Part shown: positions 1 through 64,000 of the stretch, piece by piece
Numbering within the stretch: the first letter of the stretch is position 1
Layout of the letters: every line of letters starts with the position of its first letter
Assembly: GCF_900115435.1 (NCBI RefSeq)
Contig: NZ_FOWK01000001.1
Location: 248,001-312,000, forward strand
Length of the DNA stretch: 64,000 bases
Reading direction: 5' to 3'
DNA from: Prevotella sp. tf2-5
Lineage (GTDB): Bacteria; Bacteroidota; Bacteroidia; Bacteroidales; Bacteroidaceae
Made by a program: the position numbers and the translations under genes
The notes under the pieces: generated by a model
Database searches by the model: none
What the model was told of the DNA's origin: nothing
What the model saw: the letters and a program-made list of their open reading frames with translations, nothing else

Positions 1-201
1 AAATTAGGTGTGCTGTCGGACCTGGAACTCCGTAGTATAACCGGTCACGAGTCGCAGAAGAACTTTGAGGGCTACATCCGGATAGGCATCTCGGAGCAGG
101 CCCAAAGAGTAGGCGATAAGATTAAGGCTGCTATGGAAGCGAAAAACAGGTTGATAAGTAGAAAAACACTAAGCGGTTTCAACTGTCAACCAGTCAAATG
201 A
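1..201 (+). CDS. Tyrosine recombinase (integrase), C-terminal fragment cut by the window edge
   Basis: The reading frame is open from the first base and ends at a TGA at 199-201. The visible 66 residues hold the end of a tyrosine recombinase catalytic domain: an ITGHES motif with the late catalytic histidine, then FEGYIRIGIS with the nucleophilic tyrosine nine residues later. It closely resembles the C-terminus of the complete integrase at 13336-14823; both contain ISEQAQRVGDKI. The rest of the gene lies left of the window, so it cannot be said whether it is intact. The genes after it (ATPase, restriction-modification, XRE) fit cargo of an integrated element. Confidence 0.85.
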   Translation, partial: KLGVLSDLELRSITGHESQKNFEGYIRIGISEQAQRVGDKIKAAMEAKNRLISRKTLSGFNCQPVK

Positions 202-285
202 TGAAAATATGCACGAGAAGCAACTTTTTCCTCACAAAAACATTAGAAAAAAGTTGGATTTCGTGCTAGTTTTAAAAAATAGTTG

Positions 286-294
286 TACCTTTGC
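286..294 (+). promoter_or_regulatory. Bacteroidetes -7 promoter box
   Basis: TACCTTTGC matches the TAnnTTTG consensus and lies 24 bases before the ATPase start. Its surroundings resemble the integrase promoter at 13305. No clear -33 element was seen. Confidence 0.6.
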
Positions 295-318
295 ACCAAA
301 TTATAAAAGACGGTAATT

Positions 319-1761
319 ATGGAGAGTCGCAATATTATAGGTAGAGATCGTGAAATGGCAGAGTTACAACGATGCTTGGACTCCGATCGTTCAGAACTTG
401 TCATCGTTTATGGAAGACGACGTGTTGGTAAAACATTTTTGGTAGACCAATTCTTCAATGAAACGTATGACTTTACTTTTGTCGGTGGCCACAAGCTATC
501 ACAGCGCATCCAGCTCCGTAATTTTGCCAAGGTATTGAAGAAAGCAATGAAGGAGCGGGCTCTACGTAAGTTTGCCGACTGGTTTGATGCATTTGACACC
601 CTAGAGGAATATCTTGAATCTTTACCATTAGCAAGGAAGAAAGTGGTGTTTATCGATGAAATGCCTTGGATAGACTCGCTTCGTTCCAACTTCACAGAAG
701 CATTTGAAAACTTCTGGAATGGGTGGGCGGCACGCCGTAAAGACATTATGTTTATTGCCAGCGGCTCAGCTACATCATGGATGATTGACAATCTTGTGGA
801 AAATCAGGGAGGCTTACATGCCCGCATAACCTGCCAGATATACCTTCGTCCATTTACTTTGAATGAGACCGAGCAGTATCTACAGGGACGTGGATGCTTG
901 TGGGACAGATTCCAAATAGCGCAGTGCTATATGTTCTTTGGTGGAGTCCCATTCTACTTAAGTCTTTTGGACACTAAAGATAGTCTTACGCAAAATGTTG
1001 ACAGGCTCTGTTTTGCACGTGGTGGAGCACTCAGACTGGAGTTTGATGAACTTTACAATGCCCTGTTTACCAATGCCGATAAGTACGTGGACATTGTACG
1101 ATTGTTAGCAGAGCGACGTTGCGGAATGACAAGTAGTGAGATTGCGAAAACGACCTCAATAGATGGGAAGCGACTTGCAAAGATGCTTAACAATCTTGAG
1201 CGTTGCGACTTCATCATGAAGTTCAGATACTATGGGAAGAATAGCAACGATGCCATTTATAAACTGACAGACTTCTATACCCTATTCTATATAAAGTACA
1301 TTGAGATATTTAAGGATTCATACGATGAACAGTGGTGGCAACATCACTCGATCTCACATAGTGTGGAGTCGTGGCAGGGTCTTACTTTTGAGTTATTGTG
1401 TCTGATGCATATCCGTCAAATACGGCAGGCTTTAAACATTGGTGGTGTTGCCACTGAGGTTTCCGCATGGTTCGACCAGGCAGACAAAAAGAAAGCTGTT
1501 CGAGGCTCTCAAATAGACCTCATTATTGAACGAGCCGACAGAATTATCCATCTTTGTGAAATGAAATTCAGTCAAAGTGAATATAGGATTACTGCCGATT
1601 ATGAGGAGAAGCTTCGTACCAGAATGGCACTATTCAAAGAAAAGACTAAGAACAAGCAGACGTTAGTACATACCTTCGTTACAACATTTGGCGTGGCTAA
1701 TGGGAAGCATTCAAGTCTTGTCCATAGCGAGGTTACTTTGGATGGGTTATTTATCGCATAA
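319..1761 (+). CDS. AAA+ ATPase with C-terminal DUF234-like nuclease-type domain
   Basis: This 480-residue protein belongs to the archaeal-type ATPase family common on bacterial accessory DNA. The Walker A motif GRRRVGKT is at residues 32-39 and the Walker B motif FIDE at 111-114. A winged-helix-like middle follows. The C-terminal part carries D400 and E414-x-K416, the spacing of a PD-(D/E)xK nuclease core as described for DUF234. No biochemical role is established for most members; defence or toxin-like functions have been suggested. The gene has its own -7 box and sits between an integrase fragment and a restriction-modification system, so it is probably cargo. The family is secure and the function is not. 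Confidence 0.8.
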   Translation: MESRNIIGRDREMAELQRCLDSDRSELVIVYGRRRVGKTFLVDQFFNETYDFTFVGGHKLSQRIQLRNFAKVLKKAMKERALRKFADWFDAFDTLEEYLESLPLARKKVVFIDEMPWIDSLRSNFTEAFENFWNGWAARRKDIMFIASGSATSWMIDNLVENQGGLHARITCQIYLRPFTLNETEQYLQGRGCLWDRFQIAQCYMFFGGVPFYLSLLDTKDSLTQNVDRLCFARGGALRLEFDELYNALFTNADKYVDIVRLLAERRCGMTSSEIAKTTSIDGKRLAKMLNNLERCDFIMKFRYYGKNSNDAIYKLTDFYTLFYIKYIEIFKDSYDEQWWQHHSISHSVESWQGLTFELLCLMHIRQIRQALNIGGVATEVSAWFDQADKKKAVRGSQIDLIIERADRIIHLCEMKFSQSEYRITADYEEKLRTRMALFKEKTKNKQTLVHTFVTTFGVANGKHSSLVHSEVTLDGLFIA

Positions 1762-1817
1762 AATGGATCTGCATAATTATCATGGCAGTTAAGGCTCGCA
1801 GGTTGGGTAATGCAATT

Positions 1818-1943
1818 CTAACGGAAGCGATGAATAGAGTGGAGACAACTTCCAAGATAGTGAGTATACTCATGCTCTTTATCTGGGTCATTCTTCAACG
1901 CTTCGAGCATCTGCTCCGTCTTAATCCATTTCTTTTCTTTCAT
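1818..1943 (-). CDS. Small hypothetical protein, 41 residues
   Basis: An ATG at 1943 opens a 41-residue frame that begins MKEKKWIKTEQMLEALK and ends at a TAG at 1818. It is charged and predicted helical. The support is positional: TACCTTTGC (a TAnnTTTG box) lies 12 bases upstream on the same strand, and no better frame explains this gap between the ATPase and the restriction gene. A second in-frame ATG at 1949 is almost against the -7 box. I do not recognise a family; it could be a small regulator or a gene remnant. Confidence 0.4.
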   Translation of the reverse strand: MKEKKWIKTEQMLEALKNDPDKEHEYTHYLGSCLHSIHRFR

Positions 1944-1955
1944 AACCATTTTTCG

Positions 1956-1964
1956 GCAAAGGTA
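1956..1964 (-). promoter_or_regulatory. Minus-strand -7 promoter box
   Basis: TACCTTTGC on the minus strand, 12 bases before the ATG of the small frame ending at 1818. It is the main reason to treat that frame as real. Confidence 0.45.
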
Positions 1965-2066
1965 GGAGATCAAGCCGGGATAGTCAAAAGAATTTGATCT
2001 ATTTCTGCGGATATATTTTTTGTATGCTTTTTCTTAACGATTGAGAATTTATTCAAAAATTCTTTG

Positions 2067-2074
2067 TATTTTTG
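2067..2074 (+). promoter_or_regulatory. -7 promoter box of the restriction-modification operon
   Basis: TATTTTTG fits TAnnTTTG and lies 21 bases before the endonuclease start. Confidence 0.5.
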
Positions 2075-2095
2075 TACCCAATATAGAAAATCAAA

Positions 2096-3553
2096 ATGAA
2101 TGAGGTGAAAAATTCAACTAGAATATTTACAAGGCAACAAGTTGAAAACTTGTTGAAAGTAACTATTGGTAAAACTTTGTTACAGGTGGATACTCATGGA
2201 TTGTTTGCTCATCATGAGGGTAGAGACAAAGTAAAAGGAATAGCAGGTGACATCATTGAGGAGTCTGTTCTTGGATGCAAAAAAGATAGTGAACAGAAAC
2301 CAGACATTATAGTTGATGGTGTACAGACGGAATTGAAGACAACAGGAATGATTGAGCCAAAGAAAAAAGATTCGATCTATGTCTATGAGTGTAAAGAACC
2401 CGTAAGTATTACCGCTGTTTCAATTCCTGTTATTGTTAATGAGGAGTTTGAAACCTCTAACTTCTGGCACAAACTTGCCCATATGATTTGGGTGTACTAT
2501 TGGTATAAGTCGCCTGTGACTGTAAAATTGGATGGGTATAAGGATTTCCCTATATTGGGATACCAATTTTACGAGTTCAGCGAGGAAGACAAAGTGTTGC
2601 TGAGGCAAGACTGGCTATTGGTTCGCGACTTTCTGATTATGATTCACCGTGAATACCATTCTCAGAGTAAGCGAGAGGAGCAATACCCACGTCTTTCTCA
2701 TGAATTGCGAGGCAAACTGATGTTAATAGACACGGCACCAAAGTTTCCAAACAATCCAAGATTCCGTCTCAAGCGGGCTTATGCAACCGTTATTGCCGAC
2801 CAATATTTCTCGAAGAAACATTTTGAGAAACTTAATGAACGCATTAGTAAATATGCAGACATTGACAGAAAATGCCAACTAATGACATTAAGATACAAAG
2901 GTAAGACATTCAAGCAGATGGCTAAAGAACTAAGAGTTGACATTAAATTGGATGTGAAAAACTTTGCAGAGAGTGCTGTCGTGAAAATGTTTGGAGGTCA
3001 TGCTTCGAAATTAAATGATATAGAGGATTTCGCCAAGATAGGGATTATTGCTAAGAGTGTCCCTTTGTTATCTAATGGTAAGGGGAAAGAAGATATGAAA
3101 CTATTCTTACCAAATCTTGTTGATTGGACGAAAGAGTCAGAATTTGAGGAATCAGCAATCTACGATTACTTTGCAGGGCATCATTTTCTTCTAATTATTT
3201 ATAAGCATATTGGCTGTGATGTTGTATTTGAAGGCTTCAAGAGAGTATTCTTTGACGAGAAGTTTATTATGGAGAATGTGAAGAAAACTTGGGATGATGT
3301 GCGTAACCTTATTACAAACAAAAAACTTGAGATTGTACAAAAAACGAAAAAGGATGGGAGCGTGAGGATTAATAAATCTGGCACTATTATGGAATCACCT
3401 AATTTCCCAAAACTTGCAACCCATAAAGTATTTGTTAGAGGAGGCGCATCTAAGACTTTGGATAAATATAAGACCCTTGAAATAAACGGTCTGAAAATGC
3501 TGCCTCAATATATTTGGCTCGATAAGAAATATGTACAAGAACTAATAAAATAA
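2096..3553 (+). CDS. Sau3AI/MutH-family type II restriction endonuclease
   Basis: This 485-residue protein has the Sau3AI/MutH nuclease signature near its N-terminus. KGIAGDIIEES is followed by KPDIIVDG with D70 and then E79-x-K81 (ELKTTG), the metal-binding D...ExK centre of the fold. Sau3AI is a single-polypeptide enzyme of about this length that cuts before GATC and carries a second MutH-like domain lacking catalysis, which may occupy the C-terminal half here. The stop overlaps the methyltransferase start by one base (TAATG), so the two are coexpressed. GATC specificity is inferred from the family only. Confidence 0.85.
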   Translation: MNEVKNSTRIFTRQQVENLLKVTIGKTLLQVDTHGLFAHHEGRDKVKGIAGDIIEESVLGCKKDSEQKPDIIVDGVQTELKTTGMIEPKKKDSIYVYECKEPVSITAVSIPVIVNEEFETSNFWHKLAHMIWVYYWYKSPVTVKLDGYKDFPILGYQFYEFSEEDKVLLRQDWLLVRDFLIMIHREYHSQSKREEQYPRLSHELRGKLMLIDTAPKFPNNPRFRLKRAYATVIADQYFSKKHFEKLNERISKYADIDRKCQLMTLRYKGKTFKQMAKELRVDIKLDVKNFAESAVVKMFGGHASKLNDIEDFAKIGIIAKSVPLLSNGKGKEDMKLFLPNLVDWTKESEFEESAIYDYFAGHHFLLIIYKHIGCDVVFEGFKRVFFDEKFIMENVKKTWDDVRNLITNKKLEIVQKTKKDGSVRINKSGTIMESPNFPKLATHKVFVRGGASKTLDKYKTLEINGLKMLPQYIWLDKKYVQELIK

Positions 3554-5274
3554 TGGCAAAGAATATTATTCGTGTTGTAGAACTGTTTGCTGGTGTAGGA
3601 GGCTTCCGCATCGGACTTGAAGGTGCGTCAGATGCTTATGAGACTGTATGGAATAATCAGTGGGAACCTTCCACACAGCATCAAGATGCATCATTGGTGT
3701 ATCGTGCACGTTTTGGAGAGAAAGGGCATTCTAATAAAGATATAAACTTGGTACCAACTACAGAAATACCAGACCATGATTTACTTGTTGGTGGATTTCC
3801 CTGTCAAGACTATTCCGTTGCTGCTTCTTTAAGCAAATCTGGTGGAATTGAAGGTAAAAAGGGAGTTCTATGGTGGCAGATATATCGTATATTATTTGAA
3901 AAAGGAGACAAACGTCCGAAGTATATCTTCTTTGAGAATGTAGATCGCCTTTTAAATTCACCAGCAACACAAAGAGGACGTGACTTTGCTATTATTCTGG
4001 CTTCTTTGGCAGATTTGGGATATATTGTAGAATGGCGTATCATTAATGCTGCAGATTATGGAATGCCACAACGTAGAAGAAGAACCTATATTGTCGGATA
4101 CCAAACAGATACAGTTATCGCCCAGAAAATGGAATCAATGGCAGACTGGGTTGAATTTGATGGTGTATTAGCTAAAGCATTTGAGTATAAAGCAAAGCCT
4201 GGCACATTGTCAGAATTTAATATTGAAGGTACTATTCAGCAAGTTTCTGCCAAATTTAATAAAGGAAAGAAAGTAAGTCCCTTTGGCAATGCAGGTGTGA
4301 TGATGAATCGTCATGTCTATTCTGTTGATGCAGAACCTGTATACGATGGTCCACGTCAAACGCTGGGAGGAAATTTGGTTGATGAGAATCTCGTGCCAGA
4401 AGATTTCTTTATTTCAGAAGAGGATTTACCAAAATGGAAATACGAGAAGGGAGCAAAGAAGATTAATCGTGTATCAAAAGAAGGATATGAATATGTCTTT
4501 TCCGAGGGTGGAATGGCTTTCCCTGACTATTTAGACCAACCGTCTCGAACTATTATAACAGGGGAGGGTGGAACTGCACCTTCACGTTTTAAACATGTAG
4601 TTAAGACAAAGTCTGGTCGTTATCGTCGTTTGTTGCCTATCGAGTTAGAACGTATGAACATGTTTCCAGACAATCATACATATCATCCTGAAGTTACTGA
4701 TGGCAGACGTGCTTTCTTGATGGGAAATGCTTTAGTATGTGGTATTGTTGAACAGATAGGGAAGAGCCTATATCAGTTCATCTATGACGAGGCTCCTGTA
4801 TCTTCGCGTCCTATATTTATAAAACGTGATGCAAAACCAATGCTGGACTTAGGGCTATTTGCTGATGAGAAACCTATATTTGTAGTAAATCGTCCAAAAA
4901 AAGAATATACTCTTGATAAAGCAAAGCATTTGCTAATTGGCCTTGTGAAGAAAGACAATGAAGATTATTTCTTAAAAGAAGAGCCTACAAAGATATATTA
5001 TACAGGTAAGACTTCTTCATTCCCTTCGACAGTGGCATTGAATAAACTCTATTATTTCATGCCTTATATTAAGGAAAAAGGTGTTCGTGACCTATATTTG
5101 ATTCGTGTGGCTAGGGTTGGGAGTAAGGCAGAAATACATCCAGAGTCAAAAGATGAAGACCCAAGACTTGTGTTTGAATTGGAATACTTAGAGAGCCTAC
5201 CAAATTATGAAATGATAAAGCTTAATAGGTATTGGTTTAAGGATACATTATTAGGGAAGATTTTTAGAGAGTAA
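3553..5274 (+). CDS. DNA (cytosine-5) methyltransferase of the Sau3AI-like system
   Basis: Motifs appear in canonical order: motif I (FAGVGGF, residues 12-18), motif IV (GGFPCQDYS, catalytic C84), motif VI (ENV), motif VIII (MPQRRRRTYIVGY) and a C-terminal GNAL region of motif X. It transfers a methyl group from S-adenosylmethionine to C5 of cytosine and protects host DNA from the partner nuclease. At 573 residues it is longer than simple members such as HhaI methyltransferase (327). About 150 residues after motif X (roughly 425-573) match nothing I recognise. It is translationally coupled to the nuclease by TAATG. Confidence 0.92.
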   Translation: MAKNIIRVVELFAGVGGFRIGLEGASDAYETVWNNQWEPSTQHQDASLVYRARFGEKGHSNKDINLVPTTEIPDHDLLVGGFPCQDYSVAASLSKSGGIEGKKGVLWWQIYRILFEKGDKRPKYIFFENVDRLLNSPATQRGRDFAIILASLADLGYIVEWRIINAADYGMPQRRRRTYIVGYQTDTVIAQKMESMADWVEFDGVLAKAFEYKAKPGTLSEFNIEGTIQQVSAKFNKGKKVSPFGNAGVMMNRHVYSVDAEPVYDGPRQTLGGNLVDENLVPEDFFISEEDLPKWKYEKGAKKINRVSKEGYEYVFSEGGMAFPDYLDQPSRTIITGEGGTAPSRFKHVVKTKSGRYRRLLPIELERMNMFPDNHTYHPEVTDGRRAFLMGNALVCGIVEQIGKSLYQFIYDEAPVSSRPIFIKRDAKPMLDLGLFADEKPIFVVNRPKKEYTLDKAKHLLIGLVKKDNEDYFLKEEPTKIYYTGKTSSFPSTVALNKLYYFMPYIKEKGVRDLYLIRVARVGSKAEIHPESKDEDPRLVFELEYLESLPNYEMIKLNRYWFKDTLLGKIFRE

Positions 5275-5354
5275 TATCAGTGATTTATATAATTTACAAA
5301 TTGCCCACTGATAGTAATGGTAGCATTGAAGACTGATTTTATATGTATACATTA

Positions 5355-5444
5355 CTATGATTGTGAGTATACTTCTTTCACCATTTGATGCAGTAACTCA
5401 CGTGCTTTTTCAAGATCCATTGTCTCAGTGTCTTGAGTGGTCAT
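5355..5444 (-). CDS. Possible 29-residue peptide after the XRE gene
   Basis: An ATG at 5444 starts a short frame (MTTQDTETMDLEKARELL...) ending at a TAG at 5355. It is in the same frame as the XRE gene and begins 27 bases after that gene's stop, so it could be a separate cistron or a former C-terminal extension. Composition is amphipathic and helical. Nothing else supports it. Confidence 0.2.
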   Translation of the reverse strand: MTTQDTETMDLEKARELLHQMVKEVYSQS

Positions 5445-5474
5445 AATCGGTTCGTCAATATTTTTATTGTATGT

Positions 5475-5777
5475 TTAATACACAGGCTTCACCACTTCCA
5501 CCCTCATTCCGAGGGCGGCAATGATACGGTAGAATACACCAACACTGGGGGTAATGACGCCATTTTCTATCTTTGAGATGTATGATTTTGTGGTCTGTGT
5601 ACGCTCAGCTAGTTCGCTTTGAGTCATCTTAGCCTCTTTGCGAGCATCCTGAAGTATCTGACCTGAATAGAACGAATAGGCAGCCTCTTCGGCTCTTGCA
5701 CGTTCGGGAGTACCTTCCTTACCGAACTTGGCATCAAGAACGGCATCGTAGTCAACGATTTTGTGATTGTTTGTCAT
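5475..5777 (-). CDS. XRE-family HTH regulator, HigA-like antitoxin
   Basis: I place the start at the ATG at 5777, giving 100 residues beginning MTNNHKIVDYDAV. An upstream in-frame start would lie on the far side of the -7 box at 5782-5790 and cannot be on the same transcript. The last 60 residues form an XRE helix-turn-helix (MTQSELAERTQTTKSYISKIENG). The family is common in Bacteroidetes and often works as an antitoxin or autorepressor with a RelE/HigB-type toxin. No toxin gene is visible next to it. The mRNA seems to start at or near the ATG, so it may be leaderless. Confidence 0.75.
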   Translation of the reverse strand: MTNNHKIVDYDAVLDAKFGKEGTPERARAEEAAYSFYSGQILQDARKEAKMTQSELAERTQTTKSYISKIENGVITPSVGVFYRIIAALGMRVEVVKPVY

Positions 5778-5781
5778 GGGT

Positions 5782-5790
5782 GCAAAGTTA
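5782..5790 (-). promoter_or_regulatory. -7 box of the XRE gene, almost touching the start codon
   Basis: TAACTTTGC on the minus strand ends five bases before the ATG at 5777. This leaves no room for a ribosome-binding site and fixes the start choice. Confidence 0.55.
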
Positions 5791-5909
5791 GCAAAAGTTG
5801 TCGGATTATGCAACTTTTTGAGGAGATTTTTATTCAAAACGTGCTATGATACTCTATAAAACGCTTGCCAAAGTATCTCTGAATGTCATGATATTATAGG
5901 AACTGATAC

Positions 5910-6200
5910 TTAAAAAGTGATGTCAGGTACCTGTCCCTTCTGACATTGGGCGTCTTCAAAAAACCGCATAAACCGCAACCTGTTCTGAGAGGCAATCTGC
6001 TGGCTACAGCCCAGCATTTCGGCTATCGTCTCAACTGAATATTGAATCATGTCCCTCGCAAAACAATCTGCCTCATTCTGGAAACGAGGTGATGACAGGC
6101 TAATGTCGGGGGATGACTTTACCTTCTTGCTCTGGCAAGCGTCTCCTTTCGTCGCCGAGCGGTCATTCATTATCTTTGCGGAAGCGAGTATTATCTGCAT
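5910..6200 (-). pseudogene. Truncated yaaA (peroxide stress resistance protein)
   Basis: The first about 75 residues fit the N-terminus of the YaaA/DUF328 family: MQIILASAKIMND, SPRFQNEA, and then a stretch ending ASQNRLRFMRFFED. YaaA proteins are normally about 250 residues and limit iron-driven oxidative damage. Here the frame stops after 96 residues, the last dozen do not fit the family, and nothing downstream continues it in any frame. It lies nine bases after the C_GCAxxG_C_C gene, so it is probably the broken last gene of the nitrite-stress operon. The family match is from memory of the conserved N-terminus. Confidence 0.55.
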
Positions 6201-6209
6201 ATTTGACTT

Positions 6210-6596
6210 CTACCCATTTAATTGTTCTTCAAGAAATTCTGCTGCATCAGCTACACAGTCAGGACATTCTCTGAGTACCACCTTTGTTCCGATACCTTTC
6301 AGCAGCTTGCATTGTGTGGCTCCGTTTCTCTCTTGGAACTTGGTCATTATCTGACGCATCTGTTTCATGGACTTTGCCTTATCTTTGTTAACTAATCCCA
6401 GAACGAGGCCAGATCCAACAAGTGCGCCACATGTACCTTCCATATTTCCCATACCACCACCAAAAGCCCCAGCAATGTTCATGGCTTCATCCTCACTGAT
6501 TCCAGCTATATCTGCGTAGGTGTGAAGAATTGCTTGGGCGCAATTATGGCTGTTGCACCTCTTTTTCTCTGCTGCTATTTGTTTTCTTGTTTCCAT
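6210..6596 (-). CDS. C_GCAxxG_C_C family redox-type protein
   Basis: This 128-residue protein has the cysteine pattern that names the family: an early cysteine pair (CNSHNCAQ), then GTCGALVGSGLVLG, then two late cysteines (CKLL and CPDCV). Members are small, probably cofactor-binding proteins of uncertain role, often found near redox enzymes. It directly abuts the YgbA-like gene and lies in the nrf-linked minus-strand run. A glycine-rich stretch (GAFGGGMGN) precedes the GTCG motif, as usual. Function in nitrosative stress is inferred from context only. Confidence 0.85.
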   Translation of the reverse strand: METRKQIAAEKKRCNSHNCAQAILHTYADIAGISEDEAMNIAGAFGGGMGNMEGTCGALVGSGLVLGLVNKDKAKSMKQMRQIMTKFQERNGATQCKLLKGIGTKVVLRECPDCVADAAEFLEEQLNG

Positions 6597-7127
6597 TTAT
6601 TCTTTTTTCTTTTTGAGTTTATTTTTTAACCGCTTGTAGCCCTCAACACCAAGAATTGTAAGACCTCCATATTGACAGGTCTTAGCCAATCCGAATAGTA
6701 TAGTCCATAAGAATCCCTTTGCAGCAACACTTGTTGGTAGCAGCATCTGGGCGAAGGAAAGGATATAGAAGGGTATGCAGCACAAAAGAACAATAACACC
6801 AGTTCTGAAAGAGAGCGACTGGAGCCAGTGTTTCACTATATGAAAAAAATGAATGAAGGCATCCTTTGGGGCATACCATATCATTCTTGGCCCTTCCCAG
6901 CGCATCACTTCACGGATGGCCTCGCGCTCTTTAGGAGCATAGCAATGGGTAGGACAATCCTTGCAAGCTGTCTTCTGTTCGCCATACGTGCAATGATCAA
7001 GACGACGACAAGCGAAGTCTGCCAGATGCAAGTATTCATCCGGCATTGTGTCCTGATGAAGATGATGGCGACAATACAGCTCAATCATCTTACGGACTAT
7101 TCGCTTCTCTTGCTCAATCCTGGTCAT
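6597..7127 (-). CDS. YgbA_NO family protein with a membrane C-terminus
   Basis: Residues 1-100 match the family named for the nitric-oxide-inducible E. coli gene ygbA: VRKMIELYCRHHH-type start, CTYGEQKTACKDCPTHCY with a four-cysteine cluster, and REVMRWEGPRMIW. YgbA has been tied to recovery from nitric oxide damage. After the domain, two hydrophobic segments (about 108-128 and 138-162) and a lysine-rich tail add a membrane part not found in the simple form. The start overlaps the stop of the flavoprotein gene (ATGA), so it is translationally coupled within the nrf run. Its position supports a role in handling nitrite or NO. Confidence 0.8.
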   Translation of the reverse strand: MTRIEQEKRIVRKMIELYCRHHLHQDTMPDEYLHLADFACRRLDHCTYGEQKTACKDCPTHCYAPKEREAIREVMRWEGPRMIWYAPKDAFIHFFHIVKHWLQSLSFRTGVIVLLCCIPFYILSFAQMLLPTSVAAKGFLWTILFGLAKTCQYGGLTILGVEGYKRLKNKLKKKKE

Positions 7128-7639
7128 TTCATTCTGCCATATTTCATTTCTTCACCCTGTTTATCATACTGTTTACGCTTACCAACGGGAGGTTCAGTCA
7201 GAGTAATCCTAACCACTGCTGTCCGTTCGAGACTTCTGGCAATAGCATCATCGAAAGCATCCATATGATGAGGGAGAAAACGCTGGCAGATAGCTCTCAG
7301 ACCAGCAATCTTCTCTTCGTGGTCTGTCACAATCTCTGCCTTGCCTACGGCGGTTGCAGATTTGTATTGTAGCGTAAAACTTCCATCTTTAGGGCCAACC
7401 GTAGGCGCACATTTAGTAACTGCCGAGAGGAATACAGTCGGACAGTGACGGATGCAGTCCAACTTGTCACCCTCCAAGGCACAATGGAAATAGAAGGTTT
7501 TCTCGTCTGTGCGTACCAACGACAGAGGTAATCCGTATGGACTCCCATCTGATTTAATCATGCTGACTGTAACATATGGTGCCTTATCTAACACCTCCAA
7601 AGCGAAGGCGGCATCCATCTCTCTACTTGCTTTTCTCAT
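7124..7639 (-). CDS. Pyridoxamine 5'-phosphate oxidase-like flavoprotein (NimA-like)
   Basis: This 171-residue protein fits the split-barrel FMN-binding family that includes NimA nitroimidazole reductases. Typical elements are an N-terminal RKASREMD, GSPYGLPLSLV in the first strands, and FYFHCALEGDKLDCIR, the usual flavin-site stretch. Members bind FMN or F420 and reduce varied substrates, so the exact reaction is unknown. It follows the CcsA-like gene by six bases and overlaps the YgbA-like gene, so it lies in the nitrite-reduction operon. A role in reducing nitro or nitroso compounds is possible but inferred. Confidence 0.8.
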   Translation of the reverse strand: MRKASREMDAAFALEVLDKAPYVTVSMIKSDGSPYGLPLSLVRTDEKTFYFHCALEGDKLDCIRHCPTVFLSAVTKCAPTVGPKDGSFTLQYKSATAVGKAEIVTDHEEKIAGLRAICQRFLPHHMDAFDDAIARSLERTAVVRITLTEPPVGKRKQYDKQGEEMKYGRMK

Positions 7640-7645
7640 AGTTGT

Positions 7646-8437
7646 TTATTCACTAATGCTATAAGTATGTACACTTGAACCTTGGGCTGATGGCAGGTAA
7701 TTGATACCCCACCAACACATTTGTAAGAGTACGAACGATATGATGATTATCCAAAGGGCCAGCCGCTCACGATGGAGTTGTAACTGGCGGTAGTGGACGT
7801 AGATGAGGTAGGCTAGCCAAGTGATGGCAGCCCACGTTTCTTTAGGATCCCACGACCAGTAGTGGCCCCATGCCTCCTTGGCCCATAGGGCACCAAAAAG
7901 CATGCCTATGGTGAGGAAGGCAAGACCGACATAAACGAGGTTGTCCGTGATGTCAAACTCTTGGTCAGCGATGTCACTCTTTTTGATAAAGAGCAGATAG
8001 ATAGCCATCACTGCCGCCGCACCGAGTACGGCGTAGGCGAACATATAGACGATAACATGTGGCGCAAACCAAGGACTCTGAAGGGCGGGCATCAGCGTCT
8101 TGTCGTGTATCTCCGGTTTGAACAGATTTACACAGATAAATACCAGGGCGAGAATGGTCGAGAACGACAGGATCCACTTGTACTTCCAGCGCGAATAGAC
8201 GATGAGACCCGCCAACGGCAGGAAGAACGAATACCAGAGTCGCGTTTCGCCCATCGTGCGCAGTGGCGGTCGCTCCAGCGAGATCCACATAGAGAGGATG
8301 AACGAGAAGAAAAAGAGCAAGCCCAAGACAGTTGTCGCGTAGGCCATACCAGTTTTACTCTTCCACGCAGCCCATGCACCCACGGCCCAAAGCAGTACCG
8401 CTGCAATTGCGAAATATATAAAATGCTCCCAACTCAT
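7646..8437 (-). CDS. CcsA-like cytochrome c haem lyase subunit
   Basis: I start at the ATG at 8437 (MSWEHFIYF), preceded by GAGGAAA and overlapping the ResB-like stop as ATGA. The longer frame would run into the upstream gene. The 263-residue product is a multi-spanning membrane protein with the haem-handling tryptophan motif WGHYWSWDPKETW and conserved membrane histidines. CcsA with ResB/Ccs1 forms the system II machinery that delivers haem to CxxCH sites outside the membrane. Here it sits behind nrfA and nrfH, whose products need up to nine attached haems, so it is probably dedicated to them. Confidence 0.88.
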   Translation of the reverse strand: MSWEHFIYFAIAAVLLWAVGAWAAWKSKTGMAYATTVLGLLFFFSFILSMWISLERPPLRTMGETRLWYSFFLPLAGLIVYSRWKYKWILSFSTILALVFICVNLFKPEIHDKTLMPALQSPWFAPHVIVYMFAYAVLGAAAVMAIYLLFIKKSDIADQEFDITDNLVYVGLAFLTIGMLFGALWAKEAWGHYWSWDPKETWAAITWLAYLIYVHYRQLQLHRERLALWIIIISFVLLQMCWWGINYLPSAQGSSVHTYSISE

Positions 8438-9327
8438 ACGCGTTTCCTCCCACCAATAACAAACATACAAACCGCTCCTGCCAGCATCATATAAATACCT
8501 GTATAGACAAATGGCAGCCACGGGTCGCTCACCAGTTCGAGTATTGATATCTGGCTCTGAGCCCCCATCTGCGTGTCGTAGCCGTACTGATAGATTTTCC
8601 AGCCGTCCACCTCGTAGGGCATGTTCACATCAATGGTAGTCTCGATATTCTTGCCCGTCTTCGTCAGTATCTGTATCTCCGAAGCAAAGCGCTTGGCCGA
8701 GCCGTCGTCGTAGGTTTCCATGATGAACTTCTTCAGTTCGATGGCCAGATCCATTTCTTTGATAGCACCTCCTTGCTCCATTGCGCGCCATTCAGGTTCG
8801 CCAACGCTACAAATCATTTTTACGCGCTGTATGTCGGCATTGCCAAGCGTGGCAGTGGTCAATGCTATGAAAAGGCCGAGATGGTTCAATAAGAAAGGTA
8901 CATCGCGCTTCATCGACCACTCACCTCTGAATATTTGACGTAATCTGCGATGGATGGTGAGTCCCAGAATCACCGTGATATACACATAAATAAGTACGAA
9001 CGGCCAGAACGACAGCATATTGTTCAGCCACGTGCCGTTTGCTTGCTGTCGTGTCAGTCCCATGATAATGGTCAGCGCAACAGCATATACCATAGCTGGG
9101 ATGGCTGCTTGATACGTTGTCATCCATTGGAAGGCATATATTTTTTTACGCAAGTACGCCATCGCTGTCAACATCACAAAGAATCCTGCCAGCACAATGG
9201 CGTTAGCTGGCCACGCAAATGCATCCCACATCACAGGACCCACGCTCAGTTCCAGCATCAGTCCTGCAAAGATAAGGCCTCCTCCAATGAGGAAGCCTTC
9301 CTTAAATGTCCAGGGTTTCGTCCACAT
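8434..9327 (-). CDS. ResB/Ccs1-like cytochrome c biogenesis protein
   Basis: This 297-residue protein has four N-terminal membrane segments, an extracytoplasmic region of roughly 115 residues (about 160-270) and a final membrane helix, the layout of ResB/Ccs1. That partner holds apocytochrome while CcsA supplies haem. Its start overlaps the nrfA stop by one base (TGATG) and its stop overlaps the CcsA-like gene by four bases, so nrfA, resB-like and ccsA-like are translationally chained. Sequence identity in ResB is low in general, so the call rests on topology and position. Confidence 0.8.
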   Translation of the reverse strand: MWTKPWTFKEGFLIGGGLIFAGLMLELSVGPVMWDAFAWPANAIVLAGFFVMLTAMAYLRKKIYAFQWMTTYQAAIPAMVYAVALTIIMGLTRQQANGTWLNNMLSFWPFVLIYVYITVILGLTIHRRLRQIFRGEWSMKRDVPFLLNHLGLFIALTTATLGNADIQRVKMICSVGEPEWRAMEQGGAIKEMDLAIELKKFIMETYDDGSAKRFASEIQILTKTGKNIETTIDVNMPYEVDGWKIYQYGYDTQMGAQSQISILELVSDPWLPFVYTGIYMMLAGAVCMFVIGGRKRV

Positions 9328-10886
9328 CAGATTTCAATCAGTTTTCCGTTCTTTTTCGCCTCTTCAATCCACTTGGGCACGATTTCCTGCAGGAAGCGTT
9401 GCTTGTTCTCGTTCAGCTTTTGCATGTTGAGACCGATGGCAGCCTGAGCCTTTGCCTTGGTGCTATAATCAGGCACAGGGATGGCTTCGGTATGTCCGTG
9501 CTTGGCGGCTACGCGGGCGATGAGCAAACGGGCCTGCTGGGCATAGTCGACAGAGTGGGAGAGCAGACGGGTAACTTCCTGAGGCGCATGGAAAGTAGCA
9601 CCATGAGAGGCGATGGCATAGTCCCAACGCCACTGGCTCTTGCGCAACAAAGCCTGGATAGGAGCCATCTCAGCCTCTGTAGCTCCCTTGTCGATGATGA
9701 ACTTAGCCTCGAAATGGGCACGGGCCAGTTCCTGCTCGGCACGGTTGCGCACCTCGTTGCACTTCTCCTGACGGTCGTACACATTCTGGCGCAGCACCTC
9801 GGCATCCTGACGGTGACAGGTCTGACAAGTGCGGTCAATCTTGGCCAATGGCGACTGAATCTGGTGGTCAGAGAACTTCACGCCACCTTCCTGCTTATAG
9901 GGCATGTGACAGTCGGCACACGATACGCCGCGCTGAGCATGGATACCGTGCTGCGACATCTCCCAACCCGGATGCTGAGCCTTCAGAATCTTCGTGCCAG
10001 ATAGCGGATGGATATAGTCGTAGAAACCAATCTCGTCGTAGTATTCCTCGGCAGCCTCGCAGGTTAATCCCTTGTCGTGCGGGAATACCAGATAGTTGGC
10101 CTTGCCGGGATTCTTCTCGTCGTTAGGCTTGATGAAGTAGTACTCCACGTGGCACTGAGCGCATACCAGCGAACGCATTTCCTGATGGGTAGCATTCTTC
10201 ACATCCAGACCACGACGGGCAAAGGCCTCGTAGAGGGCAGGACGGGCAGGGCGCAAATCCATGGTGCGGGCATCGTGACAGTCTGAGCAGCCGATGGTAT
10301 TCACCTCTTCAGCTCCTAACTCACTCCACTTCTTAGCATAGAAGTTAGCAGGATCAAATTGATCCTTACCATTACCCAGTTCGCGCATCATGCGAGGCAC
10401 ATCGGGTCCCTTACACGTCCAGCAGGTGGCGGGCTGCATATCTACGGCGATAGAATCGCTTCCATCGGCAGTCTTTACCATAATGCCTGGATTACCCGTA
10501 CGCAAAATCTTGCGCATATCCTCAAGGGCGTGCTTATGTCCACGAGGGGTATTGTAGTGGCGCGAGAAGGCATAGCCAGCCCACAGCACCACCATCTCAG
10601 GACGCTGCTCGAGCACATCTACCTCCTGCGACGAGTTGTACTTTGATTTGAACGTGGTGTCCTCTGTCATCGCCCACGTCTCGTACTCACGCGGATAGTC
10701 AGCCTTGAACTTCTCGTTCTGAGCGATTATTTCATCCTCAAACACAGTACGCTTGTTGTTGAACACACTGGCCACCTCGGCCCTGCGCTCCATCAGCGAC
10801 GACACAAGCAGTCCCAGGATAAAGACTACTGCCATAGATCCTCCGAAGAGTATCCAACCTTGCCATTTTTTCAATTGCTTTGCCAT
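9327..10886 (-). CDS. nrfA: Ammonia-forming cytochrome c nitrite reductase NrfA
   Basis: NrfA reduces nitrite to ammonium with six electrons at a lysine-ligated haem. The 519-residue protein has the diagnostic active-site CWTCK motif (C155-K159) and four CxxCH sites in order: CSDCH, CAQCH, CADCH and CQTCH. An N-terminal hydrophobic segment (about 8-30) exports or anchors it. It lies 41 bases after nrfH, its quinol-oxidising partner, and overlaps the haem-lyase gene behind it. This provides respiratory or detoxifying nitrite ammonification in an anaerobe. Confidence 0.97.
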   Translation of the reverse strand: MAKQLKKWQGWILFGGSMAVVFILGLLVSSLMERRAEVASVFNNKRTVFEDEIIAQNEKFKADYPREYETWAMTEDTTFKSKYNSSQEVDVLEQRPEMVVLWAGYAFSRHYNTPRGHKHALEDMRKILRTGNPGIMVKTADGSDSIAVDMQPATCWTCKGPDVPRMMRELGNGKDQFDPANFYAKKWSELGAEEVNTIGCSDCHDARTMDLRPARPALYEAFARRGLDVKNATHQEMRSLVCAQCHVEYYFIKPNDEKNPGKANYLVFPHDKGLTCEAAEEYYDEIGFYDYIHPLSGTKILKAQHPGWEMSQHGIHAQRGVSCADCHMPYKQEGGVKFSDHQIQSPLAKIDRTCQTCHRQDAEVLRQNVYDRQEKCNEVRNRAEQELARAHFEAKFIIDKGATEAEMAPIQALLRKSQWRWDYAIASHGATFHAPQEVTRLLSHSVDYAQQARLLIARVAAKHGHTEAIPVPDYSTKAKAQAAIGLNMQKLNENKQRFLQEIVPKWIEEAKKNGKLIEI

Positions 10887-10927
10887 AATATTTCTTTTTT
10901 ATTTATTTGCGATGTTTGTTGAATTTT

Positions 10928-11545
10928 TCATTTCATCATATTCTGAAGCCATTCCGGCACAGGCGATGGTGGTAGGGGAGTCACCCCCTCGGCTCCAGGT
11001 GTTGCCATCAGCGAGTTCATGCCACCGTGGGGCACGTTACGATGACAGTCCCAGCACACCTTGCCGCCTGTAGCCAACTGCTGCATATAGCCCATGCGGC
11101 CTGTCTTCACAAACTCCGTGTTCAGCTGTGTGTGGCAGCGGATACAATTGTCCATCACTACCTGACCTGTTAGCTTCTCGGCCTTGATGGCCTGATGCTC
11201 CATGTGGCCCACGAAATACACTGTGTGCTTTAAACCGTCGACTGCCTTGAAACCGTAATATACGGCGAGATTCTGATGGGGCACATGGCAATCGTTGCAA
11301 GTGGCACCGTTTGACTGATGGTCGATACGTCCGTGAGAGGAGTGGCTCCACGTAGCATAGTAAGGCGTCATGATGTGGCAGTTGACGCAGGCCGACGGGT
11401 TGTCACCTATAAAATAAGTATGCGCCCTAAGCAGATACATAAACAATCCGCCGAGGCCGCATACGACGCCTGCTATCACCAGCAAACCCACCTTCTGTCG
11501 ATACGATAGCCAGTCTTTAAAAGCAAAAAAATCTTTCAGCTTCAT
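10928..11545 (-). CDS. nrfH: NrfH membrane tetrahaem quinol dehydrogenase
   Basis: A single N-terminal membrane helix (about 18-40) is followed by four CxxCH sites: CVNCHIM, CNDCH, CIRCH and CWDCH. This is the NapC/NirT-type layout of NrfH, which takes electrons from menaquinol and passes them to NrfA. The CVNCHIM motif supplies the unusual first-haem ligand region known in NrfH. It is the first gene of the minus-strand operon, with a -7 box 23 bases upstream. The length of 205 residues is within the family range. Confidence 0.95.
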   Translation of the reverse strand: MKLKDFFAFKDWLSYRQKVGLLVIAGVVCGLGGLFMYLLRAHTYFIGDNPSACVNCHIMTPYYATWSHSSHGRIDHQSNGATCNDCHVPHQNLAVYYGFKAVDGLKHTVYFVGHMEHQAIKAEKLTGQVVMDNCIRCHTQLNTEFVKTGRMGYMQQLATGGKVCWDCHRNVPHGGMNSLMATPGAEGVTPLPPSPVPEWLQNMMK

Positions 11546-11567
11546 TCGTTATAGGTATATTTATATT

Positions 11568-11576
11568 GCAAATATA
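11568..11576 (-). promoter_or_regulatory. -7 box of the nrfHA operon
   Basis: TATATTTGC on the minus strand, 23 bases before nrfH. I could not identify a regulator site in the AT-rich sequence further upstream. Confidence 0.6.
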
Positions 11577-11656
11577 CGGAAAATATTCCAAACTGCCTAA
11601 TTATAGGACATAATAATTGTTAATCCGCCATTCTCTTCTCAAATCTGAACAGCCCG

Positions 11657-11959
11657 TCATATCATGCACTCAGTGGCATAACTGTTTGCCATACCATTTA
11701 TATCCAAAAAGTCCCGGCTTGCAAATGCAGGTCGGGGCTTTGATCTTGTGTCTAGTGGCATCTGCTTACGAGACCTCAATGGCCTTGGTGACTTTCTCCA
11801 GTGGTCTTCATGGAAGTGGCTGGAGAAGACATACATGGGCTTCTCGCTCTGTATCACGCTGTCCATCACACCACTGGGATCAAGCCAGTAGTCGAATACC
11901 TGGATGGACTGCTCCGTTTCGAGCACAAAGCCACTATGGAAGATGTAGGTCAGCGTCAT
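11657..11959 (-). pseudogene. Truncated metallo-beta-lactamase-fold hydrolase
   Basis: From the ATG at 11959 the product begins MTLTYIFHSGFVLETE, includes DYWLDPSG and reaches SSHFHEDHW, the HxHxDH zinc motif of the fold, at about residue 52. After that the sequence (RKSPRPLRSRKQ...) does not fit and the frame ends at 100 residues; intact relatives are over 200. No other frame restores the rest. The first codons overlap the 3' end of the GNAT gene by 26 bases. It is most likely a decayed gene missing its C-terminal zinc ligands. Confidence 0.65.
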
Positions 11960-12827
11960 TTTTCTTTTCAAACTTGAAAAGTCCGTCCTCTTGGTCGAAC
12001 TGCTCAGGCATATTGGGGTCTGGGTGATGCTCATTGAAAAACTCAACGGCATGGAAGCCACAGCGGTTGATGTAGAAGTGGATATTCCGGCGGTCGAAAT
12101 ACGGAGTACAGGTTTCCCATACTTCTATCTCAGGATGCATGGCTTCTATAGATTTCCTGATGGCTTGGCCGATACCTTTGCTCTGAACACCCACCTTCAC
12201 ATAGAGGAAAGCCAACTCGCCTATAACGCCGTTAACGGTAATGATGGCACCGCCCACACGTTGGCCATCCTCGCTGATGGCTTCGTAGGCTTCGGCACCT
12301 TCTGCCTCTAATGATTGGTAGAAGTCCTTGTCAGGTAGCACCTGCCACTGATTATCGTCTTTGTAATATGCCATAAATCCATGCTGGAATGCCTCCTGCA
12401 TTTCTTCCTTGAAAGCGATGGTATGCTCCTCCGAGAGTCTGATAAGATTAATTGAATCTTTAAAACCAAAGAACTGTTTCAATCCTTTTCTCTCTTTCAG
12501 GTCATCTACGGTAAAACCATAATGCTTTGCTGCAGCAAGGGTGATAACATGTTCGAGGAAGTCAACGTAGGAAAGAGCGAACCACTCCTTGGGAATATCC
12601 ACGTTGATGGTTCCTCCGCCATAATGACTGCCTTCGTTCCAGGCTTCGTCAAGCTCGGCTTCATAGGTTCCATCATCCTTCTTGTTGAAGCAGTACCACG
12701 ATGCCCATTCCTCCATACCCTCTATGTAATGGCCTTCGAAATGTGGGGCAGAGTGCGACTTCGGCGAATAGGTGGCCTCGCCCTTCTTCGCATCCCTCCG
12801 ATAGATCATGAATTTCTCCTTGTGCAT
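11934..12827 (-). CDS. GNAT-family N-acetyltransferase with an extra N-terminal domain
   Basis: I start at the ATG at 12827 (MHKEKFMIYRRD), which has TAGGAGA before it; the longer frame would begin with a TTG inside the -7 box. The 297-residue product has an N-terminal domain of about 150 residues I do not recognise, then a GNAT fold with AFLYVKVGVQSKGIGQAI as the acetyl-CoA loop region and FYINRCGFHAVEFF near the end. The substrate is unknown. It is a single-gene unit with its own promoter; the hydrolase remnant overlaps its end. Confidence 0.7.
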   Translation of the reverse strand: MHKEKFMIYRRDAKKGEATYSPKSHSAPHFEGHYIEGMEEWASWYCFNKKDDGTYEAELDEAWNEGSHYGGGTINVDIPKEWFALSYVDFLEHVITLAAAKHYGFTVDDLKERKGLKQFFGFKDSINLIRLSEEHTIAFKEEMQEAFQHGFMAYYKDDNQWQVLPDKDFYQSLEAEGAEAYEAISEDGQRVGGAIITVNGVIGELAFLYVKVGVQSKGIGQAIRKSIEAMHPEIEVWETCTPYFDRRNIHFYINRCGFHAVEFFNEHHPDPNMPEQFDQEDGLFKFEKKNDADLHLP

Positions 12828-12850
12828 AGTCAATTCTCCTAAAAGATGTT

Positions 12851-12859
12851 GCAAAATTA
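12851..12859 (-). promoter_or_regulatory. -7 box of the GNAT gene
   Basis: TAATTTTGC on the minus strand, 23 bases before the chosen ATG and overlapping the rejected TTG start. Confidence 0.6.
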
Positions 12860-13050
12860 GTCATTTCTGATAAATTCTGAGGTTTTATGAGTAATTTATG
12901 GCTGAATTTGTGAATTATTAGGATTTATAGATGGGTAACATCAAGATAGTTTAGACAAAAACCGTCCTCGATTCATATTAAAATGTAATATCATCGGATA
13001 GCATTTGAACGTATAAGAATGCCCTTAATTGATGCTCAAACAAACGACTG
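12860..13050. other. AT-rich gap with no gene seen
   Basis: Both strands carry only short frames with no promoter box or ribosome site. The gap lies between the GNAT promoter and the repeats and terminator near 13050-13120. Confidence 0.5.
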
Positions 13051-13051
13051 C

Positions 13052-13070
13052 GTGTTCCCGTGGTGTTCCC
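13052..13070 (+). repeat. Two direct repeats of GTGTTCCC, 11 bases apart
   Basis: GTGTTCCC occurs at 13052-13059 and 13063-13070. Pairs spaced 11 bases resemble integrase arm-binding sites at element ends. They lie just outside the 24-bp tRNA copy, with a terminator between, the same order seen next to the intact tRNA. Confidence 0.35.
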
Positions 13071-13093
13071 TGCCTAAAATCTGAACATGAAAA

Positions 13094-13119
13094 AAGGAGT
13101 TAGATTTCTCTAACTCCTT
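13094..13119 (-). terminator. Intrinsic terminator, 11-bp perfect stem
   Basis: AAGGAGTTAGA and its complement flank a four-base loop. Read on the minus strand it ends in a run of T. It lies where transcription from a tRNA-Asn ending at 13129 would stop, so it may be the original tRNA terminator or one carried by a neighbouring element. Confidence 0.75.
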
Positions 13120-13128
13120 GATTTCTTT

Positions 13129-13152
13129 GGCGCTTCAGGATGGGCTTGAACC
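13129..13152 (+). repeat. Left att-like copy of the tRNA-Asn 3' end (24 bp)
   Basis: These 24 bases are identical and in the same orientation to 29943-29966, the last part of tRNA-Asn. The match stops on both sides. A detached tRNA 3' end beside an integrase gene is the classic mark of a site-specifically integrated element. Confidence 0.8.
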
Positions 13153-13262
13153 TGAATATATGAAACTAACAGAAATTATTAGAAATTATAAGAAACTAAA
13201 TACCAATAAGTTACATAAAAGGATTGAAAGGTAACAGGATGTATAAAATTCGTTAAACAACA

Positions 13263-13291
13263 AAAATTGGGTGCAAATTGGGTGCAACTTT
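13263..13291 (+). repeat. Left integrase-arm-like repeats
   Basis: Two exact 11-bp units (13266-13276 and 13277-13287) contain TGGGTGCA, and an inverted TGCACCCA follows at 13311. They overlap the upstream part of the integrase promoter, so integrase binding could also control its own gene. The 29-bp block recurs at 29858-29886. Confidence 0.6.
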
Positions 13292-13304
13292 CGAAGAATT
13301 ATTG

Positions 13305-13312
13305 TACCTTTG
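13305..13312 (+). promoter_or_regulatory. -7 box of the integrase gene
   Basis: TACCTTTG, 23 bases before the ATG and directly after the arm-like repeats. Confidence 0.65.
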
Positions 13313-13335
13313 CACCCAGTTAAACGAATAATTAT

Positions 13336-14823
13336 ATGGCACAGTTTTTTCTAAGATCAAAACGAGAAGAGGGCGAAGCACCCCTTTACACTAAGATAAG
13401 ACGCAACGGTATGCAGATGTATGTCTGCACGGGCATCAAAGTTGACATCAGGGAATGGAACAAGGCACAACGTAGTTTTTCAGCCATGCAGCGTTATGAG
13501 CAGACGGAGGAAGGTGCTAAGGTTCATGACCTTCAGATGCGAGTGATGAAAGCAGTTGATACGCTTTATGCCGAAGGGAAGATAAACACCAAAGAAGATA
13601 AGGCTATTATCGAAGAAGCCATGAACAATATCGTTACTGGTGGCACTGAGGAAATCCAGCAGGTTAAAAAGATTGCAGAAGCAAAGTCGAGGAAGTATGT
13701 CGTACAGTTCTATGAAAACTTCTTTGCAGGCATATCCGATGGTTCCATCAGTCATGGTAGCAATTCTGAGTATTCTGCCGGATCCGTCCAAGTATGGAAA
13801 ACATTTGGAAGGTATCTTCATGAATACTGTGGCGGGAATGTAACCTTTGATGATATTGACAAGCCATTTGCCGACGGGTTTACGCAGTTCCTTCAGAAGA
13901 AGGATTTTATGCCGAACACAATCAACAAGAATGTTACTTGCTTCCGAAAGCTCTGTAACCTTGCTGCTATGGAGGGCTACAACAAGAATGCTGTTTCCCT
14001 TAAGGTGTGGAAGGATAGAACGGTGAAGGAAGATGAGAAACGAGCCGAGATATATCTGACCGAAGAGGAAATAGATGCTCTTTATAATCTGGAACTGACA
14101 GGTGAAAATGAGATAGTCCGCGATATTTTTGTTCTTGGTTACTTTAGTTGCCAGCGTTATAGCGACTACTGTAGGCTTCGTGAAGAAAATTTCGTAACCT
14201 ACGACAAAGGACTTGGACAAATTACATTGATTCAGAAAAAGACAGGAAGAACTGTCAATGTACCCATAGTCGATGATCGGGTATATGAACTATGCGACAA
14301 GTACAACTACGACTTCCCAGAAATATCGGAGCAGAAAATGAATCTGAAGATTAAGGCAGTGGCTGCCATCTTAGCAGAAAGTACTCCGTCGTTCCAAGAG
14401 AAATATGTCACAGTGTTGACTGCTGTTGAGAAACGATCGGAAAAGACATACACAAAGTTGTTGAAGAAAAAGAAATCGGGCTCCAAGTTTACTGAGAATG
14501 AACGCAAATGGTTTGGCAAATTAAGCAAGCTCGCAGAGAAGCGCAACGGCGCACCATTATTTGAACGGAATAAGCATGGCGAGATTATTCGTCCTAAGTA
14601 TGAACTTATTACTTCTCACACAGCGCGAAGAAGTGGAGCCACCAACTTATATAAATTAGATGTGCTCTCTGATCAGGAAATCCGTAGTATAACAGGACAT
14701 CAATCTCAAAAGGTTTTTGAGAACTATATCCGTATTGGAATCTCAGAACAGGCCCAGAGAGTTGGTGACAAAATTCTCGCCGCCAAGGGAGCCAAGAAGA
14801 AAAAAGGTAATGCCAAGTGTTAA
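13336..14823 (+). CDS. Tyrosine recombinase (integrase), complete
   Basis: A 495-residue integrase of the Bacteroidetes element type. The N-terminal arm-binding domain is followed by a SAM-like core-binding domain and a catalytic domain. Catalytic residues visible are R274 (SCQRYSD), H428 and R431 (HTARRS), H455 (TGHQS) and the nucleophile Y464 (ENYIRI), with the usual nine-residue gap between the last two. A lysine-rich insertion of about 40 residues lies between the first arginine and the HxxR box. It starts 184 bases right of the tRNA 3' copy, which identifies that copy as an attachment site. Its C-terminus is nearly the same as the fragment at 1-201. Confidence 0.95.
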   Translation: MAQFFLRSKREEGEAPLYTKIRRNGMQMYVCTGIKVDIREWNKAQRSFSAMQRYEQTEEGAKVHDLQMRVMKAVDTLYAEGKINTKEDKAIIEEAMNNIVTGGTEEIQQVKKIAEAKSRKYVVQFYENFFAGISDGSISHGSNSEYSAGSVQVWKTFGRYLHEYCGGNVTFDDIDKPFADGFTQFLQKKDFMPNTINKNVTCFRKLCNLAAMEGYNKNAVSLKVWKDRTVKEDEKRAEIYLTEEEIDALYNLELTGENEIVRDIFVLGYFSCQRYSDYCRLREENFVTYDKGLGQITLIQKKTGRTVNVPIVDDRVYELCDKYNYDFPEISEQKMNLKIKAVAAILAESTPSFQEKYVTVLTAVEKRSEKTYTKLLKKKKSGSKFTENERKWFGKLSKLAEKRNGAPLFERNKHGEIIRPKYELITSHTARRSGATNLYKLDVLSDQEIRSITGHQSQKVFENYIRIGISEQAQRVGDKILAAKGAKKKKGNAKC

Positions 14824-14871
14824 ATTCTTCATTTCTTTCTGCAAAAAATTGTCCGTATAAAATAAAAGCTG

Positions 14872-14879
14872 TACTTTTG
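14872..14879 (+). promoter_or_regulatory. -7 box of the AbiE operon
   Basis: TACTTTTG, 38 bases before abiEi. The 23-bp operator-like repeat begins ten bases after it, around the expected transcription start. Confidence 0.6.
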
Positions 14880-14888
14880 CAGCAAAAA

Positions 14889-14911
14889 GTGGGAAATATT
14901 GCAAAAATTTC
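14889..14911 (+). promoter_or_regulatory. Operator-like 23-bp sequence, copy 1
   Basis: The sequence contains a 19-base near-palindrome from GAAAT to ATTTC with seven of nine pairs matching. An identical copy is at 16574-16596. It lies between the -7 box and the abiEi start, a suitable place for autorepression by the AbiEi DNA-binding domain. Confidence 0.55.
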
Positions 14912-14917
14912 AAAGGT

Positions 14918-15541
14918 ATGACAGAAGACAAACCACTCAGACAAATCATAGAAGAAATTCCTCCTGGAAATGTTCTTTTCAGGACAGACTTTCCGCAATA
15001 TAATGTGGAGTTTGTGGGAAATGTGCTGACTAAACTCGTAGAAGACAATGTAATTGTCAAGTTGGCTCAGGGCATCTACTATAGGCCTAAGCTGAGCAGG
15101 TTTGGAGCGGTTAAGCCATCTATAATTCAGATAGCAGAGAGTATTGCGAAACGCGACAATGCCGTGATTCTTCCCGTTGGAGAGACTGCACTTAATGAAT
15201 TGGGACTATCTACACAAGTCCCAATGACCTATACATTCCTTACTAACGGTAGTGGTAGAACTATCAATCTGGGTAATCAAACCATTGTATTCAAGCGTGG
15301 TGTTCCACGTAATTTTGCATATAAAACCACACTAATGGCTTATCTTGTTCAAGCTCTCAGAGCACTGGGTAAGGATAACGTTGGCGAAACAGAACTATCT
15401 CAAATAAGAAAACTCATTCGAATGGAACCAGAACAAGACAAGCTTCGTCAGGATCTAATGATGGTTCCTATATGGATGCGAAAAATGATATCACCTATTA
15501 TAATTAAGAAAAGTAATGAAACAAACACTTTGGATAAATAA
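14918..15541 (+). CDS. AbiEi-type antitoxin (DUF6088 family)
   Basis: This 207-residue protein fits the DUF6088/AbiEi antitoxin group: an N-terminal winged-helix (residues about 1-65, including QGIYYRPK), then a domain with AVILPVGETALNELGLSTQ. In type IV AbiE systems this protein blocks the toxin and represses its own operon by binding repeats in the promoter. The gene overlaps abiEii by 26 bases, as usual for the pair. A 23-bp operator-like repeat lies in its leader. Confidence 0.85.
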   Translation: MTEDKPLRQIIEEIPPGNVLFRTDFPQYNVEFVGNVLTKLVEDNVIVKLAQGIYYRPKLSRFGAVKPSIIQIAESIAKRDNAVILPVGETALNELGLSTQVPMTYTFLTNGSGRTINLGNQTIVFKRGVPRNFAYKTTLMAYLVQALRALGKDNVGETELSQIRKLIRMEPEQDKLRQDLMMVPIWMRKMISPIIIKKSNETNTLDK

Positions 15542-16538
15542 TAACGATACCGACCGTTCATACATGTTGGAAAAGACCGAAGAGAGTCATCCTGGTATTG
15601 GACGGGCGGCAATTGAAAAGGACTGGTGGGTTAGTGTCACATTAAAGGCACTATTCCAGGCGGATTGTGCAGAAAGCTTGATATTCAAAGGCGGTACCAG
15701 TCTTAGCAAAGGCTGGGGATTGATTGAAAGATTTTCTGAAGATATTGACCTGGCTATCAGTCATTCATTCTTTGGCGTCAATAAGTCCAACAAGAGTCAA
15801 CGCGATAAGCTGCGCAAGTTGTCGAGAGCCTATATCCAAAGCACTTTGTCAGGTCAACTTGATGAACGTTTAAAGGCCATGGGTATCACAGGCTACCAGA
15901 TAGAGAACATCACTCATGTAGAAAACAGGGAAGGTGAACTTGTTCCTATTGATAGCGACAAAGATCCAACCGTCATCGTGCTTCACTACGACAGTCTTCT
16001 CACTCGGAAGATTGACTACATCCCGCCCAGGGTGAAGATTGAGATAAGCTGTCTCTCTATGGACGAGCCAGTTGAGGAGCGTGAAATACGTTCACTTATA
16101 TGCGGGACATTCCCTGATGATGATACAGATGCTGTATGCCGAATCAAAACTGTAGTGCCTACTCGTACTTTCTTGGAGAAGATATTCTTGTTGGCAGAGG
16201 AATTTCAGAAGGACAAGCCTCGAAGTGTCAGGATGTCCCGCCATCTCTATGACCTTGAGCGTCTTATGGATTCTGAGTTTGGTAAGTCTGCATTAGCGGA
16301 CAAAACTTTATATGATGCCATCATTGAACATCGAAAAGCCTACTATGCGCTAAGATATGTGGACTACTCATTGCATCACCCAGACACCATTAACATTCTG
16401 CCACCAGAGAACGTGCAGGATGACTGGCGACAGGATTATTCCAATATGCAGCGATACTTCATTTATGGAAGGTCATTGGATTTTGATCATCTAATGCAGC
16501 GGATTCAGGAATTACAACAGAGATTACGAAACATGTAG
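15516..16538 (+). CDS. AbiEii-type nucleotidyltransferase toxin
   Basis: The 340-residue product has the AbiEii/AbiGii nucleotidyltransferase signature: FKGGTSLSKGW (GGTSLSK at residues 59-65) and EDIDLAI (D76, D78), the metal-binding acidic pair. Known members modify tRNA ends with nucleotides and stop growth after phage infection or antitoxin loss. The ATG at 15516 overlaps abiEi. The gene appears full length with conserved residues intact, so the toxin is probably active. Confidence 0.9.
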   Translation: MKQTLWINNNDTDRSYMLEKTEESHPGIGRAAIEKDWWVSVTLKALFQADCAESLIFKGGTSLSKGWGLIERFSEDIDLAISHSFFGVNKSNKSQRDKLRKLSRAYIQSTLSGQLDERLKAMGITGYQIENITHVENREGELVPIDSDKDPTVIVLHYDSLLTRKIDYIPPRVKIEISCLSMDEPVEEREIRSLICGTFPDDDTDAVCRIKTVVPTRTFLEKIFLLAEEFQKDKPRSVRMSRHLYDLERLMDSEFGKSALADKTLYDAIIEHRKAYYALRYVDYSLHHPDTINILPPENVQDDWRQDYSNMQRYFIYGRSLDFDHLMQRIQELQQRLRNM

Positions 16539-16573
16539 ACGTGTCGAGACAAGATAATACAAATCCACAAAAT

Positions 16574-16596
16574 GTGGGAAATATTGCAAAAATTTC
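16574..16596 (+). promoter_or_regulatory. Operator-like 23-bp sequence, copy 2
   Basis: Identical to 14889-14911 and placed 32-54 bases before the gene at 16628. A short CCACA/TGTGG hairpin just precedes it. No clear TAnnTTTG box was found here, so it may act on read-through transcription or a weak promoter. Confidence 0.5.
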
Positions 16597-16627
16597 GTAG
16601 ATATTATTAATTACAGGATAACACATT

Positions 16628-17602
16628 ATGCCAATAGGAACACCCTTATGGGATGACTTTGTAAAAAAACTGAAGGAGGTAAAGACTACTGTTGAGGATA
16701 TGGGCTTTATGCCGAAGTATGTCCCCAATGAATCTGATTATGAATCCATGTCTGCAGTAGAGAGGGAAATGACTGAAAGGATGTTTCGTGATTACTATTG
16801 CTGCTACGCTAAGATGTCAACAGAAATCGTGCATAACAATATGATTGTTGTGGTTGACAAGGTAAATGAAGAGGTTCGCAATCTCTACTATAACAATTTT
16901 GTGAATCTTGACCTGATTCTTAATAAGATTGGTGACGACTTCCTGAAATATACCATCAACATGTCTGAGTTATGCAATATCAAGAAGATAAAGGCCACCT
17001 ATTTGGACTTGCTTGTGAAATATGGTATCACCCATCCAAGTAATGCCGAGAGATACGAAGAATTTCTCTGTCGTATAGGACTTGAATACATTTATTGCGT
17101 CAATCTTCTAACAGACTCGTTTGACAGCCGTGTATTCAATGAAGCTCAGAAGAAAGAAATCAAACGTAGAATCCTCTACAGCGCAGATCTCTTAATGGAT
17201 GAATTTGGCAAGATGCCGACAGTTATTGACCTTGAAAACGATTTCAAGGAGAAAGTGGAATCACTGCGAAATGAGATAGGCAGTTATCATCTTCCAAAAG
17301 ATTTTGCAGAGCATTTTACAGCGCCGTTTAGAGGTATTGGTACTGGTAACATCGATTACTACAAGCAACTTGAAGATAGTTTGACTGATAGGGCCAAGAA
17401 AAGAAGCGTTTTGGAATATGCCAAGATAGCCCACCTTATATATAATAGTGATAAGATGTCGAGACTGAAGCCCAATTCTTTTACAAACTGGTACAAATAT
17501 TTCTGCCAGATTGTGGGCTGTGAGCATAATCCTGATTACAAACCAGCAAAGTTAAAAGACACAAAAGGGCTTGAAAAAGAGTTCTATTACTTGACAAAGT
17601 GA
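16628..17602 (+). CDS. Hypothetical protein, possible third AbiE-linked gene
   Basis: I do not recognise this 324-residue protein. It is soluble, mostly helical in appearance, with no signal peptide, membrane segment or known catalytic motif; acidic and aromatic residues are frequent (YYCCYAKMS, GLEYIYCVNLL). It starts 90 bases after abiEii on the same strand. The same 23-bp operator-like sequence stands before it and before abiEi. That suggests common control by AbiEi and a linked role, for example as an accessory defence protein. It could instead be an unrelated cargo gene. Confidence 0.75.
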   Translation: MPIGTPLWDDFVKKLKEVKTTVEDMGFMPKYVPNESDYESMSAVEREMTERMFRDYYCCYAKMSTEIVHNNMIVVVDKVNEEVRNLYYNNFVNLDLILNKIGDDFLKYTINMSELCNIKKIKATYLDLLVKYGITHPSNAERYEEFLCRIGLEYIYCVNLLTDSFDSRVFNEAQKKEIKRRILYSADLLMDEFGKMPTVIDLENDFKEKVESLRNEIGSYHLPKDFAEHFTAPFRGIGTGNIDYYKQLEDSLTDRAKKRSVLEYAKIAHLIYNSDKMSRLKPNSFTNWYKYFCQIVGCEHNPDYKPAKLKDTKGLEKEFYYLTK

Positions 17603-17651
17603 TGTTTTGACGGGAATCTATCCCCTCATCTTCCCCAGACCATTTCCCCTG

Positions 17652-17694
17652 CCACGTTCGCAATATATTGATAACCAATATATTGCGAACGTGG
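17652..17694 (+). repeat. Perfect 19-bp inverted repeat with a 5-base spacer
   Basis: CCACGTTCGCAATATATTG and its exact complement flank ATAAC. It follows the unknown gene by 50 bases and precedes the HTH promoter by 38. The trailing sequence is pyrimidine-rich with a TTTTT at some distance, so it could end transcription. The length and perfect match also fit a protein-binding dyad at an origin or transfer site. Confidence 0.8.
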
Positions 17695-17731
17695 CTCGTT
17701 TCCCCTTTTTATTTCTCTGAATTTATTGGGA

Positions 17732-17739
17732 TAATTTTG
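17732..17739 (+). promoter_or_regulatory. -7 box of the HTH/replication genes
   Basis: TAATTTTG, 27 bases before the HTH gene start. Confidence 0.6.
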
Positions 17740-17766
17740 CAGCACAAAAATTAATTTCAATAAATT

Positions 17767-18063
17767 ATGGAAAATATAGTAGTATTAAATGAAGAGCAGT
17801 TCGAGGACATTATCTACAGAACTGTTAGCCGATGCCTCAATGAGAAGAACATCGGTAACTTCGGGGAGAAACCCGAAGATGAGGGGTTTTATACACGTGA
17901 TGAACTATGTGAACTTCTGCACATTGCTTATCCTACTCTTTGGAGAATTGAGCAGTCTGGCATTTTGAAATGTCAGAAGGTAGGACGCAAGAACCTATAC
18001 TCAAAGCAGGAAGTCAACATACTTATCAAGTCTGGGAAGTTGGCAAAGTATGGTCACCGATAG
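17767..18063 (+). CDS. Small helix-turn-helix protein, excisionase-like
   Basis: The 98-residue product has an acidic N-terminus and a C-terminal MerR/excisionase-type helix-turn-helix (about 41-95): FYTRDELCELLHIAYPTLWR followed by a recognition region ending GRKNLYSKQEV. Such proteins in Bacteroidetes elements act as excision factors or regulators of mobilization genes. It is the first gene of the replication/mobilization run, three bases before the next start, and 57 bases after the 19-bp inverted repeat it might bind. Confidence 0.75.
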   Translation: MENIVVLNEEQFEDIIYRTVSRCLNEKNIGNFGEKPEDEGFYTRDELCELLHIAYPTLWRIEQSGILKCQKVGRKNLYSKQEVNILIKSGKLAKYGHR

Positions 18064-18066
18064 TAA

Positions 18067-18834
18067 ATGTGTAAGGCTATGGGTATCTATGACTACATGA
18101 ATCATTTCTGGTTCGAGAATGAGAATGATCCATGCTCTCTGAGTGAGGGCGTTCTCTACTTCTATCTGTTGTATGAGGCCAACCGCCAACACTGGGCATC
18201 ACCTTTTAAGGTCAGTACCCAGATGCTGGCGGCACGGCTGAATACTTCTAAACAGAACGTAATGAAGGCAAGAGATGGACTTAGAAAGAGAGGGCTGATT
18301 GACTTTTCTAAAGGTGAAGGCAAAGGCAAGCCTGCATTGTACACCCTCCGTCTTTCGGAAGAACAATCTCAATCGTTGTCTCAACTGATGACTCAACAGT
18401 TGACCGAATCATTGGCTTCCGAGTTGCCCCAATCGTTGCCCCATTCCAATATAAAAGAAGAAAATACAACAAAAGAAGTAGGAGAAGAAAAACAATCTCC
18501 TTCATCCAATTCAAAAGTTGTGTTGACTCTTTCAGAGCTAATGGAAAAATTGTTGAATGACAATTCTTGGCTCCTTGGATTATCTGAACGACTGGCCAAG
18601 AATAAGATTATTCTTAATGGCGAAGAGTTGAAAGACAAAGTTAGAGAATTCTTCTCAGAACAGGAACATAAGGGCTGTAAGGGAAAAGAAGAGGCTGACT
18701 GTCGTGAGTATGTTTTTAACTGGATTAAATACAAATACAAGAATTATTATGGAAATGAATCAAAGTGCAATGGCCAAATTAGCACAATTAAGATCGAAGC
18801 TAATAGGCCAGAAGACTACACCGGGTATTGTTAA
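18067..18834 (+). CDS. Replication-associated winged-helix protein
   Basis: A 255-residue protein with an N-terminal winged helix resembling primosome or replisome organiser proteins (FYLLYEANRQHWASPF, MLAARLNTSKQNVMKARDGL). A Q/S-rich linker (about 100-155) leads to a C-terminal helical domain (about 155-245). Similar proteins stand before a DnaC-like loader in many Bacteroidetes mobilizable elements. Here the next gene is that loader and overlaps by 86 bases. A second possible start is the ATG five codons in (MGIYDYM). The role is inferred from context. Confidence 0.65.
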   Translation: MCKAMGIYDYMNHFWFENENDPCSLSEGVLYFYLLYEANRQHWASPFKVSTQMLAARLNTSKQNVMKARDGLRKRGLIDFSKGEGKGKPALYTLRLSEEQSQSLSQLMTQQLTESLASELPQSLPHSNIKEENTTKEVGEEKQSPSSNSKVVLTLSELMEKLLNDNSWLLGLSERLAKNKIILNGEELKDKVREFFSEQEHKGCKGKEEADCREYVFNWIKYKYKNYYGNESKCNGQISTIKIEANRPEDYTGYC

Positions 18835-19426
18835 GTTCCCGATGTCAACAGAGGAAGCTGCTCTTAATATCGAAGTGGCGTTCCAAGTAGAGGTAGAAAA
18901 GCGTGGTAATACTTATGTCAATAGTGAAGAACTGCATAATCATATCTGGCAGATAGCCGAGTTGTTCACCAAGCCTACCAACAAATTCGGTATTATGCTG
19001 TGTGGTGGCGTAGGTAACGGCAAGAGCACAATGATGTATGCCCTGCAGAATCTCATAAGGAGTCTTGAGATTCCTCTGATAGGTAATACAACATTTAGCA
19101 CATACGGGATGAGAATAGAAAGCGCCAAGTTCATCTATAACCAAGTAAAAGTTGACTCTAAAGAATACTTACATCTACAGCAAACCAATATGCTTGGGAT
19201 TGATGACCTTGGCGAGGAAGAGCCTACACTGATTAGCTATGGCAACCGTGTCACTCCTGTGATAGATCTCTTGTCATATCGCTATAACAGGATGCTTTTC
19301 ACCATGGTGACAACCAACCTAACCCCACCACAAATCCGCATGCTCTATGGTATCAGAATAGCAGACCGTTTTAACGAGATGATGCTTATCCTTAACTATC
19401 AGGGGCTGTCTTTCAGAACACCGTAA
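18749..19426 (+). CDS. DnaC-like AAA+ helicase loader
   Basis: I start at the ATG at 18749 (MEMNQSAMAK); the longer frame has no better support. The 225-residue product has Walker A GGVGNGKST (residues 86-94) and Walker B GIDDLG, with a sensor-like TTNL further on, as in DnaC/IstB-type ATPases. It would load a replicative helicase on the excised element. The overlap of about 86 bases with the preceding gene is unusually long. With its neighbour it forms the element's replication module. Confidence 0.8.
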   Translation: MEMNQSAMAKLAQLRSKLIGQKTTPGIVKFPMSTEEAALNIEVAFQVEVEKRGNTYVNSEELHNHIWQIAELFTKPTNKFGIMLCGGVGNGKSTMMYALQNLIRSLEIPLIGNTTFSTYGMRIESAKFIYNQVKVDSKEYLHLQQTNMLGIDDLGEEEPTLISYGNRVTPVIDLLSYRYNRMLFTMVTTNLTPPQIRMLYGIRIADRFNEMMLILNYQGLSFRTP

Positions 19427-19436
19427 CATTCGGGAT

Positions 19437-19494
19437 GTATAGTAACGTGGCGGACAGGGGCGACCATTAGCAATAATGGTGTAGCTTACTATAC
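19437..19494 (+). other. Nested dyad between the helicase loader and mobV
   Basis: An outer 9-bp inverted repeat (GTATAGTAA at 19437, TTACTATAC at 19486) encloses a 7-bp hairpin, ACCATTA-GCAA-TAATGGT (19463-19480), whose loop fits GNRA. It lies immediately after the loader gene and before the GC-rich hairpin array, so it is a candidate origin of transfer or structured leader. Confidence 0.6.
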
Positions 19495-19569
19495 CAAAAT
19501 TTCCGGTTTCTGTGCATGGCACACAAAGCCGTCGCGAGCAGAGTCGCTAAATTTAGGTAAGTAAGCCAC

Positions 19570-19764
19570 GGGGCTTGCCCCTTTGGATTCCCCAGCAGGG
19601 AGTGACTTCTCCCTACACCTACCGCTCAAGGCTCTGCCCTAAGAACCTGCCAAGGGCTACTTGCCCTATGGAACCTCGCAAGGGGGTGACCCTCCCCCTT
19701 GACCGCCCCGCTCAGAGGTCTCGACCTCTAAGAACTCTGACCAGGGAACAATCCCTGGACCCAA
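19570..19764 (+). repeat. Array of at least five GC-rich hairpins upstream of mobV
   Basis: Successive short inverted repeats occur: GGGGC/GCCCC (19570), AGGGAG/CTCCCT (19597), GGGC/GCCC (about 19654), AAGGGGG/CCCCCTT (about 19680), AGAGGT/ACCTCT (about 19717) and CCAGGGA/TCCCTGG (about 19741). The stretch is far richer in GC than its surroundings. It has no stop codon in the mobV frame, so it is readable as an N-terminal extension. Confidence 0.7.
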
Positions 19765-19793
19765 TTGTTGAACAACTTAAAAGTTTACAAATT

Positions 19794-21692
19794 ATGGCAA
19801 AAGGTGATAGATTCGTTGTCCTAACGATGGACAAGCAAACTGGCAATGCGGGGGGACTCTCCGCCCACATTGACCGAGAAGTATATGACGCTAATCTGGA
19901 CCGAATGGTAACATTCCGTCCGAAGAGCGTCCGTGATGATTCTCGTACAGCACTCAACCGTGAATGCATTGAGGGAGCAAAAAAGGCTGGCCGAACACAA
20001 GCCATTTGGAACCGACTAAAAGAAGAAGGTTTTTCCCGCGAGAGTTCAGGCAAAAAGAAGATAGTAACGAAAGGGGAAAAGAAAACCCGTAAGATCAAGG
20101 ATGATGCGGTCATCGCTCTATGTTTCATATGCAGTTCCGATGAGGAAACCATGAAGCAATTCGAGAAAGAGGGCAGGCTTGATGACTGGATAGACTCTAC
20201 TCTTGGCTGGTTTAAGCAGGAGTTTGGTGACAAGAACGTAGTATCCGCTGTTCTGCACATGGACGAGACAACTCCCCATCTGCACGTCACAGTTGTCCCA
20301 ATAACATACGAAGAGCCAAAGCCGCGTAAGGAGAAGCCCAAGTTTGACGAGAGAGGAAAGCCCTTGCGTAAATATGAGACTGACGAGAACGGTAACATTA
20401 TCCTCGATGAGAGCGGCAGGGCTATTGTCAAGAAGCGCACCTACAAGAAGCAAGAGGTAACAGCCCGACTCTCTGCCAAGGATATTTGTAATCCTGTAGC
20501 AATGGAACGTTGGCAGACAGGATATGCAAAGGCTATGGCCCCATTTGGTTTGCGTCGTGGGATTGCTGGCAGTAAGCAGAAGAGAGTGCCACCTGCTGAA
20601 TGGAATCTTCAGCAAGTCAATGGTCAACTGATGGCTGTTGAAAAGGAAATTGAGGAAAAGAAAGCCGAGATTACCAAGATGGCTCAGGCATCTTGGTATG
20701 ACAAGATATTTAACTCTGGGTTGAGTCCCACAGTGAGAAAAGTGCTTGAAGATAAAGAAAAAGAACACAAAGAAGAACTCCGTCAGGCAACAACCGCTGT
20801 TGACGAGGATGGCCGTCCCTATATCTGGACAAGTGGCAGCAAGAAAGACCAGGATGTCACATGGGAAGAATTAGCCAAGTTCCGTGAAAAGGAGAAAAAG
20901 AAGGCAGAGATTCAAGCCAAAGCGGACAAGGAAGCTGCTCTTGCCAAGGCTAAGGCAGACAAAGAAACTGCTGTTGCCAAAGCCAAGGCAGACGCAAAGG
21001 CAGAACTTGATGCCGAGATAGCCGAGAAAAACAAGTTATATGGCAACATCAAATCGTTGAACGAAAAGTTGTCCAAGTCTGAGGAGTCAAATAAGTTGCT
21101 ACTTGATAATCTCAAAGGTATCAGGGAATTCATGTTTGAAACATGCGGCCAAAAGTTCAGAGAAGTTGTCCAGATGATTCTTGACCAATGGAAGGCTGGC
21201 ATCAAACACTTTGCTAAGGAAATGAAAGATATCTTTCTGCAAGCGATGAGTTTTGAGAACACTACAGAATGCCGCAAGTCATATGTAAGCAATGCTTTTT
21301 GGTATGCAACACTGCTCGTTAAGACAGTTACAGACTGGAAAGGAGATAACGCCACTATCAATTCCCTACAAGATGATGCTAATCGTATCGCTGATGGAAC
21401 CTGGGAGTCATACCATCAGAAGCGTGACCAGCTCTTTGACGATGCCGTCAATGCTCTGGTAGAAATGGGCAACTGTCAAAATCAACGCCATCTGAACCAA
21501 AACCAAGCCAATATTATTGAAGCATTCCTTGCCTTTGATGGCAGTGACAGGACACAATTATGTGAAGAAATCTGGAATGTCGCCAGTCCCAAGGTTGATT
21601 ATTATTGGCGTGATGGAACCTTTGACGCGCTTGAAGAATTGCGCACAAAGGAACTCTATAACAGAAAATACGGTAATGGGCGATCGATTTAA
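19794..21692 (+). CDS. MobV/Pre-family relaxase
   Basis: I start at the ATG at 19794 (MAKGDRFVVLTMDKQ), giving 632 residues. The MobV signature HMDETTPHLH is at residues 155-164 and includes the histidines that bind metal at the nicking site. Residues about 370-440 are an alanine/lysine/glutamate-rich coiled coil (KADKEAALAKAKADKE). MobV relaxases nick the origin of transfer and let the element be mobilized by a helper conjugation system; no transfer apparatus is visible here. The frame stays open upstream through the hairpin array, with only non-ATG starts. The stop codon lies in the loop of the terminator. Confidence 0.92.
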   Translation: MAKGDRFVVLTMDKQTGNAGGLSAHIDREVYDANLDRMVTFRPKSVRDDSRTALNRECIEGAKKAGRTQAIWNRLKEEGFSRESSGKKKIVTKGEKKTRKIKDDAVIALCFICSSDEETMKQFEKEGRLDDWIDSTLGWFKQEFGDKNVVSAVLHMDETTPHLHVTVVPITYEEPKPRKEKPKFDERGKPLRKYETDENGNIILDESGRAIVKKRTYKKQEVTARLSAKDICNPVAMERWQTGYAKAMAPFGLRRGIAGSKQKRVPPAEWNLQQVNGQLMAVEKEIEEKKAEITKMAQASWYDKIFNSGLSPTVRKVLEDKEKEHKEELRQATTAVDEDGRPYIWTSGSKKDQDVTWEELAKFREKEKKKAEIQAKADKEAALAKAKADKETAVAKAKADAKAELDAEIAEKNKLYGNIKSLNEKLSKSEESNKLLLDNLKGIREFMFETCGQKFREVVQMILDQWKAGIKHFAKEMKDIFLQAMSFENTTECRKSYVSNAFWYATLLVKTVTDWKGDNATINSLQDDANRIADGTWESYHQKRDQLFDDAVNALVEMGNCQNQRHLNQNQANIIEAFLAFDGSDRTQLCEEIWNVASPKVDYYWRDGTFDALEELRTKELYNRKYGNGRSI

Positions 21693-21706
21693 TTCGATCG
21701 CCCATT
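21675..21706 (+). terminator. Terminator hairpin that contains the mobV stop codon
   Basis: A perfect 13-bp stem (AATGGGCGATCGA and its complement) has a six-base loop, and the mobV TAA at 21690-21692 lies in that loop. No strong T run follows, so termination efficiency is uncertain. Confidence 0.65.
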
Positions 21707-21728
21707 ATTAAGGTGATTACTTGTTATT

Positions 21729-21747
21729 ATGACACTTCAAGTGTCAT
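21729..21747 (+). repeat. Perfect 19-base palindrome
   Basis: ATGACACTT-C-AAGTGTCAT reads the same on both strands around a central base. It lies between the convergent mobV and Pit-type genes. It may be a protein-binding site or a short bidirectional hairpin. Confidence 0.5.
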
Positions 21748-21790
21748 CAGAGGAGTCGATGCCCATCCGACAATTGTATTATTAAATTTA

Positions 21791-24070
21791 TTACTCATCA
21801 AACTTGTTTGCTCCCCTCACAGTATGGCGCAAGGCACTGAGAAGTTGTTGCGACTCCTGAACCAAATTCAGAAATACAGTCATACTCTCAATATTGAGTT
21901 GCTTGGCTTGAATGTCGTGGATGATAGTCCGTCGATAATCGGAAAGCTGTGATTGCAGTTTTTCGGCATCACCACGTATCAACGCCATTGTTTCGGCATG
22001 GCAGGCCCGGTTGAAGAGTTGTAATATCTCATTGCGCATCTGAATGAACTCTTGGATATATTTGCTTGGCACCGGACTGAAGTTGTTGCCTACATGCTCT
22101 AAGCATGGCTCACCCATACGTTTCAAGCAATATACCATTTGCGCCAGCGAGTTGATTGTCAGAAAGTACCATGTGCCCTTCTCAATACTCAACATGGGGT
22201 CTATACGTCGTTGGACCATAATCTGTTTGCGTCGCTGGCGTTTTATATCTTTGCGTTGGTTTTCGGTCACCGCTGCGGTACGTTTCAGCGTACGATAGTC
22301 CTCATAAAAGAAAGCATCGGTCATCGATTTATAAGTTTCTGCTACCAATTGTAGTTGATGTGTGATGGTTAGTGCCACATGTTGTCGAAGCAGTATCCAA
22401 CATTCTGCTTTATCGCTGCTACGAACAATGCGATCAAACAATTCGTCGGCCTCACTGGTCTTGTTGCTTTTTTCATAGCGCAGATGGCTTCGAATAAGCA
22501 AGAAGATGGCCAGCGCGATGGCAACGGCCATTGCCACAAACGATCCAAAGAACAGGGCGATGCAGACGAGGAAGCACAACATGAACGCTACACCAGCCGT
22601 GATGAACCAACCACCTATGACCGATAGCACACCAGTAATACGGAATACTGCGCTCTCGCGACTCCATGCTCGGTCTGCCAGCGAAGCACCCATGGCTACC
22701 ATAAAAGTGACGTAGGTGGTGGATAGCGGCAGTTTGAGCGATGTACCCAATGCCACCAGCGCCCCAGCGAGAACCAGATTGACCGCTGCACGAATCTCAT
22801 CGAAGGCGGCTCCCCGCTTCAGCACGGCAGCATCGGCATTAAAGCGTGAGTCAATCCATCGCGCCACACCATTCGGAACTACAGAAGCCATGCCGTTGGC
22901 CATATTTCTGGACGTGCGCACCAACGTCCGTGCCACACCACTCGAACCAAACATCTCGTCACCCTCATCCTGTCGCGAGAGGTCCACCGAGGTCTTCACT
23001 ACGTTCTGCGCCTTCTTTGAGAAGACCAGTGCGAGCACCATCACCACACCTGCCGCGATGAGATAGAGTGCGGGGGTATGAGCACTATCCATCAGTGAGT
23101 ACATCATGTAGTCCTGCGATTCGCCATTGCCGTTGGCCATGTAGTCCTGATATGCCTCAAGTCCTGTCAGCGGAACACCTACAAAGTTCACGAGGTCGTT
23201 GCCTGCAAATGCCATTGCCAGGGCGAAGGTGCCCAACAATACAACGAACTTTAGTACGGGCAGTTTCATGGCACTCAGCAGCGTCAATAGCACAGAGAAA
23301 ACGGCCGCGCCTCCGCCAATAATCAGAAGCGTGTTTTGACTGACCATTTCTTTCAACTCAGGCGTCATTAAACTGCTACTCTTCAATCCGTTGATAAGCA
23401 GGAACCAAACAATGGCCGTCACTGATAGTCCACCAAAGATACCAATCTTTAACGACGATGCAACCAGACTTCCCATCTTGCCTGACTGATCTGTCGTTCT
23501 CCCGTTCACACGGTATGTAAAAGTGAAAACGACGCGTGCCACCCACTGCACCAGCATGCCGAGGACAAACGCAATGGCAACACTGAGGAAAATGCCAAGG
23601 ATGACCGAAATGGCTTTCTCCGTGTTCAGCAGATCACCTAATGAAAGTAACGTCCCGTCTGCTGCCGTTGCCCCGTGGAGTATCTGCAGCAGGGCGATGG
23701 CAAATGCTCCTCCCAGCAGTTCGAATACCATCGAGACGGTGGTGGATGTCGGCATGCCGAGCGTGTTGAACACATCGAGCAGTACCACGTCGGTAATCAT
23801 TACAGCCAGGAATACACACATCACGTCGTAGAATGAGAAATACTGTGGCGTCATGATGCCGTGCCGGGCCACGTCCATCATGCCATTGCTCAAGGCCGCT
23901 CCAGCAAACACACCGATAGCCGCCACTGACACAACTGTCCTGTATCTCGCCACCTTAGCACCGATGGCAGAGTTCAGGAAGTTTACTGCATCATTGCTGA
24001 CTCCGACTACGAGGTCAAAAACTGCCAGCACAATAAGAAATATAACTATTCCGAGAAATAAGGTATTCAT
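21791..24070 (-). CDS. Pit-family inorganic phosphate permease with a long cytoplasmic tail
   Basis: This 759-residue protein has both PiT signature repeats: GVSNDAVNFLNSAIG near residue 25 and a second block with LKLPLSTTYVTF late in the membrane part. About 12 membrane segments fill residues 1-530. The last about 220 residues are soluble and helical and resemble a PhoU-type regulatory domain, a known combination in Bacteroidetes. It imports phosphate with cations. It is the last gene after DUF2490 and HD genes, 16 bases behind the HD gene. Confidence 0.88.
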   Translation of the reverse strand: MNTLFLGIVIFLIVLAVFDLVVGVSNDAVNFLNSAIGAKVARYRTVVSVAAIGVFAGAALSNGMMDVARHGIMTPQYFSFYDVMCVFLAVMITDVVLLDVFNTLGMPTSTTVSMVFELLGGAFAIALLQILHGATAADGTLLSLGDLLNTEKAISVILGIFLSVAIAFVLGMLVQWVARVVFTFTYRVNGRTTDQSGKMGSLVASSLKIGIFGGLSVTAIVWFLLINGLKSSSLMTPELKEMVSQNTLLIIGGGAAVFSVLLTLLSAMKLPVLKFVVLLGTFALAMAFAGNDLVNFVGVPLTGLEAYQDYMANGNGESQDYMMYSLMDSAHTPALYLIAAGVVMVLALVFSKKAQNVVKTSVDLSRQDEGDEMFGSSGVARTLVRTSRNMANGMASVVPNGVARWIDSRFNADAAVLKRGAAFDEIRAAVNLVLAGALVALGTSLKLPLSTTYVTFMVAMGASLADRAWSRESAVFRITGVLSVIGGWFITAGVAFMLCFLVCIALFFGSFVAMAVAIALAIFLLIRSHLRYEKSNKTSEADELFDRIVRSSDKAECWILLRQHVALTITHQLQLVAETYKSMTDAFFYEDYRTLKRTAAVTENQRKDIKRQRRKQIMVQRRIDPMLSIEKGTWYFLTINSLAQMVYCLKRMGEPCLEHVGNNFSPVPSKYIQEFIQMRNEILQLFNRACHAETMALIRGDAEKLQSQLSDYRRTIIHDIQAKQLNIESMTVFLNLVQESQQLLSALRHTVRGANKFDE

Positions 24071-24086
24071 TATTCTTTTTATTTGA

Positions 24087-24926
24087 TTACATATATCGTT
24101 TCATTCCTTCGCCACCAACTCCTGCATATAACTCTAACAGGCTCTTTGCGGGGCTTGATTGAATTTTGGGAATAAGGACTTCTTCTACTTGAAAGAAACC
24201 TACTTCAGCTTTCATGCGTATCTCTATTTTCAAAGGACGCTCATGCCCCTGTTCAATTTTTACCTTTTCAATAGAGTTTGCAGAATACTTGTGAATATCG
24301 CCTTCTGCCGGTTTTGAATGAATCTCCAAAGGAATACGAGCACGTCCTTTTGTCATATCACAACCATCAGCAATCAAGATAAGACCAGCCTCAATAGAAT
24401 GGATAGGATGCGTAGCCATGTGTCCGATAATGCCTTCCATAGCAATAGAGCGTATCACCGTTCTTCGTATAATATTCTTATCTTCAGGCATCAGTTGCGT
24501 TAATGTGTCATTGATGATTGAATAACTGATTATGCTGGAATAAAGCTCATGATCTTTGCGACTGATGGTCATTCCACTATCATGAAGGAGAGAGGCAAGC
24601 ATTACAGCACAGACACTATCTGCATATGTGCCGGACTTTTCCTTTTCTAGACTTGTCTCCACACTTGCTTCGTGAAGCAAAAAGAGCATTTTTAAAGCAT
24701 TGCGGCATACAATCTTCATGTGTACAGGTCCGTGATCATTCAACCCCAACCGACCTATTGATACTATGTTGGCATAATTTTGTATAGCATCTATTTCCTG
24801 ATTATTCTGAAGATGATTCCATAGTCTTAAAGGCAGGTCATCGCCAAATGTCTGGTCATCCACTATCTTTGTGACCAAATCAGTTATCTTCTCTTCGACT
24901 TGTATTTCTTTTGGTGATTTTGATTC
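24087..24926 (-). CDS. HD-domain phosphohydrolase-like protein
   Basis: HD-superfamily features are visible: LGLNDHGPVHMKI with a metal-ligand histidine, ASLLHDSGM with the HD pair, and later HMATHPIHSIEAG and IADGCDM with further conserved H and D residues. Members hydrolyse phosphate esters, often nucleotides. I start at the ATG at 24926 (MESKSPKEI); an ATG at 24953 would overlap the DUF2490 stop by 17 bases and is also possible. It sits between a DUF2490 protein and a phosphate permease, which suggests phosphate salvage or signalling, but the substrate is unknown. Confidence 0.7.
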   Translation of the reverse strand, partial: ESKSPKEIQVEEKITDLVTKIVDDQTFGDDLPLRLWNHLQNNQEIDAIQNYANIVSIGRLGLNDHGPVHMKIVCRNALKMLFLLHEASVETSLEKEKSGTYADSVCAVMLASLLHDSGMTISRKDHELYSSIISYSIINDTLTQLMPEDKNIIRRTVIRSIAMEGIIGHMATHPIHSIEAGLILIADGCDMTKGRARIPLEIHSKPAEGDIHKYSANSIEKVKIEQGHERPLKIEIRMKAEVGFFQVEEVLIPKIQSSPAKSLLELYAGVGGEGMKRYM

Positions 24927-24936
24927 CATAGTATGA

Positions 24937-25665
24937 CTAAATATGATACACATATCCCGATGTTAACACGTGAAGAGCTTTATCTAAGCCACCAGCCGAC
25001 CTTTTCAGGTCAAGTAAATACCCCATATTGATGGCATGATGAGCGTTGATCTTATATGACGTTCCAGCGGCTATGCGCATCTCATCTATTTGAAATTGTT
25101 TACCTAGATTATTGAACATCTCAACCGATGCAAAGGGACTCCAGCCATTCATTCTACTATTGGTCATCTCTGCCTTAAACCGATTACGCAGATGATGTTC
25201 ATTGCTTGCATTCTCGTTGCCCCTCTGCATTGTATGTGTATACTGATATCGCTCGCGCAAAGATAGTTTAAGCCAATTAAACACCTTACATCCTGGTGTT
25301 ATGTCGAACATAAGGCGATGGCGGGGAACCATTTCATTTACGCCATCTATCGTATGGTTCTTTAAGTGAAATTCATAACTTCCTCCCAATTTAAGGAGTT
25401 TGGATATTTTATACGTACAATCTATGCCTAACTGCCAACGGTCAACACTACCAACATTGTTCTTCGTGCGGATTTCGGTGTTCACTCCAAGGCTCCAACT
25501 GTCGTTTACATTCTTTTCCGTGCCAATAGTAGTCCACATACCGAAATCATTGGTAGTTTGAGCCTTAGATAATCCGATGAAAATAAATGTGAGAAACAAC
25601 ACTAGGATGACAAATCTCACCCAATTAAAGATTCTCTGAATTTTTTCTGCTTTTTCTTTATCCAT
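24937..25665 (-). CDS. DUF2490 outer-membrane beta-barrel-like protein
   Basis: I start at the ATG at 25665 (MDKEKAEKIQ); the frame extends five codons upstream to a TTG. An N-terminal hydrophobic stretch (about residues 17-34) is followed by a mature part beginning QTTNDFGMWTTIG, the usual opening of DUF2490 proteins. The rest alternates polar and hydrophobic residues as in a beta barrel and ends in a hydrophobic C-terminal strand. It may be a porin-like channel. Being first in the unit with the Pit-type permease makes a phosphate-related role plausible. A -7 box lies 34 bases upstream. Confidence 0.75.
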   Translation of the reverse strand: MDKEKAEKIQRIFNWVRFVILVLFLTFIFIGLSKAQTTNDFGMWTTIGTEKNVNDSWSLGVNTEIRTKNNVGSVDRWQLGIDCTYKISKLLKLGGSYEFHLKNHTIDGVNEMVPRHRLMFDITPGCKVFNWLKLSLRERYQYTHTMQRGNENASNEHHLRNRFKAEMTNSRMNGWSPFASVEMFNNLGKQFQIDEMRIAAGTSYKINAHHAINMGYLLDLKRSAGGLDKALHVLTSGYVYHI

Positions 25666-25699
25666 AAATGATTTAGCCAACCGTTAGTGATTGACATTG

Positions 25700-25707
25700 C
25701 AAAGATA
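25700..25707 (-). promoter_or_regulatory. -7 box of the DUF2490-HD-Pit operon
   Basis: TATCTTTG on the minus strand, divergent from the Na/Pi promoter. One TTGTAACA half-site of the Pho-box type lies about 12-19 bases upstream. Confidence 0.6.
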
Positions 25708-25765
25708 AACTGAACATGTTACAAAAACATTTCATTCGTGTGATAGATAGGTTACATTACCGTTT

Positions 25766-25813
25766 GTAACAGGATTGTAACATGGACGTAACAACAGCGT
25801 AATAAGATTGTAA
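25766..25813 (+). promoter_or_regulatory. Candidate Pho box: five direct repeats at exact 11-bp spacing
   Basis: GTAA recurs at 25766, 25777, 25788, 25799 and 25810. Units read TTGTAACA, TTGTAACA, ACGTAACA, GCGTAATA and TTGTAATA. Eleven-base direct repeats are the binding pattern of PhoB-type regulators. The last unit runs straight into the -7 box of the Na/Pi transporter. Confidence 0.65.
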
Positions 25814-25821
25814 TATCTTTG
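25814..25821 (+). promoter_or_regulatory. -7 box of the Na/Pi cotransporter gene
   Basis: TATCTTTG, 27 bases before the ATG, overlapping the last Pho-box unit. Confidence 0.65.
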
Positions 25822-25848
25822 CAGCAAAATTTATAGGATAAAATACAA

Positions 25849-27558
25849 ATGGAATTGATTATTAACATTTTCTCGCTTGTGGGGTCGCTGGCATTGTTCC
25901 TCTTTGGAATGAAGACAATGTCGGAGGGTCTGGAGAAGTTTGCAGGCGATCGCCTGCGCAGTATTTTGGCTGCGATGACAAAGAATCGTGTGATGGGTGT
26001 TCTAACAGGTATTCTTATTACGGCACTCATCCAGTCATCGAGTGCCACAACCGTGATGGTTGTAAGTTTTGTGAATGCAGGGTTGATGACGCTTGCGCAG
26101 TCTATTGGCGTCATCATGGGTGCAAACATCGGAACAACAGTTACAGCATGGATTATATCAGCTGTTGGCTTTAAGGTGAACATCGCTGCCTTTGCTATCC
26201 CCTTGTTGGCTATCGGTATGCCATTGATATTCAGTGGCAAGGGTAACCGCAAGAGCATTGGCGAATTCATCTTCGGCTTCTCGTTCCTCTTTATGGGATT
26301 ATCGTTTCTGCAAGAGGCTGCCACAGCGATGAATATCGGTGATATGGTGGCGGGGATGCTGGCTCACGTGCCTCAGGATTCGTTCTTCACCATCATCCTC
26401 TTTATTATTGTGGGTGCATTGGTCACGATGATTGTTCAGGCGTCAGCTGCCACAATGGCCATTACGCTGATGCTCTTCGGCATGAACATCCCTGGTTTTG
26501 GCTTCGAACAAGCAGCTGCGCTGGCTATGGGACAGAATATTGGTACCACCATCACTGCGTTTATGGCTTCGCTGACTGCCAATACACAAGCGCGCCGTGC
26601 AGCTCTGGCCCACATGTTCTTCAATGTGTTTGGTGTCGTGGCGTTCCTCATCGTGTTCTATCCCGCTTGTGATGCCGTTAGTTGGGTAGTAGAGAACTTA
26701 ATGGGTGGTGGCAACGATCTCTTTAAGCTATCAGCCTTCCACACCGCCTTCAACATCATCAACACGCTGTTGCTCATTGGTTTTGTGAAGCAGATAGAGA
26801 TGTTTGTATGTCGTGTGCTGCCAATGAAGGCACAAGACGAGGACTATCGCCTGCGTTTCATCAGTGGCGGTCTGCTCTCTACAGCCGAACTCAGCATTAT
26901 GGAGGCACAGAAGGAGATTCGCAGTTTCGCTGAGCGTTGTCAGCGCATGGCAGGTTTCGTGCCCACGCTTCTGGAAACGAAAGACGAGATGGAGTTTAAT
27001 AAACTCTTTGCCCGTATTGAGAAATACGAGAACATCACCGACTCGATGGAGATGGAGATTGCCAGCTATCTGAACAAGGTGAGTGAAGGTCGCTTGTCGG
27101 ATGCGTCGAAAACTCAGATACAAAAGATGCTTCGCCAGATATCTGAGTTAGAGTCCATCGGTGACTCGGTTTATAACCTGGGGCGTACCCTGAATCGCCA
27201 TCGCATGCACTGTCAGGAGGACTTTACTGCCGAGCAGATGCAGCACATGATGACGATGCTGCAACTGGTAGGTGCTGCCCTCAGCGAGATGCTGAAACGC
27301 ATTGACCAACCCACTACCAAGAATGGTGTGAAGACCTCGCTTAACATCGAGCATGAAATCAATAACTATCGTACACAACTGAAGAACCAGAACCTGCACG
27401 ATGTAAATGCTGGACTCTACGACTATCAGTTGGGTGTGTTCTATGTCGATTTCATCTCAGAGTGTGAGAAACTTGGCGACTATGTAATGAATGTTGTGCA
27501 GGCAGGTAAGGGCTTGAACAATGACTTTGGCGACGGTCCTATCAACGGACAGGGCTAA
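25849..27558 (+). CDS. Na+/phosphate cotransporter (NptA type) with PhoU-like domain
   Basis: The 569-residue protein has the paired NptA signatures: QSSSATT at residues 62-68 and the second QASAATM near residue 197, each followed by a GANIGTT or GQNIGTT loop. Eight or nine membrane segments fill residues 1-310. Residues about 340-560 are a helical PhoU-like domain. It imports or exports phosphate with sodium. It is divergent from the Pit-type operon and preceded by the Pho-box repeats. Its stop overlaps the phoR stop by four bases tail to tail, so transcription from both sides must meet there. Confidence 0.92.
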   Translation: MELIINIFSLVGSLALFLFGMKTMSEGLEKFAGDRLRSILAAMTKNRVMGVLTGILITALIQSSSATTVMVVSFVNAGLMTLAQSIGVIMGANIGTTVTAWIISAVGFKVNIAAFAIPLLAIGMPLIFSGKGNRKSIGEFIFGFSFLFMGLSFLQEAATAMNIGDMVAGMLAHVPQDSFFTIILFIIVGALVTMIVQASAATMAITLMLFGMNIPGFGFEQAAALAMGQNIGTTITAFMASLTANTQARRAALAHMFFNVFGVVAFLIVFYPACDAVSWVVENLMGGGNDLFKLSAFHTAFNIINTLLLIGFVKQIEMFVCRVLPMKAQDEDYRLRFISGGLLSTAELSIMEAQKEIRSFAERCQRMAGFVPTLLETKDEMEFNKLFARIEKYENITDSMEMEIASYLNKVSEGRLSDASKTQIQKMLRQISELESIGDSVYNLGRTLNRHRMHCQEDFTAEQMQHMMTMLQLVGAALSEMLKRIDQPTTKNGVKTSLNIEHEINNYRTQLKNQNLHDVNAGLYDYQLGVFYVDFISECEKLGDYVMNVVQAGKGLNNDFGDGPINGQG

Positions 27559-29000
27559 AACCTTGCGAGTGTGAACCTGATGGTAAGCCCGCCACCAGGC
27601 GTAGAAAGTGCAATTGCTTGTCCACCATGGGCGGCAACTGCATTTTTCACGATGGCAAGCCCTAGACCTGTGCCACCAAGTTTGCGCGAGCGCCCTTTGT
27701 CTACACGGTAGAAACGTTCAAACAGGTGCTCACGGTGCTGCGCCTCTACGCCTTGGCCATTGTCGCTTACATTAAATTCGTAGAAGTGGCGTCCTTCTAT
27801 TTCAATCTCTTGGCAGGCGATGATTAACCGTGTGGCCCCGTAGGCATAGGAAATAGTATTGTCTATCAGATTTCGGAAAATGCTGTATAGCAGGCTCGAA
27901 TCACCCTGTACTTCTATATTCTGTGGTAATTGGAGTTTTAGTTCGATACCTTTCTCTTGTAATTGCAAGTCTGTGTCATCTATCACATTTGTGATAATCT
28001 GCAAGACATCAACTTGACGATACTCATGCTGAGCATTAGATGAACTATCATCAATCTCGTCTAGTTTAGTAAGCACACTCATATCCAGCAGAAGCTTGTT
28101 CATGCGTTCACTTTGAGCATAACAGCGTTCCAGAAAATGTTGTTTCTTATCATTTGGCATATCGGGATTGTCGATGATGCTCTCTAAATAACCATGAATG
28201 CTGGCAGCAGGTGTTTTCAGCTCATGAGCGGCATTCTGGGTAAGCTGACGTTTGATACGCACTTTTTCTTCTTCCGAATGACGTAGTTTCCAATACAACA
28301 TGATGATAGTGTGGCTGATATCACCCAATTCGTCATCTGGCAGCCGACGCTCCAATTCGTGGTCAAGTTCCTCACCTTCCTCGGCTTTCACGGCAAATTC
28401 ACGTAAGTAACCAATGTGTCGGCTGATACGGTGAGTGATATAGTAGAGCACGATGCCCAGCAACAGGGTGAGAACGCCTGAAAAATAAATGAAAGTATAG
28501 TCTGCCTGCAATGATCGGGTCAGCTCTGCAGAATAGGGTACGGCAGCACGAACAATCATATCGCCGAAACGAGTTGCAGAATAGAAGTAGGTCTCGTGAG
28601 TAGACTGTGACATACGTTTGATATCGTAGCCACTGCCCTCTCGCAAAGCCTGTTGTATCTCCGTTCTCTGTAGATGGTTCCCCAATGCTTCCACATCAGT
28701 ATCATAGCTATCAAGGATGACCCGTCCTTCCTTGTCTATCACAGACACTCGAAGTCCCTCCATCTGATGATGTATAACATAATCGCGAAATAGCCGGCTA
28801 CAGCTAATACTATCCTTGCCTACCGTCTGCACCATCTCATAGTTGTACATCTGCAGTCGTGAATGAAGAATATCAATTTTATACTCCTTTTCACGCTTAT
28901 ACTGATATACGCTAAAGCATATAGCAAAGAGCAGAAACACACCACCGATGCTTAGCAGTAAATTACGTTGAAAGGATTTACTTTTCAAAGCAGTAGCCAT
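27555..29000 (-). CDS. phoR: PhoR-like sensor histidine kinase
   Basis: I start at the ATG at 29000 (MATALKSKSF), overlapping phoB by 23 bases. The 481-residue protein has two membrane helices (about 15-30 and 169-187) flanking an extracytoplasmic sensor of about 140 residues. A linker, the phospho-accepting H259 (AAHELKTP) and a kinase domain with RNLIDNTISYA, DNGQGV and GTGLGL follow. Together with the PhoB-like regulator and phosphate transporters beside it, the likely signal is phosphate limitation, though similar kinases sense other things. Confidence 0.82.
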   Translation of the reverse strand: MATALKSKSFQRNLLLSIGGVFLLFAICFSVYQYKREKEYKIDILHSRLQMYNYEMVQTVGKDSISCSRLFRDYVIHHQMEGLRVSVIDKEGRVILDSYDTDVEALGNHLQRTEIQQALREGSGYDIKRMSQSTHETYFYSATRFGDMIVRAAVPYSAELTRSLQADYTFIYFSGVLTLLLGIVLYYITHRISRHIGYLREFAVKAEEGEELDHELERRLPDDELGDISHTIIMLYWKLRHSEEEKVRIKRQLTQNAAHELKTPAASIHGYLESIIDNPDMPNDKKQHFLERCYAQSERMNKLLLDMSVLTKLDEIDDSSSNAQHEYRQVDVLQIITNVIDDTDLQLQEKGIELKLQLPQNIEVQGDSSLLYSIFRNLIDNTISYAYGATRLIIACQEIEIEGRHFYEFNVSDNGQGVEAQHREHLFERFYRVDKGRSRKLGGTGLGLAIVKNAVAAHGGQAIALSTPGGGLTIRFTLARF

Positions 29001-29661
29001 ATCCCACACGTGTTTTTATCTGTTTGCCATAATGGCCTATCTTCTTACGTAATCTGGTGATGTTCACGTCCACCGTGCGGTCAAGAACCAGCACATCCTG
29101 TGGCCAACAATACTTCAATAAGTCTTCCCGAGAAAACACCTTGTTAGGATGTTGGAGAAAGAAAGACAACAATTCAAATTCCAGTTTGGTGAATTCTAGT
29201 TCCTTTCCGTCGCATATTACAGTCTTGGCATTCAAATCAACCATAATTCCTTCGTAAGCAATCTTATTATCAACAGCAGTAGAAACCGTTTGCTGCAATT
29301 GAGTACGTCTGAGTACAGCCTTAACCCTAGCCTTCACTTCTTTCATACCCAATGGCTTGGCAATATAGTCGTCAGCACCGATATTCAATCCTTTTACCAA
29401 ATTGTCCTCACTGTCGAGTGCCGTAATGAAGATAATGGGAATCTGTGTCGTAGCGGGATCGTTCTTTAGTCTGCGCGCCATCTGGAACCCCGACATTTCT
29501 CCCATCATAACATCTAGCAGAATAAGCGAATAATCTTGTAGGGGTAGTTCCAGTGCCTCCTCTGCTGAATTGGCTGTAACCACCTCAAAACCTTCATTCT
29601 CGAGGTTATATTGCAGTATTTCACAGATATCCTGCTCATCATCTACAACAAGTATCTTCAT
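28978..29661 (-). CDS. phoB: PhoB-like response regulator
   Basis: I start at the ATG at 29661 (MKILVVDDEQD); the longer frame begins with a TTG. The 227-residue protein has a receiver domain with the acidic pair D7-D8, phospho-accepting D50 (LILLDVMMG) and the K of IAKPLG, then an OmpR/PhoB winged helix ending in RTRVGYGYCF. PhoB-type proteins bind 11-bp direct repeats, and such repeats stand before the Na/Pi gene 3.2 kb away. Two weak 11-bp repeats lie upstream of its own promoter and may mark autoregulation. Confidence 0.87.
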   Translation of the reverse strand: MKILVVDDEQDICEILQYNLENEGFEVVTANSAEEALELPLQDYSLILLDVMMGEMSGFQMARRLKNDPATTQIPIIFITALDSEDNLVKGLNIGADDYIAKPLGMKEVKARVKAVLRRTQLQQTVSTAVDNKIAYEGIMVDLNAKTVICDGKELEFTKLEFELLSFFLQHPNKVFSREDLLKYCWPQDVLVLDRTVDVNITRLRKKIGHYGKQIKTRVGYGYCFEK

Positions 29662-29683
29662 AATTCTTCTGAATTTCAAGGCG

Positions 29684-29691
29684 CAAAGTTA
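29684..29691 (-). promoter_or_regulatory. -7 box of phoBR
   Basis: TAACTTTG on the minus strand, 22 bases before phoB. Confidence 0.6.
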
Positions 29692-29832
29692 TATATTTTT
29701 TCCGAAAAATAGAAAGGATTTATATTACAATGTTATTAAATCTCAATATAGCAGGTGTGTCTTGCATGATAATTATTGTTTTACGTAAGTGTTCAGCCGC
29801 CTCTTCAAATTCGAGGGAATTCTGCAAAGTTG

Positions 29833-29886
29833 TGGGTGCAGGCTGGGTGCATCGTTCAAAATTGGGTGCAAATTGGGTGCAACTTT
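29833..29886 (+). repeat. Right integrase-arm-like repeats (four TGGGTGCA)
   Basis: TGGGTGCA occurs at 29833, 29844, 29863 and 29874, with spacings of 11, 19 and 11 bases. The 29 bases from 29858 are identical to 13263-13291 next to the integrase. No gene is seen between phoB and the tRNA, so these repeats explain the gap. Confidence 0.65.
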
Positions 29887-29907
29887 GAAATGTGAGGAAA
29901 AGAAAAA

Positions 29908-29932
29908 TCCTGTAAGTCATTGACCTACAGGA
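29908..29932. terminator. Bidirectional terminator next to tRNA-Asn
   Basis: TCCTGTA pairs with TACAGGA, and an inner GTC/GAC follows after one mismatch. T runs occur on both outer sides. On the minus strand it would end the tRNA-Asn transcript. Confidence 0.65.
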
Positions 29933-29942
29933 CTCTTTTTAA

Positions 29943-29966
29943 GGCGCTTCAGGATGGGCTTGAACC
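29943..29966 (+). repeat. Right att-like repeat within tRNA-Asn
   Basis: Identical to 13129-13152. It covers the T loop, the 3' T strand and the 3' acceptor of tRNA-Asn plus two bases, so integration here leaves the tRNA intact. Confidence 0.8.
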
Positions 29967-30018
29967 AACGACCCCCTGATTAACAGTCAGGTGCTCTAAC
30001 CAACTGAGCTACTGAAGC
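29945..30018 (-). tRNA. tRNA-Asn (anticodon GTT)
   Basis: The 74-base gene folds as a cloverleaf: acceptor GCTTCAG/CTGAAGC with discriminator G, D stem GCTC/GAGC, anticodon stem CCTGA/TCAGG around CTGTTAA, and T loop TTCAAGC. CCA is not encoded (CC then T follows). The T stem GTTGG/CCATC has one T-T mismatch, close to where the att repeat ends. A TACCTTTG box lies upstream. Confidence 0.97.
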
Positions 30019-30040
30019 AGGTTTTGCTTGTTTGCGGGTG

Positions 30041-30048
30041 CAAAGGTA
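30041..30048 (-). promoter_or_regulatory. -7 box of tRNA-Asn
   Basis: TACCTTTG on the minus strand, 22 bases before the tRNA 5' end. Confidence 0.55.
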
Positions 30049-30111
30049 ATACGTTTTTCTGAAATGCGCAAACTTTTTGAGGAAAAATTTCATGGGAAAG
30101 GTGTTTTTTTG

Positions 30112-30119
30112 TAACTTTG
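30112..30119 (+). promoter_or_regulatory. -7 box of the S41 protease gene
   Basis: TAACTTTG, 27 bases before the ATG. Confidence 0.6.
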
Positions 30120-30146
30120 CAAGCAAAATAGTTTATTTTATAGTTC

Positions 30147-31829
30147 ATGAAACTTAAAATTGTATCGCTTATCCTGCTGTCATGTCTGACAATGCAAGTA
30201 TCTGCACAGGATGTAAAGAATCATAATCTGGAGGTGGCAAAGAATCTGGAAATCTTCAATGCCATCTATAAGAATCTCGACTTGATGTATGTGGACACCT
30301 TGGATGCCAACACAGTGATTGGAACGGGTATCAACGCCATGCTGCGCTCGCTGGACCCCTATACTGAATATTATCCTGAGGAGAAACAGAAAGACCTAAA
30401 ACTGTTGATGACGGGTAAGTATGCTGGTATTGGTGCCCTGGTACGCTACCATCAGAAATTGAAGCGTGTCGTGATTGAAGAGCCTTATGCCGGGATGCCT
30501 GCCGCAGAGATAGGACTGAAAAAGGGAGATATCATCCTGCAGATTGACGATACGCTGATGACAGACAAGACAGTATCGTATGTCAGTGAGCATCTGCGTG
30601 GTGACGCGGGTACGACCTTTGTCCTGAAGATTCAACGTCCGTCAACAGGTAAGAAGATGACTTTCAAGATCACACGCCGCAGTATCAAGATGCCTGAGAT
30701 AACCTATTATGGCATGCGTCCGAATGGTATTGGATATATCAACCTGAACACATTTACGGGTGAGCCGTCGAAACCAATGCGCCGTGCCTTCCTGGATTTG
30801 AAGAAACGAGGTGCCACGAAACTGATTCTCGACCTGCGCGGGAATGGGGGCGGCTCTTTGGCAGAATGCGTGGATATCGCCAACATGTGGATTCCACAAG
30901 GGGTGACACTGGTAGAGACAAAAGGAAAGATCCGTCGTGCCAACTCTGAGTACAAGACACGTCTGGAACCTGTTGACACCTTGATGCCGCTCGTCATTCT
31001 CGTCAATAACGAGACCGCATCTGCCAGTGAGATCGTCAGCGGCTCTGTACAAGACCTGGACAGAGGAATAATTATAGGTACGCGCACATACGGAAAAGGA
31101 CTGGTTCAGATTCCCAATATAGAAGTACCCTATAACGGTAATCTCAAACTGACTACCTCAAAATATTTCATCCCCAGTGGACGCTGTATTCAGGCTATCA
31201 ACTACAAACACACGAGCGGAGGCTACAAAGAGCATGTCCCAGACTCCCTGACACGAGTGTTTTATACCAAAAAGGGACGTGAGGTTAGAGACGGGGGCGG
31301 TATCATGCCTGATATAGAGGTGAAGCCTGACACCATGGCAAATATTACCTTGTATCTGGACCGTATTGACTCCACAGAGACCGTGCTTGACTATGTGGTC
31401 GACTATATTGCCAAGCATCCGACAATAGCACCTGCCAAGGATTTCCATCTGACAGATGCGGACTATGCCGACTTCAAGCAGCGTGTAGTCAAGGCTGGGT
31501 TCACCTACGACCAAGTCAGCAAGAAACAATACGAGGAGCTGGTGAAAGTTGCCAAGTTCGAAGGCTATTATGACGATGCCCGTGCGGAGTTTGAGGCTTT
31601 AAAGGCAAAACTCGACCATCACGACATTGCCCGTGACCTCGACCTGCATAGGGAAGAGATTCAGCACATGATAGAACAGGACATCATCTCTGCCTACTAC
31701 TATCAGGAAGGACAAATGGAAGCTGCACTGCAACACGATAAGACGCTGAAAGAAGCAGAGCGGATCCTGAACACGCCAGGAGAGTATGAGCGAGTGCTTT
31801 CTCCATCCAAAAATGAAAATAATCAGTAA
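30147..31829 (+). CDS. S41-family C-terminal processing peptidase
   Basis: The 560-residue protein has a signal peptide (residues 1-20, ending VSAQ), an N-terminal helical domain and a PDZ domain (about 85-170, with GLKKGDIILQIDD). The S41 protease core shows LRGNGGGSL, the nucleophile region ASASEIVSG and the lysine region TYGKGLVQ, the Ser-Lys dyad of tail-specific proteases. A helical C-terminal extension of about 150 residues follows. It acts in the periplasm on exported proteins. It is the first core gene right of the tRNA and stands alone on its promoter. Confidence 0.92.
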   Translation: MKLKIVSLILLSCLTMQVSAQDVKNHNLEVAKNLEIFNAIYKNLDLMYVDTLDANTVIGTGINAMLRSLDPYTEYYPEEKQKDLKLLMTGKYAGIGALVRYHQKLKRVVIEEPYAGMPAAEIGLKKGDIILQIDDTLMTDKTVSYVSEHLRGDAGTTFVLKIQRPSTGKKMTFKITRRSIKMPEITYYGMRPNGIGYINLNTFTGEPSKPMRRAFLDLKKRGATKLILDLRGNGGGSLAECVDIANMWIPQGVTLVETKGKIRRANSEYKTRLEPVDTLMPLVILVNNETASASEIVSGSVQDLDRGIIIGTRTYGKGLVQIPNIEVPYNGNLKLTTSKYFIPSGRCIQAINYKHTSGGYKEHVPDSLTRVFYTKKGREVRDGGGIMPDIEVKPDTMANITLYLDRIDSTETVLDYVVDYIAKHPTIAPAKDFHLTDADYADFKQRVVKAGFTYDQVSKKQYEELVKVAKFEGYYDDARAEFEALKAKLDHHDIARDLDLHREEIQHMIEQDIISAYYYQEGQMEAALQHDKTLKEAERILNTPGEYERVLSPSKNENNQ

Positions 31830-31857
31830 AATACTTGCAGGATTGCGGAAAAATGCG

Positions 31858-31865
31858 TAATTTTG
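31858..31865 (+). promoter_or_regulatory. -7 box of rimP-nusA-infB
   Basis: TAATTTTG, 67 bases before rimP; the leader contains a strong hairpin. Confidence 0.6.
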
Positions 31866-31878
31866 CAACCGTTCAGCG

Positions 31879-31908
31879 GAATGAGGGGCTTGAAAAAGCC
31901 TCTCATTC
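31879..31908 (+). promoter_or_regulatory. 13-bp leader hairpin before rimP
   Basis: GAATGAGGGGCTT pairs with AAGCCTCTCATTC around a GAAA loop, with one G-T wobble. It begins 14 bases after the -7 box and ends 24 bases before rimP. The following sequence has only a weak T run. It could be an attenuator, a binding site for a product of the operon, or an mRNA-stabilising 5' stem. Confidence 0.6.
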
Positions 31909-31932
31909 TTGTTTAATAACCAAATAAGGTGT

Positions 31933-32406
31933 ATGATTAATAAAGACGTAGTAAAAACAACTGTAGAGGAATGGCTCTCTGGAAATGACTATTTCCTGGT
32001 GGACGTTGAGATGACGCCCGATGGCCGTATTGTGATTGAAATAGACCATGCCGATGGTGTATGGATTGAGGATTGTGCAGCACTGAGTCGTTTCTTGCAA
32101 GAGAAACTGGGTGAGGAACTGGGCGATTACGAGCTGGAGGTTGGTTCAGCAGGTATCGGTCAGCCCTTCAAGGTAGTACAGCAATACCGTAACCATATCG
32201 GCAAGGAGGTGGAAACCCTCCCTCTTGACGGAAAGAAGCAACAAGGTATCCTCAAAGAAGTCGCAGACGACGGACTGTCGTTCGTGATTACAGTAAAAGA
32301 GAAACAAAAGCAGGAAGGGAAGAAGCGCCCTGTCATCGTAGATGTCGACAAGACCTTCAAGATGGAGGATGTCAAGTACACCAAGTACCTGTTATCTTTT
32401 AAGTAG
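31933..32406 (+). CDS. rimP: Ribosome maturation factor RimP
   Basis: I start at the ATG at 31933 (MINKDVVKTT), which has AAGG before it; the frame extends upstream to a TTG within the leader hairpin. The 157-residue product shows the RimP features VDVEMTPDGRIVIEID and the central LEVGSAGIGQPF (LEVSSPG-type) loop. RimP helps assemble the 30S subunit. The order rimP-nusA-infB is conserved across bacteria and supports the call strongly. Confidence 0.92.
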   Translation: MINKDVVKTTVEEWLSGNDYFLVDVEMTPDGRIVIEIDHADGVWIEDCAALSRFLQEKLGEELGDYELEVGSAGIGQPFKVVQQYRNHIGKEVETLPLDGKKQQGILKEVADDGLSFVITVKEKQKQEGKKRPVIVDVDKTFKMEDVKYTKYLLSFK

Positions 32407-32433
32407 AATAAGTATAAATAAAAATAATAATCA

Positions 32434-33693
32434 ATGGCTACAAAGAAAGAAGCTAAAGGTCCCTCTATGATAGAGACCTTTCAAGAGTTTAAAGAGACCA
32501 AGAACATTGACCGCACCACGCTGGTAAGTGTACTTGAGGAGAGTTTCCGCAATGTGATTGCCAAGTTATTTGGCTCTGACGAGAATTTTGACGTGATTGT
32601 AAACCCTGACAAGGGTGACTTTGAGATTCATCGCAACCGTATCGTGGTCGCTGATGGTGACGTACAGGACGAGAACAAGGAAATTTCCTTGACAGAGGCA
32701 CAGAAGATTGAGCCTGACTATGAGATAGGCGAAGAGGTTTCTGAGGAGGTGGACTTCCAGAAATTCGGTCGTCGTGCCATCTTGAACCTGCGCCAGACAC
32801 TTGCTTCTAAAATTCTGGAACTGGAGCACGACTCCCTGTACAACAAGTATAAGGATAAAGTCGGACAGGTCGTCAGCGGTGAGGTCTATCAGATGTGGAA
32901 ACGTGAGGTATTGCTAATCGACGATGAGGGTAATGAGTTGCATCTTCCGAAAATGGAGCAGATCCCCAGCGACAACTACCACAAGGGTGAGACCATCCGC
33001 GCCATCGTAAAAGAGGTACAGAATGAGAACAATAATCCTCGTATCATCCTATCCCGCACCAGTCCACAGTTCCTGGAGCGTCTGTTAGAAGCCGAGGTCC
33101 CAGAGATTAACGATGGTCTGATCACCATCCGTCGCGTGGCCCGCATGCCAGGAGAGCGTGCCAAGATCGCCGTGGAGAGCTATGATGACCGTATCGACCC
33201 CGTAGGAGCATGTGTCGGTGTGAAGGGAAGCCGCGTACATGGTATCGTCCGTGAGCTTGGTAATGAGAATATTGATGTCATCAATTTCTCAAATAACACG
33301 CAGCTCTTTATCCAACGCGCCCTGAGTCCCGCTAAGGTCAACAGAATCGTGCTGAACCCAGAGGAGCACAAAGCCGAGGTCTACCTGAACCCAGAAGAAG
33401 TAAGCCTTGCCATTGGTAAAGGTGGTCTGAATATCAAGCTCGCCTCTATGCTGACAGAGTTTACGATTGATGTATTCCGTGACGTGAATGAGGCAGAGGA
33501 GGATGAGGATATCTACCTCGACGAGTTTGCCGATGAGATTGACCAGTGGATCATCGACTCTATTAAAGCGATTGGTCTGGATACTGCCAAGGCTGTATTG
33601 AATGCTCCTCGTGAGATGCTGGTAGAGAAGGCAGACTTAGAGGAGGAGACTGTTGACCATCTGTTGGAAGTACTCCGTGCAGAGTTCGAGTAA
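32434..33693 (+). CDS. nusA: Transcription factor NusA
   Basis: The 419-residue product has the N-terminal polymerase-binding domain, an S1 domain (about 130-200), and KH domains with the diagnostic VGACVGVKGSRVHGIVREL and SLAIGKGGLNIKLA. A short helical tail ends the protein; the acidic repeats of the E. coli protein are absent, as usual in Bacteroidetes. NusA controls pausing, termination and antitermination. It starts 27 bases after rimP. Confidence 0.97.
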   Translation: MATKKEAKGPSMIETFQEFKETKNIDRTTLVSVLEESFRNVIAKLFGSDENFDVIVNPDKGDFEIHRNRIVVADGDVQDENKEISLTEAQKIEPDYEIGEEVSEEVDFQKFGRRAILNLRQTLASKILELEHDSLYNKYKDKVGQVVSGEVYQMWKREVLLIDDEGNELHLPKMEQIPSDNYHKGETIRAIVKEVQNENNNPRIILSRTSPQFLERLLEAEVPEINDGLITIRRVARMPGERAKIAVESYDDRIDPVGACVGVKGSRVHGIVRELGNENIDVINFSNNTQLFIQRALSPAKVNRIVLNPEEHKAEVYLNPEEVSLAIGKGGLNIKLASMLTEFTIDVFRDVNEAEEDEDIYLDEFADEIDQWIIDSIKAIGLDTAKAVLNAPREMLVEKADLEEETVDHLLEVLRAEFE

Positions 33694-33733
33694 AGTTTAG
33701 AGTTTAAAGTTTAGAGTTTAGAGTTAAGAGTTA
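33694..33733 (+). repeat. Short tandem repeat of AGTTTAG type
   Basis: The gap between nusA and infB is filled by imperfect copies of AGTTTAG/AGTTTAA and leads straight to the infB ATG. A shorter stretch of the same motif lies at about 55366-55380 before the XRE-cupin gene. Confidence 0.6.
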
Positions 33734-36481
33734 ATGGGAGTAAGATTAAATAAAGTATTATCCGAACTGAATATAGGACTTCAAACGGCAGTTGATTTCC
33801 TAAAGAATAAGAAAGAACTTGGTGAGGTAAAGGACGAGATGACACCAAATACGAAAATCTCGGACGAGCAATATCAGGCATTGGTCGGTGAGTTCAAAGG
33901 CGATAAAGCTGTCAAGACACAGGCTGACATGATATTCACCAAGAAAGTCAAGGAGAAGAAGACAGAGAAGGTCGAGAAAGTGGTGGAGAAAAAAATCACC
34001 GTGACCGAGGAACTGTTGGAGCATCGCCCACAGTTTAAAACTGTTGGCAAGATTGACCTTGACAATGTAGGGAAACCTGCTGTCAAGAAAGAAGAACCCC
34101 CTGTGACTGCTGCCGAGAGTCCAGAGGAAGAGAAGCCTCAGGTGGAGACGCCGATAGAGGAAGTGAAAGAAGAACCTGTTGTAGAGGCTCCTTCTGTGTC
34201 GGAGTCAGAGTCTGAGGAGCCTGCCACTATCGCAGAGACAGAGAACGAAGAATCCACCGCTTCTGGTGTGAAAGTGATTGGTAAGATAGACCTCTCGTCC
34301 ATTAACCAGAGTACTCGTCCTAAGAAAAAATCAAAGGAGGAGCGCCGTAAGGAACGCGAAGAGAAAGCCGCCCAGCAGCACGCTGCCAGTGGAGAGCGCA
34401 AAAAACGTGAGCGCATCCGTTCCGGCAAGGTGGATATTGAGGCTGCTGCCAGCCAGGCAAACCAACAACAAGGAAAGAAGAATAAGAACAAGGGTGGTAA
34501 CCAGAACTTCAATGACAACCAGCAGCAAGGTGGTGGAAAGAAGAACAAGAAGAACCGTCCTGTCAAGTCCCTGGAGGTAGATGACGAGGCAGTAGCACGT
34601 CAGGTCAAGGAGACCCTTGCCCGCCTGACCTCTAAGAACCAGAACAAGAAAGGTGCCAAATATCGTCGCGAGAAACGTGATGCCGTACAGGAGCGTTTAA
34701 GCGAGGAGATGGCAGCAGAGGCAGCAGAGAGCAAGGTATTGAAACTGACAGAGTTCGTAACTGTCAGCGAGCTCGCCACGATGATGAATGTGGGTGTCAA
34801 CCAGGTTATTGGTACTTGTATGAGCATCGGTATCATGGTAAGTATCAACCAACGTCTGGATGCCGAGACCATTAATATCGTTGCCGAGGAATTTGGCTTC
34901 ACTACTGAGTACGTGAGTGCTGAGGTACAGAACGCAATTACAGAGGAGGCTGATGATGAGAACGACTTGCTAACTCGTGCTCCCATCGTAACGGTAATGG
35001 GTCATGTTGACCATGGTAAAACCTCTTTACTTGACCATATCCGTAACACTAACGTGATTGCCGGTGAGGCTGGTGGTATCACTCAGCACATCGGTGCTTA
35101 TAACGTCAAACTGAAAGATGGTCGTCAGATCACCTTCCTTGACACTCCAGGTCACGAGGCGTTTACCGCTATGCGTGCCCGTGGTGCCCAGGTGACCGAT
35201 ATCGCCATTATCATTATTGCCGCTGATGACTCTGTGATGCCTACTACCAAGGAGGCTATCGCCCATGCCCAGGCAGCCAATGTACCCATGGTCTTCGCTA
35301 TCAATAAGATTGATAAGCCAGGAGCTAACCCTGATAAGATACGTGAGGACCTTGCCAATATGAACCTGCTCGTAGAGGAATGGGGTGGCAAGTACCAATG
35401 TCAGGAGATCAGTGCGAAGAAAGGTATTGGTGTCGATGAACTACTGGAGAAAGTGCTTTTGGAAGCTGAGATGCTCGATCTGAAGGCAAACCCGAACCGT
35501 AAAGCTACGGGTAGCATTATCGAGTCATCGCTGGACAAGGGTCGTGGCTATGTCAGCACCGTATTGGTATCTAACGGTACCTTGCAGGTGGGTGATGTCG
35601 TCATTGCCGGAACAGCATGGGGTAAAGTAAAGGCGATGTTCAACGAGCGTAACCAGCGTATCGAGAAGGCCGGTCCTGCAGAACCTGCTATCATCCTCGG
35701 TCTGAATGGTGCTCCTACCGCTGGTGACACTTTCCATGTGATGGAGACAGAGCAGGAAGCTCGTGAGATTGCCAACAAACGTACCCAGTTACAGCGTGAA
35801 CAGAGTCTGCGTACTACGAAGACCGTTGGTCTTGATGAGATCTCCCACCGTATTGCCCTTGGTGAGTTCCATGAGTTGAACATCATCGTGAAGGGTGATA
35901 CCGACGGTAGTATTGAGGCTCTCTCTGACTCATTCATCAAACTGTCCACAGAGAAAGTACAGGTGAACGTCATTGCCAAGGCTGTCGGTCAGATATCAGA
36001 GAACGATGTCATGCTTGCTTCTGCTTCCGACGCCATCATCGTCGGCTTCCAGGTTCGTCCTTCAGCGGATGCCCGTCGTGCCGCAGAGCGTGAGGGTGTC
36101 GAGATCAATACCTATTCTATTATTTATGATGCCATCGATGAGGTGAAGTCGACGATGGAGGGTATGCTCGACAAGGTGAAGAAAGAAGTTGTCACTGGTG
36201 AGATTGAGGTCAAGCAAGTGTTCAAGATTTCCAAGGTCGGTACTGTTGCCGGTGGACTTGTTACTGAAGGTAAGGTACACTCTAAAGACAAGGCACGCGT
36301 GGTTCGCGATGGTATCGTAATCCATACTGCACCTATTGATGCCCTGAAGCGCTACAAAGATGATGCCAAGGAAGTGGCAACAGGATTGGAGTGCGGTATC
36401 TCACTGGTCAACTTCAACGACATCCAAGTTGGTGATATCATCGAGACCTTCATGGAGATTGAGGTAGAACAGAAGTTGTAG
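33734..36481 (+). CDS. infB: Translation initiation factor IF-2
   Basis: The 915-residue product starts with the IF-2 N-terminal helix ([13 protein letters not shown]), continues through a long charged linker rich in E, K, Q and N (about 70-330), then a second IF2_N fold and the GTPase. G motifs [17 protein letters not shown] and NKID are intact. The C-terminal domains bind initiator tRNA and the ribosome. The start lies 40 bases after nusA. Confidence 0.98.
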
Positions 36482-36582
36482 GCAGAATTATATATTGAGA
36501 CTAGATAACATATTAATATTTTATATCTTCTAAAGATTGAAGATTATTTGTTATTCTGTTATGATGTCTATAAAAAGTTCTT

Positions 36583-38031
36583 ATGTCTGAAAACAAGAAT
36601 GAGTTTGTCCGTCAGGTTGCCGAACAGAAATATGAGTTCGGCTTCACGACGGATGTACATACAGAGATTATTGAGAAAGGGCTGAACGAGGATATCGTTC
36701 GGCTCATCTCTGCTAAGAAAGGGGAACCCGAATGGATGCTTGAGTTCCGCCTTAAGGCTTTCCGTTACTGGAAGGAGCAACAAGAGCCAAAATGGGGACA
36801 TGTACATGTGCCCGAGATTGATTATCAGGCGATTTCGTATTATGCAGACCCACTTGCCAAAAAGCCTGAGGGTGATGGTAAGATAGACCCTGAGTTGGAG
36901 AAGACCTTCGACAAGCTTGGTATTCCCCTTGAGGAACGACTGGCACTTAGTGGTAATACTGCCGTTGACGCCATTATGGACTCTGTCAGCGTAAAGACAA
37001 CTTTCAAGGAGAAGCTGCGTGAGAAGGGAGTTATCTTCTGTTCCATCGGAGAGGCTATCAAGGAACATGGCGACCTAGTGCGTCAGTACCTTGGGACAGT
37101 GGTGCCTTACAAGGATAATTTCTTTGCGGCATTGAACAGCGCGGTCTTCTCTGATGGCTCCTTTGTGTATATTCCGAAAGAGGTGCGCTGTCCAATGGAA
37201 CTGAGCTCGTATTTTCGCATCAACGCCCGTAACACAGGACAGTTTGAACGTACACTCATCATTGCTGATGACGATGCTTATGTATCGTATCTTGAAGGGT
37301 GCACCGCTCCTATGCGTGACGAGAACCAGTTACATGCAGCTATCGTTGAAATTATAGTGAAAGACCGGGCAGAGGTAAAATACTCTACCGTTCAGAACTG
37401 GTATCCTGGTGATGAGAACGGCAAGGGTGGTGTTTTGAATCTTGTAACCAAACGTGGCGATCTGCGTGGAGTGGACTCCAAACTCTCGTGGACGCAGGTG
37501 GAGACAGGTTCTGCCATTACATGGAAATACCCCTCTTGTATCCTCAGAGGTGACCATTCACAGGCAGAGTTCTATTCTGTGGCTGTCACTAATAACTATC
37601 AAGAGGCGGACACAGGTACCAAGATGATTCATATTGGCAAGAACACCAAGTCGACCATTATCTCGAAAGGTATCTCTGCAGGTCACTCACAGAACTCATA
37701 CCGGGGATTGGTGCGTGCGGCTGCCACTGCTGATAACGCCCGTAACTATTCTAGTTGTGATTCGCTATTGCTGGGATCCGATTGTGGTGCCCATACCTTT
37801 CCTTATATGGATGTGCACAACGATACTGCTGTTTTCGAGCATGAGGCTACCACCTCAAAAATCTCCGAAGACCAGCTCTTTTATTGCAATCAGCGCGGCA
37901 TACCGACCGAACAGGCGGTCGGTCTCATCGTCAACGGCTATGCCAAGGAGGTCTTACAGAAACTACCTATGGAGTTTGCCGTTGAAGCTCAGAAACTACT
38001 AAGTGTATCTTTAGAAGGAACTGTTGGATAA
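36583..38031 (+). CDS. sufB: Fe-S cluster assembly protein SufB
   Basis: The 482-residue product matches SufB: an N-terminal [21 protein letters not shown] segment, then the beta-helical core with SYLEGCTAP and [13 protein letters not shown], and the C-terminal AHTFPYMDV and FYCNQRGIP. SufB with SufC and SufD forms the scaffold on which clusters are built. sufC and sufD follow but are separated from it by a purine permease gene. No TAnnTTTG box was found in the 100 bases before it; that AT-rich leader holds a weak ATCTTC/GAAGAT inverted repeat. Confidence 0.97.
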
Positions 38032-38044
38032 AATAATAAAAACT

Positions 38045-39352
38045 ATGTTAGAGAAATTATTTGGATTTGATCCCTCCAAGATGACCTTACGCAAGGAGGT
38101 GATAGGTGGCATTACCACCTTTTTAACGATGGCTTATATCTTAGCTGTCAATCCCAGCATCCTCTCTGCTACTGGCATGGATGCAGGTGCTGTGTTTACC
38201 ACAACGTGTATCTCAGCTGTAGTAGGAACCTTAGTGATGTCTATCTATGCCAAATTGCCTTTTGTCTTGGCTCCTGGCATGGGACTGAATGCTTTCTTTG
38301 CATTTACCGTCGTGCTCACTATGGGCTATTCGTGGCAGTTTGCGCTAACTGCTGTCATGATAGAGGGACTTATCTTTATTTTGCTGACCGTTACTGGCTT
38401 GCGCCAGTATATTGTTAACGCCATCCCCTTGGTCTTGCGTCGAGCCATCAGTCCTGGTATCGGACTGTTTATTGCCTTCGTGGGTCTGAAAGGCGCTGGT
38501 ATTGTAGCCTCGTCGGAAGCCACATTCATCACATTGGGTAATCTTCATGACCCCGCTGTGCTGCTTAGTATCTTTGGTATCATATTAACGGCTGCACTCT
38601 TGGTTAGGGGCATAACAGGATCACTGCTCATTGGTATCTTGGCGACCACCATTGTAGGTATCCCTTTAGGCATTACCCATTTTTCGGGTATCATGTCAGC
38701 ACCACCATCTATCAGTCCTATCTTCATGCAGTTTGAGTGGCACAATATTCTCACGGTAGATATGGCTGTCGTAGTGCTCACCTTCCTGTTTATCGATATG
38801 TTCGATACCATCGGTACCCTTATTGGTGTATCTAACCGTGCAGGTATGGTTGATGATAATGGCAACGTGAAGAATCTGAATCAGGCCTTTATGGCTGATG
38901 CCATTGGTACTACTGTCGGTGCTATGCTTGGTACATCAACGGTAACGACTTACGTAGAGAGTGCTTCTGGTGTCAACGTAGGTGGACGCTCTGGGTTGAC
39001 TAGTTTTATTGCCGCCATCTGCTATGTTGTGGCACTGCTCTTTGCACCGATATTTCTTGCTATTCCTGAACAGGCTACAGCTGCTGCACTGATCCTGGTT
39101 GGTGTCATGATGATGTACGATATCCGCAAGGTTGATTTCTCCAATTATGTAACGGCTATACCTTGTTTTATCTGTATTGTGCTCATGCCACTTACCTACA
39201 GTATATCTGATGGTATCCTTATGGGTGTTATTTCCTATGTGCTGATCCATCTGTTGTCAGGAACATTCAAAGATAAAGACATACGTAACAATATGAACTG
39301 GGGAACCATCCTTCTGGCCATTTTGTTCATCTGCCGTTATGCATTCCTGTAG
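38045..39352 (+). CDS. NCS2-family purine permease (AzgA type)
   Basis: I start at the ATG at 38045 (MLEKLFGFDP); the frame also extends to a TTG inside sufB. The 435-residue protein has about 12-14 membrane segments and the AzgA-group motifs GITTFLTMAYI and LAPGMGLNAFFAF, then FIDMFDTIGTLIGV and GTSTVTTYVESASG. Such permeases import hypoxanthine, guanine or adenine with protons. It sits between sufB and sufC, 13 bases after sufB and 23 before sufC. That makes it part of the suf transcript, an unusual place for purine uptake. Confidence 0.88.
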   Translation: MLEKLFGFDPSKMTLRKEVIGGITTFLTMAYILAVNPSILSATGMDAGAVFTTTCISAVVGTLVMSIYAKLPFVLAPGMGLNAFFAFTVVLTMGYSWQFALTAVMIEGLIFILLTVTGLRQYIVNAIPLVLRRAISPGIGLFIAFVGLKGAGIVASSEATFITLGNLHDPAVLLSIFGIILTAALLVRGITGSLLIGILATTIVGIPLGITHFSGIMSAPPSISPIFMQFEWHNILTVDMAVVVLTFLFIDMFDTIGTLIGVSNRAGMVDDNGNVKNLNQAFMADAIGTTVGAMLGTSTVTTYVESASGVNVGGRSGLTSFIAAICYVVALLFAPIFLAIPEQATAAALILVGVMMMYDIRKVDFSNYVTAIPCFICIVLMPLTYSISDGILMGVISYVLIHLLSGTFKDKDIRNNMNWGTILLAILFICRYAFL

Positions 39353-39375
39353 TTCGATGTTAAAAGAATAATAGA

Positions 39376-40131
39376 ATGTTAGAAGTCAAAAACTTACACG
39401 CCAAAATTGGAGAAAAAGAGATATTGAAAGGCATCGACCTCCTTATTAATGATGGTGAGACACATGCCATCATGGGACCGAATGGCTCTGGTAAGTCGAC
39501 ACTGAGTGCTGTGCTCGTGGGTAATCCTCTCTACGAGGTAACGGAGGGTGAGGCTTATTTCAATGGCAAGAACCTGTTGGAAATGAAACCAGAAGACAGA
39601 GCCCATGAGGGTCTTTTCCTATCGTTCCAGTACCCTGTGGAGATCCCAGGTGTCTCAATGACCAACTTCATGAAGGCTGCCATCAACGAGAAACGTAAGT
39701 ATCAAGGGCTGGAGCCTATGAACGCTGCTGAATTCCTGAAACTGATGCGTGAAAAGCGTAAAGTGGTAGAACTGGATTCCAAACTGGCAAACCGTTCTGT
39801 AAACGAGGGGTTCAGTGGTGGTGAGAAGAAAAGAAACGAGATCTTCCAGATGGCGATGCTCGAGCCCAAACTCTCCATTCTAGATGAAACAGACTCTGGT
39901 CTGGATGTTGATGCAATGCGTATCGTGGCAGAGGGGGTTAATAAGTTACAGACACCAGAAACTTCTTGTATCGTGATTACCCATTACGATCGCCTACTGG
40001 AGATGATTAAACCTCAGTTTGTGCATGTCCTCTATAATGGACGTATTGTGAAGACTGGCGGACCAGAACTTGCCGTACAGATTCAAGAACACGGCTATGA
40101 TTGGATTAAGGAAGAAATTGGTGAAGAATAA
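39376..40131 (+). CDS. sufC: Fe-S assembly ATPase SufC
   Basis: A 251-residue ABC-type ATPase with Walker A GPNGSGKST, the SufC-specific LFLSFQYPVEIPGVS, signature FSGGEKKRNE and Walker B LSILDETDSGLD. It powers the SufBCD scaffold in the cytoplasm. The stop overlaps the sufD start by one base (TAATG), so the two are translationally coupled. Confidence 0.97.
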   Translation: MLEVKNLHAKIGEKEILKGIDLLINDGETHAIMGPNGSGKSTLSAVLVGNPLYEVTEGEAYFNGKNLLEMKPEDRAHEGLFLSFQYPVEIPGVSMTNFMKAAINEKRKYQGLEPMNAAEFLKLMREKRKVVELDSKLANRSVNEGFSGGEKKRNEIFQMAMLEPKLSILDETDSGLDVDAMRIVAEGVNKLQTPETSCIVITHYDRLLEMIKPQFVHVLYNGRIVKTGGPELAVQIQEHGYDWIKEEIGEE

Positions 40132-41456
40132 TGGGTAGCGAGAAGCAATACATAGAACTCTACGAGGAATGTCGCGAAATGATTCACAAGCATAGCAGCG
40201 ATGTGATGAATGCGGAGCGTGACGAGGCTTTCTATCGTTTTAAGGCACAAGGATTCCCATCAAAAAAAGTGGAGCGCTACAAATACACAGACATGCAGAA
40301 GCTCTTCGAGCCTGACTACGGCTTGAACCTGAATCGCCTCCAGATACCTGTCAATCCTTACGACGCATTCCGTTGCGATGTTCCCAACCTCTCTACGAGT
40401 CTTTATTTTGTAGTGAACGACATGCTCTATCACGACGAGAAACCCAAAGGACATCTTCCTGAGGGTGTCATCATTGGCTCACTGAAGGACTTTGCCACTA
40501 GTGACTATTATAACCATTTAGCTGGTCAAGCGAACGATGCCACTACCGACCTCAATACCATGCTGGCACAAGACGGACTATATGTCTATGTGCCCAAGAA
40601 TGTAAAGGTAGAACGTGCCATTCAAGTGATTAATATCTTGCGTAGTGATGTCGATCTGATGGTGAGCCGTCGTGTTCTCATCATTCTCGAGGAAGGTGCC
40701 GAAATCAAAATGCTCTTCTGTGATCATGCTGCCGACGACCGTCATTTCCTTGCTACACAGGTCATTGAGGCTTATGTGGGAGTAAATGCTTCTCTAGACC
40801 TGTATTGCCTGGAGGAGACACACGCCAAGAACGTACGAATCAGCAATGTGTATATTGACCAGCAGGCAAACAGTCATGTGAATCATCATGTCATTACCCT
40901 ACATAACGGTGTTACTCGCAACAAACTCGACTTGACACTTTCTGGTGAAGGTGCGGAATGTCAGTGTAATGGTTGTGTGATAGCAGACAAGCAACAACAC
41001 GTTGACAATAATACACTTATCATTCACCAAGCTTCTCATTGTACCTCTAACGAACGCTACAAGTATGTCCTTGACGATAAGGCGACAGGAGCCTTTGCCG
41101 GACGTGTATTGGTTGAGCATGGTGCCCAGAAGACCGTCTCTCAGATGACGAACCAGAACTTGACAGCGACAAAAGAGGCTCGAATGTACACCCAACCTAT
41201 GTTGGAGATTTATGCCGATGATGTGAAATGTGCCCATGGATCAACGGTAGGTCAGCTCAATGATGCCGCTTTGTTCTATATGCGCCAGCGTGGCATCTCT
41301 CTGAAAGAGGCGAAAATGCTTTTACAGAATGCCTTCATCAACGAGGTCATCGACCAAATGAATCTAGAGCCTTTACGCAACCGTCTGCACCATCTGGTGG
41401 AGAAACGCTTCCGTGGCGAGCTAAACAAATGTGAGGGCTGTAAGTTATGCAAGTAA
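40131..41456 (+). CDS. sufD: Fe-S cluster assembly protein SufD
   Basis: The 441-residue product is a SufB paralogue. It has the SufD N-terminus with FPSKKVERYKYTDMQ and the C-terminal CAHGSTVGQLNDAALFYMRQRGIS, which carries the histidine used at the SufB-SufD interface. It ends in a small cysteine group (CEGCKLCK). It is coupled to sufC. A 97-base gap with a promoter separates it from the phosphatase gene and then sufS. Confidence 0.95.
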   Translation: MGSEKQYIELYEECREMIHKHSSDVMNAERDEAFYRFKAQGFPSKKVERYKYTDMQKLFEPDYGLNLNRLQIPVNPYDAFRCDVPNLSTSLYFVVNDMLYHDEKPKGHLPEGVIIGSLKDFATSDYYNHLAGQANDATTDLNTMLAQDGLYVYVPKNVKVERAIQVINILRSDVDLMVSRRVLIILEEGAEIKMLFCDHAADDRHFLATQVIEAYVGVNASLDLYCLEETHAKNVRISNVYIDQQANSHVNHHVITLHNGVTRNKLDLTLSGEGAECQCNGCVIADKQQHVDNNTLIIHQASHCTSNERYKYVLDDKATGAFAGRVLVEHGAQKTVSQMTNQNLTATKEARMYTQPMLEIYADDVKCAHGSTVGQLNDAALFYMRQRGISLKEAKMLLQNAFINEVIDQMNLEPLRNRLHHLVEKRFRGELNKCEGCKLCK

Positions 41457-41521
41457 AGATGGTGAAAGGAAAGTACCAAGACTTTTTCCATGAATAATTT
41501 GTATGGATAATATCTTTTTTT

Positions 41522-41529
41522 TATCTTTG
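41522..41529 (+). promoter_or_regulatory. -7 box of the phosphatase-sufS unit
   Basis: TATCTTTG, 24 bases before the SpoIIE-type gene. It means sufS is at least partly transcribed apart from sufBCD. Confidence 0.6.
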
Positions 41530-41553
41530 CAACTGAAAAAAATGTAATGTCTT

Positions 41554-43635
41554 ATGCAACAGCGTAGTTTTTTCCATTTGGTGGTCATCTTACTACTGAT
41601 GTCGGCAATATTGAGTGCATGTAATAGGGTGAGAAAGGTCGCCCAACCAAATATGGCTCATGCCGATAGCGTCATTTTCAATGTGGGCGTGATGAAGGAC
41701 TATGAGCGCATGAGGGCTTTGTCTGATAGTTTCGAGTTGACAAAAGACATTTCATCGCTTGACGCTAACCGTTGGCGTGGTGTGTCATACTATCGGCAAG
41801 GACAGTATCGGTTGGCTGAGATATATTACCGTAGAGCTATTGCTGATGATATTCATTCACAACAGGACCTGGTAAGCTATATCAAAGTGGCTCGTCGCCT
41901 GTCCGAGTTATTACTCGTGAAGGGCGACTTCGAAGGGGCACTGCGCATCGCTATCCCCGCTATAGCTAAGATGGACGATAAGCAAGTCGGCTCCGATATC
42001 GACTATGCTATCTTATTGAATAACATTGGCTGTTGTCAGTTGAATCTTGGACGTGACGAAGAGGCAAATAAGAGTTTCCTCACGGCTCGTGGTCATTATG
42101 AGAACCGGTGGAAGACAGATTCAACCAGTCGAGGATTCCAGGAGGCTGTCATCGGAACTGTTTATACCAGCATGGCATACATCAACATGCGACGCTATGC
42201 TGAGGCGGTCTATTGGATTGATCGAACGGAGATGTTGCTCAACAAATACCGCCAGTGTCCTGATGCCCGGTCAGAGTATTTCGACGAGTATCAGGGACGT
42301 ATTGAGATTATGCGTGCCGTTGCCATGCAAGGACTGGACAAGCCCAAAGAAGCGCAGAAAGCATATCAGGCATTCCAAAGAACGAACTACTCAAAGACTG
42401 GACCAGGACGTATTAATGCTAACGATTACCTGGTAGCTGCTAAACGTTATGAAGAGGCTGCCGACAACTACCGCTATCTAGATCAGACTTTGAGTAAATG
42501 GAGCATGGAGCCCTCTCTCGACAATATACAGTTATATATGTTACCCAAGTTCAGGGCTAACGAAATGGCTGGGAGGCGTGACTCTGCCCGTGTGATAGCT
42601 ATGCGCATTTTCGAGTTACTCGATACAGCTATCATTAATCAGAAAAACAGTGCCACTGCGGAGCTTGCCACTATTTATGACACACAAGGCAAGGAGGCAG
42701 AGATTGCCCAGCAACAGGCCAACCTTAATAAACAACGATTGATCAGTACAGGAGTGGCTATGGTATTGATTATCGTGTTTTTCATTGTCTATACGCTCCA
42801 TCGACGCGCCGCCACCCATCGTCTGGCTGTTGCCCATAACAAACTGGAGGAAGCACACCAGAAACTGAAGGTTGCATACGACCAGTTGGAAGAGACGACA
42901 GCTGCCAAGGAACGTATTGAGAGTGAACTACGTATCGCACGTAATATTCAGCAATCCATCGTACCCAATGTGTTCCCCAAATACAAAGGATTGGATATCT
43001 ATGCCTATATGATGCCTGCCAAAGAAGTGGGTGGTGACCTCTATGACTATCTGTTAGATGACAATCATATTTATGTCTGTCTGGGTGATGTGTCGGGAAA
43101 AGGTGTACCAGCGTCCCTTTTTATGGCACAGGCTGCCCGTCTGTTCCGTGCAATGGCTAAACAGCATATGATGCCTGCTGATATTGCTACCCGTCTGAAC
43201 GATGAATTGTGCGAAGGTAACGAGAACGGCATGTTCGTTACTATGTTCTTGGCTCTAATCAATCTTGAGACAGGATCGATGGACTTTTGCAATGCGGGGC
43301 ATAACCCTCCAGTTCTAGGTGACAAGTTCATGGAAATAGAAACCAATGCACCTATTGGTCTCTGGCCTGGCCTGGAGTTCGTCGGTGAGCATGTGGATAA
43401 TATCAAGGGTAAGTCGCTATTTCTCTATAGCGACGGACTGAATGAAGCAGAAAATAAGGAACAAGTTCAGTTTGGTGATGACCATCTATTGCAAATTCTC
43501 GACACGATGCATTTCGACAATGCCCGACAACTCATTGAATATATGAGAGAGGCTGTGGAGAAGCATCGTAACGGAGCTTCACCTAATGACGACCTGACAA
43601 TGATGGAACTGAAATTCGACAAGACAGACGAATGA
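41554..43635 (+). CDS. TPR lipoprotein with SpoIIE-type protein phosphatase domain
   Basis: The 693-residue protein begins with a lipoprotein-type signal (LLLMSAILSAC). A TPR-rich region (about 60-380) faces outward, a membrane helix follows (about 395-415), then a short coiled coil, and a SpoIIE/PP2C phosphatase domain (about 460-690) with EVGGDLYDY, LGDVSGKG and NAGHNPPVL, whose acidic residues bind metal. It probably passes an outside or envelope signal to a cytoplasmic phosphoprotein such as an anti-anti-sigma factor. The TGA overlaps the sufS start (ATGA). The substrate is unknown. Confidence 0.85.
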   Translation: MQQRSFFHLVVILLLMSAILSACNRVRKVAQPNMAHADSVIFNVGVMKDYERMRALSDSFELTKDISSLDANRWRGVSYYRQGQYRLAEIYYRRAIADDIHSQQDLVSYIKVARRLSELLLVKGDFEGALRIAIPAIAKMDDKQVGSDIDYAILLNNIGCCQLNLGRDEEANKSFLTARGHYENRWKTDSTSRGFQEAVIGTVYTSMAYINMRRYAEAVYWIDRTEMLLNKYRQCPDARSEYFDEYQGRIEIMRAVAMQGLDKPKEAQKAYQAFQRTNYSKTGPGRINANDYLVAAKRYEEAADNYRYLDQTLSKWSMEPSLDNIQLYMLPKFRANEMAGRRDSARVIAMRIFELLDTAIINQKNSATAELATIYDTQGKEAEIAQQQANLNKQRLISTGVAMVLIIVFFIVYTLHRRAATHRLAVAHNKLEEAHQKLKVAYDQLEETTAAKERIESELRIARNIQQSIVPNVFPKYKGLDIYAYMMPAKEVGGDLYDYLLDDNHIYVCLGDVSGKGVPASLFMAQAARLFRAMAKQHMMPADIATRLNDELCEGNENGMFVTMFLALINLETGSMDFCNAGHNPPVLGDKFMEIETNAPIGLWPGLEFVGEHVDNIKGKSLFLYSDGLNEAENKEQVQFGDDHLLQILDTMHFDNARQLIEYMREAVEKHRNGASPNDDLTMMELKFDKTDE

Positions 43636-44858
43636 GCTCATTAGATATCAATCAAATACGCAAGGACTTCCCTATTCTTGAAAGAGAGGTGTATGGCAGA
43701 CCCTTGGTTTATCTGGATAACGCAGCAACGACTCAGAAACCACTTAGTGTACTGGATGCCATGAGGGAGGAATACCTCAATGTAAACGCCAATGTTCACC
43801 GTGGTGTGCATTACCTCTCCCAACAGGCAACCGACCTTCATGAAGCAGCTCGTGAACGTGTTCGTCAGTTTGTCCATGCAGAGAAGATAGAAGAAATTAT
43901 TTTCACTCGTGGTACTACAGAGGCTATCAATTTGGTGGCATCATCCTTCTGTGAATCACAGATGCAAGAAGGTGATGAAGTCTTGGTGACAGAGATGGAA
44001 CACCATTCGAATATCGTACCTTGGCAGTTACAAGCACAGAAACGGGGCATTGTGGTCAAGCATATACCTATCACCGACGATGGTTATCTGGAACTTTCAA
44101 CTCTCAACTCGCAACTGTCAACCAAAACAAAACTTATCTGTATAGCACATGTCAGTAATGTACTAGGAACCATCAATCCTGTAGAGGACATCATCAAGAC
44201 TGCCCATGAACGAGGTATCCCTGTCTTAGTGGATGGTGCACAAAGTGCTCCTCATATGACAATAGACGTACAGGCTTTGGATTGCGATTTCTTCGCTTTC
44301 AGCGGTCATAAGATGTATGGACCAACGGGAATCGGTGTACTATATGGGAAAGAGGAATGGCTCGAAAAGCTCCCACCCTATCAAGGTGGCGGTGAAATGA
44401 TAGACAAAGTGACATGGGAGAAAACGACTTTTGAGCGACTTCCTTTTAAATTTGAAGCTGGCACCCCAGATTATGTCGCTACTCATGGTCTTGCGAAAGC
44501 AATCGATTATATTGAATCCTTTGGCTTTGAAGCTATCCAGCAACATGAACAAGAACTCACGCGTTACTGCATGGAACAGCTGCAAACAATTCCTGATATC
44601 CATATCTATGGTCCACAGCAGTCTATTGCAAAGGATGCTGTCGTCTCTTTCAACGTTGGCAATATCCATCATTTGGATATGGGTACCTTACTTGACCGCC
44701 TTGGTATCGCTGTACGCACTGGTCATCACTGTGCACAACCTTTGATGGATCGGTTAGGCATCTCTGGTACCGTCCGTGCCTCCTTTGCCCTTTACAACAC
44801 CAAGGAAGAGGTGGATGCCCTTGTTGCTGGAATCCGTCGCATCTCGCAGATGTTCTAA
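43632..44858 (+). CDS. sufS: Cysteine desulfurase SufS
   Basis: The 408-residue product is a group II cysteine desulfurase. It has LVYLDNAATTQKP at the start, the PLP lysine in FSGHKMYGPTG, and the sulfur-carrying cysteine in RTGHHCAQPLMDRLG. It releases sulfur from cysteine for the SufBCD scaffold. The start overlaps the phosphatase stop, so translation of the two is coupled. No sufE or sufU gene is visible in the window. Confidence 0.96.
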   Translation: MSSLDINQIRKDFPILEREVYGRPLVYLDNAATTQKPLSVLDAMREEYLNVNANVHRGVHYLSQQATDLHEAARERVRQFVHAEKIEEIIFTRGTTEAINLVASSFCESQMQEGDEVLVTEMEHHSNIVPWQLQAQKRGIVVKHIPITDDGYLELSTLNSQLSTKTKLICIAHVSNVLGTINPVEDIIKTAHERGIPVLVDGAQSAPHMTIDVQALDCDFFAFSGHKMYGPTGIGVLYGKEEWLEKLPPYQGGGEMIDKVTWEKTTFERLPFKFEAGTPDYVATHGLAKAIDYIESFGFEAIQQHEQELTRYCMEQLQTIPDIHIYGPQQSIAKDAVVSFNVGNIHHLDMGTLLDRLGIAVRTGHHCAQPLMDRLGISGTVRASFALYNTKEEVDALVAGIRRISQMF

Positions 44859-44895
44859 TTTTGGGGAGTGAAACAAATTGAACGAATCGTCTTTT

Positions 44896-45537
44896 ATGTT
44901 AAAAAGTCACTATTACGAAGGAATGATAGAAGCAGGCTGTGACGAAGCCGGGCGTGGCTGTCTGGCTGGTAGTGTCTATGCTGCTGCCGTCATCTTTCCC
45001 GCAGACTATCAAAATGCGGAACTGAACGATTCTAAACAATTGACGGACAAACGACGTAAACAACTTCGTGAGATCATCGAACGTGATGCCATCGCTTGGG
45101 CAGTAGGCATTGTCACACCTGAGGAAATTGACAAGATCAATATCCTCAACGCCTCCATCCTCGCCATGCATCGCGCTTTGGACCAGTTGAAGGTACGCCC
45201 TGAGGCGATTATTATCGACGGCAACCGTTTCAAACCCTATTATGATAGCGGTGAGGGATTAGAGGTAAGAGATGAGAGAAAACCTCTACCACATACTACA
45301 ATCGTGAAGGGTGACGGTAAATTTCTCTCCATCGCCGCAGCCTCAATCCTTGCCAAGACTTACCGTGATGACTATATGGATTGTTTGGCAGAGGAATATC
45401 CACAGTATGACTGGCTCTCTAATAAGGGCTATCCCACAAAAAAGCACCGCGAAGCAATCAGCCAGTATGGCATCACTCCCTACCATCGTAAAACCTTCAA
45501 TTTGCTGGGAGATGGTCAATTGTCTTTCGATTTCTAA
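44896..45537 (+). CDS. rnhB: Ribonuclease HII
   Basis: I start at the ATG at 44896 (MLKSHYYEGM); a TTG at 44878 with GGGGAG before it is an alternative adding six residues. The 213-residue product has the RNase HII motifs EAGCDEAGRGCLAGSV (catalytic D and E) and the later acidic residue in IIDGN. KGDGKFLSIAAASILAKTYRD and YPTKKHREAI are also typical. It removes ribonucleotides from DNA. It lies directly after sufS. Confidence 0.95.
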   Translation: MLKSHYYEGMIEAGCDEAGRGCLAGSVYAAAVIFPADYQNAELNDSKQLTDKRRKQLREIIERDAIAWAVGIVTPEEIDKINILNASILAMHRALDQLKVRPEAIIIDGNRFKPYYDSGEGLEVRDERKPLPHTTIVKGDGKFLSIAAASILAKTYRDDYMDCLAEEYPQYDWLSNKGYPTKKHREAISQYGITPYHRKTFNLLGDGQLSFDF

Positions 45538-45623
45538 AAAAGAGCCATTGTTGCATTCATTCTTTGACAAGATTTCCGCAGAAAAAAGAGCGGAGAATGT
45601 TTGGTGATATGCAGATTTTTGTA

Positions 45624-45631
45624 TAATTTTG
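45624..45631 (+). promoter_or_regulatory. -7 box of the arg operon
   Basis: TAATTTTG, 29 bases before argR. No convincing ARG box was recognised. Confidence 0.6.
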
Positions 45632-45659
45632 CAGCGCCATTTGAATAAATATACCAAAC

Positions 45660-46136
45660 ATGAAAGTAAAGAATGACCGATTGGAAGCCTTACGGATGAT
45701 TATCTCCAGTCAGGAATTAGGCAGTCAGGAAGAGCTATTATCAGCCCTGAAGGAAGAAGGTTTTCAACTGACCCAGGCAACACTGAGTCGTGATTTGAAA
45801 CAGTTGAAAGTCGCTAAAGCAGCCTCAATGCGTGGAAATTACGTATATGTATTACCCAATGACACGATGTATAAGCGTGTCAGCACTCCCCATAGCGTCC
45901 GTGAAATGATGCAAGTACCAGGGTTCCTGAGTATTAATTTCTCCGGCAATATGGCTGTTATCAAGACACGACCAGGTTATGCAAGCAGTATCGCCTATAA
46001 TATTGACAACAATCATATCGATGAGATTATCGGAACCATCGCTGGTGACGACACCATCTTTATTGTTATCAAACAAGGTATCAGCAAAGAAGAAGTCATC
46101 AGGGCTTTAAGTGAAGTGGTACCAAATATGAAATAA
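45660..46136 (+). CDS. argR: Arginine regulator ArgR
   Basis: The 158-residue product has the ArgR N-terminal winged helix (SQEELLSALKEEGFQLTQAT, then LSRDLKQLKV) and the C-terminal arginine-binding domain with TRPGYASSIAYNID and GTIAGDDTIFIV. It represses or activates arginine genes when bound to arginine. It is the first gene of the cluster it would control. The GNAT, argG and argC genes follow closely on the same strand. Confidence 0.96.
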   Translation: MKVKNDRLEALRMIISSQELGSQEELLSALKEEGFQLTQATLSRDLKQLKVAKAASMRGNYVYVLPNDTMYKRVSTPHSVREMMQVPGFLSINFSGNMAVIKTRPGYASSIAYNIDNNHIDEIIGTIAGDDTIFIVIKQGISKEEVIRALSEVVPNMK

Positions 46137-46154
46137 AAAGGTAAGAAGTAAAAA

Positions 46155-46754
46155 ATGGAACAAGAAGATATACAGGTTCTGGTGGCAGGACCAGAGCATG
46201 AGACATATGTAGACACAATCCTACAAACTATTGCAGATGCCGCCAAGGTGCGTGGTACGGGTATCGCCAAGCGTACCCATGAGTATCTCGCCACCAAGAT
46301 GAAAGAGGCGAAAGCTGTAATTGCCCTCAAAGGCGACCGTTTCGCTGGTTTCAGCTATATTGAGACATGGGGCAACAAACAATATGTAACTACCAGTGGA
46401 CTCATTGTGCACCCCGATTTCCGAGGACTGGGTGTGGCAAAGAAGATTAAAGACATGACTTTTTCTCTCGCCCGCACTCGCTGGCCCCACGCCAAAATAT
46501 TCTCGTTGACGAGTGGTGCCGCCGTAATGAAGATGAATACTGAACTGGGGTACCAGCCTGTAACTTTTGCAGACCTAACAGATGACGAAGCGTTCTGGCG
46601 AGGATGTGAGGGCTGTGTGAATGTGGATGTATTACACCGTACTGGTCGTAAATACTGCATCTGTACCGCGATGCTCTACGACCCCGAGGAACACCTTCCC
46701 GCAAAAATTCCAGAAGATGTGATTGAGCGAATAAAGAAACTCGATGCAATGTAA
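46155..46754 (+). CDS. GNAT acyltransferase, candidate glutamate N-acyltransferase of the arginine pathway
   Basis: The 199-residue protein is a GNAT enzyme: VTTSGLIVHPDFRGLGVAKKI includes the acyl-CoA loop, and MKMNTELGYQPV closes the fold. A cysteine-rich loop follows (WRGCEGCVNVD). It lies between argR and argG, 18 bases after argR and 21 before argG. No classical argA or argJ is visible in the window. Because the carbamoyltransferase in this cluster is of the N-succinylornithine type, this enzyme may acylate glutamate with succinyl-CoA. That role is inferred from position. Confidence 0.8.
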   Translation: MEQEDIQVLVAGPEHETYVDTILQTIADAAKVRGTGIAKRTHEYLATKMKEAKAVIALKGDRFAGFSYIETWGNKQYVTTSGLIVHPDFRGLGVAKKIKDMTFSLARTRWPHAKIFSLTSGAAVMKMNTELGYQPVTFADLTDDEAFWRGCEGCVNVDVLHRTGRKYCICTAMLYDPEEHLPAKIPEDVIERIKKLDAM

Positions 46755-46775
46755 AAATTAAAAAATGTAATAAAT

Positions 46776-47984
46776 ATGGCAAACAAGAAAAAAGTAGTAG
46801 TAGCATTCAGTGGTGGACTTGACACTAGCTACAACGTGATGTATCTGACCAAGGAATTAGGTTATGAAGTATATGCTGCCTGCGCCAACACAGGTGGATT
46901 CTCTGCCGAGCAGTTGAAGAGAAACGAAGAAAACGCCTATAAATTGGGCGCTGTGAAATACGTCACGCTTGACGTAACGCAGGAGTATTACGAGAAATCT
47001 CTGAAGTTTATGATTTTCGGTAATGTGCTCCGTAACAATTGTTATCCCATTTCCGTCTCTTCCGAACGTATCTTCCAGGCCATCGCCATTGCCCGTTATG
47101 CCAAGGAGATCGGTGCCGATGCCATCGCACACGGTTCAACGGGTGCCGGCAACGACCAGATTCGTTTCGACATGACCTTCCTCGTGATGGCACCCGGTGT
47201 GGAGATTATCACCCTGACCCGTGACAGGAACCTGACCCGTAAAGAAGAAGTAGACTACCTGAATGCCAACGGCTATTTCGCAGACTTCACGAAGTTAAAG
47301 TATTCTTATAATGTTGGTATCTGGGGAACCTCCATCTGTGGTGGTGAATTGCTCGACCCCACCCAGGGGCTGCCCGAGGAAGCCTATTTGAAGCATGTGA
47401 CGAACCCAGAAAAGGAGTCGTTGTTGAAGATTCAGTTCGAGAAGGGTGAGATTGTGGCTGTGAACGGAGAGAAGTTCGACGACCACATCAAGGCAATCCA
47501 AAAGATTGAGGAGATAGGAGCCTCCTATGCCATCGGTCGTGACGCTAATGTTGGTGACACCATCATCGGTATCAAGGGACGTGTAGGATTTGAGGCTGCC
47601 GCCCCTAAGCTCATCATTGAGGCACACCGTCTGTTGGAGAAATCCACCTTGAGTAAGTGGCAGCAATACTGGAAAGACCAAGTTGCCAATTGGTACGGTA
47701 TGTTCTTACATGAGAGCCAGTATTTGGAGCCTGTAATGCCTGATATTGAGGCAATGCTGACCAGCAGTCAGCGCAACGTGACAGGTACTGCTATCCTGAA
47801 GTTACGCCCCTATGGTTTTGAGACGGTCGGTATTGACTCTGTCAACGACCTAACGAAATCAAAACTCGGCGAGTATGGTGAGACGCAGACTGGCTGGACA
47901 GCTGATGAAGCAAAAGGCTTTATCAAGGTCAGCTCTACCCCACTCCGCGTCTACTACGGAATCCATAAAGACGAAAAGAGATGA
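46776..47984 (+). CDS. argG: Argininosuccinate synthase
   Basis: The 402-residue product has the nucleotide-binding start VVVAFSGGLDTSYNV and the citrulline-binding HGSTGAGNDQIRFD. It joins citrulline and aspartate with ATP. Its stop overlaps argC by four bases (ATGA), so the two are coupled. The middle region (EVDYLNANGY, GIWGTSICGGELLDP) is as expected. Confidence 0.97.
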   Translation: MANKKKVVVAFSGGLDTSYNVMYLTKELGYEVYAACANTGGFSAEQLKRNEENAYKLGAVKYVTLDVTQEYYEKSLKFMIFGNVLRNNCYPISVSSERIFQAIAIARYAKEIGADAIAHGSTGAGNDQIRFDMTFLVMAPGVEIITLTRDRNLTRKEEVDYLNANGYFADFTKLKYSYNVGIWGTSICGGELLDPTQGLPEEAYLKHVTNPEKESLLKIQFEKGEIVAVNGEKFDDHIKAIQKIEEIGASYAIGRDANVGDTIIGIKGRVGFEAAAPKLIIEAHRLLEKSTLSKWQQYWKDQVANWYGMFLHESQYLEPVMPDIEAMLTSSQRNVTGTAILKLRPYGFETVGIDSVNDLTKSKLGEYGETQTGWTADEAKGFIKVSSTPLRVYYGIHKDEKR

Positions 47985-48946
47985 TTAAAGTAGGTATATT
48001 AGGTGCGGCAGGCTATACTGGCGGAGAACTCATCCGCCTGCTGCTCAACCATCCCGAGGCGGAGATTGTCTTTGCCAACTCCGAGAGCAATGCCGGCAAT
48101 CTGGTATCGGATGTGCACGAGGGTCTGATTGGCGATACCGATCTGAAGTTCACTGACGAGATGCCGTTTGACAAAGTGGATGTTGTCTTCTTCTGTTTCG
48201 GACACGGCAAGAGCGAGGCGTTCCTCAAGGAGCACGTCATTCCCGAAAACGTCAAGATCATTGACATGGCACAGGACTTCCGCATCAAGGGCGACCACGA
48301 CTATGTCTATGGCTTGCCCGAGATTAATAAGGAAGATATTCAGAAGGCGCAGCACGTTGCTAATCCCGGGTGTTTTGCCACTTGTATTCAAGTGGCGCTC
48401 CTGCCTGCTGCCAATCTGAACCTGCTGAAAGAGGATGTGGCGGTGAATGCCATCACCGGTTCCACAGGTGCCGGTCAGAAGCCAGGTGCCACCACCCATT
48501 TCTCATGGCGCAATAACAACCTCAGCATCTACAAACCTTTCCAGCATCAGCATATCGCAGAAATCCGTCAGTCGTTGAAACAGGTGCAAGGATATCTGGA
48601 TGCTGACATCGACTTCATCCCCTATCGCGGTGATTTCGCACGAGGTATTTTCTGCACAGCAGTCATCAAGACACTGGCACCCGTTGAGGATGTCATCGAG
48701 GCATATAAGGATTTCTATGCCGATGCCGCCTTCACCCACTATAGTGACAAGCCGATAGACCTGAAACAAGTGGTGAATACCAACAAGGCATTGGTACATG
48801 TGGAGAAATACGGCAACAAGCTGCTCGTCACCTCTGCTATCGACAACCTGTTGAAAGGAGCCGTCGGACAGGCAGTACAGAATATGAACCTCATGTTCGG
48901 TATCAACGAGACTGCAGGACTGAATCTGAAAGCTTCCGCATTCTAA
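47981..48946 (+). CDS. argC: N-acyl-glutamyl-phosphate reductase ArgC
   Basis: The 321-residue product has the NADP-binding GILGAAGYTGGELIRLL and the catalytic cysteine in VANPGCFATC. It reduces the acylated glutamyl phosphate to the semialdehyde. It is the last gene before a perfect terminator. argD, the next enzyme, lies 4.5 kb further on, beyond an inserted cassette. In this lineage the acyl group is probably succinyl rather than acetyl. Confidence 0.96.
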   Translation: MIKVGILGAAGYTGGELIRLLLNHPEAEIVFANSESNAGNLVSDVHEGLIGDTDLKFTDEMPFDKVDVVFFCFGHGKSEAFLKEHVIPENVKIIDMAQDFRIKGDHDYVYGLPEINKEDIQKAQHVANPGCFATCIQVALLPAANLNLLKEDVAVNAITGSTGAGQKPGATTHFSWRNNNLSIYKPFQHQHIAEIRQSLKQVQGYLDADIDFIPYRGDFARGIFCTAVIKTLAPVEDVIEAYKDFYADAAFTHYSDKPIDLKQVVNTNKALVHVEKYGNKLLVTSAIDNLLKGAVGQAVQNMNLMFGINETAGLNLKASAF

Positions 48947-48961
48947 ATCTAACGAAGGAGG

Positions 48962-48993
48962 AAAGACTAACAATTTCTGTATTGTTAGTCTTT
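48962..48993 (+). terminator. Terminator after argC, 13-bp perfect stem
   Basis: AAAGACTAACAAT and its exact complement flank a six-base loop and run into six T residues. The stem also contains the GACTAA/TTAGTC half-sites of the candidate operator. Confidence 0.85.
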
Positions 48994-49011
48994 TTTCCGA
49001 TTTTGTAAGTC
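48965..49011 (+). promoter_or_regulatory. Candidate three-part operator before the kelch/AraC gene
   Basis: GACTAA (48965), TTAGTC (ending 48990) and TGTAAGTC (49004-49011) end 41 and 20 bases before the -7 box at 49031. The same three parts with the same spacing occur before the secreted gene at 51021. Confidence 0.6.
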
Positions 49012-49030
49012 TTTGTCCATTTGATTTTAG

Positions 49031-49038
49031 TATCTTTG
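49031..49038 (+). promoter_or_regulatory. -7 box of the kelch/AraC gene
   Basis: TATCTTTG ends five bases before the ATG, so the transcript is probably leaderless or nearly so. Confidence 0.6.
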
Positions 49039-49043
49039 CAACG

Positions 49044-50756
49044 ATGAAGACAAAGATACGCCATATCACCCATCGCCTTTTAGTGTACCTCTGCCTGGTG
49101 ACACTACCCTCAACATTATATGCCAGCTCTGACAGCGAGGGTGCCATGTTCCGACAGGTAAAGATCGTGGCAGAACGGCTTGCCAGTCTTCATGTTCCCC
49201 GCAGTGGGCACTCCACCTTTTATATAAATGGGGAACTGACGGTGATAGGAGGACATACCTCCGGTTTCATCCCTACTCCCACCGCAGAATATTACAAAGA
49301 CGGTGAATGGCATCTGATGCAGATGGTCTATGCGCACGACGGCGGCTTAACTGTCCCGTTGAAATCGGGGAAAGTACTCATTGCAGGAGGTTTTGAGAAG
49401 CACTTGGGCATCGGTCAGACCTTTGTCGTGGAGAAATATGACCCCGCCGACCACAGTTTTACGGGTTTCGGCTGTCTGGATAAGAAGCGTGTGTCGGCAT
49501 CAGGTATTGAGCTGGACAGTAGTCAGGTGTATATAGCAGGTAACTGGTATCACGATGATGCTATTGAGCGTTTCGACGGAGTGGAGACGTTCTCGTTTTT
49601 CAAGAATGTTACAGAAGAGCGTACCCTCCCTCATCTGCTGCGCATCGCCCCGAATGACATTCTCATTCTCGGAGGTTCAGGCATTCATGGTGAGCCTTTG
49701 CATAGCGGTATTGTCGATCGTCTGCATGGCGATACCCTCCACGTTCCTTTGTTAGAGACATGGCGTCCTTTGCGATTCGACTTCGGACATCATTGCGACA
49801 ATAGTTTCATCGGTAATGCAGAGAAAGGTATTTTTGCCTATCTAATACCTGTGCAGAACGGCGACGGACAGGTAGCCATCGCCCATGTCGAGGGCACCAG
49901 TTTCTCCCTGTTGCCTACTGTCTGTCCTATTCCCACAAAGAGTCAGTGGGGCGATATTCGCTATTACACCCCTGTGGTAGTCGACCGTCAGGCAAAGCGG
50001 GGATACATGATGGGCATCGACAAGGACTGTCGCCAGTATATCCTCGCCATCGATTATAACAAACGCATTGACAAGGGTGTCCCTCTCACCTTATATTATA
50101 CTGACCCCTTGCCTGACGTATGCTCGCTTCCTGTGTTAACGCCCGATGGTGATCTGGTGATGGTAGGAGGAGTCAATTTCCAGACCAATAACAATTATTC
50201 GCCCAGCGGTTCCGCCTATCTGTTTCATGTCGGCACAACATCTGTTGCTGCCGACCATCAACAGTCATGGTGGCTATGGGTGCTGTTGGCTGTATTGGCT
50301 ATTATGGCTGTCGTGCTATTCGTTGTCATGAGGAAGCGTCGTCAACAGAAGGTCATGCCTCCTCCAATCAATCCCAACGAGATACTCATCCAACGCATCT
50401 GCTTGTTGATGGAAAATCAAAGACTCTTCTTGAACAGCGAGTTGAAAGTTTCCGATGTGGCTGCCGCATTGAATACCAATCAGCGTAATATCTCAGGGTG
50501 TGTGAAGTCGATGCGTGACTGTTCCTTCGCGCAGTTTGTCAATAACTACCGCATCGACTATGCCAAGCAATTACTGCGCACCCGTCCGGACATCAAATTG
50601 ACTGAGGTCTATCTCAAGTCTGGCTTTGCCAACGAGACTTCCTTCTTCCGCACTTTCAAGGCAATAACAGGACAGACTCCCAAGGAATGGATGACAAGCA
50701 CTGATAGCCTAAAAGGGGTGGAGTGCCTACCTAACAGGGAGGAAGGGGCATACTAA
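49044..50756 (+). CDS. Membrane-anchored kelch-like sensor with AraC-type DNA-binding domain
   Basis: This 570-residue protein has a signal sequence (ending about TLYAS), then about 370 residues of kelch-like beta-propeller repeats (NGELTVIGGHTSGF, GKVLIAGGFEKH, NDILILGGSG, GDLVMVGGVNF). One membrane helix follows (about 409-432), and a C-terminal AraC helix-turn-helix (about 460-560, with KVSDVAAALNTNQRNISGCV and LKSGFANETSFFRTFKAITG). A propeller outside the membrane joined directly to a DNA-binding domain inside suggests a one-step sensor-regulator without kinase. It probably controls its own gene and the secreted genes behind it. Confidence 0.82.
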   Translation: MKTKIRHITHRLLVYLCLVTLPSTLYASSDSEGAMFRQVKIVAERLASLHVPRSGHSTFYINGELTVIGGHTSGFIPTPTAEYYKDGEWHLMQMVYAHDGGLTVPLKSGKVLIAGGFEKHLGIGQTFVVEKYDPADHSFTGFGCLDKKRVSASGIELDSSQVYIAGNWYHDDAIERFDGVETFSFFKNVTEERTLPHLLRIAPNDILILGGSGIHGEPLHSGIVDRLHGDTLHVPLLETWRPLRFDFGHHCDNSFIGNAEKGIFAYLIPVQNGDGQVAIAHVEGTSFSLLPTVCPIPTKSQWGDIRYYTPVVVDRQAKRGYMMGIDKDCRQYILAIDYNKRIDKGVPLTLYYTDPLPDVCSLPVLTPDGDLVMVGGVNFQTNNNYSPSGSAYLFHVGTTSVAADHQQSWWLWVLLAVLAIMAVVLFVVMRKRRQQKVMPPPINPNEILIQRICLLMENQRLFLNSELKVSDVAAALNTNQRNISGCVKSMRDCSFAQFVNNYRIDYAKQLLRTRPDIKLTEVYLKSGFANETSFFRTFKAITGQTPKEWMTSTDSLKGVECLPNREEGAY

Positions 50757-50850
50757 CAGGGAGAAAGGGGCATCCTAACAACCGTTCGGCTCCAGCCGAA
50801 CGACTGAACGGCTCCAGCCAAACAACTGAACGCCTATAGCCGAAATAGAA
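50757..50850 (+). repeat. Decayed tandem repeats after the kelch/AraC gene
   Basis: An AACAGGGAG-AAGGGGCAT unit occurs twice across the gene's stop. Then come three degenerate copies of a unit like ACTGAACGGCTCCAGCC. The first carries a perfect 9-bp hairpin, CGTTCGGCT-CC-AGCCGAACG, at 50783-50802. The hairpin may stop transcription. Confidence 0.6.
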
Positions 50851-50900
50851 GACAACAAAAAGTGCTTGGGGTCAAAAAAAGTGATGAAAATCCTACAAAT

Positions 50901-50946
50901 GACTAATAATTTTTGCATGTTAGTCGATTTTCAAAAATTGTTAGTG
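50901..50946 (+). promoter_or_regulatory. Candidate three-part operator before the secreted gene
   Basis: GACTAA (50901), TTAGTC (ending 50925) and TGTTAGTG (50939-50946) end 42 and 21 bases before the -7 box at 50967. This mirrors 48965-49011. Confidence 0.6.
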
Positions 50947-50966
50947 CCAAAATAGCTAAGAATGAC

Positions 50967-50974
50967 TATATTTG
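50967..50974 (+). promoter_or_regulatory. -7 box of the secreted gene pair
   Basis: TATATTTG, 46 bases before the ATG at 51021; a GACTA lies just before it. Confidence 0.6.
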
Positions 50975-51020
50975 CAAAAATTAAGGCGTGTAACAAGTTA
51001 AACTAAAACCTATATATATT

Positions 51021-52052
51021 ATGAAGAAAACTATTTTTACCTTAGCAATGCTGTGTTGCACCATCGTGGGCAACGCACAAGTGACTGACGAACAGAGTGC
51101 CATCCTGCAGGTTGGTGACAACGCCCAGATCTTTTATGGAACCAACGCACTGGTAGAAGCATTGGAGGCAGCACCAGACCGTGGTGCCACCATCACCCTC
51201 TCATCAGGAACCTTCGCAGGCGGTACCATTACCAAATGCGTGAATATCTATGGTGCCGGCTGGGTAGAGCAGAAAGTTGCCAGAAACAACGACAATCCTT
51301 CTGACAACAGTATCCTGCCGACGATTCTCAGTTCTAAACTTACCATCAGCATTCCAGAAGAGCTGACGGCTCCTCACAACATCCATATTGAAGGACTCAG
51401 AACTGCCTACAGTATAGGATCTCATCTTTGTGATAAACCTATAGACGGACTGGAAATCATGAAATGCTATATAGTAGACTACAATACAGGCTTTCAATTT
51501 ACAGCAGAAAACAAGAACGTTGTTTTTACCCAGTGTTACCTTGATGCAGTATATGGTTTAGGTGACGCACTTATTCAAAATTGCGATATAATAAATGGTT
51601 GCAATATTACTTGTCTTAACGTTAACGAAAGCCATGTTGTGATTAATCATTGTATAGTAGGTGGTCATTACGGTTATGGCTCATCTTGCAAAGCACTTTT
51701 CACCAATAGTATGATTTGGGGTAATTACGGAATTGGCCCCAGCAGTACGGCCCGTAATTGCATGTTTAACATAGGAAGTATTTCCAATGTCGGCAGTGAA
51801 GACAATATTTTCAGTGTGGATTATAATCAGATTTTCGAAGATGCTACCAATATCAGTTACACCGATGCCCGCACCTTCAAGATCAAAGACGAACTGGTGG
51901 ATACCTACATGGGTGGCGATGGCACACAGATTGGCATCAACGGAGGTAACTACCCTTGGAACAAGGCGCCTCATACTCCACTGGTTACAGACTTGAAACT
52001 GGCGATTGACGGAACGAACCTGAAGGTGACCTACAATGCAGAGACGCGATAA
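51021..52052 (+). CDS. Secreted protein, probable right-handed beta-helix
   Basis: The 343-residue protein has a clear signal peptide (MKKTIFTLAMLCCTIVGNAQ). The mature part has regularly spaced short strands with N, G and C turns (NIHIEGLRTAYS, NKNVVFTQCYLDAVYG, NESHVVINHCIVGGHYG), which resembles a pectate-lyase-like beta helix. No catalytic residues were recognised. It lies 31 bases before a second secreted gene on one promoter that carries the candidate kelch/AraC operator. It may be a surface or extracellular glycan-binding protein. Confidence 0.65.
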   Translation: MKKTIFTLAMLCCTIVGNAQVTDEQSAILQVGDNAQIFYGTNALVEALEAAPDRGATITLSSGTFAGGTITKCVNIYGAGWVEQKVARNNDNPSDNSILPTILSSKLTISIPEELTAPHNIHIEGLRTAYSIGSHLCDKPIDGLEIMKCYIVDYNTGFQFTAENKNVVFTQCYLDAVYGLGDALIQNCDIINGCNITCLNVNESHVVINHCIVGGHYGYGSSCKALFTNSMIWGNYGIGPSSTARNCMFNIGSISNVGSEDNIFSVDYNQIFEDATNISYTDARTFKIKDELVDTYMGGDGTQIGINGGNYPWNKAPHTPLVTDLKLAIDGTNLKVTYNAETR

Positions 52053-52083
52053 GTAAGACATCACTCCATAAATACGCTAACAG

Positions 52084-53298
52084 ATGATAAAAGCAATCAA
52101 AGGAATGCTGTTAGCCGTGGTGATGATTATCAGCACTGCTGCTGCAGCACAAACAACCATCGCAGGAGGCGAGTACTGGATAGACGGTACGATAGATGCA
52201 TGTCAGGCGTTATCGTCGGGTGCTTCTATTGACATCAGTGCCCTCCAGCCCGGTCTGCACACACTCACCGTGCGTGTGAAAGACAGCAACGGGCTGTGGA
52301 GCAACCAGGTGGCGCGCATCTTCTTCGTATCACCTCCGGGACGCACCGATGCCACCAGCGTGACAGCCTGCGAATACTGGCTGGACGGTGTGAAGAAGCC
52401 GGCATACACCACGCTCAATATACAGACCATCGATATCAGCAGCCTTACACCGGGACTCCATACTATTATGGTACGCGTGAAGGACGACCTCGGTATCTGG
52501 AGCAACCAGATGAGCCGTATCTTCTTCGTGTCACCTCCGGGACGTACCGACGCCACCAGCGTGACAGTCTGTGAATACTGGCTGGACGGTGTGAAGAAGT
52601 CGGAGTACACCACGCTCAACTCACAGGTCATCGACATCAGCGACCTAGCACCGGGTCTGCATAAGGTACTCGTGAGGGTGAAGGACGATCTCGGTATCTG
52701 GAGCAACCAGATGAGCCGTACGTTCTTTGTAGCTCCAGGTGCTCAGACCGATGCGACAACCATCACGAAACGGGAGTTCTGGCTGGACGGTGATATCGTT
52801 CACCGACAGACCATTGACGACACGCCTGCTGTCATCGACATCAGTGCGTTGGATGCCGGTCTACACATGATGACCATGCGTGTACAGGACGACAAGGGCA
52901 TCTGGAGCAACCAGATGGCTCGTTCCTTCTATGTGGCACCGCTGCCTGCGCCTACCGCCACGCTCGCCAGATACATGTACTGGATTGACAATGACAAAGA
53001 ACATGCCGTCACAGGTGACATCACGGACGACAGCGGACAGCTCGTCATCGACCTGGAGCCGCTGGCACTGGAGGATGGAGACCATACACTGACATGGCTG
53101 GTCGGTGACTCGAAAGGTGCGTGGAGCGAGAAAGTGATAGAGACCTTCACGGTTGTTACCACTGGCATCAACAATACCCGTATGCCGACTAACCTGCGGA
53201 ATGACAACTGGTACGACCTGTCCGGTCGTAAACTCAACGGAATGCCCACCCGTCCCGGCATCTATATCAACAACGGTCGGAAGATTGTTGTTAAATAA
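52084..53298 (+). CDS. Secreted repeat protein, five modules of exactly 67 residues
   Basis: A signal peptide (ending TAAAAQ) is followed by five modules beginning at 52171, 52372, 52573, 52774 and 52975, each exactly 201 bases apart. Each module has a YWLDG-type start, DISxLxPGLH, V(R)VKDDxGIWSNQ and FFV. The modules resemble immunoglobulin-like beta domains. The C-terminus (WYDLSGRKLNGMPTRPGIYI) looks like the short sorting-type tail common on exported Bacteroidetes proteins. Modules 2 and 3 are nearly identical in DNA, which points to recent duplication. The function is unknown; adhesion or ligand binding is possible. Confidence 0.75.
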   Translation: MIKAIKGMLLAVVMIISTAAAAQTTIAGGEYWIDGTIDACQALSSGASIDISALQPGLHTLTVRVKDSNGLWSNQVARIFFVSPPGRTDATSVTACEYWLDGVKKPAYTTLNIQTIDISSLTPGLHTIMVRVKDDLGIWSNQMSRIFFVSPPGRTDATSVTVCEYWLDGVKKSEYTTLNSQVIDISDLAPGLHKVLVRVKDDLGIWSNQMSRTFFVAPGAQTDATTITKREFWLDGDIVHRQTIDDTPAVIDISALDAGLHMMTMRVQDDKGIWSNQMARSFYVAPLPAPTATLARYMYWIDNDKEHAVTGDITDDSGQLVIDLEPLALEDGDHTLTWLVGDSKGAWSEKVIETFTVVTTGINNTRMPTNLRNDNWYDLSGRKLNGMPTRPGIYINNGRKIVVK

Positions 53299-53320
53299 AA
53301 ATACCCCGAGGAAAATAACG

Positions 53321-53349
53321 GGCGGCAGGAGCAAGAGGCTTCTGCCGCC
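53321..53349 (+). terminator. Terminator after the secreted gene pair
   Basis: GGCGGCAG and CTGCCGCC enclose a 13-base loop, followed by ATTTTTAT. It closes the inserted cassette before the argD promoter. Confidence 0.75.
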
Positions 53350-53401
53350 ATTTTTATATAAAAAGATGACAAAAACATGAGGATATCTGAGAATTTTACC
53401 G

Positions 53402-53409
53402 TACCTTTG
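53402..53409 (+). promoter_or_regulatory. -7 box of the argD operon
   Basis: TACCTTTG, 29 bases before argD. Confidence 0.6.
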
Positions 53410-53438
53410 CATCGTTATTTATAAATAAGGTATTAGAC

Positions 53439-54575
53439 ATGAAACTATTTGACGTATATCCCCTGTTTGACGTAAATATCGTGAAGGGACAGGGTTGTAA
53501 GGTTTGGGACGACAAAGGAGTGGAGTACCTTGACCTGTATGGCGGTCATGCCGTCATCAGTATCGGGCATTCCCACCCTCATTATATCCAGAAAGTAACG
53601 GAACAGTTGAACAAGATAGGATTCTATTCCAATTCCGTCATCAATAAGCTACAGGTGGAGCTTGCCGAGCGTCTGGGGAGGATCAGCGGCTACAACGACT
53701 ACCAGTTGTTTCTCATCAACAGTGGAGCTGAGGCGAATGAGAATGCCTTGAAACTTGCTTCATTCACCAATGGACGTACCCGCGTACTCTCTGCAGAAAA
53801 AGCATTCCATGGAAGGACCAGTCTTGCCGTGGAGGTGACGAACAATCCGAAGATTATCGCCCCCATCAACAACAACGGTCATGTCACCTATCTGCCCATA
53901 AACGACCTGCCAGCCTGGGAGAAGGAGCTACAGAAGGGAGATGTCTGCGCCGTCATCTTAGAGTGTATCCAAGGGGTGGGCGGCATCAAACTCGCTACGA
54001 AGGAGTTTGCACAAGGACTACAGAAACTCTGCAAGGAGCATAACACTGTCCTAATCTGCGATGAGATACAGTGTGGCTACGGACGAAGTGGTAAGTTCTT
54101 CGCCCACCAATGGCTAGACATCAAACCCGACATCATCACTGTGGCAAAAGGTATTGCCAATGGTTTTCCAATGGCAGGTGTACTTATCAGCCCCGATTTC
54201 AAGCCCGTCTATGGACAGTTAGGAACAACCTTTGGCGGTAACCACCTTGCCTGTGCGGCAGCCCTTTCCGTACTGGATGTCTTTGAACAGGAAGGTCTGG
54301 TGGAGAATGCCCGCATTGTCGGAGATTATTTGATAGAGCAACTGAAGGCTATTGATAGTCCGCATATTCAAGATATCCGTGGTCGTGGATTGATGATTGG
54401 TATTGACTTGGATATTCCCCAAAAGGATATCCGCCAGCCACTCATCTATCAAGAGCACTGTTTTACTGGTTGTGCGGGTACGAATATCCTACGTCTGCTT
54501 CCCCCATTGTGTCTGAGTAAGGCAGAGGCAGACCTGTTTATCGAAAAACTAAAGAAAGTATTAGCATCATTATGA
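53439..54575 (+). CDS. argD: N-acylornithine aminotransferase ArgD
   Basis: The 378-residue product is a class III PLP aminotransferase. It has GAEANENALKLA, the FHGRTS motif, ICDEIQCGYGRSG with the cofactor aspartate, and the PLP lysine in ITVAKGIANGFPM. It transfers an amino group to the acylated glutamate semialdehyde. The stop overlaps proC (ATGA). Whether acetyl or succinyl substrate is used cannot be read from this sequence; the linked carbamoyltransferase suggests succinyl. Confidence 0.94.
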   Translation: MKLFDVYPLFDVNIVKGQGCKVWDDKGVEYLDLYGGHAVISIGHSHPHYIQKVTEQLNKIGFYSNSVINKLQVELAERLGRISGYNDYQLFLINSGAEANENALKLASFTNGRTRVLSAEKAFHGRTSLAVEVTNNPKIIAPINNNGHVTYLPINDLPAWEKELQKGDVCAVILECIQGVGGIKLATKEFAQGLQKLCKEHNTVLICDEIQCGYGRSGKFFAHQWLDIKPDIITVAKGIANGFPMAGVLISPDFKPVYGQLGTTFGGNHLACAAALSVLDVFEQEGLVENARIVGDYLIEQLKAIDSPHIQDIRGRGLMIGIDLDIPQKDIRQPLIYQEHCFTGCAGTNILRLLPPLCLSKAEADLFIEKLKKVLASL

Positions 54576-55351
54576 AAATAGCAATGATAGGTGCCGGTGC
54601 CATGGGTGGTGCAACGGTAGAAGGGCTCATTAAGGGTGAACGCTTCAAAAACGAAGATATTACAGTAGCAGACCCATCACAACAAGTGTTGGAGAAATTT
54701 GCCAGACAGAGTGTGTCAGTAACTACCGACAATCAGATGGCGGCACAAGATGCCGACATTGTCTGTGTCTGTGTAAAACCATGGCTGGTAGAGCAAGTGC
54801 TGACAGGTATCAAAGAGGTATTGAATCCTCAAAAGCAGATACTCATCGTCATTGCCGCTGGTGTTTCTTCTGCGAAAATCAAGGAATGGTTACCTGACTG
54901 TCCTCCTTTATTCCTGATGATTCCCAATATCGCCATCGCCCAACTTGCCTCTATGACCTTTATCGTTCCCTGTGACGCTGTGACACAACAGCAAACAGAA
55001 CTAGTAAAGAATATCTTTGATGAGATGGGGCAGACCATCATCACCGACGAGCAGCACCTTGCCGCAGGCACAACATTAGCATCTTGTGGTATCGCCTATG
55101 CCATGCGTTATATCCGTGCTGCCTCAGAAGGAGGTGTAGAGTTAGGTTTTAAGGCTGACGATGCGAAACAGATTGTGATGCAGACCATGAAGGGTGCTGT
55201 AGAGTTATTGCAGTCTAGCGGTCTACATCCCGAGGCAGCCATCGACCTTGTAACAACCCCTGGCGGTGTCACGATCAAGGGACTCAACGAGATGGAACAT
55301 GCAGGATTCACATCCGCTGTGATTCGAGGATTAAAAGCAGGAGCGAAATGA
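54572..55351 (+). CDS. proC: Pyrroline-5-carboxylate reductase
   Basis: The 259-residue product starts with the NAD(P)-binding IAMIGAGAMGGATVEGL. It has VCVKPWLVEQVL, MIPNIA and the C-terminal signature TPGGVTIKGLNEMEHAGF with following ALxS-like helix. It makes proline, the last step of the pathway begun by proB and proA further along this strand. It is coupled to argD by an ATGA overlap. Confidence 0.95.
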   Translation: MKIAMIGAGAMGGATVEGLIKGERFKNEDITVADPSQQVLEKFARQSVSVTTDNQMAAQDADIVCVCVKPWLVEQVLTGIKEVLNPQKQILIVIAAGVSSAKIKEWLPDCPPLFLMIPNIAIAQLASMTFIVPCDAVTQQQTELVKNIFDEMGQTIITDEQHLAAGTTLASCGIAYAMRYIRAASEGGVELGFKADDAKQIVMQTMKGAVELLQSSGLHPEAAIDLVTTPGGVTIKGLNEMEHAGFTSAVIRGLKAGAK

Positions 55352-55382
55352 ATTAATTGTTGAATGTTTAGAGTTTAGAGAT

Positions 55383-55940
55383 ATGGATGAGCAACTAAGA
55401 CAAATTGGGGAACGGCTACGTGGACTACGTGACGTACTTGACATCCCCGTCAGTGAGATGGCAGAAACCATTGGTATCTCCACAGAGAAGTATGAGAAGA
55501 TAGAGGCTGGTGAGATGGATATCACTATTTCCAACTTGATGAAAATTGCACGTAAATACGGTGTGTCTACGGAAGAGCTGATCTTTGCGGAGTCACCGCA
55601 CATGACATCGTACTACGTGACACGCAAAGGACAAGGGATGTCCATTGAGCGTACCAAAGCGTACAAGTACCAGAGCCTCGTAGGTGGCTTTGTTGGCCAC
55701 AAAGCTGATGTCTTCATCGTCACTGTAGAGCCCAAGCCCGGTGCTCGTACCATTTATAAGAACACCCATTCCGGACAAGAGTTCAACATGGTCCTGGAAG
55801 GAGCGATGGAGCTCTATATCGGGGGAAAGACCATTGTCCTTGAGGAAGGCGACAGCATCTATTTCGACTCCACCAAGCCCCACGGCATGCTAGCCATTGG
55901 CAACAAGGCGGTGAAGTTCCTCGCATTTACAGTAGAATAA
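55383..55940 (+). CDS. XRE-cupin transcriptional regulator
   Basis: The 185-residue protein joins an N-terminal XRE helix-turn-helix (about 6-65, with VSEMAETIGISTEKYEKIEAG) to a C-terminal cupin domain (about 110-185, with NTHSGQEFNMVLEGAMELYIGG and YFDSTKPHGMLAIG). Such regulators sense a small ligand in the cupin barrel. It stands 10 bases before an acyl-CoA synthetase gene and probably controls it. A short AGTTTAG-type repeat precedes it. Confidence 0.9.
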   Translation: MDEQLRQIGERLRGLRDVLDIPVSEMAETIGISTEKYEKIEAGEMDITISNLMKIARKYGVSTEELIFAESPHMTSYYVTRKGQGMSIERTKAYKYQSLVGGFVGHKADVFIVTVEPKPGARTIYKNTHSGQEFNMVLEGAMELYIGGKTIVLEEGDSIYFDSTKPHGMLAIGNKAVKFLAFTVE

Positions 55941-55950
55941 CACAAAGACT

Positions 55951-57630
55951 ATGATAGAAAGATTTTTGAAGCAGACCAGCTTCTCCTCAGTGGAGGATTA
56001 CAACAAACATTTGGAGTTCATCATCCCAGAGAACTTCAACTTCGCCTATGACGTGATGGACGAATGGGCAAAAGAAAAGCCCGACGGACTTGCCTTGCTT
56101 TGGACCAATGACCAAGGTGAGGAGATTCGTACAACCTTTGCTCAGTTAAAGGAGCAGACTGATCAGGCTGCCTCTTATCTGCAGTCATTAGGTATCGGCA
56201 AAAACGACCCCGTAATGCTTATCCTGAAACGTCGTTATGAATGGTGGATCGTTATGCTCGCCCTACATAAGATAGGAGCTATCGTCATCCCTGCCACCCA
56301 CATGTTGACCAAGCATGATATTGTCTATCGCAATACCCGTGCCTCTGTCAAGGCGATTATCTGTGTAGATGACACATACGTCACAGAACAGATCAAGCTT
56401 GCTATCCCCGAGAGTCCGACAGTAAAGAATGTCCTAGTAGTAGGAGAAGCTATAGACACTATAGGTACTGTAGGAACTGTCACCTGGCACGATTATCTGA
56501 AAGAGGTCGAACAGGCTCCGAAATTTGTCAAGCCCACCTTTGTCAATGACAATGACGACACCATGCTGATGTATTTCACCAGTGGTACCAGTGGTGAGCC
56601 TAAGATGGTTGCCCACGACTACCTCTATGCCATGGGGCACCTGACAACGGGCGTATTTTGGCATAATCTGCATGAAGGTTCCCTACATTTGACCGTTGCC
56701 GACACTGGATGGGGGAAGGCTGTATGGGGTAAGTTTTACGGGCAATGGTTCGCTGGTGCTACCGTCTTTGTCTTTGACCATGAGAAGTTTAACGCGGACA
56801 CGTTACTCCGCCAGATTGAAAAATATCATGTCACCTCTTTCTGTGCTCCTCCTACTATCTACCGTTTCATGATTCGTGAGGATTTGTCGAAATACGATCT
56901 CTCCTCATTGGAGTATTGTACCACTGCCGGTGAGGCACTGAATCCCGCTGTCTTTGATAAATTCAAGGAGAAGACAGGTATTCAGATGATGGAAGGTTTT
57001 GGACAGACAGAGACAACCATGACACTTGGAACCTTCCCATGGATGAAGCCTAAACCTGGAAGTATGGGTATTCCTAATGCACAATATGATATTGACCTTC
57101 TACGTGCCGATGGTACTCCTTGCGAGGACGGTGAAAAAGGAGAGATTGTCGTACGGGTAGGTGACCAAAAGCCTATCGGACTCTTCAAGGAATACTACCG
57201 TGACCGGGAATTGACAAAGGAAGCATGGCATGATGGCATCTACCATACAGGTGATATGGCATGGCGTGACGAAGACGGCTACTACTGGTTTGAGGGACGT
57301 ATTGACGATGTCATCAAATCAAGTGGCTACCGCATTGGCCCGTTTGAGGTAGAGAGTGCTCTCATGACACATCCTGCTGTGGTAGAATGTGCGATTACAG
57401 GTGTCCCCGATGACATCCGTGGCATGGTGGTAAAAGCCACCGTCGTCTTAGGCAAGGAATGGAAAGACAAGGCTGGTGACGACTTGGTGAAAGAGTTACA
57501 GCAACATGTCAAGAAAGAGACTGCTCCTTATAAATATCCTCGTATCGTCGAGTTCGTTGATGAGCTGCCAAAGACGATTAGTGGTAAGATCCGCCGAGTA
57601 GAGATTCGTAATAAAGACAAGAAGCAATGA
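55951..57630 (+). CDS. AMP-forming acyl-CoA synthetase
   Basis: The 559-residue protein has the adenylate-forming motifs YFTSGTSGEPKM (P-loop), GFGQTETT, YHTGDMAWRDEDGYYWFEGR and the lysine motif PKTISGKIRR. Its length and arrangement resemble medium-chain or acetyl-type synthetases. It activates a carboxylic acid to its CoA ester with ATP; the substrate is not evident. The preceding XRE-cupin gene may sense that acid. The stop overlaps proB (ATGA), so it is coupled to proline synthesis genes. Confidence 0.88.
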   Translation: MIERFLKQTSFSSVEDYNKHLEFIIPENFNFAYDVMDEWAKEKPDGLALLWTNDQGEEIRTTFAQLKEQTDQAASYLQSLGIGKNDPVMLILKRRYEWWIVMLALHKIGAIVIPATHMLTKHDIVYRNTRASVKAIICVDDTYVTEQIKLAIPESPTVKNVLVVGEAIDTIGTVGTVTWHDYLKEVEQAPKFVKPTFVNDNDDTMLMYFTSGTSGEPKMVAHDYLYAMGHLTTGVFWHNLHEGSLHLTVADTGWGKAVWGKFYGQWFAGATVFVFDHEKFNADTLLRQIEKYHVTSFCAPPTIYRFMIREDLSKYDLSSLEYCTTAGEALNPAVFDKFKEKTGIQMMEGFGQTETTMTLGTFPWMKPKPGSMGIPNAQYDIDLLRADGTPCEDGEKGEIVVRVGDQKPIGLFKEYYRDRELTKEAWHDGIYHTGDMAWRDEDGYYWFEGRIDDVIKSSGYRIGPFEVESALMTHPAVVECAITGVPDDIRGMVVKATVVLGKEWKDKAGDDLVKELQQHVKKETAPYKYPRIVEFVDELPKTISGKIRRVEIRNKDKKQ

Positions 57631-58403
57631 GACAGCGTATCGTAGTGAAGGTAGGTTCCAACGTACTGACACGTCCTGATGGCAAACTCGATGTCACCCG
57701 TATGTCGGCATTGGTCGACCAGATTGCCTGGCTGCGTCAGCAAGACTATGAGGTGATACTGGTCTCCTCTGGTGCAATGGCATCTGGGCGAGGAGAACTG
57801 AAAGTCGACCATGACATGGATTCTGTAGAGCAGCGACAACTCTTCTCCGCGCTTGGACAGGCGAAACTCATTGGACTTTATTACGACTTGTTCAGGGAAT
57901 ATCACATGCATGTAGGACAAGTGCTCACCATGAAGGAGAATTTCGAACCTGGTGAGCAGTACGAAAACCAACGTGCCTGTATGACCGTCATGTTGGAGAA
58001 TGACGTATTACCTATTGTCAACGAGAATGACACTGTCAGTGTCACTGAGTTGATGTTTACCGATAATGACGAGTTGTCAGGACTTATCGCACGTATGATG
58101 AATGCTGATACACTGGTCCTGCTCTCCAATATTGATGGTATTTACACCGGACATCCCGATGACCCAGCATCGCAACTGATTCGTAATGTAGAGCCAGGTA
58201 CAGATCTCAGTCAGTATATTCAAGCAGAGAAGAGTGCTTTTGGACGCGGGGGGATGCATTCCAAATATATGACGGCATGTAAGATTTCCCAAGATGGTAT
58301 CCGTGTCATTATTGCCAATGGCGAGCGTGACAATATCCTGATTGACTTGGTACAACATCCGCAAGAAATACCACACACTGAATTTTTAGCCAAACAACTA
58401 TGA
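57627..58403 (+). CDS. proB: Glutamate 5-kinase without PUA domain
   Basis: The 258-residue product has the amino acid kinase fold: [31 protein letters not shown] and [11 protein letters not shown], with [13 protein letters not shown] near the end. It phosphorylates glutamate for proline synthesis. The E. coli form has a C-terminal PUA domain of about 100 residues; this one ends after the kinase, as in other Bacteroidales. It overlaps the genes on both sides by four bases. Confidence 0.95.
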
Positions 58404-59647
58404 ATCTGACAGAAGCCTTTAAAAATGTCAAAGCTGCAAGTAAAGGACTTGCACGACTCACTGACACACAACGAAACGAGATTCTTCTCGCTGTTGCAGA
58501 TGCAATCGTGGACTACAAAGAACGTATCCTTGCTGCCAATGAGAAAGACTTGGCGAAGATGGATCCCAAGAATCCCCTTTATGACCGTCTGCAACTAACA
58601 GAGAAACGGCTCGATGATATTGCTGACGACATGCGCAATGTCGCCTCACTACCTAGTCCCTTAGGACATGTTACGAAAAAAAAGACACTGCCAAACGGTT
58701 TGCGACTTTGTCGGGTATCCGTTCCCTTTGGAGTGATCGGCATGATTTATGAGGCACGCCCTAATGTAACCTACGACGTGTTCTCGCTTTGTTTTAAAAG
58801 CGGTAATGCCTGTGTATTGAAAGGGGGCAGCGATGCAGACCTGTCGAATCAGGCATCTGTGGAACTGATTCATGAGGTCTTGGAACGTTTTGATGTGAAC
58901 CCCGATGTCGTTACCTTATTGCCCGCCACCCACGAGGCTACTGGCGAGATGTTGAATGCCGTCGGATATATTGACCTTTGTATCCCGAGAGGCGGTCGCC
59001 GTCTGATTGACTTTGTCCGTGACACTGCCCGTATTCCCGTCATCGAGACAGGAGCAGGCGTTGTCAATACCTATTTCGACAAGGATGCCGACTTAGAGAT
59101 GGGTAAAGCGATCGTATGCAATGCGAAAACCCGTCGTGTCAGTGTCTGTAACGCCCTTGACTGTCTCATTATCCATGAGAAGCGACTGGGTGATCTGGTG
59201 AAGTTGATGAAACCATTGCATGACCATAAGGTCACGCTCTATGCTGATGCTCCTTCTTATCAGATACTAACAGGACACTATCCGAGTATCTTGCTTCGTC
59301 CTGCCACCGAGGATTCTTTTGGTACGGAGTTCATGGACTATAAGATGGCTATTAAGACCGTTACCTCTCTTGATGAAGCATTGGCGCATATCGACCAATA
59401 TGGTTCGGGACATAGTGAAGCCATCATCACGCAGAATGAAGAGAGCGCAAGGATTTTCCAGCAGCAGGTAGATGCTGCCTGTGTCTATTGGAATGCTCCG
59501 ACATCCTTCACAGATGGTGCTCAGTTCGGACTGGGTGCAGAGATTGGTATCTCCACTCAAAAACTTGGTCCTCGTGGTCCTATGGCACTTGAGGAAATCA
59601 CCACTTATAAATGGTTAATCGAAGGCGAAGGACAAACACGCCCCTGA
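58400..59647 (+). CDS. proA: Glutamate-5-semialdehyde dehydrogenase
   Basis: The 415-residue product is a ProA-type aldehyde dehydrogenase. It has [31 protein letters not shown], the [10 protein letters not shown] stretch and the catalytic cysteine in [12 protein letters not shown]. It reduces the product of ProB. The start overlaps proB by four bases. Its 3' end is followed within 36 bases by argF'. Confidence 0.96.
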
Positions 59648-59682
59648 TTCGAAATATCGGAATAACGAAATATCTACAATAT

Positions 59683-60645
59683 ATGAAAACCTTTATTAAC
59701 GTAGAAGACATTGGTCCTCTGGAGAAAGCACTCGCAGAGGCACAAGAGATTAAGAACGATCGTTTTAAATATCAGCATTTAGGTAAGAACAAGACCTTGA
59801 TGATGATATTCTTCAATAACTCCCTGCGTACCCGTTTGTCCACACAGAAGGCTGCCATGAATCTCGGTATGAACGTCATCGTGCTTGACGTGAATGCCGG
59901 TGCATGGAAACTGGAGACAGAGCGAGGTGTCATTATGGATGGTGACAAGAGCGAGCATCTGTTGGAGGCCATCCCCGTAATGGGCTGTTATTGTGATATG
60001 ATCGGGGTACGCTCCTTTGCAGGACTGACAGACCGTGAGTACGACTATGCTGAGACCGTCCTGAACCAGTTTATTAAATACAGTGGTAAGCCTGTCTTTG
60101 CCATGGAGACGGCGACCGTCCATCCCCTTCAGGCTTTTGCCGACTTGATAACAATTGAAGAATATAAAACTGTCAAGCGCCCCAAGGTCGTACTGAGCTG
60201 GGCACCCCATTGCCGTGCCTTGCCACAGGCAGTCCCCAACTCTTTCGCCCAGTGGATGAATGCCGCAGATGTCGATTTCGTCATCACCCACCCAGAGGGC
60301 TACGAACTGGATCCCAGATTTGTGGGGAAGGCGCGTGTGGAATACGACCAGAAGAAAGCTTTTGAGGGAGCCGACTTTATTTATGCGAAGAACTGGAGTA
60401 ATCCAGGTGTGACAAATCCCGCTGACTATGGTAAAATCACTTCCAAGGACATGTCATGGACGGTGGATACTGAGCATATGTCATGGACCAACAACGGTAA
60501 GTTTATGCACTGCCTCCCTGTCCGTCGTGGTCTTATCGTAACCGATGATGTCATCGAGAGTCCGAACAGTATCGTGATTCCCGAGGCGGCAAACCGTGAG
60601 ATCAGTTGCTCAGTAGTGATCAAGAGAATGCTGGAAACCTTATAA
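59683..60645 (+). CDS. argF': N-succinylornithine-type carbamoyltransferase
   Basis: I start at the ATG at 59683 (MKTFINVEDIG), since the upstream frame runs into proA. The 320-residue product matches the Bacteroides fragilis N-succinylornithine carbamoyltransferase closely: SLRTRLSTQKAA for carbamoyl phosphate, LETERGVIMDG, HCLPVRRG and IPEAANREIS. Position 90, which sets acetyl versus succinyl specificity, is serine here (MDGDKSEHLL), where the B. fragilis enzyme has proline. It carbamoylates succinylated ornithine on the way to arginine. Confidence 0.93.
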   Translation: MKTFINVEDIGPLEKALAEAQEIKNDRFKYQHLGKNKTLMMIFFNNSLRTRLSTQKAAMNLGMNVIVLDVNAGAWKLETERGVIMDGDKSEHLLEAIPVMGCYCDMIGVRSFAGLTDREYDYAETVLNQFIKYSGKPVFAMETATVHPLQAFADLITIEEYKTVKRPKVVLSWAPHCRALPQAVPNSFAQWMNAADVDFVITHPEGYELDPRFVGKARVEYDQKKAFEGADFIYAKNWSNPGVTNPADYGKITSKDMSWTVDTEHMSWTNNGKFMHCLPVRRGLIVTDDVIESPNSIVIPEAANREISCSVVIKRMLETL

Positions 60646-60672
60646 CCAGCAAACGCAAACCAACGAATCGTC

Positions 60673-61710
60673 ATGATATCCTTTGAATGCGACTATAACA
60701 ACGGGGCACACCCAAAAGTGTTGGACAACCTGATTAAATATAATGAGGCAAGACCGACACCCTATGGTTTTGATGAATTCAGTGATCGGGCAAAAGACCG
60801 TATCCGTGAGGCATGTGGGATGCCTGATGCACAGATTTTCTTTCTGACAGGAGGAACCCAGACCAACGCCACAACCATCGACTCTATGCTTTATCAATAT
60901 GAGGGTGTCATCTGTGTGGAGACCGGACATATCAATGTCCATGAGGCAGGTGCCGTGGAGTTTACGGAACACAAGATTATCACCTTGCCTGGAGATCATG
61001 GGAAGATGAATCCGAAGGTACTTGACAAATACCTGGACGACTTCATGCATGATGGCAATAATGCGCATGCCGTTTTCCCCGGACTCGTCTATATCACCTT
61101 CCCCACAGAGTTGGGAACCATCTACAGTGCCAAGGAATTGGATGACATCTATCAGGTATGTCAACATTATGAGATACCTCTCTATATTGATGGTGCCCGC
61201 CTGGGATACGGACTGATGGCAGAGGGAAACGACATCACCCTGCCCTACCTTGCCCGCCATTGTGATGTGTTCTATATTGGAGGAACAAAAATCGGAGCTC
61301 TCTGCGGAGAAGCTGTGGTCTTTACAAACCGTCAAGCTCATAAACATTTCTTCTCTATCCAGAAACAGCATGGTGCTGTTATAGCCAAGGGCGCACTCAT
61401 CGGATTACAGTTTGAGGCTCTCTTTACGGACAACCTCTATTTCGACCTTGCCCGCCATGCTATTGAAATGGCGATGAAGATGAAGAGAATCTTCCAGAAG
61501 AAAGAGGTAGAGTTCTATATCGACTCACCTACCAACCAACAGTTTGTCATCCTTCCTGATGCTTTGGTGGAAAAGTTATCAAAGGTGATGGTATTCACAC
61601 ATTGGGGACAAGCACCCGGTCATCATACCATCTGCCGTTTCGTAACCAGTTGGACAACAACCAAAGAAGATCTGGATACCTTGGAGAATATCTTGAATGA
61701 TGCGCAGTAA
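60673..61710 (+). CDS. Low-specificity L-threonine aldolase
   Basis: The 345-residue product is a PLP-dependent aldolase of the threonine aldolase family. It has FLTGGTQTNATTI, the cofactor aspartate in YIDGARLGYGL and the PLP lysine in YIGGTKIGALCG. It splits threonine or allo-threonine into glycine and acetaldehyde. It lies 27 bases after argF', probably on the same transcript, and overlaps the next gene by 14 bases. Confidence 0.9.
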   Translation: MISFECDYNNGAHPKVLDNLIKYNEARPTPYGFDEFSDRAKDRIREACGMPDAQIFFLTGGTQTNATTIDSMLYQYEGVICVETGHINVHEAGAVEFTEHKIITLPGDHGKMNPKVLDKYLDDFMHDGNNAHAVFPGLVYITFPTELGTIYSAKELDDIYQVCQHYEIPLYIDGARLGYGLMAEGNDITLPYLARHCDVFYIGGTKIGALCGEAVVFTNRQAHKHFFSIQKQHGAVIAKGALIGLQFEALFTDNLYFDLARHAIEMAMKMKRIFQKKEVEFYIDSPTNQQFVILPDALVEKLSKVMVFTHWGQAPGHHTICRFVTSWTTTKEDLDTLENILNDAQ

Positions 61711-63214
61711 ACTGTCCGTTATACACTATCAGTTAATGACAGCTCTATTATGGGCTGTCGTGTGTTTCGTATTCTTCCAAAATTACTACCCTTATCATTT
61801 CTTTTACAAGGAACAGAACCAGTTGTTCCTTTGGACGAATGAATATCTGTGTACCTACTTTGAGAAGCCCGCATGGCTAGCATGCATTGTGGGTGATTTC
61901 CTGACCCAATTCTATTATTACTTATATGCTGGAAGCACGATTCTGACGGTCTCCCTTCTTTTCTTGATGGGAATACTATATGCCGCTATACGACAGAGTG
62001 GCTTAAGCAAAGGATGGGCATTGGGGATAGCTGTTATCCTGACGACATTAGAAACAATATGTCATCTGCGCTATGATTTCAAGTTAGGTTCCACCTATGC
62101 GCTAATAGGTGCTGCCCTTCTTTTCTGCTGCACCCCTAAAAAGAATTTCTGGGTAGTATTTCTCGCTCCCCTCACCTACTGGATGTTTGGCTATGGCGTA
62201 TGGCTATACCTCATACTCTCCGCTATCAAGAATTGGAAATGGACCGTTCCCGTCAGTATCGTCATACTTGTCAGCGTCTTTTTCCTGAATAGCACCTACC
62301 TGTTATCTACGGAAAAGCTCTACACATATCCTGGCATTGGCAAGCTGACAACACCAGACTGGTATTTGGAGAAACTATTCCAGGTGGATGATGAATATTA
62401 CTTTGGCAACTGGAACAAGGTTGTCAAATTAGTGGAAGAGGAGGACAGCCCCTCCCCAGAGATGCTTTTCTTCTATAATCTTGTCAAGGCACAACAGGGA
62501 CAATTACCAGCAGTTCTTCTCCATTATCAGCCTAACGTGTTAGGAACATTCTACCGAATAGGTCCTGACACACCGATTCTGACCATCAAGAACATGAACG
62601 AGTTATACTATGCGCTCGGTGATATGACCTTCTGTGAGCGTGCTGCTATGATGGCTTGTGTCTTCTCTCCGGATAACCGTAACAATCGTATGATTAAACG
62701 ACTGGCGGAGTGCAGCCTCATCAAAGGAGATTTTGCTGCTACCCAAAAGTATTTAGGAATCCTTGAGCACACCTTCGTATGGAGCAATTGGGCAAAACAG
62801 GCTCCCACTTTGAAAGTCTACCAACAGAAGGCTGCCTGTATGAATCAGCAGGACACCATCAGCATATCCGACAATGCTCATGTCATCATGATGCAACTGC
62901 TTGACTCCAATCCCAGGAACGAGGTGGCTCTTGACTATATTCTTTGCAGTACACTATTGCTGAAAGATGTAAAAAGTTTCAAGCGTGACTATGACCGTTA
63001 TTGCACAGAGCATCCCCGTATAAGGAAACTCTACCAGGAGGCATTGTGCATCTGGCTTGCCGCGGAACAGGCTCCACAAGAACAATGGCAGCAGTATATC
63101 AAAGACCCGACGGTCATGAGACGGTTTACACAATATAACCAACAACGTGGTAATATTCAGTTCAAGGATACTTACTGGTATTATTACGACAAAGGAAAGG
63201 CACCCAAGATATGA
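61697..63214 (+). CDS. DUF6057 membrane protein
   Basis: The 505-residue protein has about eight membrane segments in residues 1-215 (including LLWAVVCFVFFQNYYPYHFF and WMFGYGVWLYLILSAI) and a soluble, TPR-like helical C-terminal half. The pattern fits DUF6057, a Bacteroidales family with no known function. It starts inside the aldolase gene and ends overlapping the following lipoprotein gene (ATGA), so it is probably functionally tied to that protein. Confidence 0.8.
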   Translation: MMRSKLSVIHYQLMTALLWAVVCFVFFQNYYPYHFFYKEQNQLFLWTNEYLCTYFEKPAWLACIVGDFLTQFYYYLYAGSTILTVSLLFLMGILYAAIRQSGLSKGWALGIAVILTTLETICHLRYDFKLGSTYALIGAALLFCCTPKKNFWVVFLAPLTYWMFGYGVWLYLILSAIKNWKWTVPVSIVILVSVFFLNSTYLLSTEKLYTYPGIGKLTTPDWYLEKLFQVDDEYYFGNWNKVVKLVEEEDSPSPEMLFFYNLVKAQQGQLPAVLLHYQPNVLGTFYRIGPDTPILTIKNMNELYYALGDMTFCERAAMMACVFSPDNRNNRMIKRLAECSLIKGDFAATQKYLGILEHTFVWSNWAKQAPTLKVYQQKAACMNQQDTISISDNAHVIMMQLLDSNPRNEVALDYILCSTLLLKDVKSFKRDYDRYCTEHPRIRKLYQEALCIWLAAEQAPQEQWQQYIKDPTVMRRFTQYNQQRGNIQFKDTYWYYYDKGKAPKI

Positions 63215-64000
63215 GATACCTACACGCCCTACTCACTATCATTATCTTACAGACTTTGCTCTCTTGCACACCGACCCCATCGGATGTCACCAAGAGCGAG
63301 GCATTGCCTGCTATCTATCCTGACTATACGGATGTGACGATTCCTGTCAATATCGCCCCTTTGAACTTCCTCGTCAGGGATGATATTGAGGCGATACAAG
63401 TGACTGCTGGCACTATCACTATCAATGCCAAAGGAAATGAAGTGGTGTTCGACGAGGACGAATGGCATGAGTTATTAAAGACGAATGAGGATATCAAAGT
63501 TACGATAACCACTTTGAAAAACGGTAAATGGACGGAATACCGCTCTTTCCACTGGCTGGTCGTCAAGGACAAAGTGGACCCCTACCTCACTTACCGTCTC
63601 ATCGAGCCCGACTATGAGATATGGAACAACCTGCAGATCAAGCAGCGTTGCGTAGAGAACTTTAATGAGAAAGCACTCTGTGACTATCACCTCGCCAACA
63701 ACCAGTGTATGAACTGCCATGTGACAGGCGGTCAAGACCCTAACCTCTCTATGATGTATGTCCGTGGACCACATGGAGGAGCCATTCTCAACCAAAACGG
63801 TAAGCTGCGCAAGCTTGCCATCAAGACCAGTGATATGATCAGCGGCTCTGTTTATTATGGATTTTCTCCGACAGGACGATACATCACCTTTTCCACCAAC
63901 ATTATCATCCCCGCTTTTCATAGTAACGCAAGCAAACGCTTGGAGGTGTATGATGCCAAATCAGATGTTTATGTCGCCGACTTACAAGAGAACCGCATCA
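63211..64000 (+). CDS. Lipoprotein with a CxxCH haem-type motif and TolB-like propeller start, cut by the window edge
   Basis: The frame opens with an ATG overlapping DUF6057 and runs off the window after 263 residues. A lipoprotein signal is clear (LLTIIILQTLLSC, C19). After a beta-rich N-terminal part it has NQCMNCHVTGG with C166, C169 and H170, a single c-type haem attachment pattern. PTGRYITFSTN then looks like the start of PD40/TolB-type propeller repeats. With DUF6057 it may form an envelope complex. Haem binding is a prediction; a structural disulfide is an alternative. Confidence 0.75.
   Translation, partial: MRYLHALLTIIILQTLLSCTPTPSDVTKSEALPAIYPDYTDVTIPVNIAPLNFLVRDDIEAIQVTAGTITINAKGNEVVFDEDEWHELLKTNEDIKVTITTLKNGKWTEYRSFHWLVVKDKVDPYLTYRLIEPDYEIWNNLQIKQRCVENFNEKALCDYHLANNQCMNCHVTGGQDPNLSMMYVRGPHGGAILNQNGKLRKLAIKTSDMISGSVYYGFSPTGRYITFSTNIIIPAFHSNASKRLEVYDAKSDVYVADLQENRI

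Follow-up and report, generated by a model that had tools for sequence, protein, structure and literature searches.

The kelch/AraC protein encoded in the analysed window, a stretch of 64,000 nucleotides from Prevotella sp. tf2-5, is probably a one-piece membrane regulator. Its propeller would sense outside the cell, and its AraC domain inside would bind an element of three half-sites and activate the adjacent genes for secreted proteins. From the sequence comparisons described below, we put the probability of this reading at roughly 77%.

The regulator and its cassette

The regulator gene (49044..50756, forward strand) lies downstream of argC and encodes a protein of 570 amino acids with a signal peptide, a propeller (residues 37-403), a membrane helix (residues 409-432) and a pair of AraC HTH motifs (residues 444-558); in the model, propeller, helix and HTH take up the whole chain. 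The AraC/XylS DNA-binding domain is recognised by PF12833 (E 1.4e-16) and PF00165 (E 1.2e-6), both above the gathering score, and kelch motifs and a propeller fold identify the remaining domain as a kelch / galactose-oxidase-like propeller. Histidine kinase and receiver domains were not found in the Pfam scan (families at E<=1). The earlier note had described an outside propeller coupled to an inside AraC domain with no kinase, and the predicted order of signal peptide, propeller, one membrane helix and AraC HTH fits the Pfam results as well as the model. The N-terminus resembles a signal peptide, helix 409-432 is followed by basic residues, and the propeller is predicted to lie outside the membrane, the AlphaFold model itself carrying no membrane topology. 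A protein with 98% identity to the regulator is encoded by "uncultured Prevotellaceae bacterium RUG037", a close Bacteroidales genome.

The likely target follows at 51021..52052 (forward strand; 343 amino acids, predicted signal peptide, no Pfam family) and is itself followed by a likely co-transcribed gene for a signal-bearing protein of 404 amino acids with Y_Y_Y / Ig-like repeats (52084..53298, forward strand). The downstream one of the two promoters described below probably drives both secreted genes, and a terminator-like hairpin at 53321..53349 (forward strand) closes the cassette.

The whole cassette (48947-53438) lies between argC and argD, a junction that is a recurrent place of insertion. 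We detected argC at E<=1e-60 in 29 of 40 genomes of the genus. In the 1.5 kb fetched 3' of these 29 genes, argD was present in 16 cases (within 110 bp in 15 of them), a kelch/AraC gene in six, and neither of the two in seven, one of which has only 155 bp of flank. Judged by these counts, the window's cassette seems to have been inserted between argC and argD.

Two matched promoters

Directly 3' of argC, half-site 1 of the upstream operator is inverted (GACTAACAA, 48965..48973, reverse strand) and is followed on the forward strand by half-site 2 (TTGTTAGTC, 48982..48990) and by half-site 3 (TTGTAAGTC, 49003..49011), a direct repeat 21 bp from half-site 2. The -7 box before the regulator (TATCTTTG, 49031..49038, forward strand) has the form TAnnTTTG quoted in PMC7366714. 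The downstream operator consists of half-site 1 at 50901..50909 (GACTAATAA, reverse strand), half-site 2 at 50917..50925 (ATGTTAGTC, forward strand) and half-site 3 at 50938..50946 (TTGTTAGTG, forward strand), and the -7 box before 51021 is located at 50967..50974 (TATATTTG, forward strand). The letters and distances given for both promoters in the earlier note are correct. GACTAA and TTAGTC lie at 48965-48970 and 48985-48990 in the upstream operator, with 41 and 20 bases from TTAGTC and half-site 3 to the -7 box and an outer span of 26; in the downstream operator they lie at 50901-50906 and 50920-50925, the distances being 42 and 21 bases and the span 25.

In the available excerpts of PMC7366714, the promoter consensus of B. 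fragilis comprises TAnnTTTG at -7 and TTTG near -33, and in Flavobacterium johnsoniae no motif at -33 was found. Judged by its spacing against the B. fragilis consensus, half-site 3 would cover the -33 region.

Rarity of the motif

The earlier note considered it unlikely that chance would repeat motif, order and spacing. This is borne out by the own genome, which has the pair only at the two reported places, and the shuffles and the counts in the genus agree. The pattern GACTAAN{10,18}TTAGTC occurs at 2 places in the genome of 3,511,834 bases, both of them the promoters described above; read backwards, it occurs at 4. The direct pair GTTAGTNN{11,15}TGTNAGT is likewise confined to 2 places, the same promoters, and gives 1 forward and 3 reverse matches when read backwards. 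In 150 genomes of the genus, the strict motif GACTAACAN{9,12}TGTTAGTC has 17 places in 16 genomes, as opposed to 1 place in 1 genome for the backward version. The kelch/AraC protein is present in 54 of these 150 genomes (E<=1e-60), and all 16 genomes with the strict motif belong to the 54 (compared by eye). At 16 of the 17 places the motif lies within 1.6 kb of a kelch/AraC gene; the 17th (G088:C52:4431-4456) stops 73 bases short of the contig end. A looser pattern that allows half-site variants gave 44 places, 29 of them near a kelch/AraC gene and 15 not near a detected one; since this pattern read backwards still gives 25 places (summed from the table), part of the looser matches are due to chance. 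For the element itself, a chance origin is rejected by the own-genome, genus-sample and shuffle counts. A wider regulon within the own genome is not supported, as the genome holds only two sites of these patterns.

Conservation of the element in relatives

The check proposed in the earlier note, a search of related genomes for the architecture and an alignment of the promoters, yielded 98 kelch/AraC genes in the fetched DNA including that of the window, or 93 after removal of identical 300-nt stretches, with near-duplicates (e.g. L012/L014, L099/L100 and L119/L124) retained among the 93. A three-part promoter is located near 56 of the 93 genes and in none of 465 shuffles of the same stretches, which are first-order Markov samples and not exact dinucleotide shuffles. 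The scan covered -600 from the gene start to +2500 from the gene end and called a promoter at >=14/18 matches, TAnnTTTG, an arm gap of 7-9, a spacing of 20-22 and a box distance of 27-30. Site scores and thresholds were fixed after the first sites had been viewed. Random stretches reached a score of >=22 in 3 of 186 cases, a control that is not a clean null, since these stretches come from the same loci, which later showed elements away from the gene.

An operator before the next gene (D site, score >=21) was found for 56 of the 93 genes; one of these sites, that of L132, does not belong to the AGT type and is probably spurious. For 11 genes there is an operator before the regulator (U site, score >=23), but in three of these cases it is also the D site of a tandem regulator that lies in front; where regulators stand in tandem (L004, L005, L007), the promoter between them was counted for two genes. 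In 35 of the 93 genes neither a U nor a D site reaches a score of 21, several of them ending at a contig edge and four (L102, L109, L128, L147) having a weaker or more distant site. The usual arrangement is therefore one operator before the next gene, and an operator before the regulator, as in the window, is the minority. The switch envisaged in the earlier note is supported by these comparisons, with the qualification that an operator before the regulator itself is a minority case among relatives. General autoregulation is not supported by these U-site counts. In each of L004, L005 and L007 (about 3235-6710), two kelch/AraC genes stand in tandem with the element between them, and one regulator may control the next.

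In the 57 distinct sites (48 D, 9 U), the arm gap is 7, 8 or 9 bp in 4, 42 and 11 cases, respectively. The spacing from half-site 2 to half-site 3, selected at 20-22 bp, is 21 bp in 52 sites, and in 56 the -7 box comes 28 or 29 bp after the start of half-site 3. Roughly, the consensus leads from an AATCGACTaaCAATT arm through the mirrored arm TTGttAGTCGATTTT to a TTGtaAGTc copy and, after a poorly conserved stretch, to a T-rich patch and TAtcTTTGC. Loss of the half-sites in relatives that keep the genes would speak against an operator; the element instead recurs beside relatives of 38-68% identity, in varied genomic settings and with coordinated changes.

Half-site letters and residue 530

The half-sites fall into the classes GTTAGTC, GTAAGTC, GTCAGTC, GTGAGTC, GAGAGTC, GGGAGTC, GGCAGTC, GGTAGTC, GATAGTC and others. 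In the 57 sites, which were chosen by half-site similarity (>=7/9 and >=5/9, so that both letters may differ but agreement is mildly favoured) and compared with letter shuffles that do not repeat this selection, letters 4-5 of the 9-base half-site are identical between the arms in 49 (shuffled mean 15.1) and those of half-site 3 match an arm in 32 (shuffled mean 11.0). When the TT class is left out, half-site 3 still matches an arm at these letters in 18 of 30 sites (mean 4.2; maximum of 5000 shuffles 12). A hairpin alone accounts for the arms but not for half-site 3.

For the covariation analysis, 90 of the 93 proteins were aligned, 58 of which have a scored element (D >=21, else U >=23); after dropping L132, which is not of the AGT type, 47 regulators were left below 80% identity, and z was obtained from 60 shuffles per column. 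Of the 460 columns, residue 530, an asparagine in the window (codon 50631..50633, forward strand), has the highest z for letter 4 (8.1, followed by M1 with 5.9) as well as for letter 5 (9.5, followed by Y96 with 5.7). The best columns for the less variable letters 1 (T or A) and 9 are outside the HTH, namely S108 (z 6.5) and Y338 (z 7.7), only one regulator differing at letter 9. When propeller distance was regressed out in the 93 columns of residues 444-553, residue 530 came first and 537 second (0/300 permutations each), and 532 sixth (1/300); this control reduces but cannot remove the shared descent of HTH and operator letters. According to the model, residue 530 lies just before the second recognition helix (531-542), and 532 and 537 lie within it.

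In 21 of 22 cases N530 is accompanied by a T as letter 4, compared with 10 of 25 for other residues, and S530 (13 cases) is never found together with TT or TA. Because T530 accompanies several half-site classes, the relation is a tendency and not a strict code. Since the half-site letters change together and letters 4-5 covary with residue 530, the kelch/AraC protein is likely to be the binder of the element.

Target genes

At a D score of >=20, 58 target proteins were obtained, among them three tandem regulators, several proteins cut by contig ends and the probably false one of L132. A crude signal-peptide rule was passed by 52 of the 58, whereas among 401 other long ORFs from these loci (>=200 aa, both strands) it was passed by 150; this control set includes the kelch/AraC proteins and possibly false ORFs. 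Among those failing the rule, the targets of L007, L105 and L134 look signal-bearing and that of L122 is a 12-aa fragment. The targets at L018:6734-7357 and L131:6178-6813 (208 and 212 aa) have a hydrophobic stretch and no signal peptide and are clear exceptions to the secreted rule; no Pfam family was found in the L018 protein.

Clustering of 57 targets gave one group of 22, one of 10, five of 2-4 and ten singles. Nine proteins of the largest group were scanned; seven contain BspA-type LRR_5 and two are short proteins with a T9SS-type tail. The group of 10 includes the 51021 protein of the window, so that its family is a recurrent target, and relatives of 52084 share fetched loci with several relatives of 51021. 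The Pfam scans covered 20 targets in addition to the two of the window; the domains in the 20 include LRR_5, BACON, Big_2, Peptidase C10 with LRR, Cleaved_Adhesin, Por_Secre_tail and Dockerin_1, and at least four of the 20 have no Pfam domain. These comparisons suggest that, as a rule, the regulated gene is the one that follows; most of these genes encode secreted proteins, which belong to varied families (BspA-type LRR, BACON, T9SS-tailed, 51021 family).

Elements away from a marked regulator also mostly precede signal-bearing genes, bearing in mind that regulators were left unmarked in L184-L190, where the label "FAR" applies by default. The exceptions are L186 (2852, reverse strand) and L187 (761, reverse strand), where the gene behind the element encodes a protein of 178 aa that has CxxC zinc-ribbon-like motifs and lacks a signal peptide; the nearest detected kelch/AraC gene is 7.7 kb away in one case, and none is on the contig in the other. 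Several elements of the GTGAGTC type precede related lipoprotein genes in L131 / L185 (G020:C38) and L189 (G071:C159), which perhaps form a small regulon whose several targets share one half-site variant; another pattern match, at G020:C33:158386, did not stand up in the strict scan. In L190, divergent promoters (10074, forward; 10100, reverse) seem to share one inverted arm pair with a half-site 3 of their own each, and on one side the gene that follows encodes a signal-bearing protein of 162 aa with an end similar to that of the T9SS-tailed targets.

Alternative explanations

The inverted repeats might be mere intrinsic terminators of the preceding genes, with half-site 3 and the promoter match being coincidental. 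Indeed, half-sites 1 and 2 of the upstream operator are held by a terminator-like hairpin directly after argC (48957..48998, forward strand; 18-nt arms, 89% complementary, T-run), and for this reason part of the symmetry of this element may come from the terminator. It matches the intrinsic-terminator pattern, under which the downstream element at 50901 was not listed, although a scan that finds 4 patterns where 3.8 are expected in shuffles is weak evidence by itself. Across the relatives, where duplicates were not removed from the arm counts, elements that start within 60 bp after a regulator gene have at least 3 of 4 extra complementary arm positions in 41 of 45 cases (mean dG -14.8), and U elements have long arms in 9 of 10. 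Elements further from the preceding gene have long arms in only 4 of 9 (mean dG -11.4, with -6.7 for the downstream site of the window), but half-sites and spacing persist in them. Since the arms are mostly lengthened, with a T-rich tail, where the element directly follows a gene, they probably also end the preceding transcript, which is not needed for an operator role, and the hairpin before the regulator probably doubles as the argC terminator. However, neither half-site 3 nor the second promoter fits a terminator: half-site 3 is not part of the hairpin, keeps an almost fixed spacing of 21 bp and tends to share the letter variants, the distance to the -7 box is kept, and the letters track a DNA-binding residue. 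Termination is thus rejected as sole explanation on the evidence of half-site 3, spacing and arm length, and is retained as a second role; as a full account of the element it is very unlikely.

The element could instead be bound by a different regulator, such as a hybrid two-component system whose AraC domain is similar. In Bacteroides, such systems have direct-repeat motifs with a comparable period of 20-21 bp, e.g. two 16-bp sites with a 5-bp spacer in the excerpted text of PMC3878776, the own genome has 15 further loci resembling the AraC part, and in G071 (86% complete) one contig (L189) has two full elements and the kelch/AraC gene was not found at E<=1e-60. Against this, the own genome has the element only beside the kelch/AraC gene, the genus sample has it there in all but one of the strict places, and its letters covary with the recognition helix of the kelch/AraC protein itself, which makes binding by another regulator very unlikely. 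If the kelch/AraC protein is the binder, it might also be a repressor that blocks the promoter from half-sites 1-3 until a signal releases it. The sign cannot be read from sequence, and a protein at half-site 3 in the -33 region could equally block the polymerase. Nevertheless, AraC-family direct repeats at such a promoter position usually activate. Moreover, the aligned promoters have no conserved TTTG between half-site 3 and the T-rich patch, as for activator-dependent promoters. The latter argument is weak, because a -33 motif is not found in all Bacteroidetes, at least as excerpted from PMC7366714. Repression is therefore unlikely, and activation by the kelch/AraC protein is the reading that we pursue here.

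Proposed mechanism

The propeller outside the membrane would sense something, probably a glycan. Bound to half-sites 2 and 3, the AraC domain would touch the RNA polymerase and activate; this contact should be made because half-site 3 covers the place of the -33 element. The pair of half-sites 1 and 2 may keep the protein inactive or merely anchored, and binding of a ligand to the propeller would shift or stabilise the complex on half-sites 2 and 3. As the same element precedes the window's regulator, the cassette would also regulate itself.

A more far-reaching picture, which is possible but which we regard as doubtful, is that of a pocket light switch in the membrane. An unsignalled dimer of the propeller sensor would sit on the inverted pair 1-2, and the ligand would cause it to re-seat on the direct pair 2-3 at -33 and turn the surface protein on. 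Different cassettes would be insulated by the code between residue 530 with its neighbours and letters 4-5, so that each couples a surface protein to what the cell touches.

Comparison with known systems

A Gram-positive family, TIGR04094, is encoded beside its target. Like the protein described here it is AraC-type, and by its NCBIfam name, YSIRK-targeted surface antigen transcriptional regulator, it serves a surface antigen; however, the score is 46.9 where the cut-off is 200, and the match is confined to the HTH.

With the HTCS of Bacteroides, the kelch/AraC cassette shares a periplasmic sensor (here predicted), an AraC-type domain and a regulator gene adjoining its likely targets (PMC3878776, PMC3404733), and among their inferred motifs are direct repeats with a period of about 20-21 bp (PMC3878776), the 21 bp of most sites here being similar. 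In contrast to the HTCS as described in these excerpts, the kelch/AraC protein has no kinase or receiver, its sensor is a kelch / galactose-oxidase-like propeller, an extra inverted half-site is present, and the targets are varied secreted proteins instead of SusC/SusD polysaccharide loci. In Saccharophagus degradans, 16 of 31 AraC-type regulators are membrane-bound, several of them beside presumed targets (PMC2386152). The AraC-type regulator on a membrane-bound chain, as predicted here, is the common feature; the available text of PMC2386152 names no propeller or operator, and the neighbours there are polysaccharide-degrading enzymes. The araO2/araI1/araI2 arrangement of E. coli AraC also has three half-sites, one of them common to two possible pairs, with the promoter-proximal pair activating (PMC6018408, in excerpt). 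However, E. coli AraC is a soluble sugar-binding protein that forms a loop of about 200 bp, whereas here the third site is 17 bp away and inverted and the sensor is predicted outside.

Membrane-bound AraC regulators (PMC2386152) and 21-bp direct repeats of AraC domains (PMC3878776) are thus already known, as far as the excerpts of these sources go. A propeller-helix-AraC chain with a three-half-site, surface-gene cassette had no match among the titles and abstract starts listed in searches of open-licence PMC articles.

Implications

The cassette points to a route in Bacteroidales by which an outside sensor may act on a gene without a kinase. The predicted operator can be searched for directly and so offers a way to assign regulators to surface proteins of unknown control, and the natural variation of residue 530 versus the half-sites provides a ready-made test of DNA choice by AraC-type proteins. 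The genes with which the regulators are paired (BspA-type LRR, BACON, T9SS-tailed and other secreted proteins) belong to the kinds through which Bacteroidales of the rumen and gut may meet fibre, host and neighbours.
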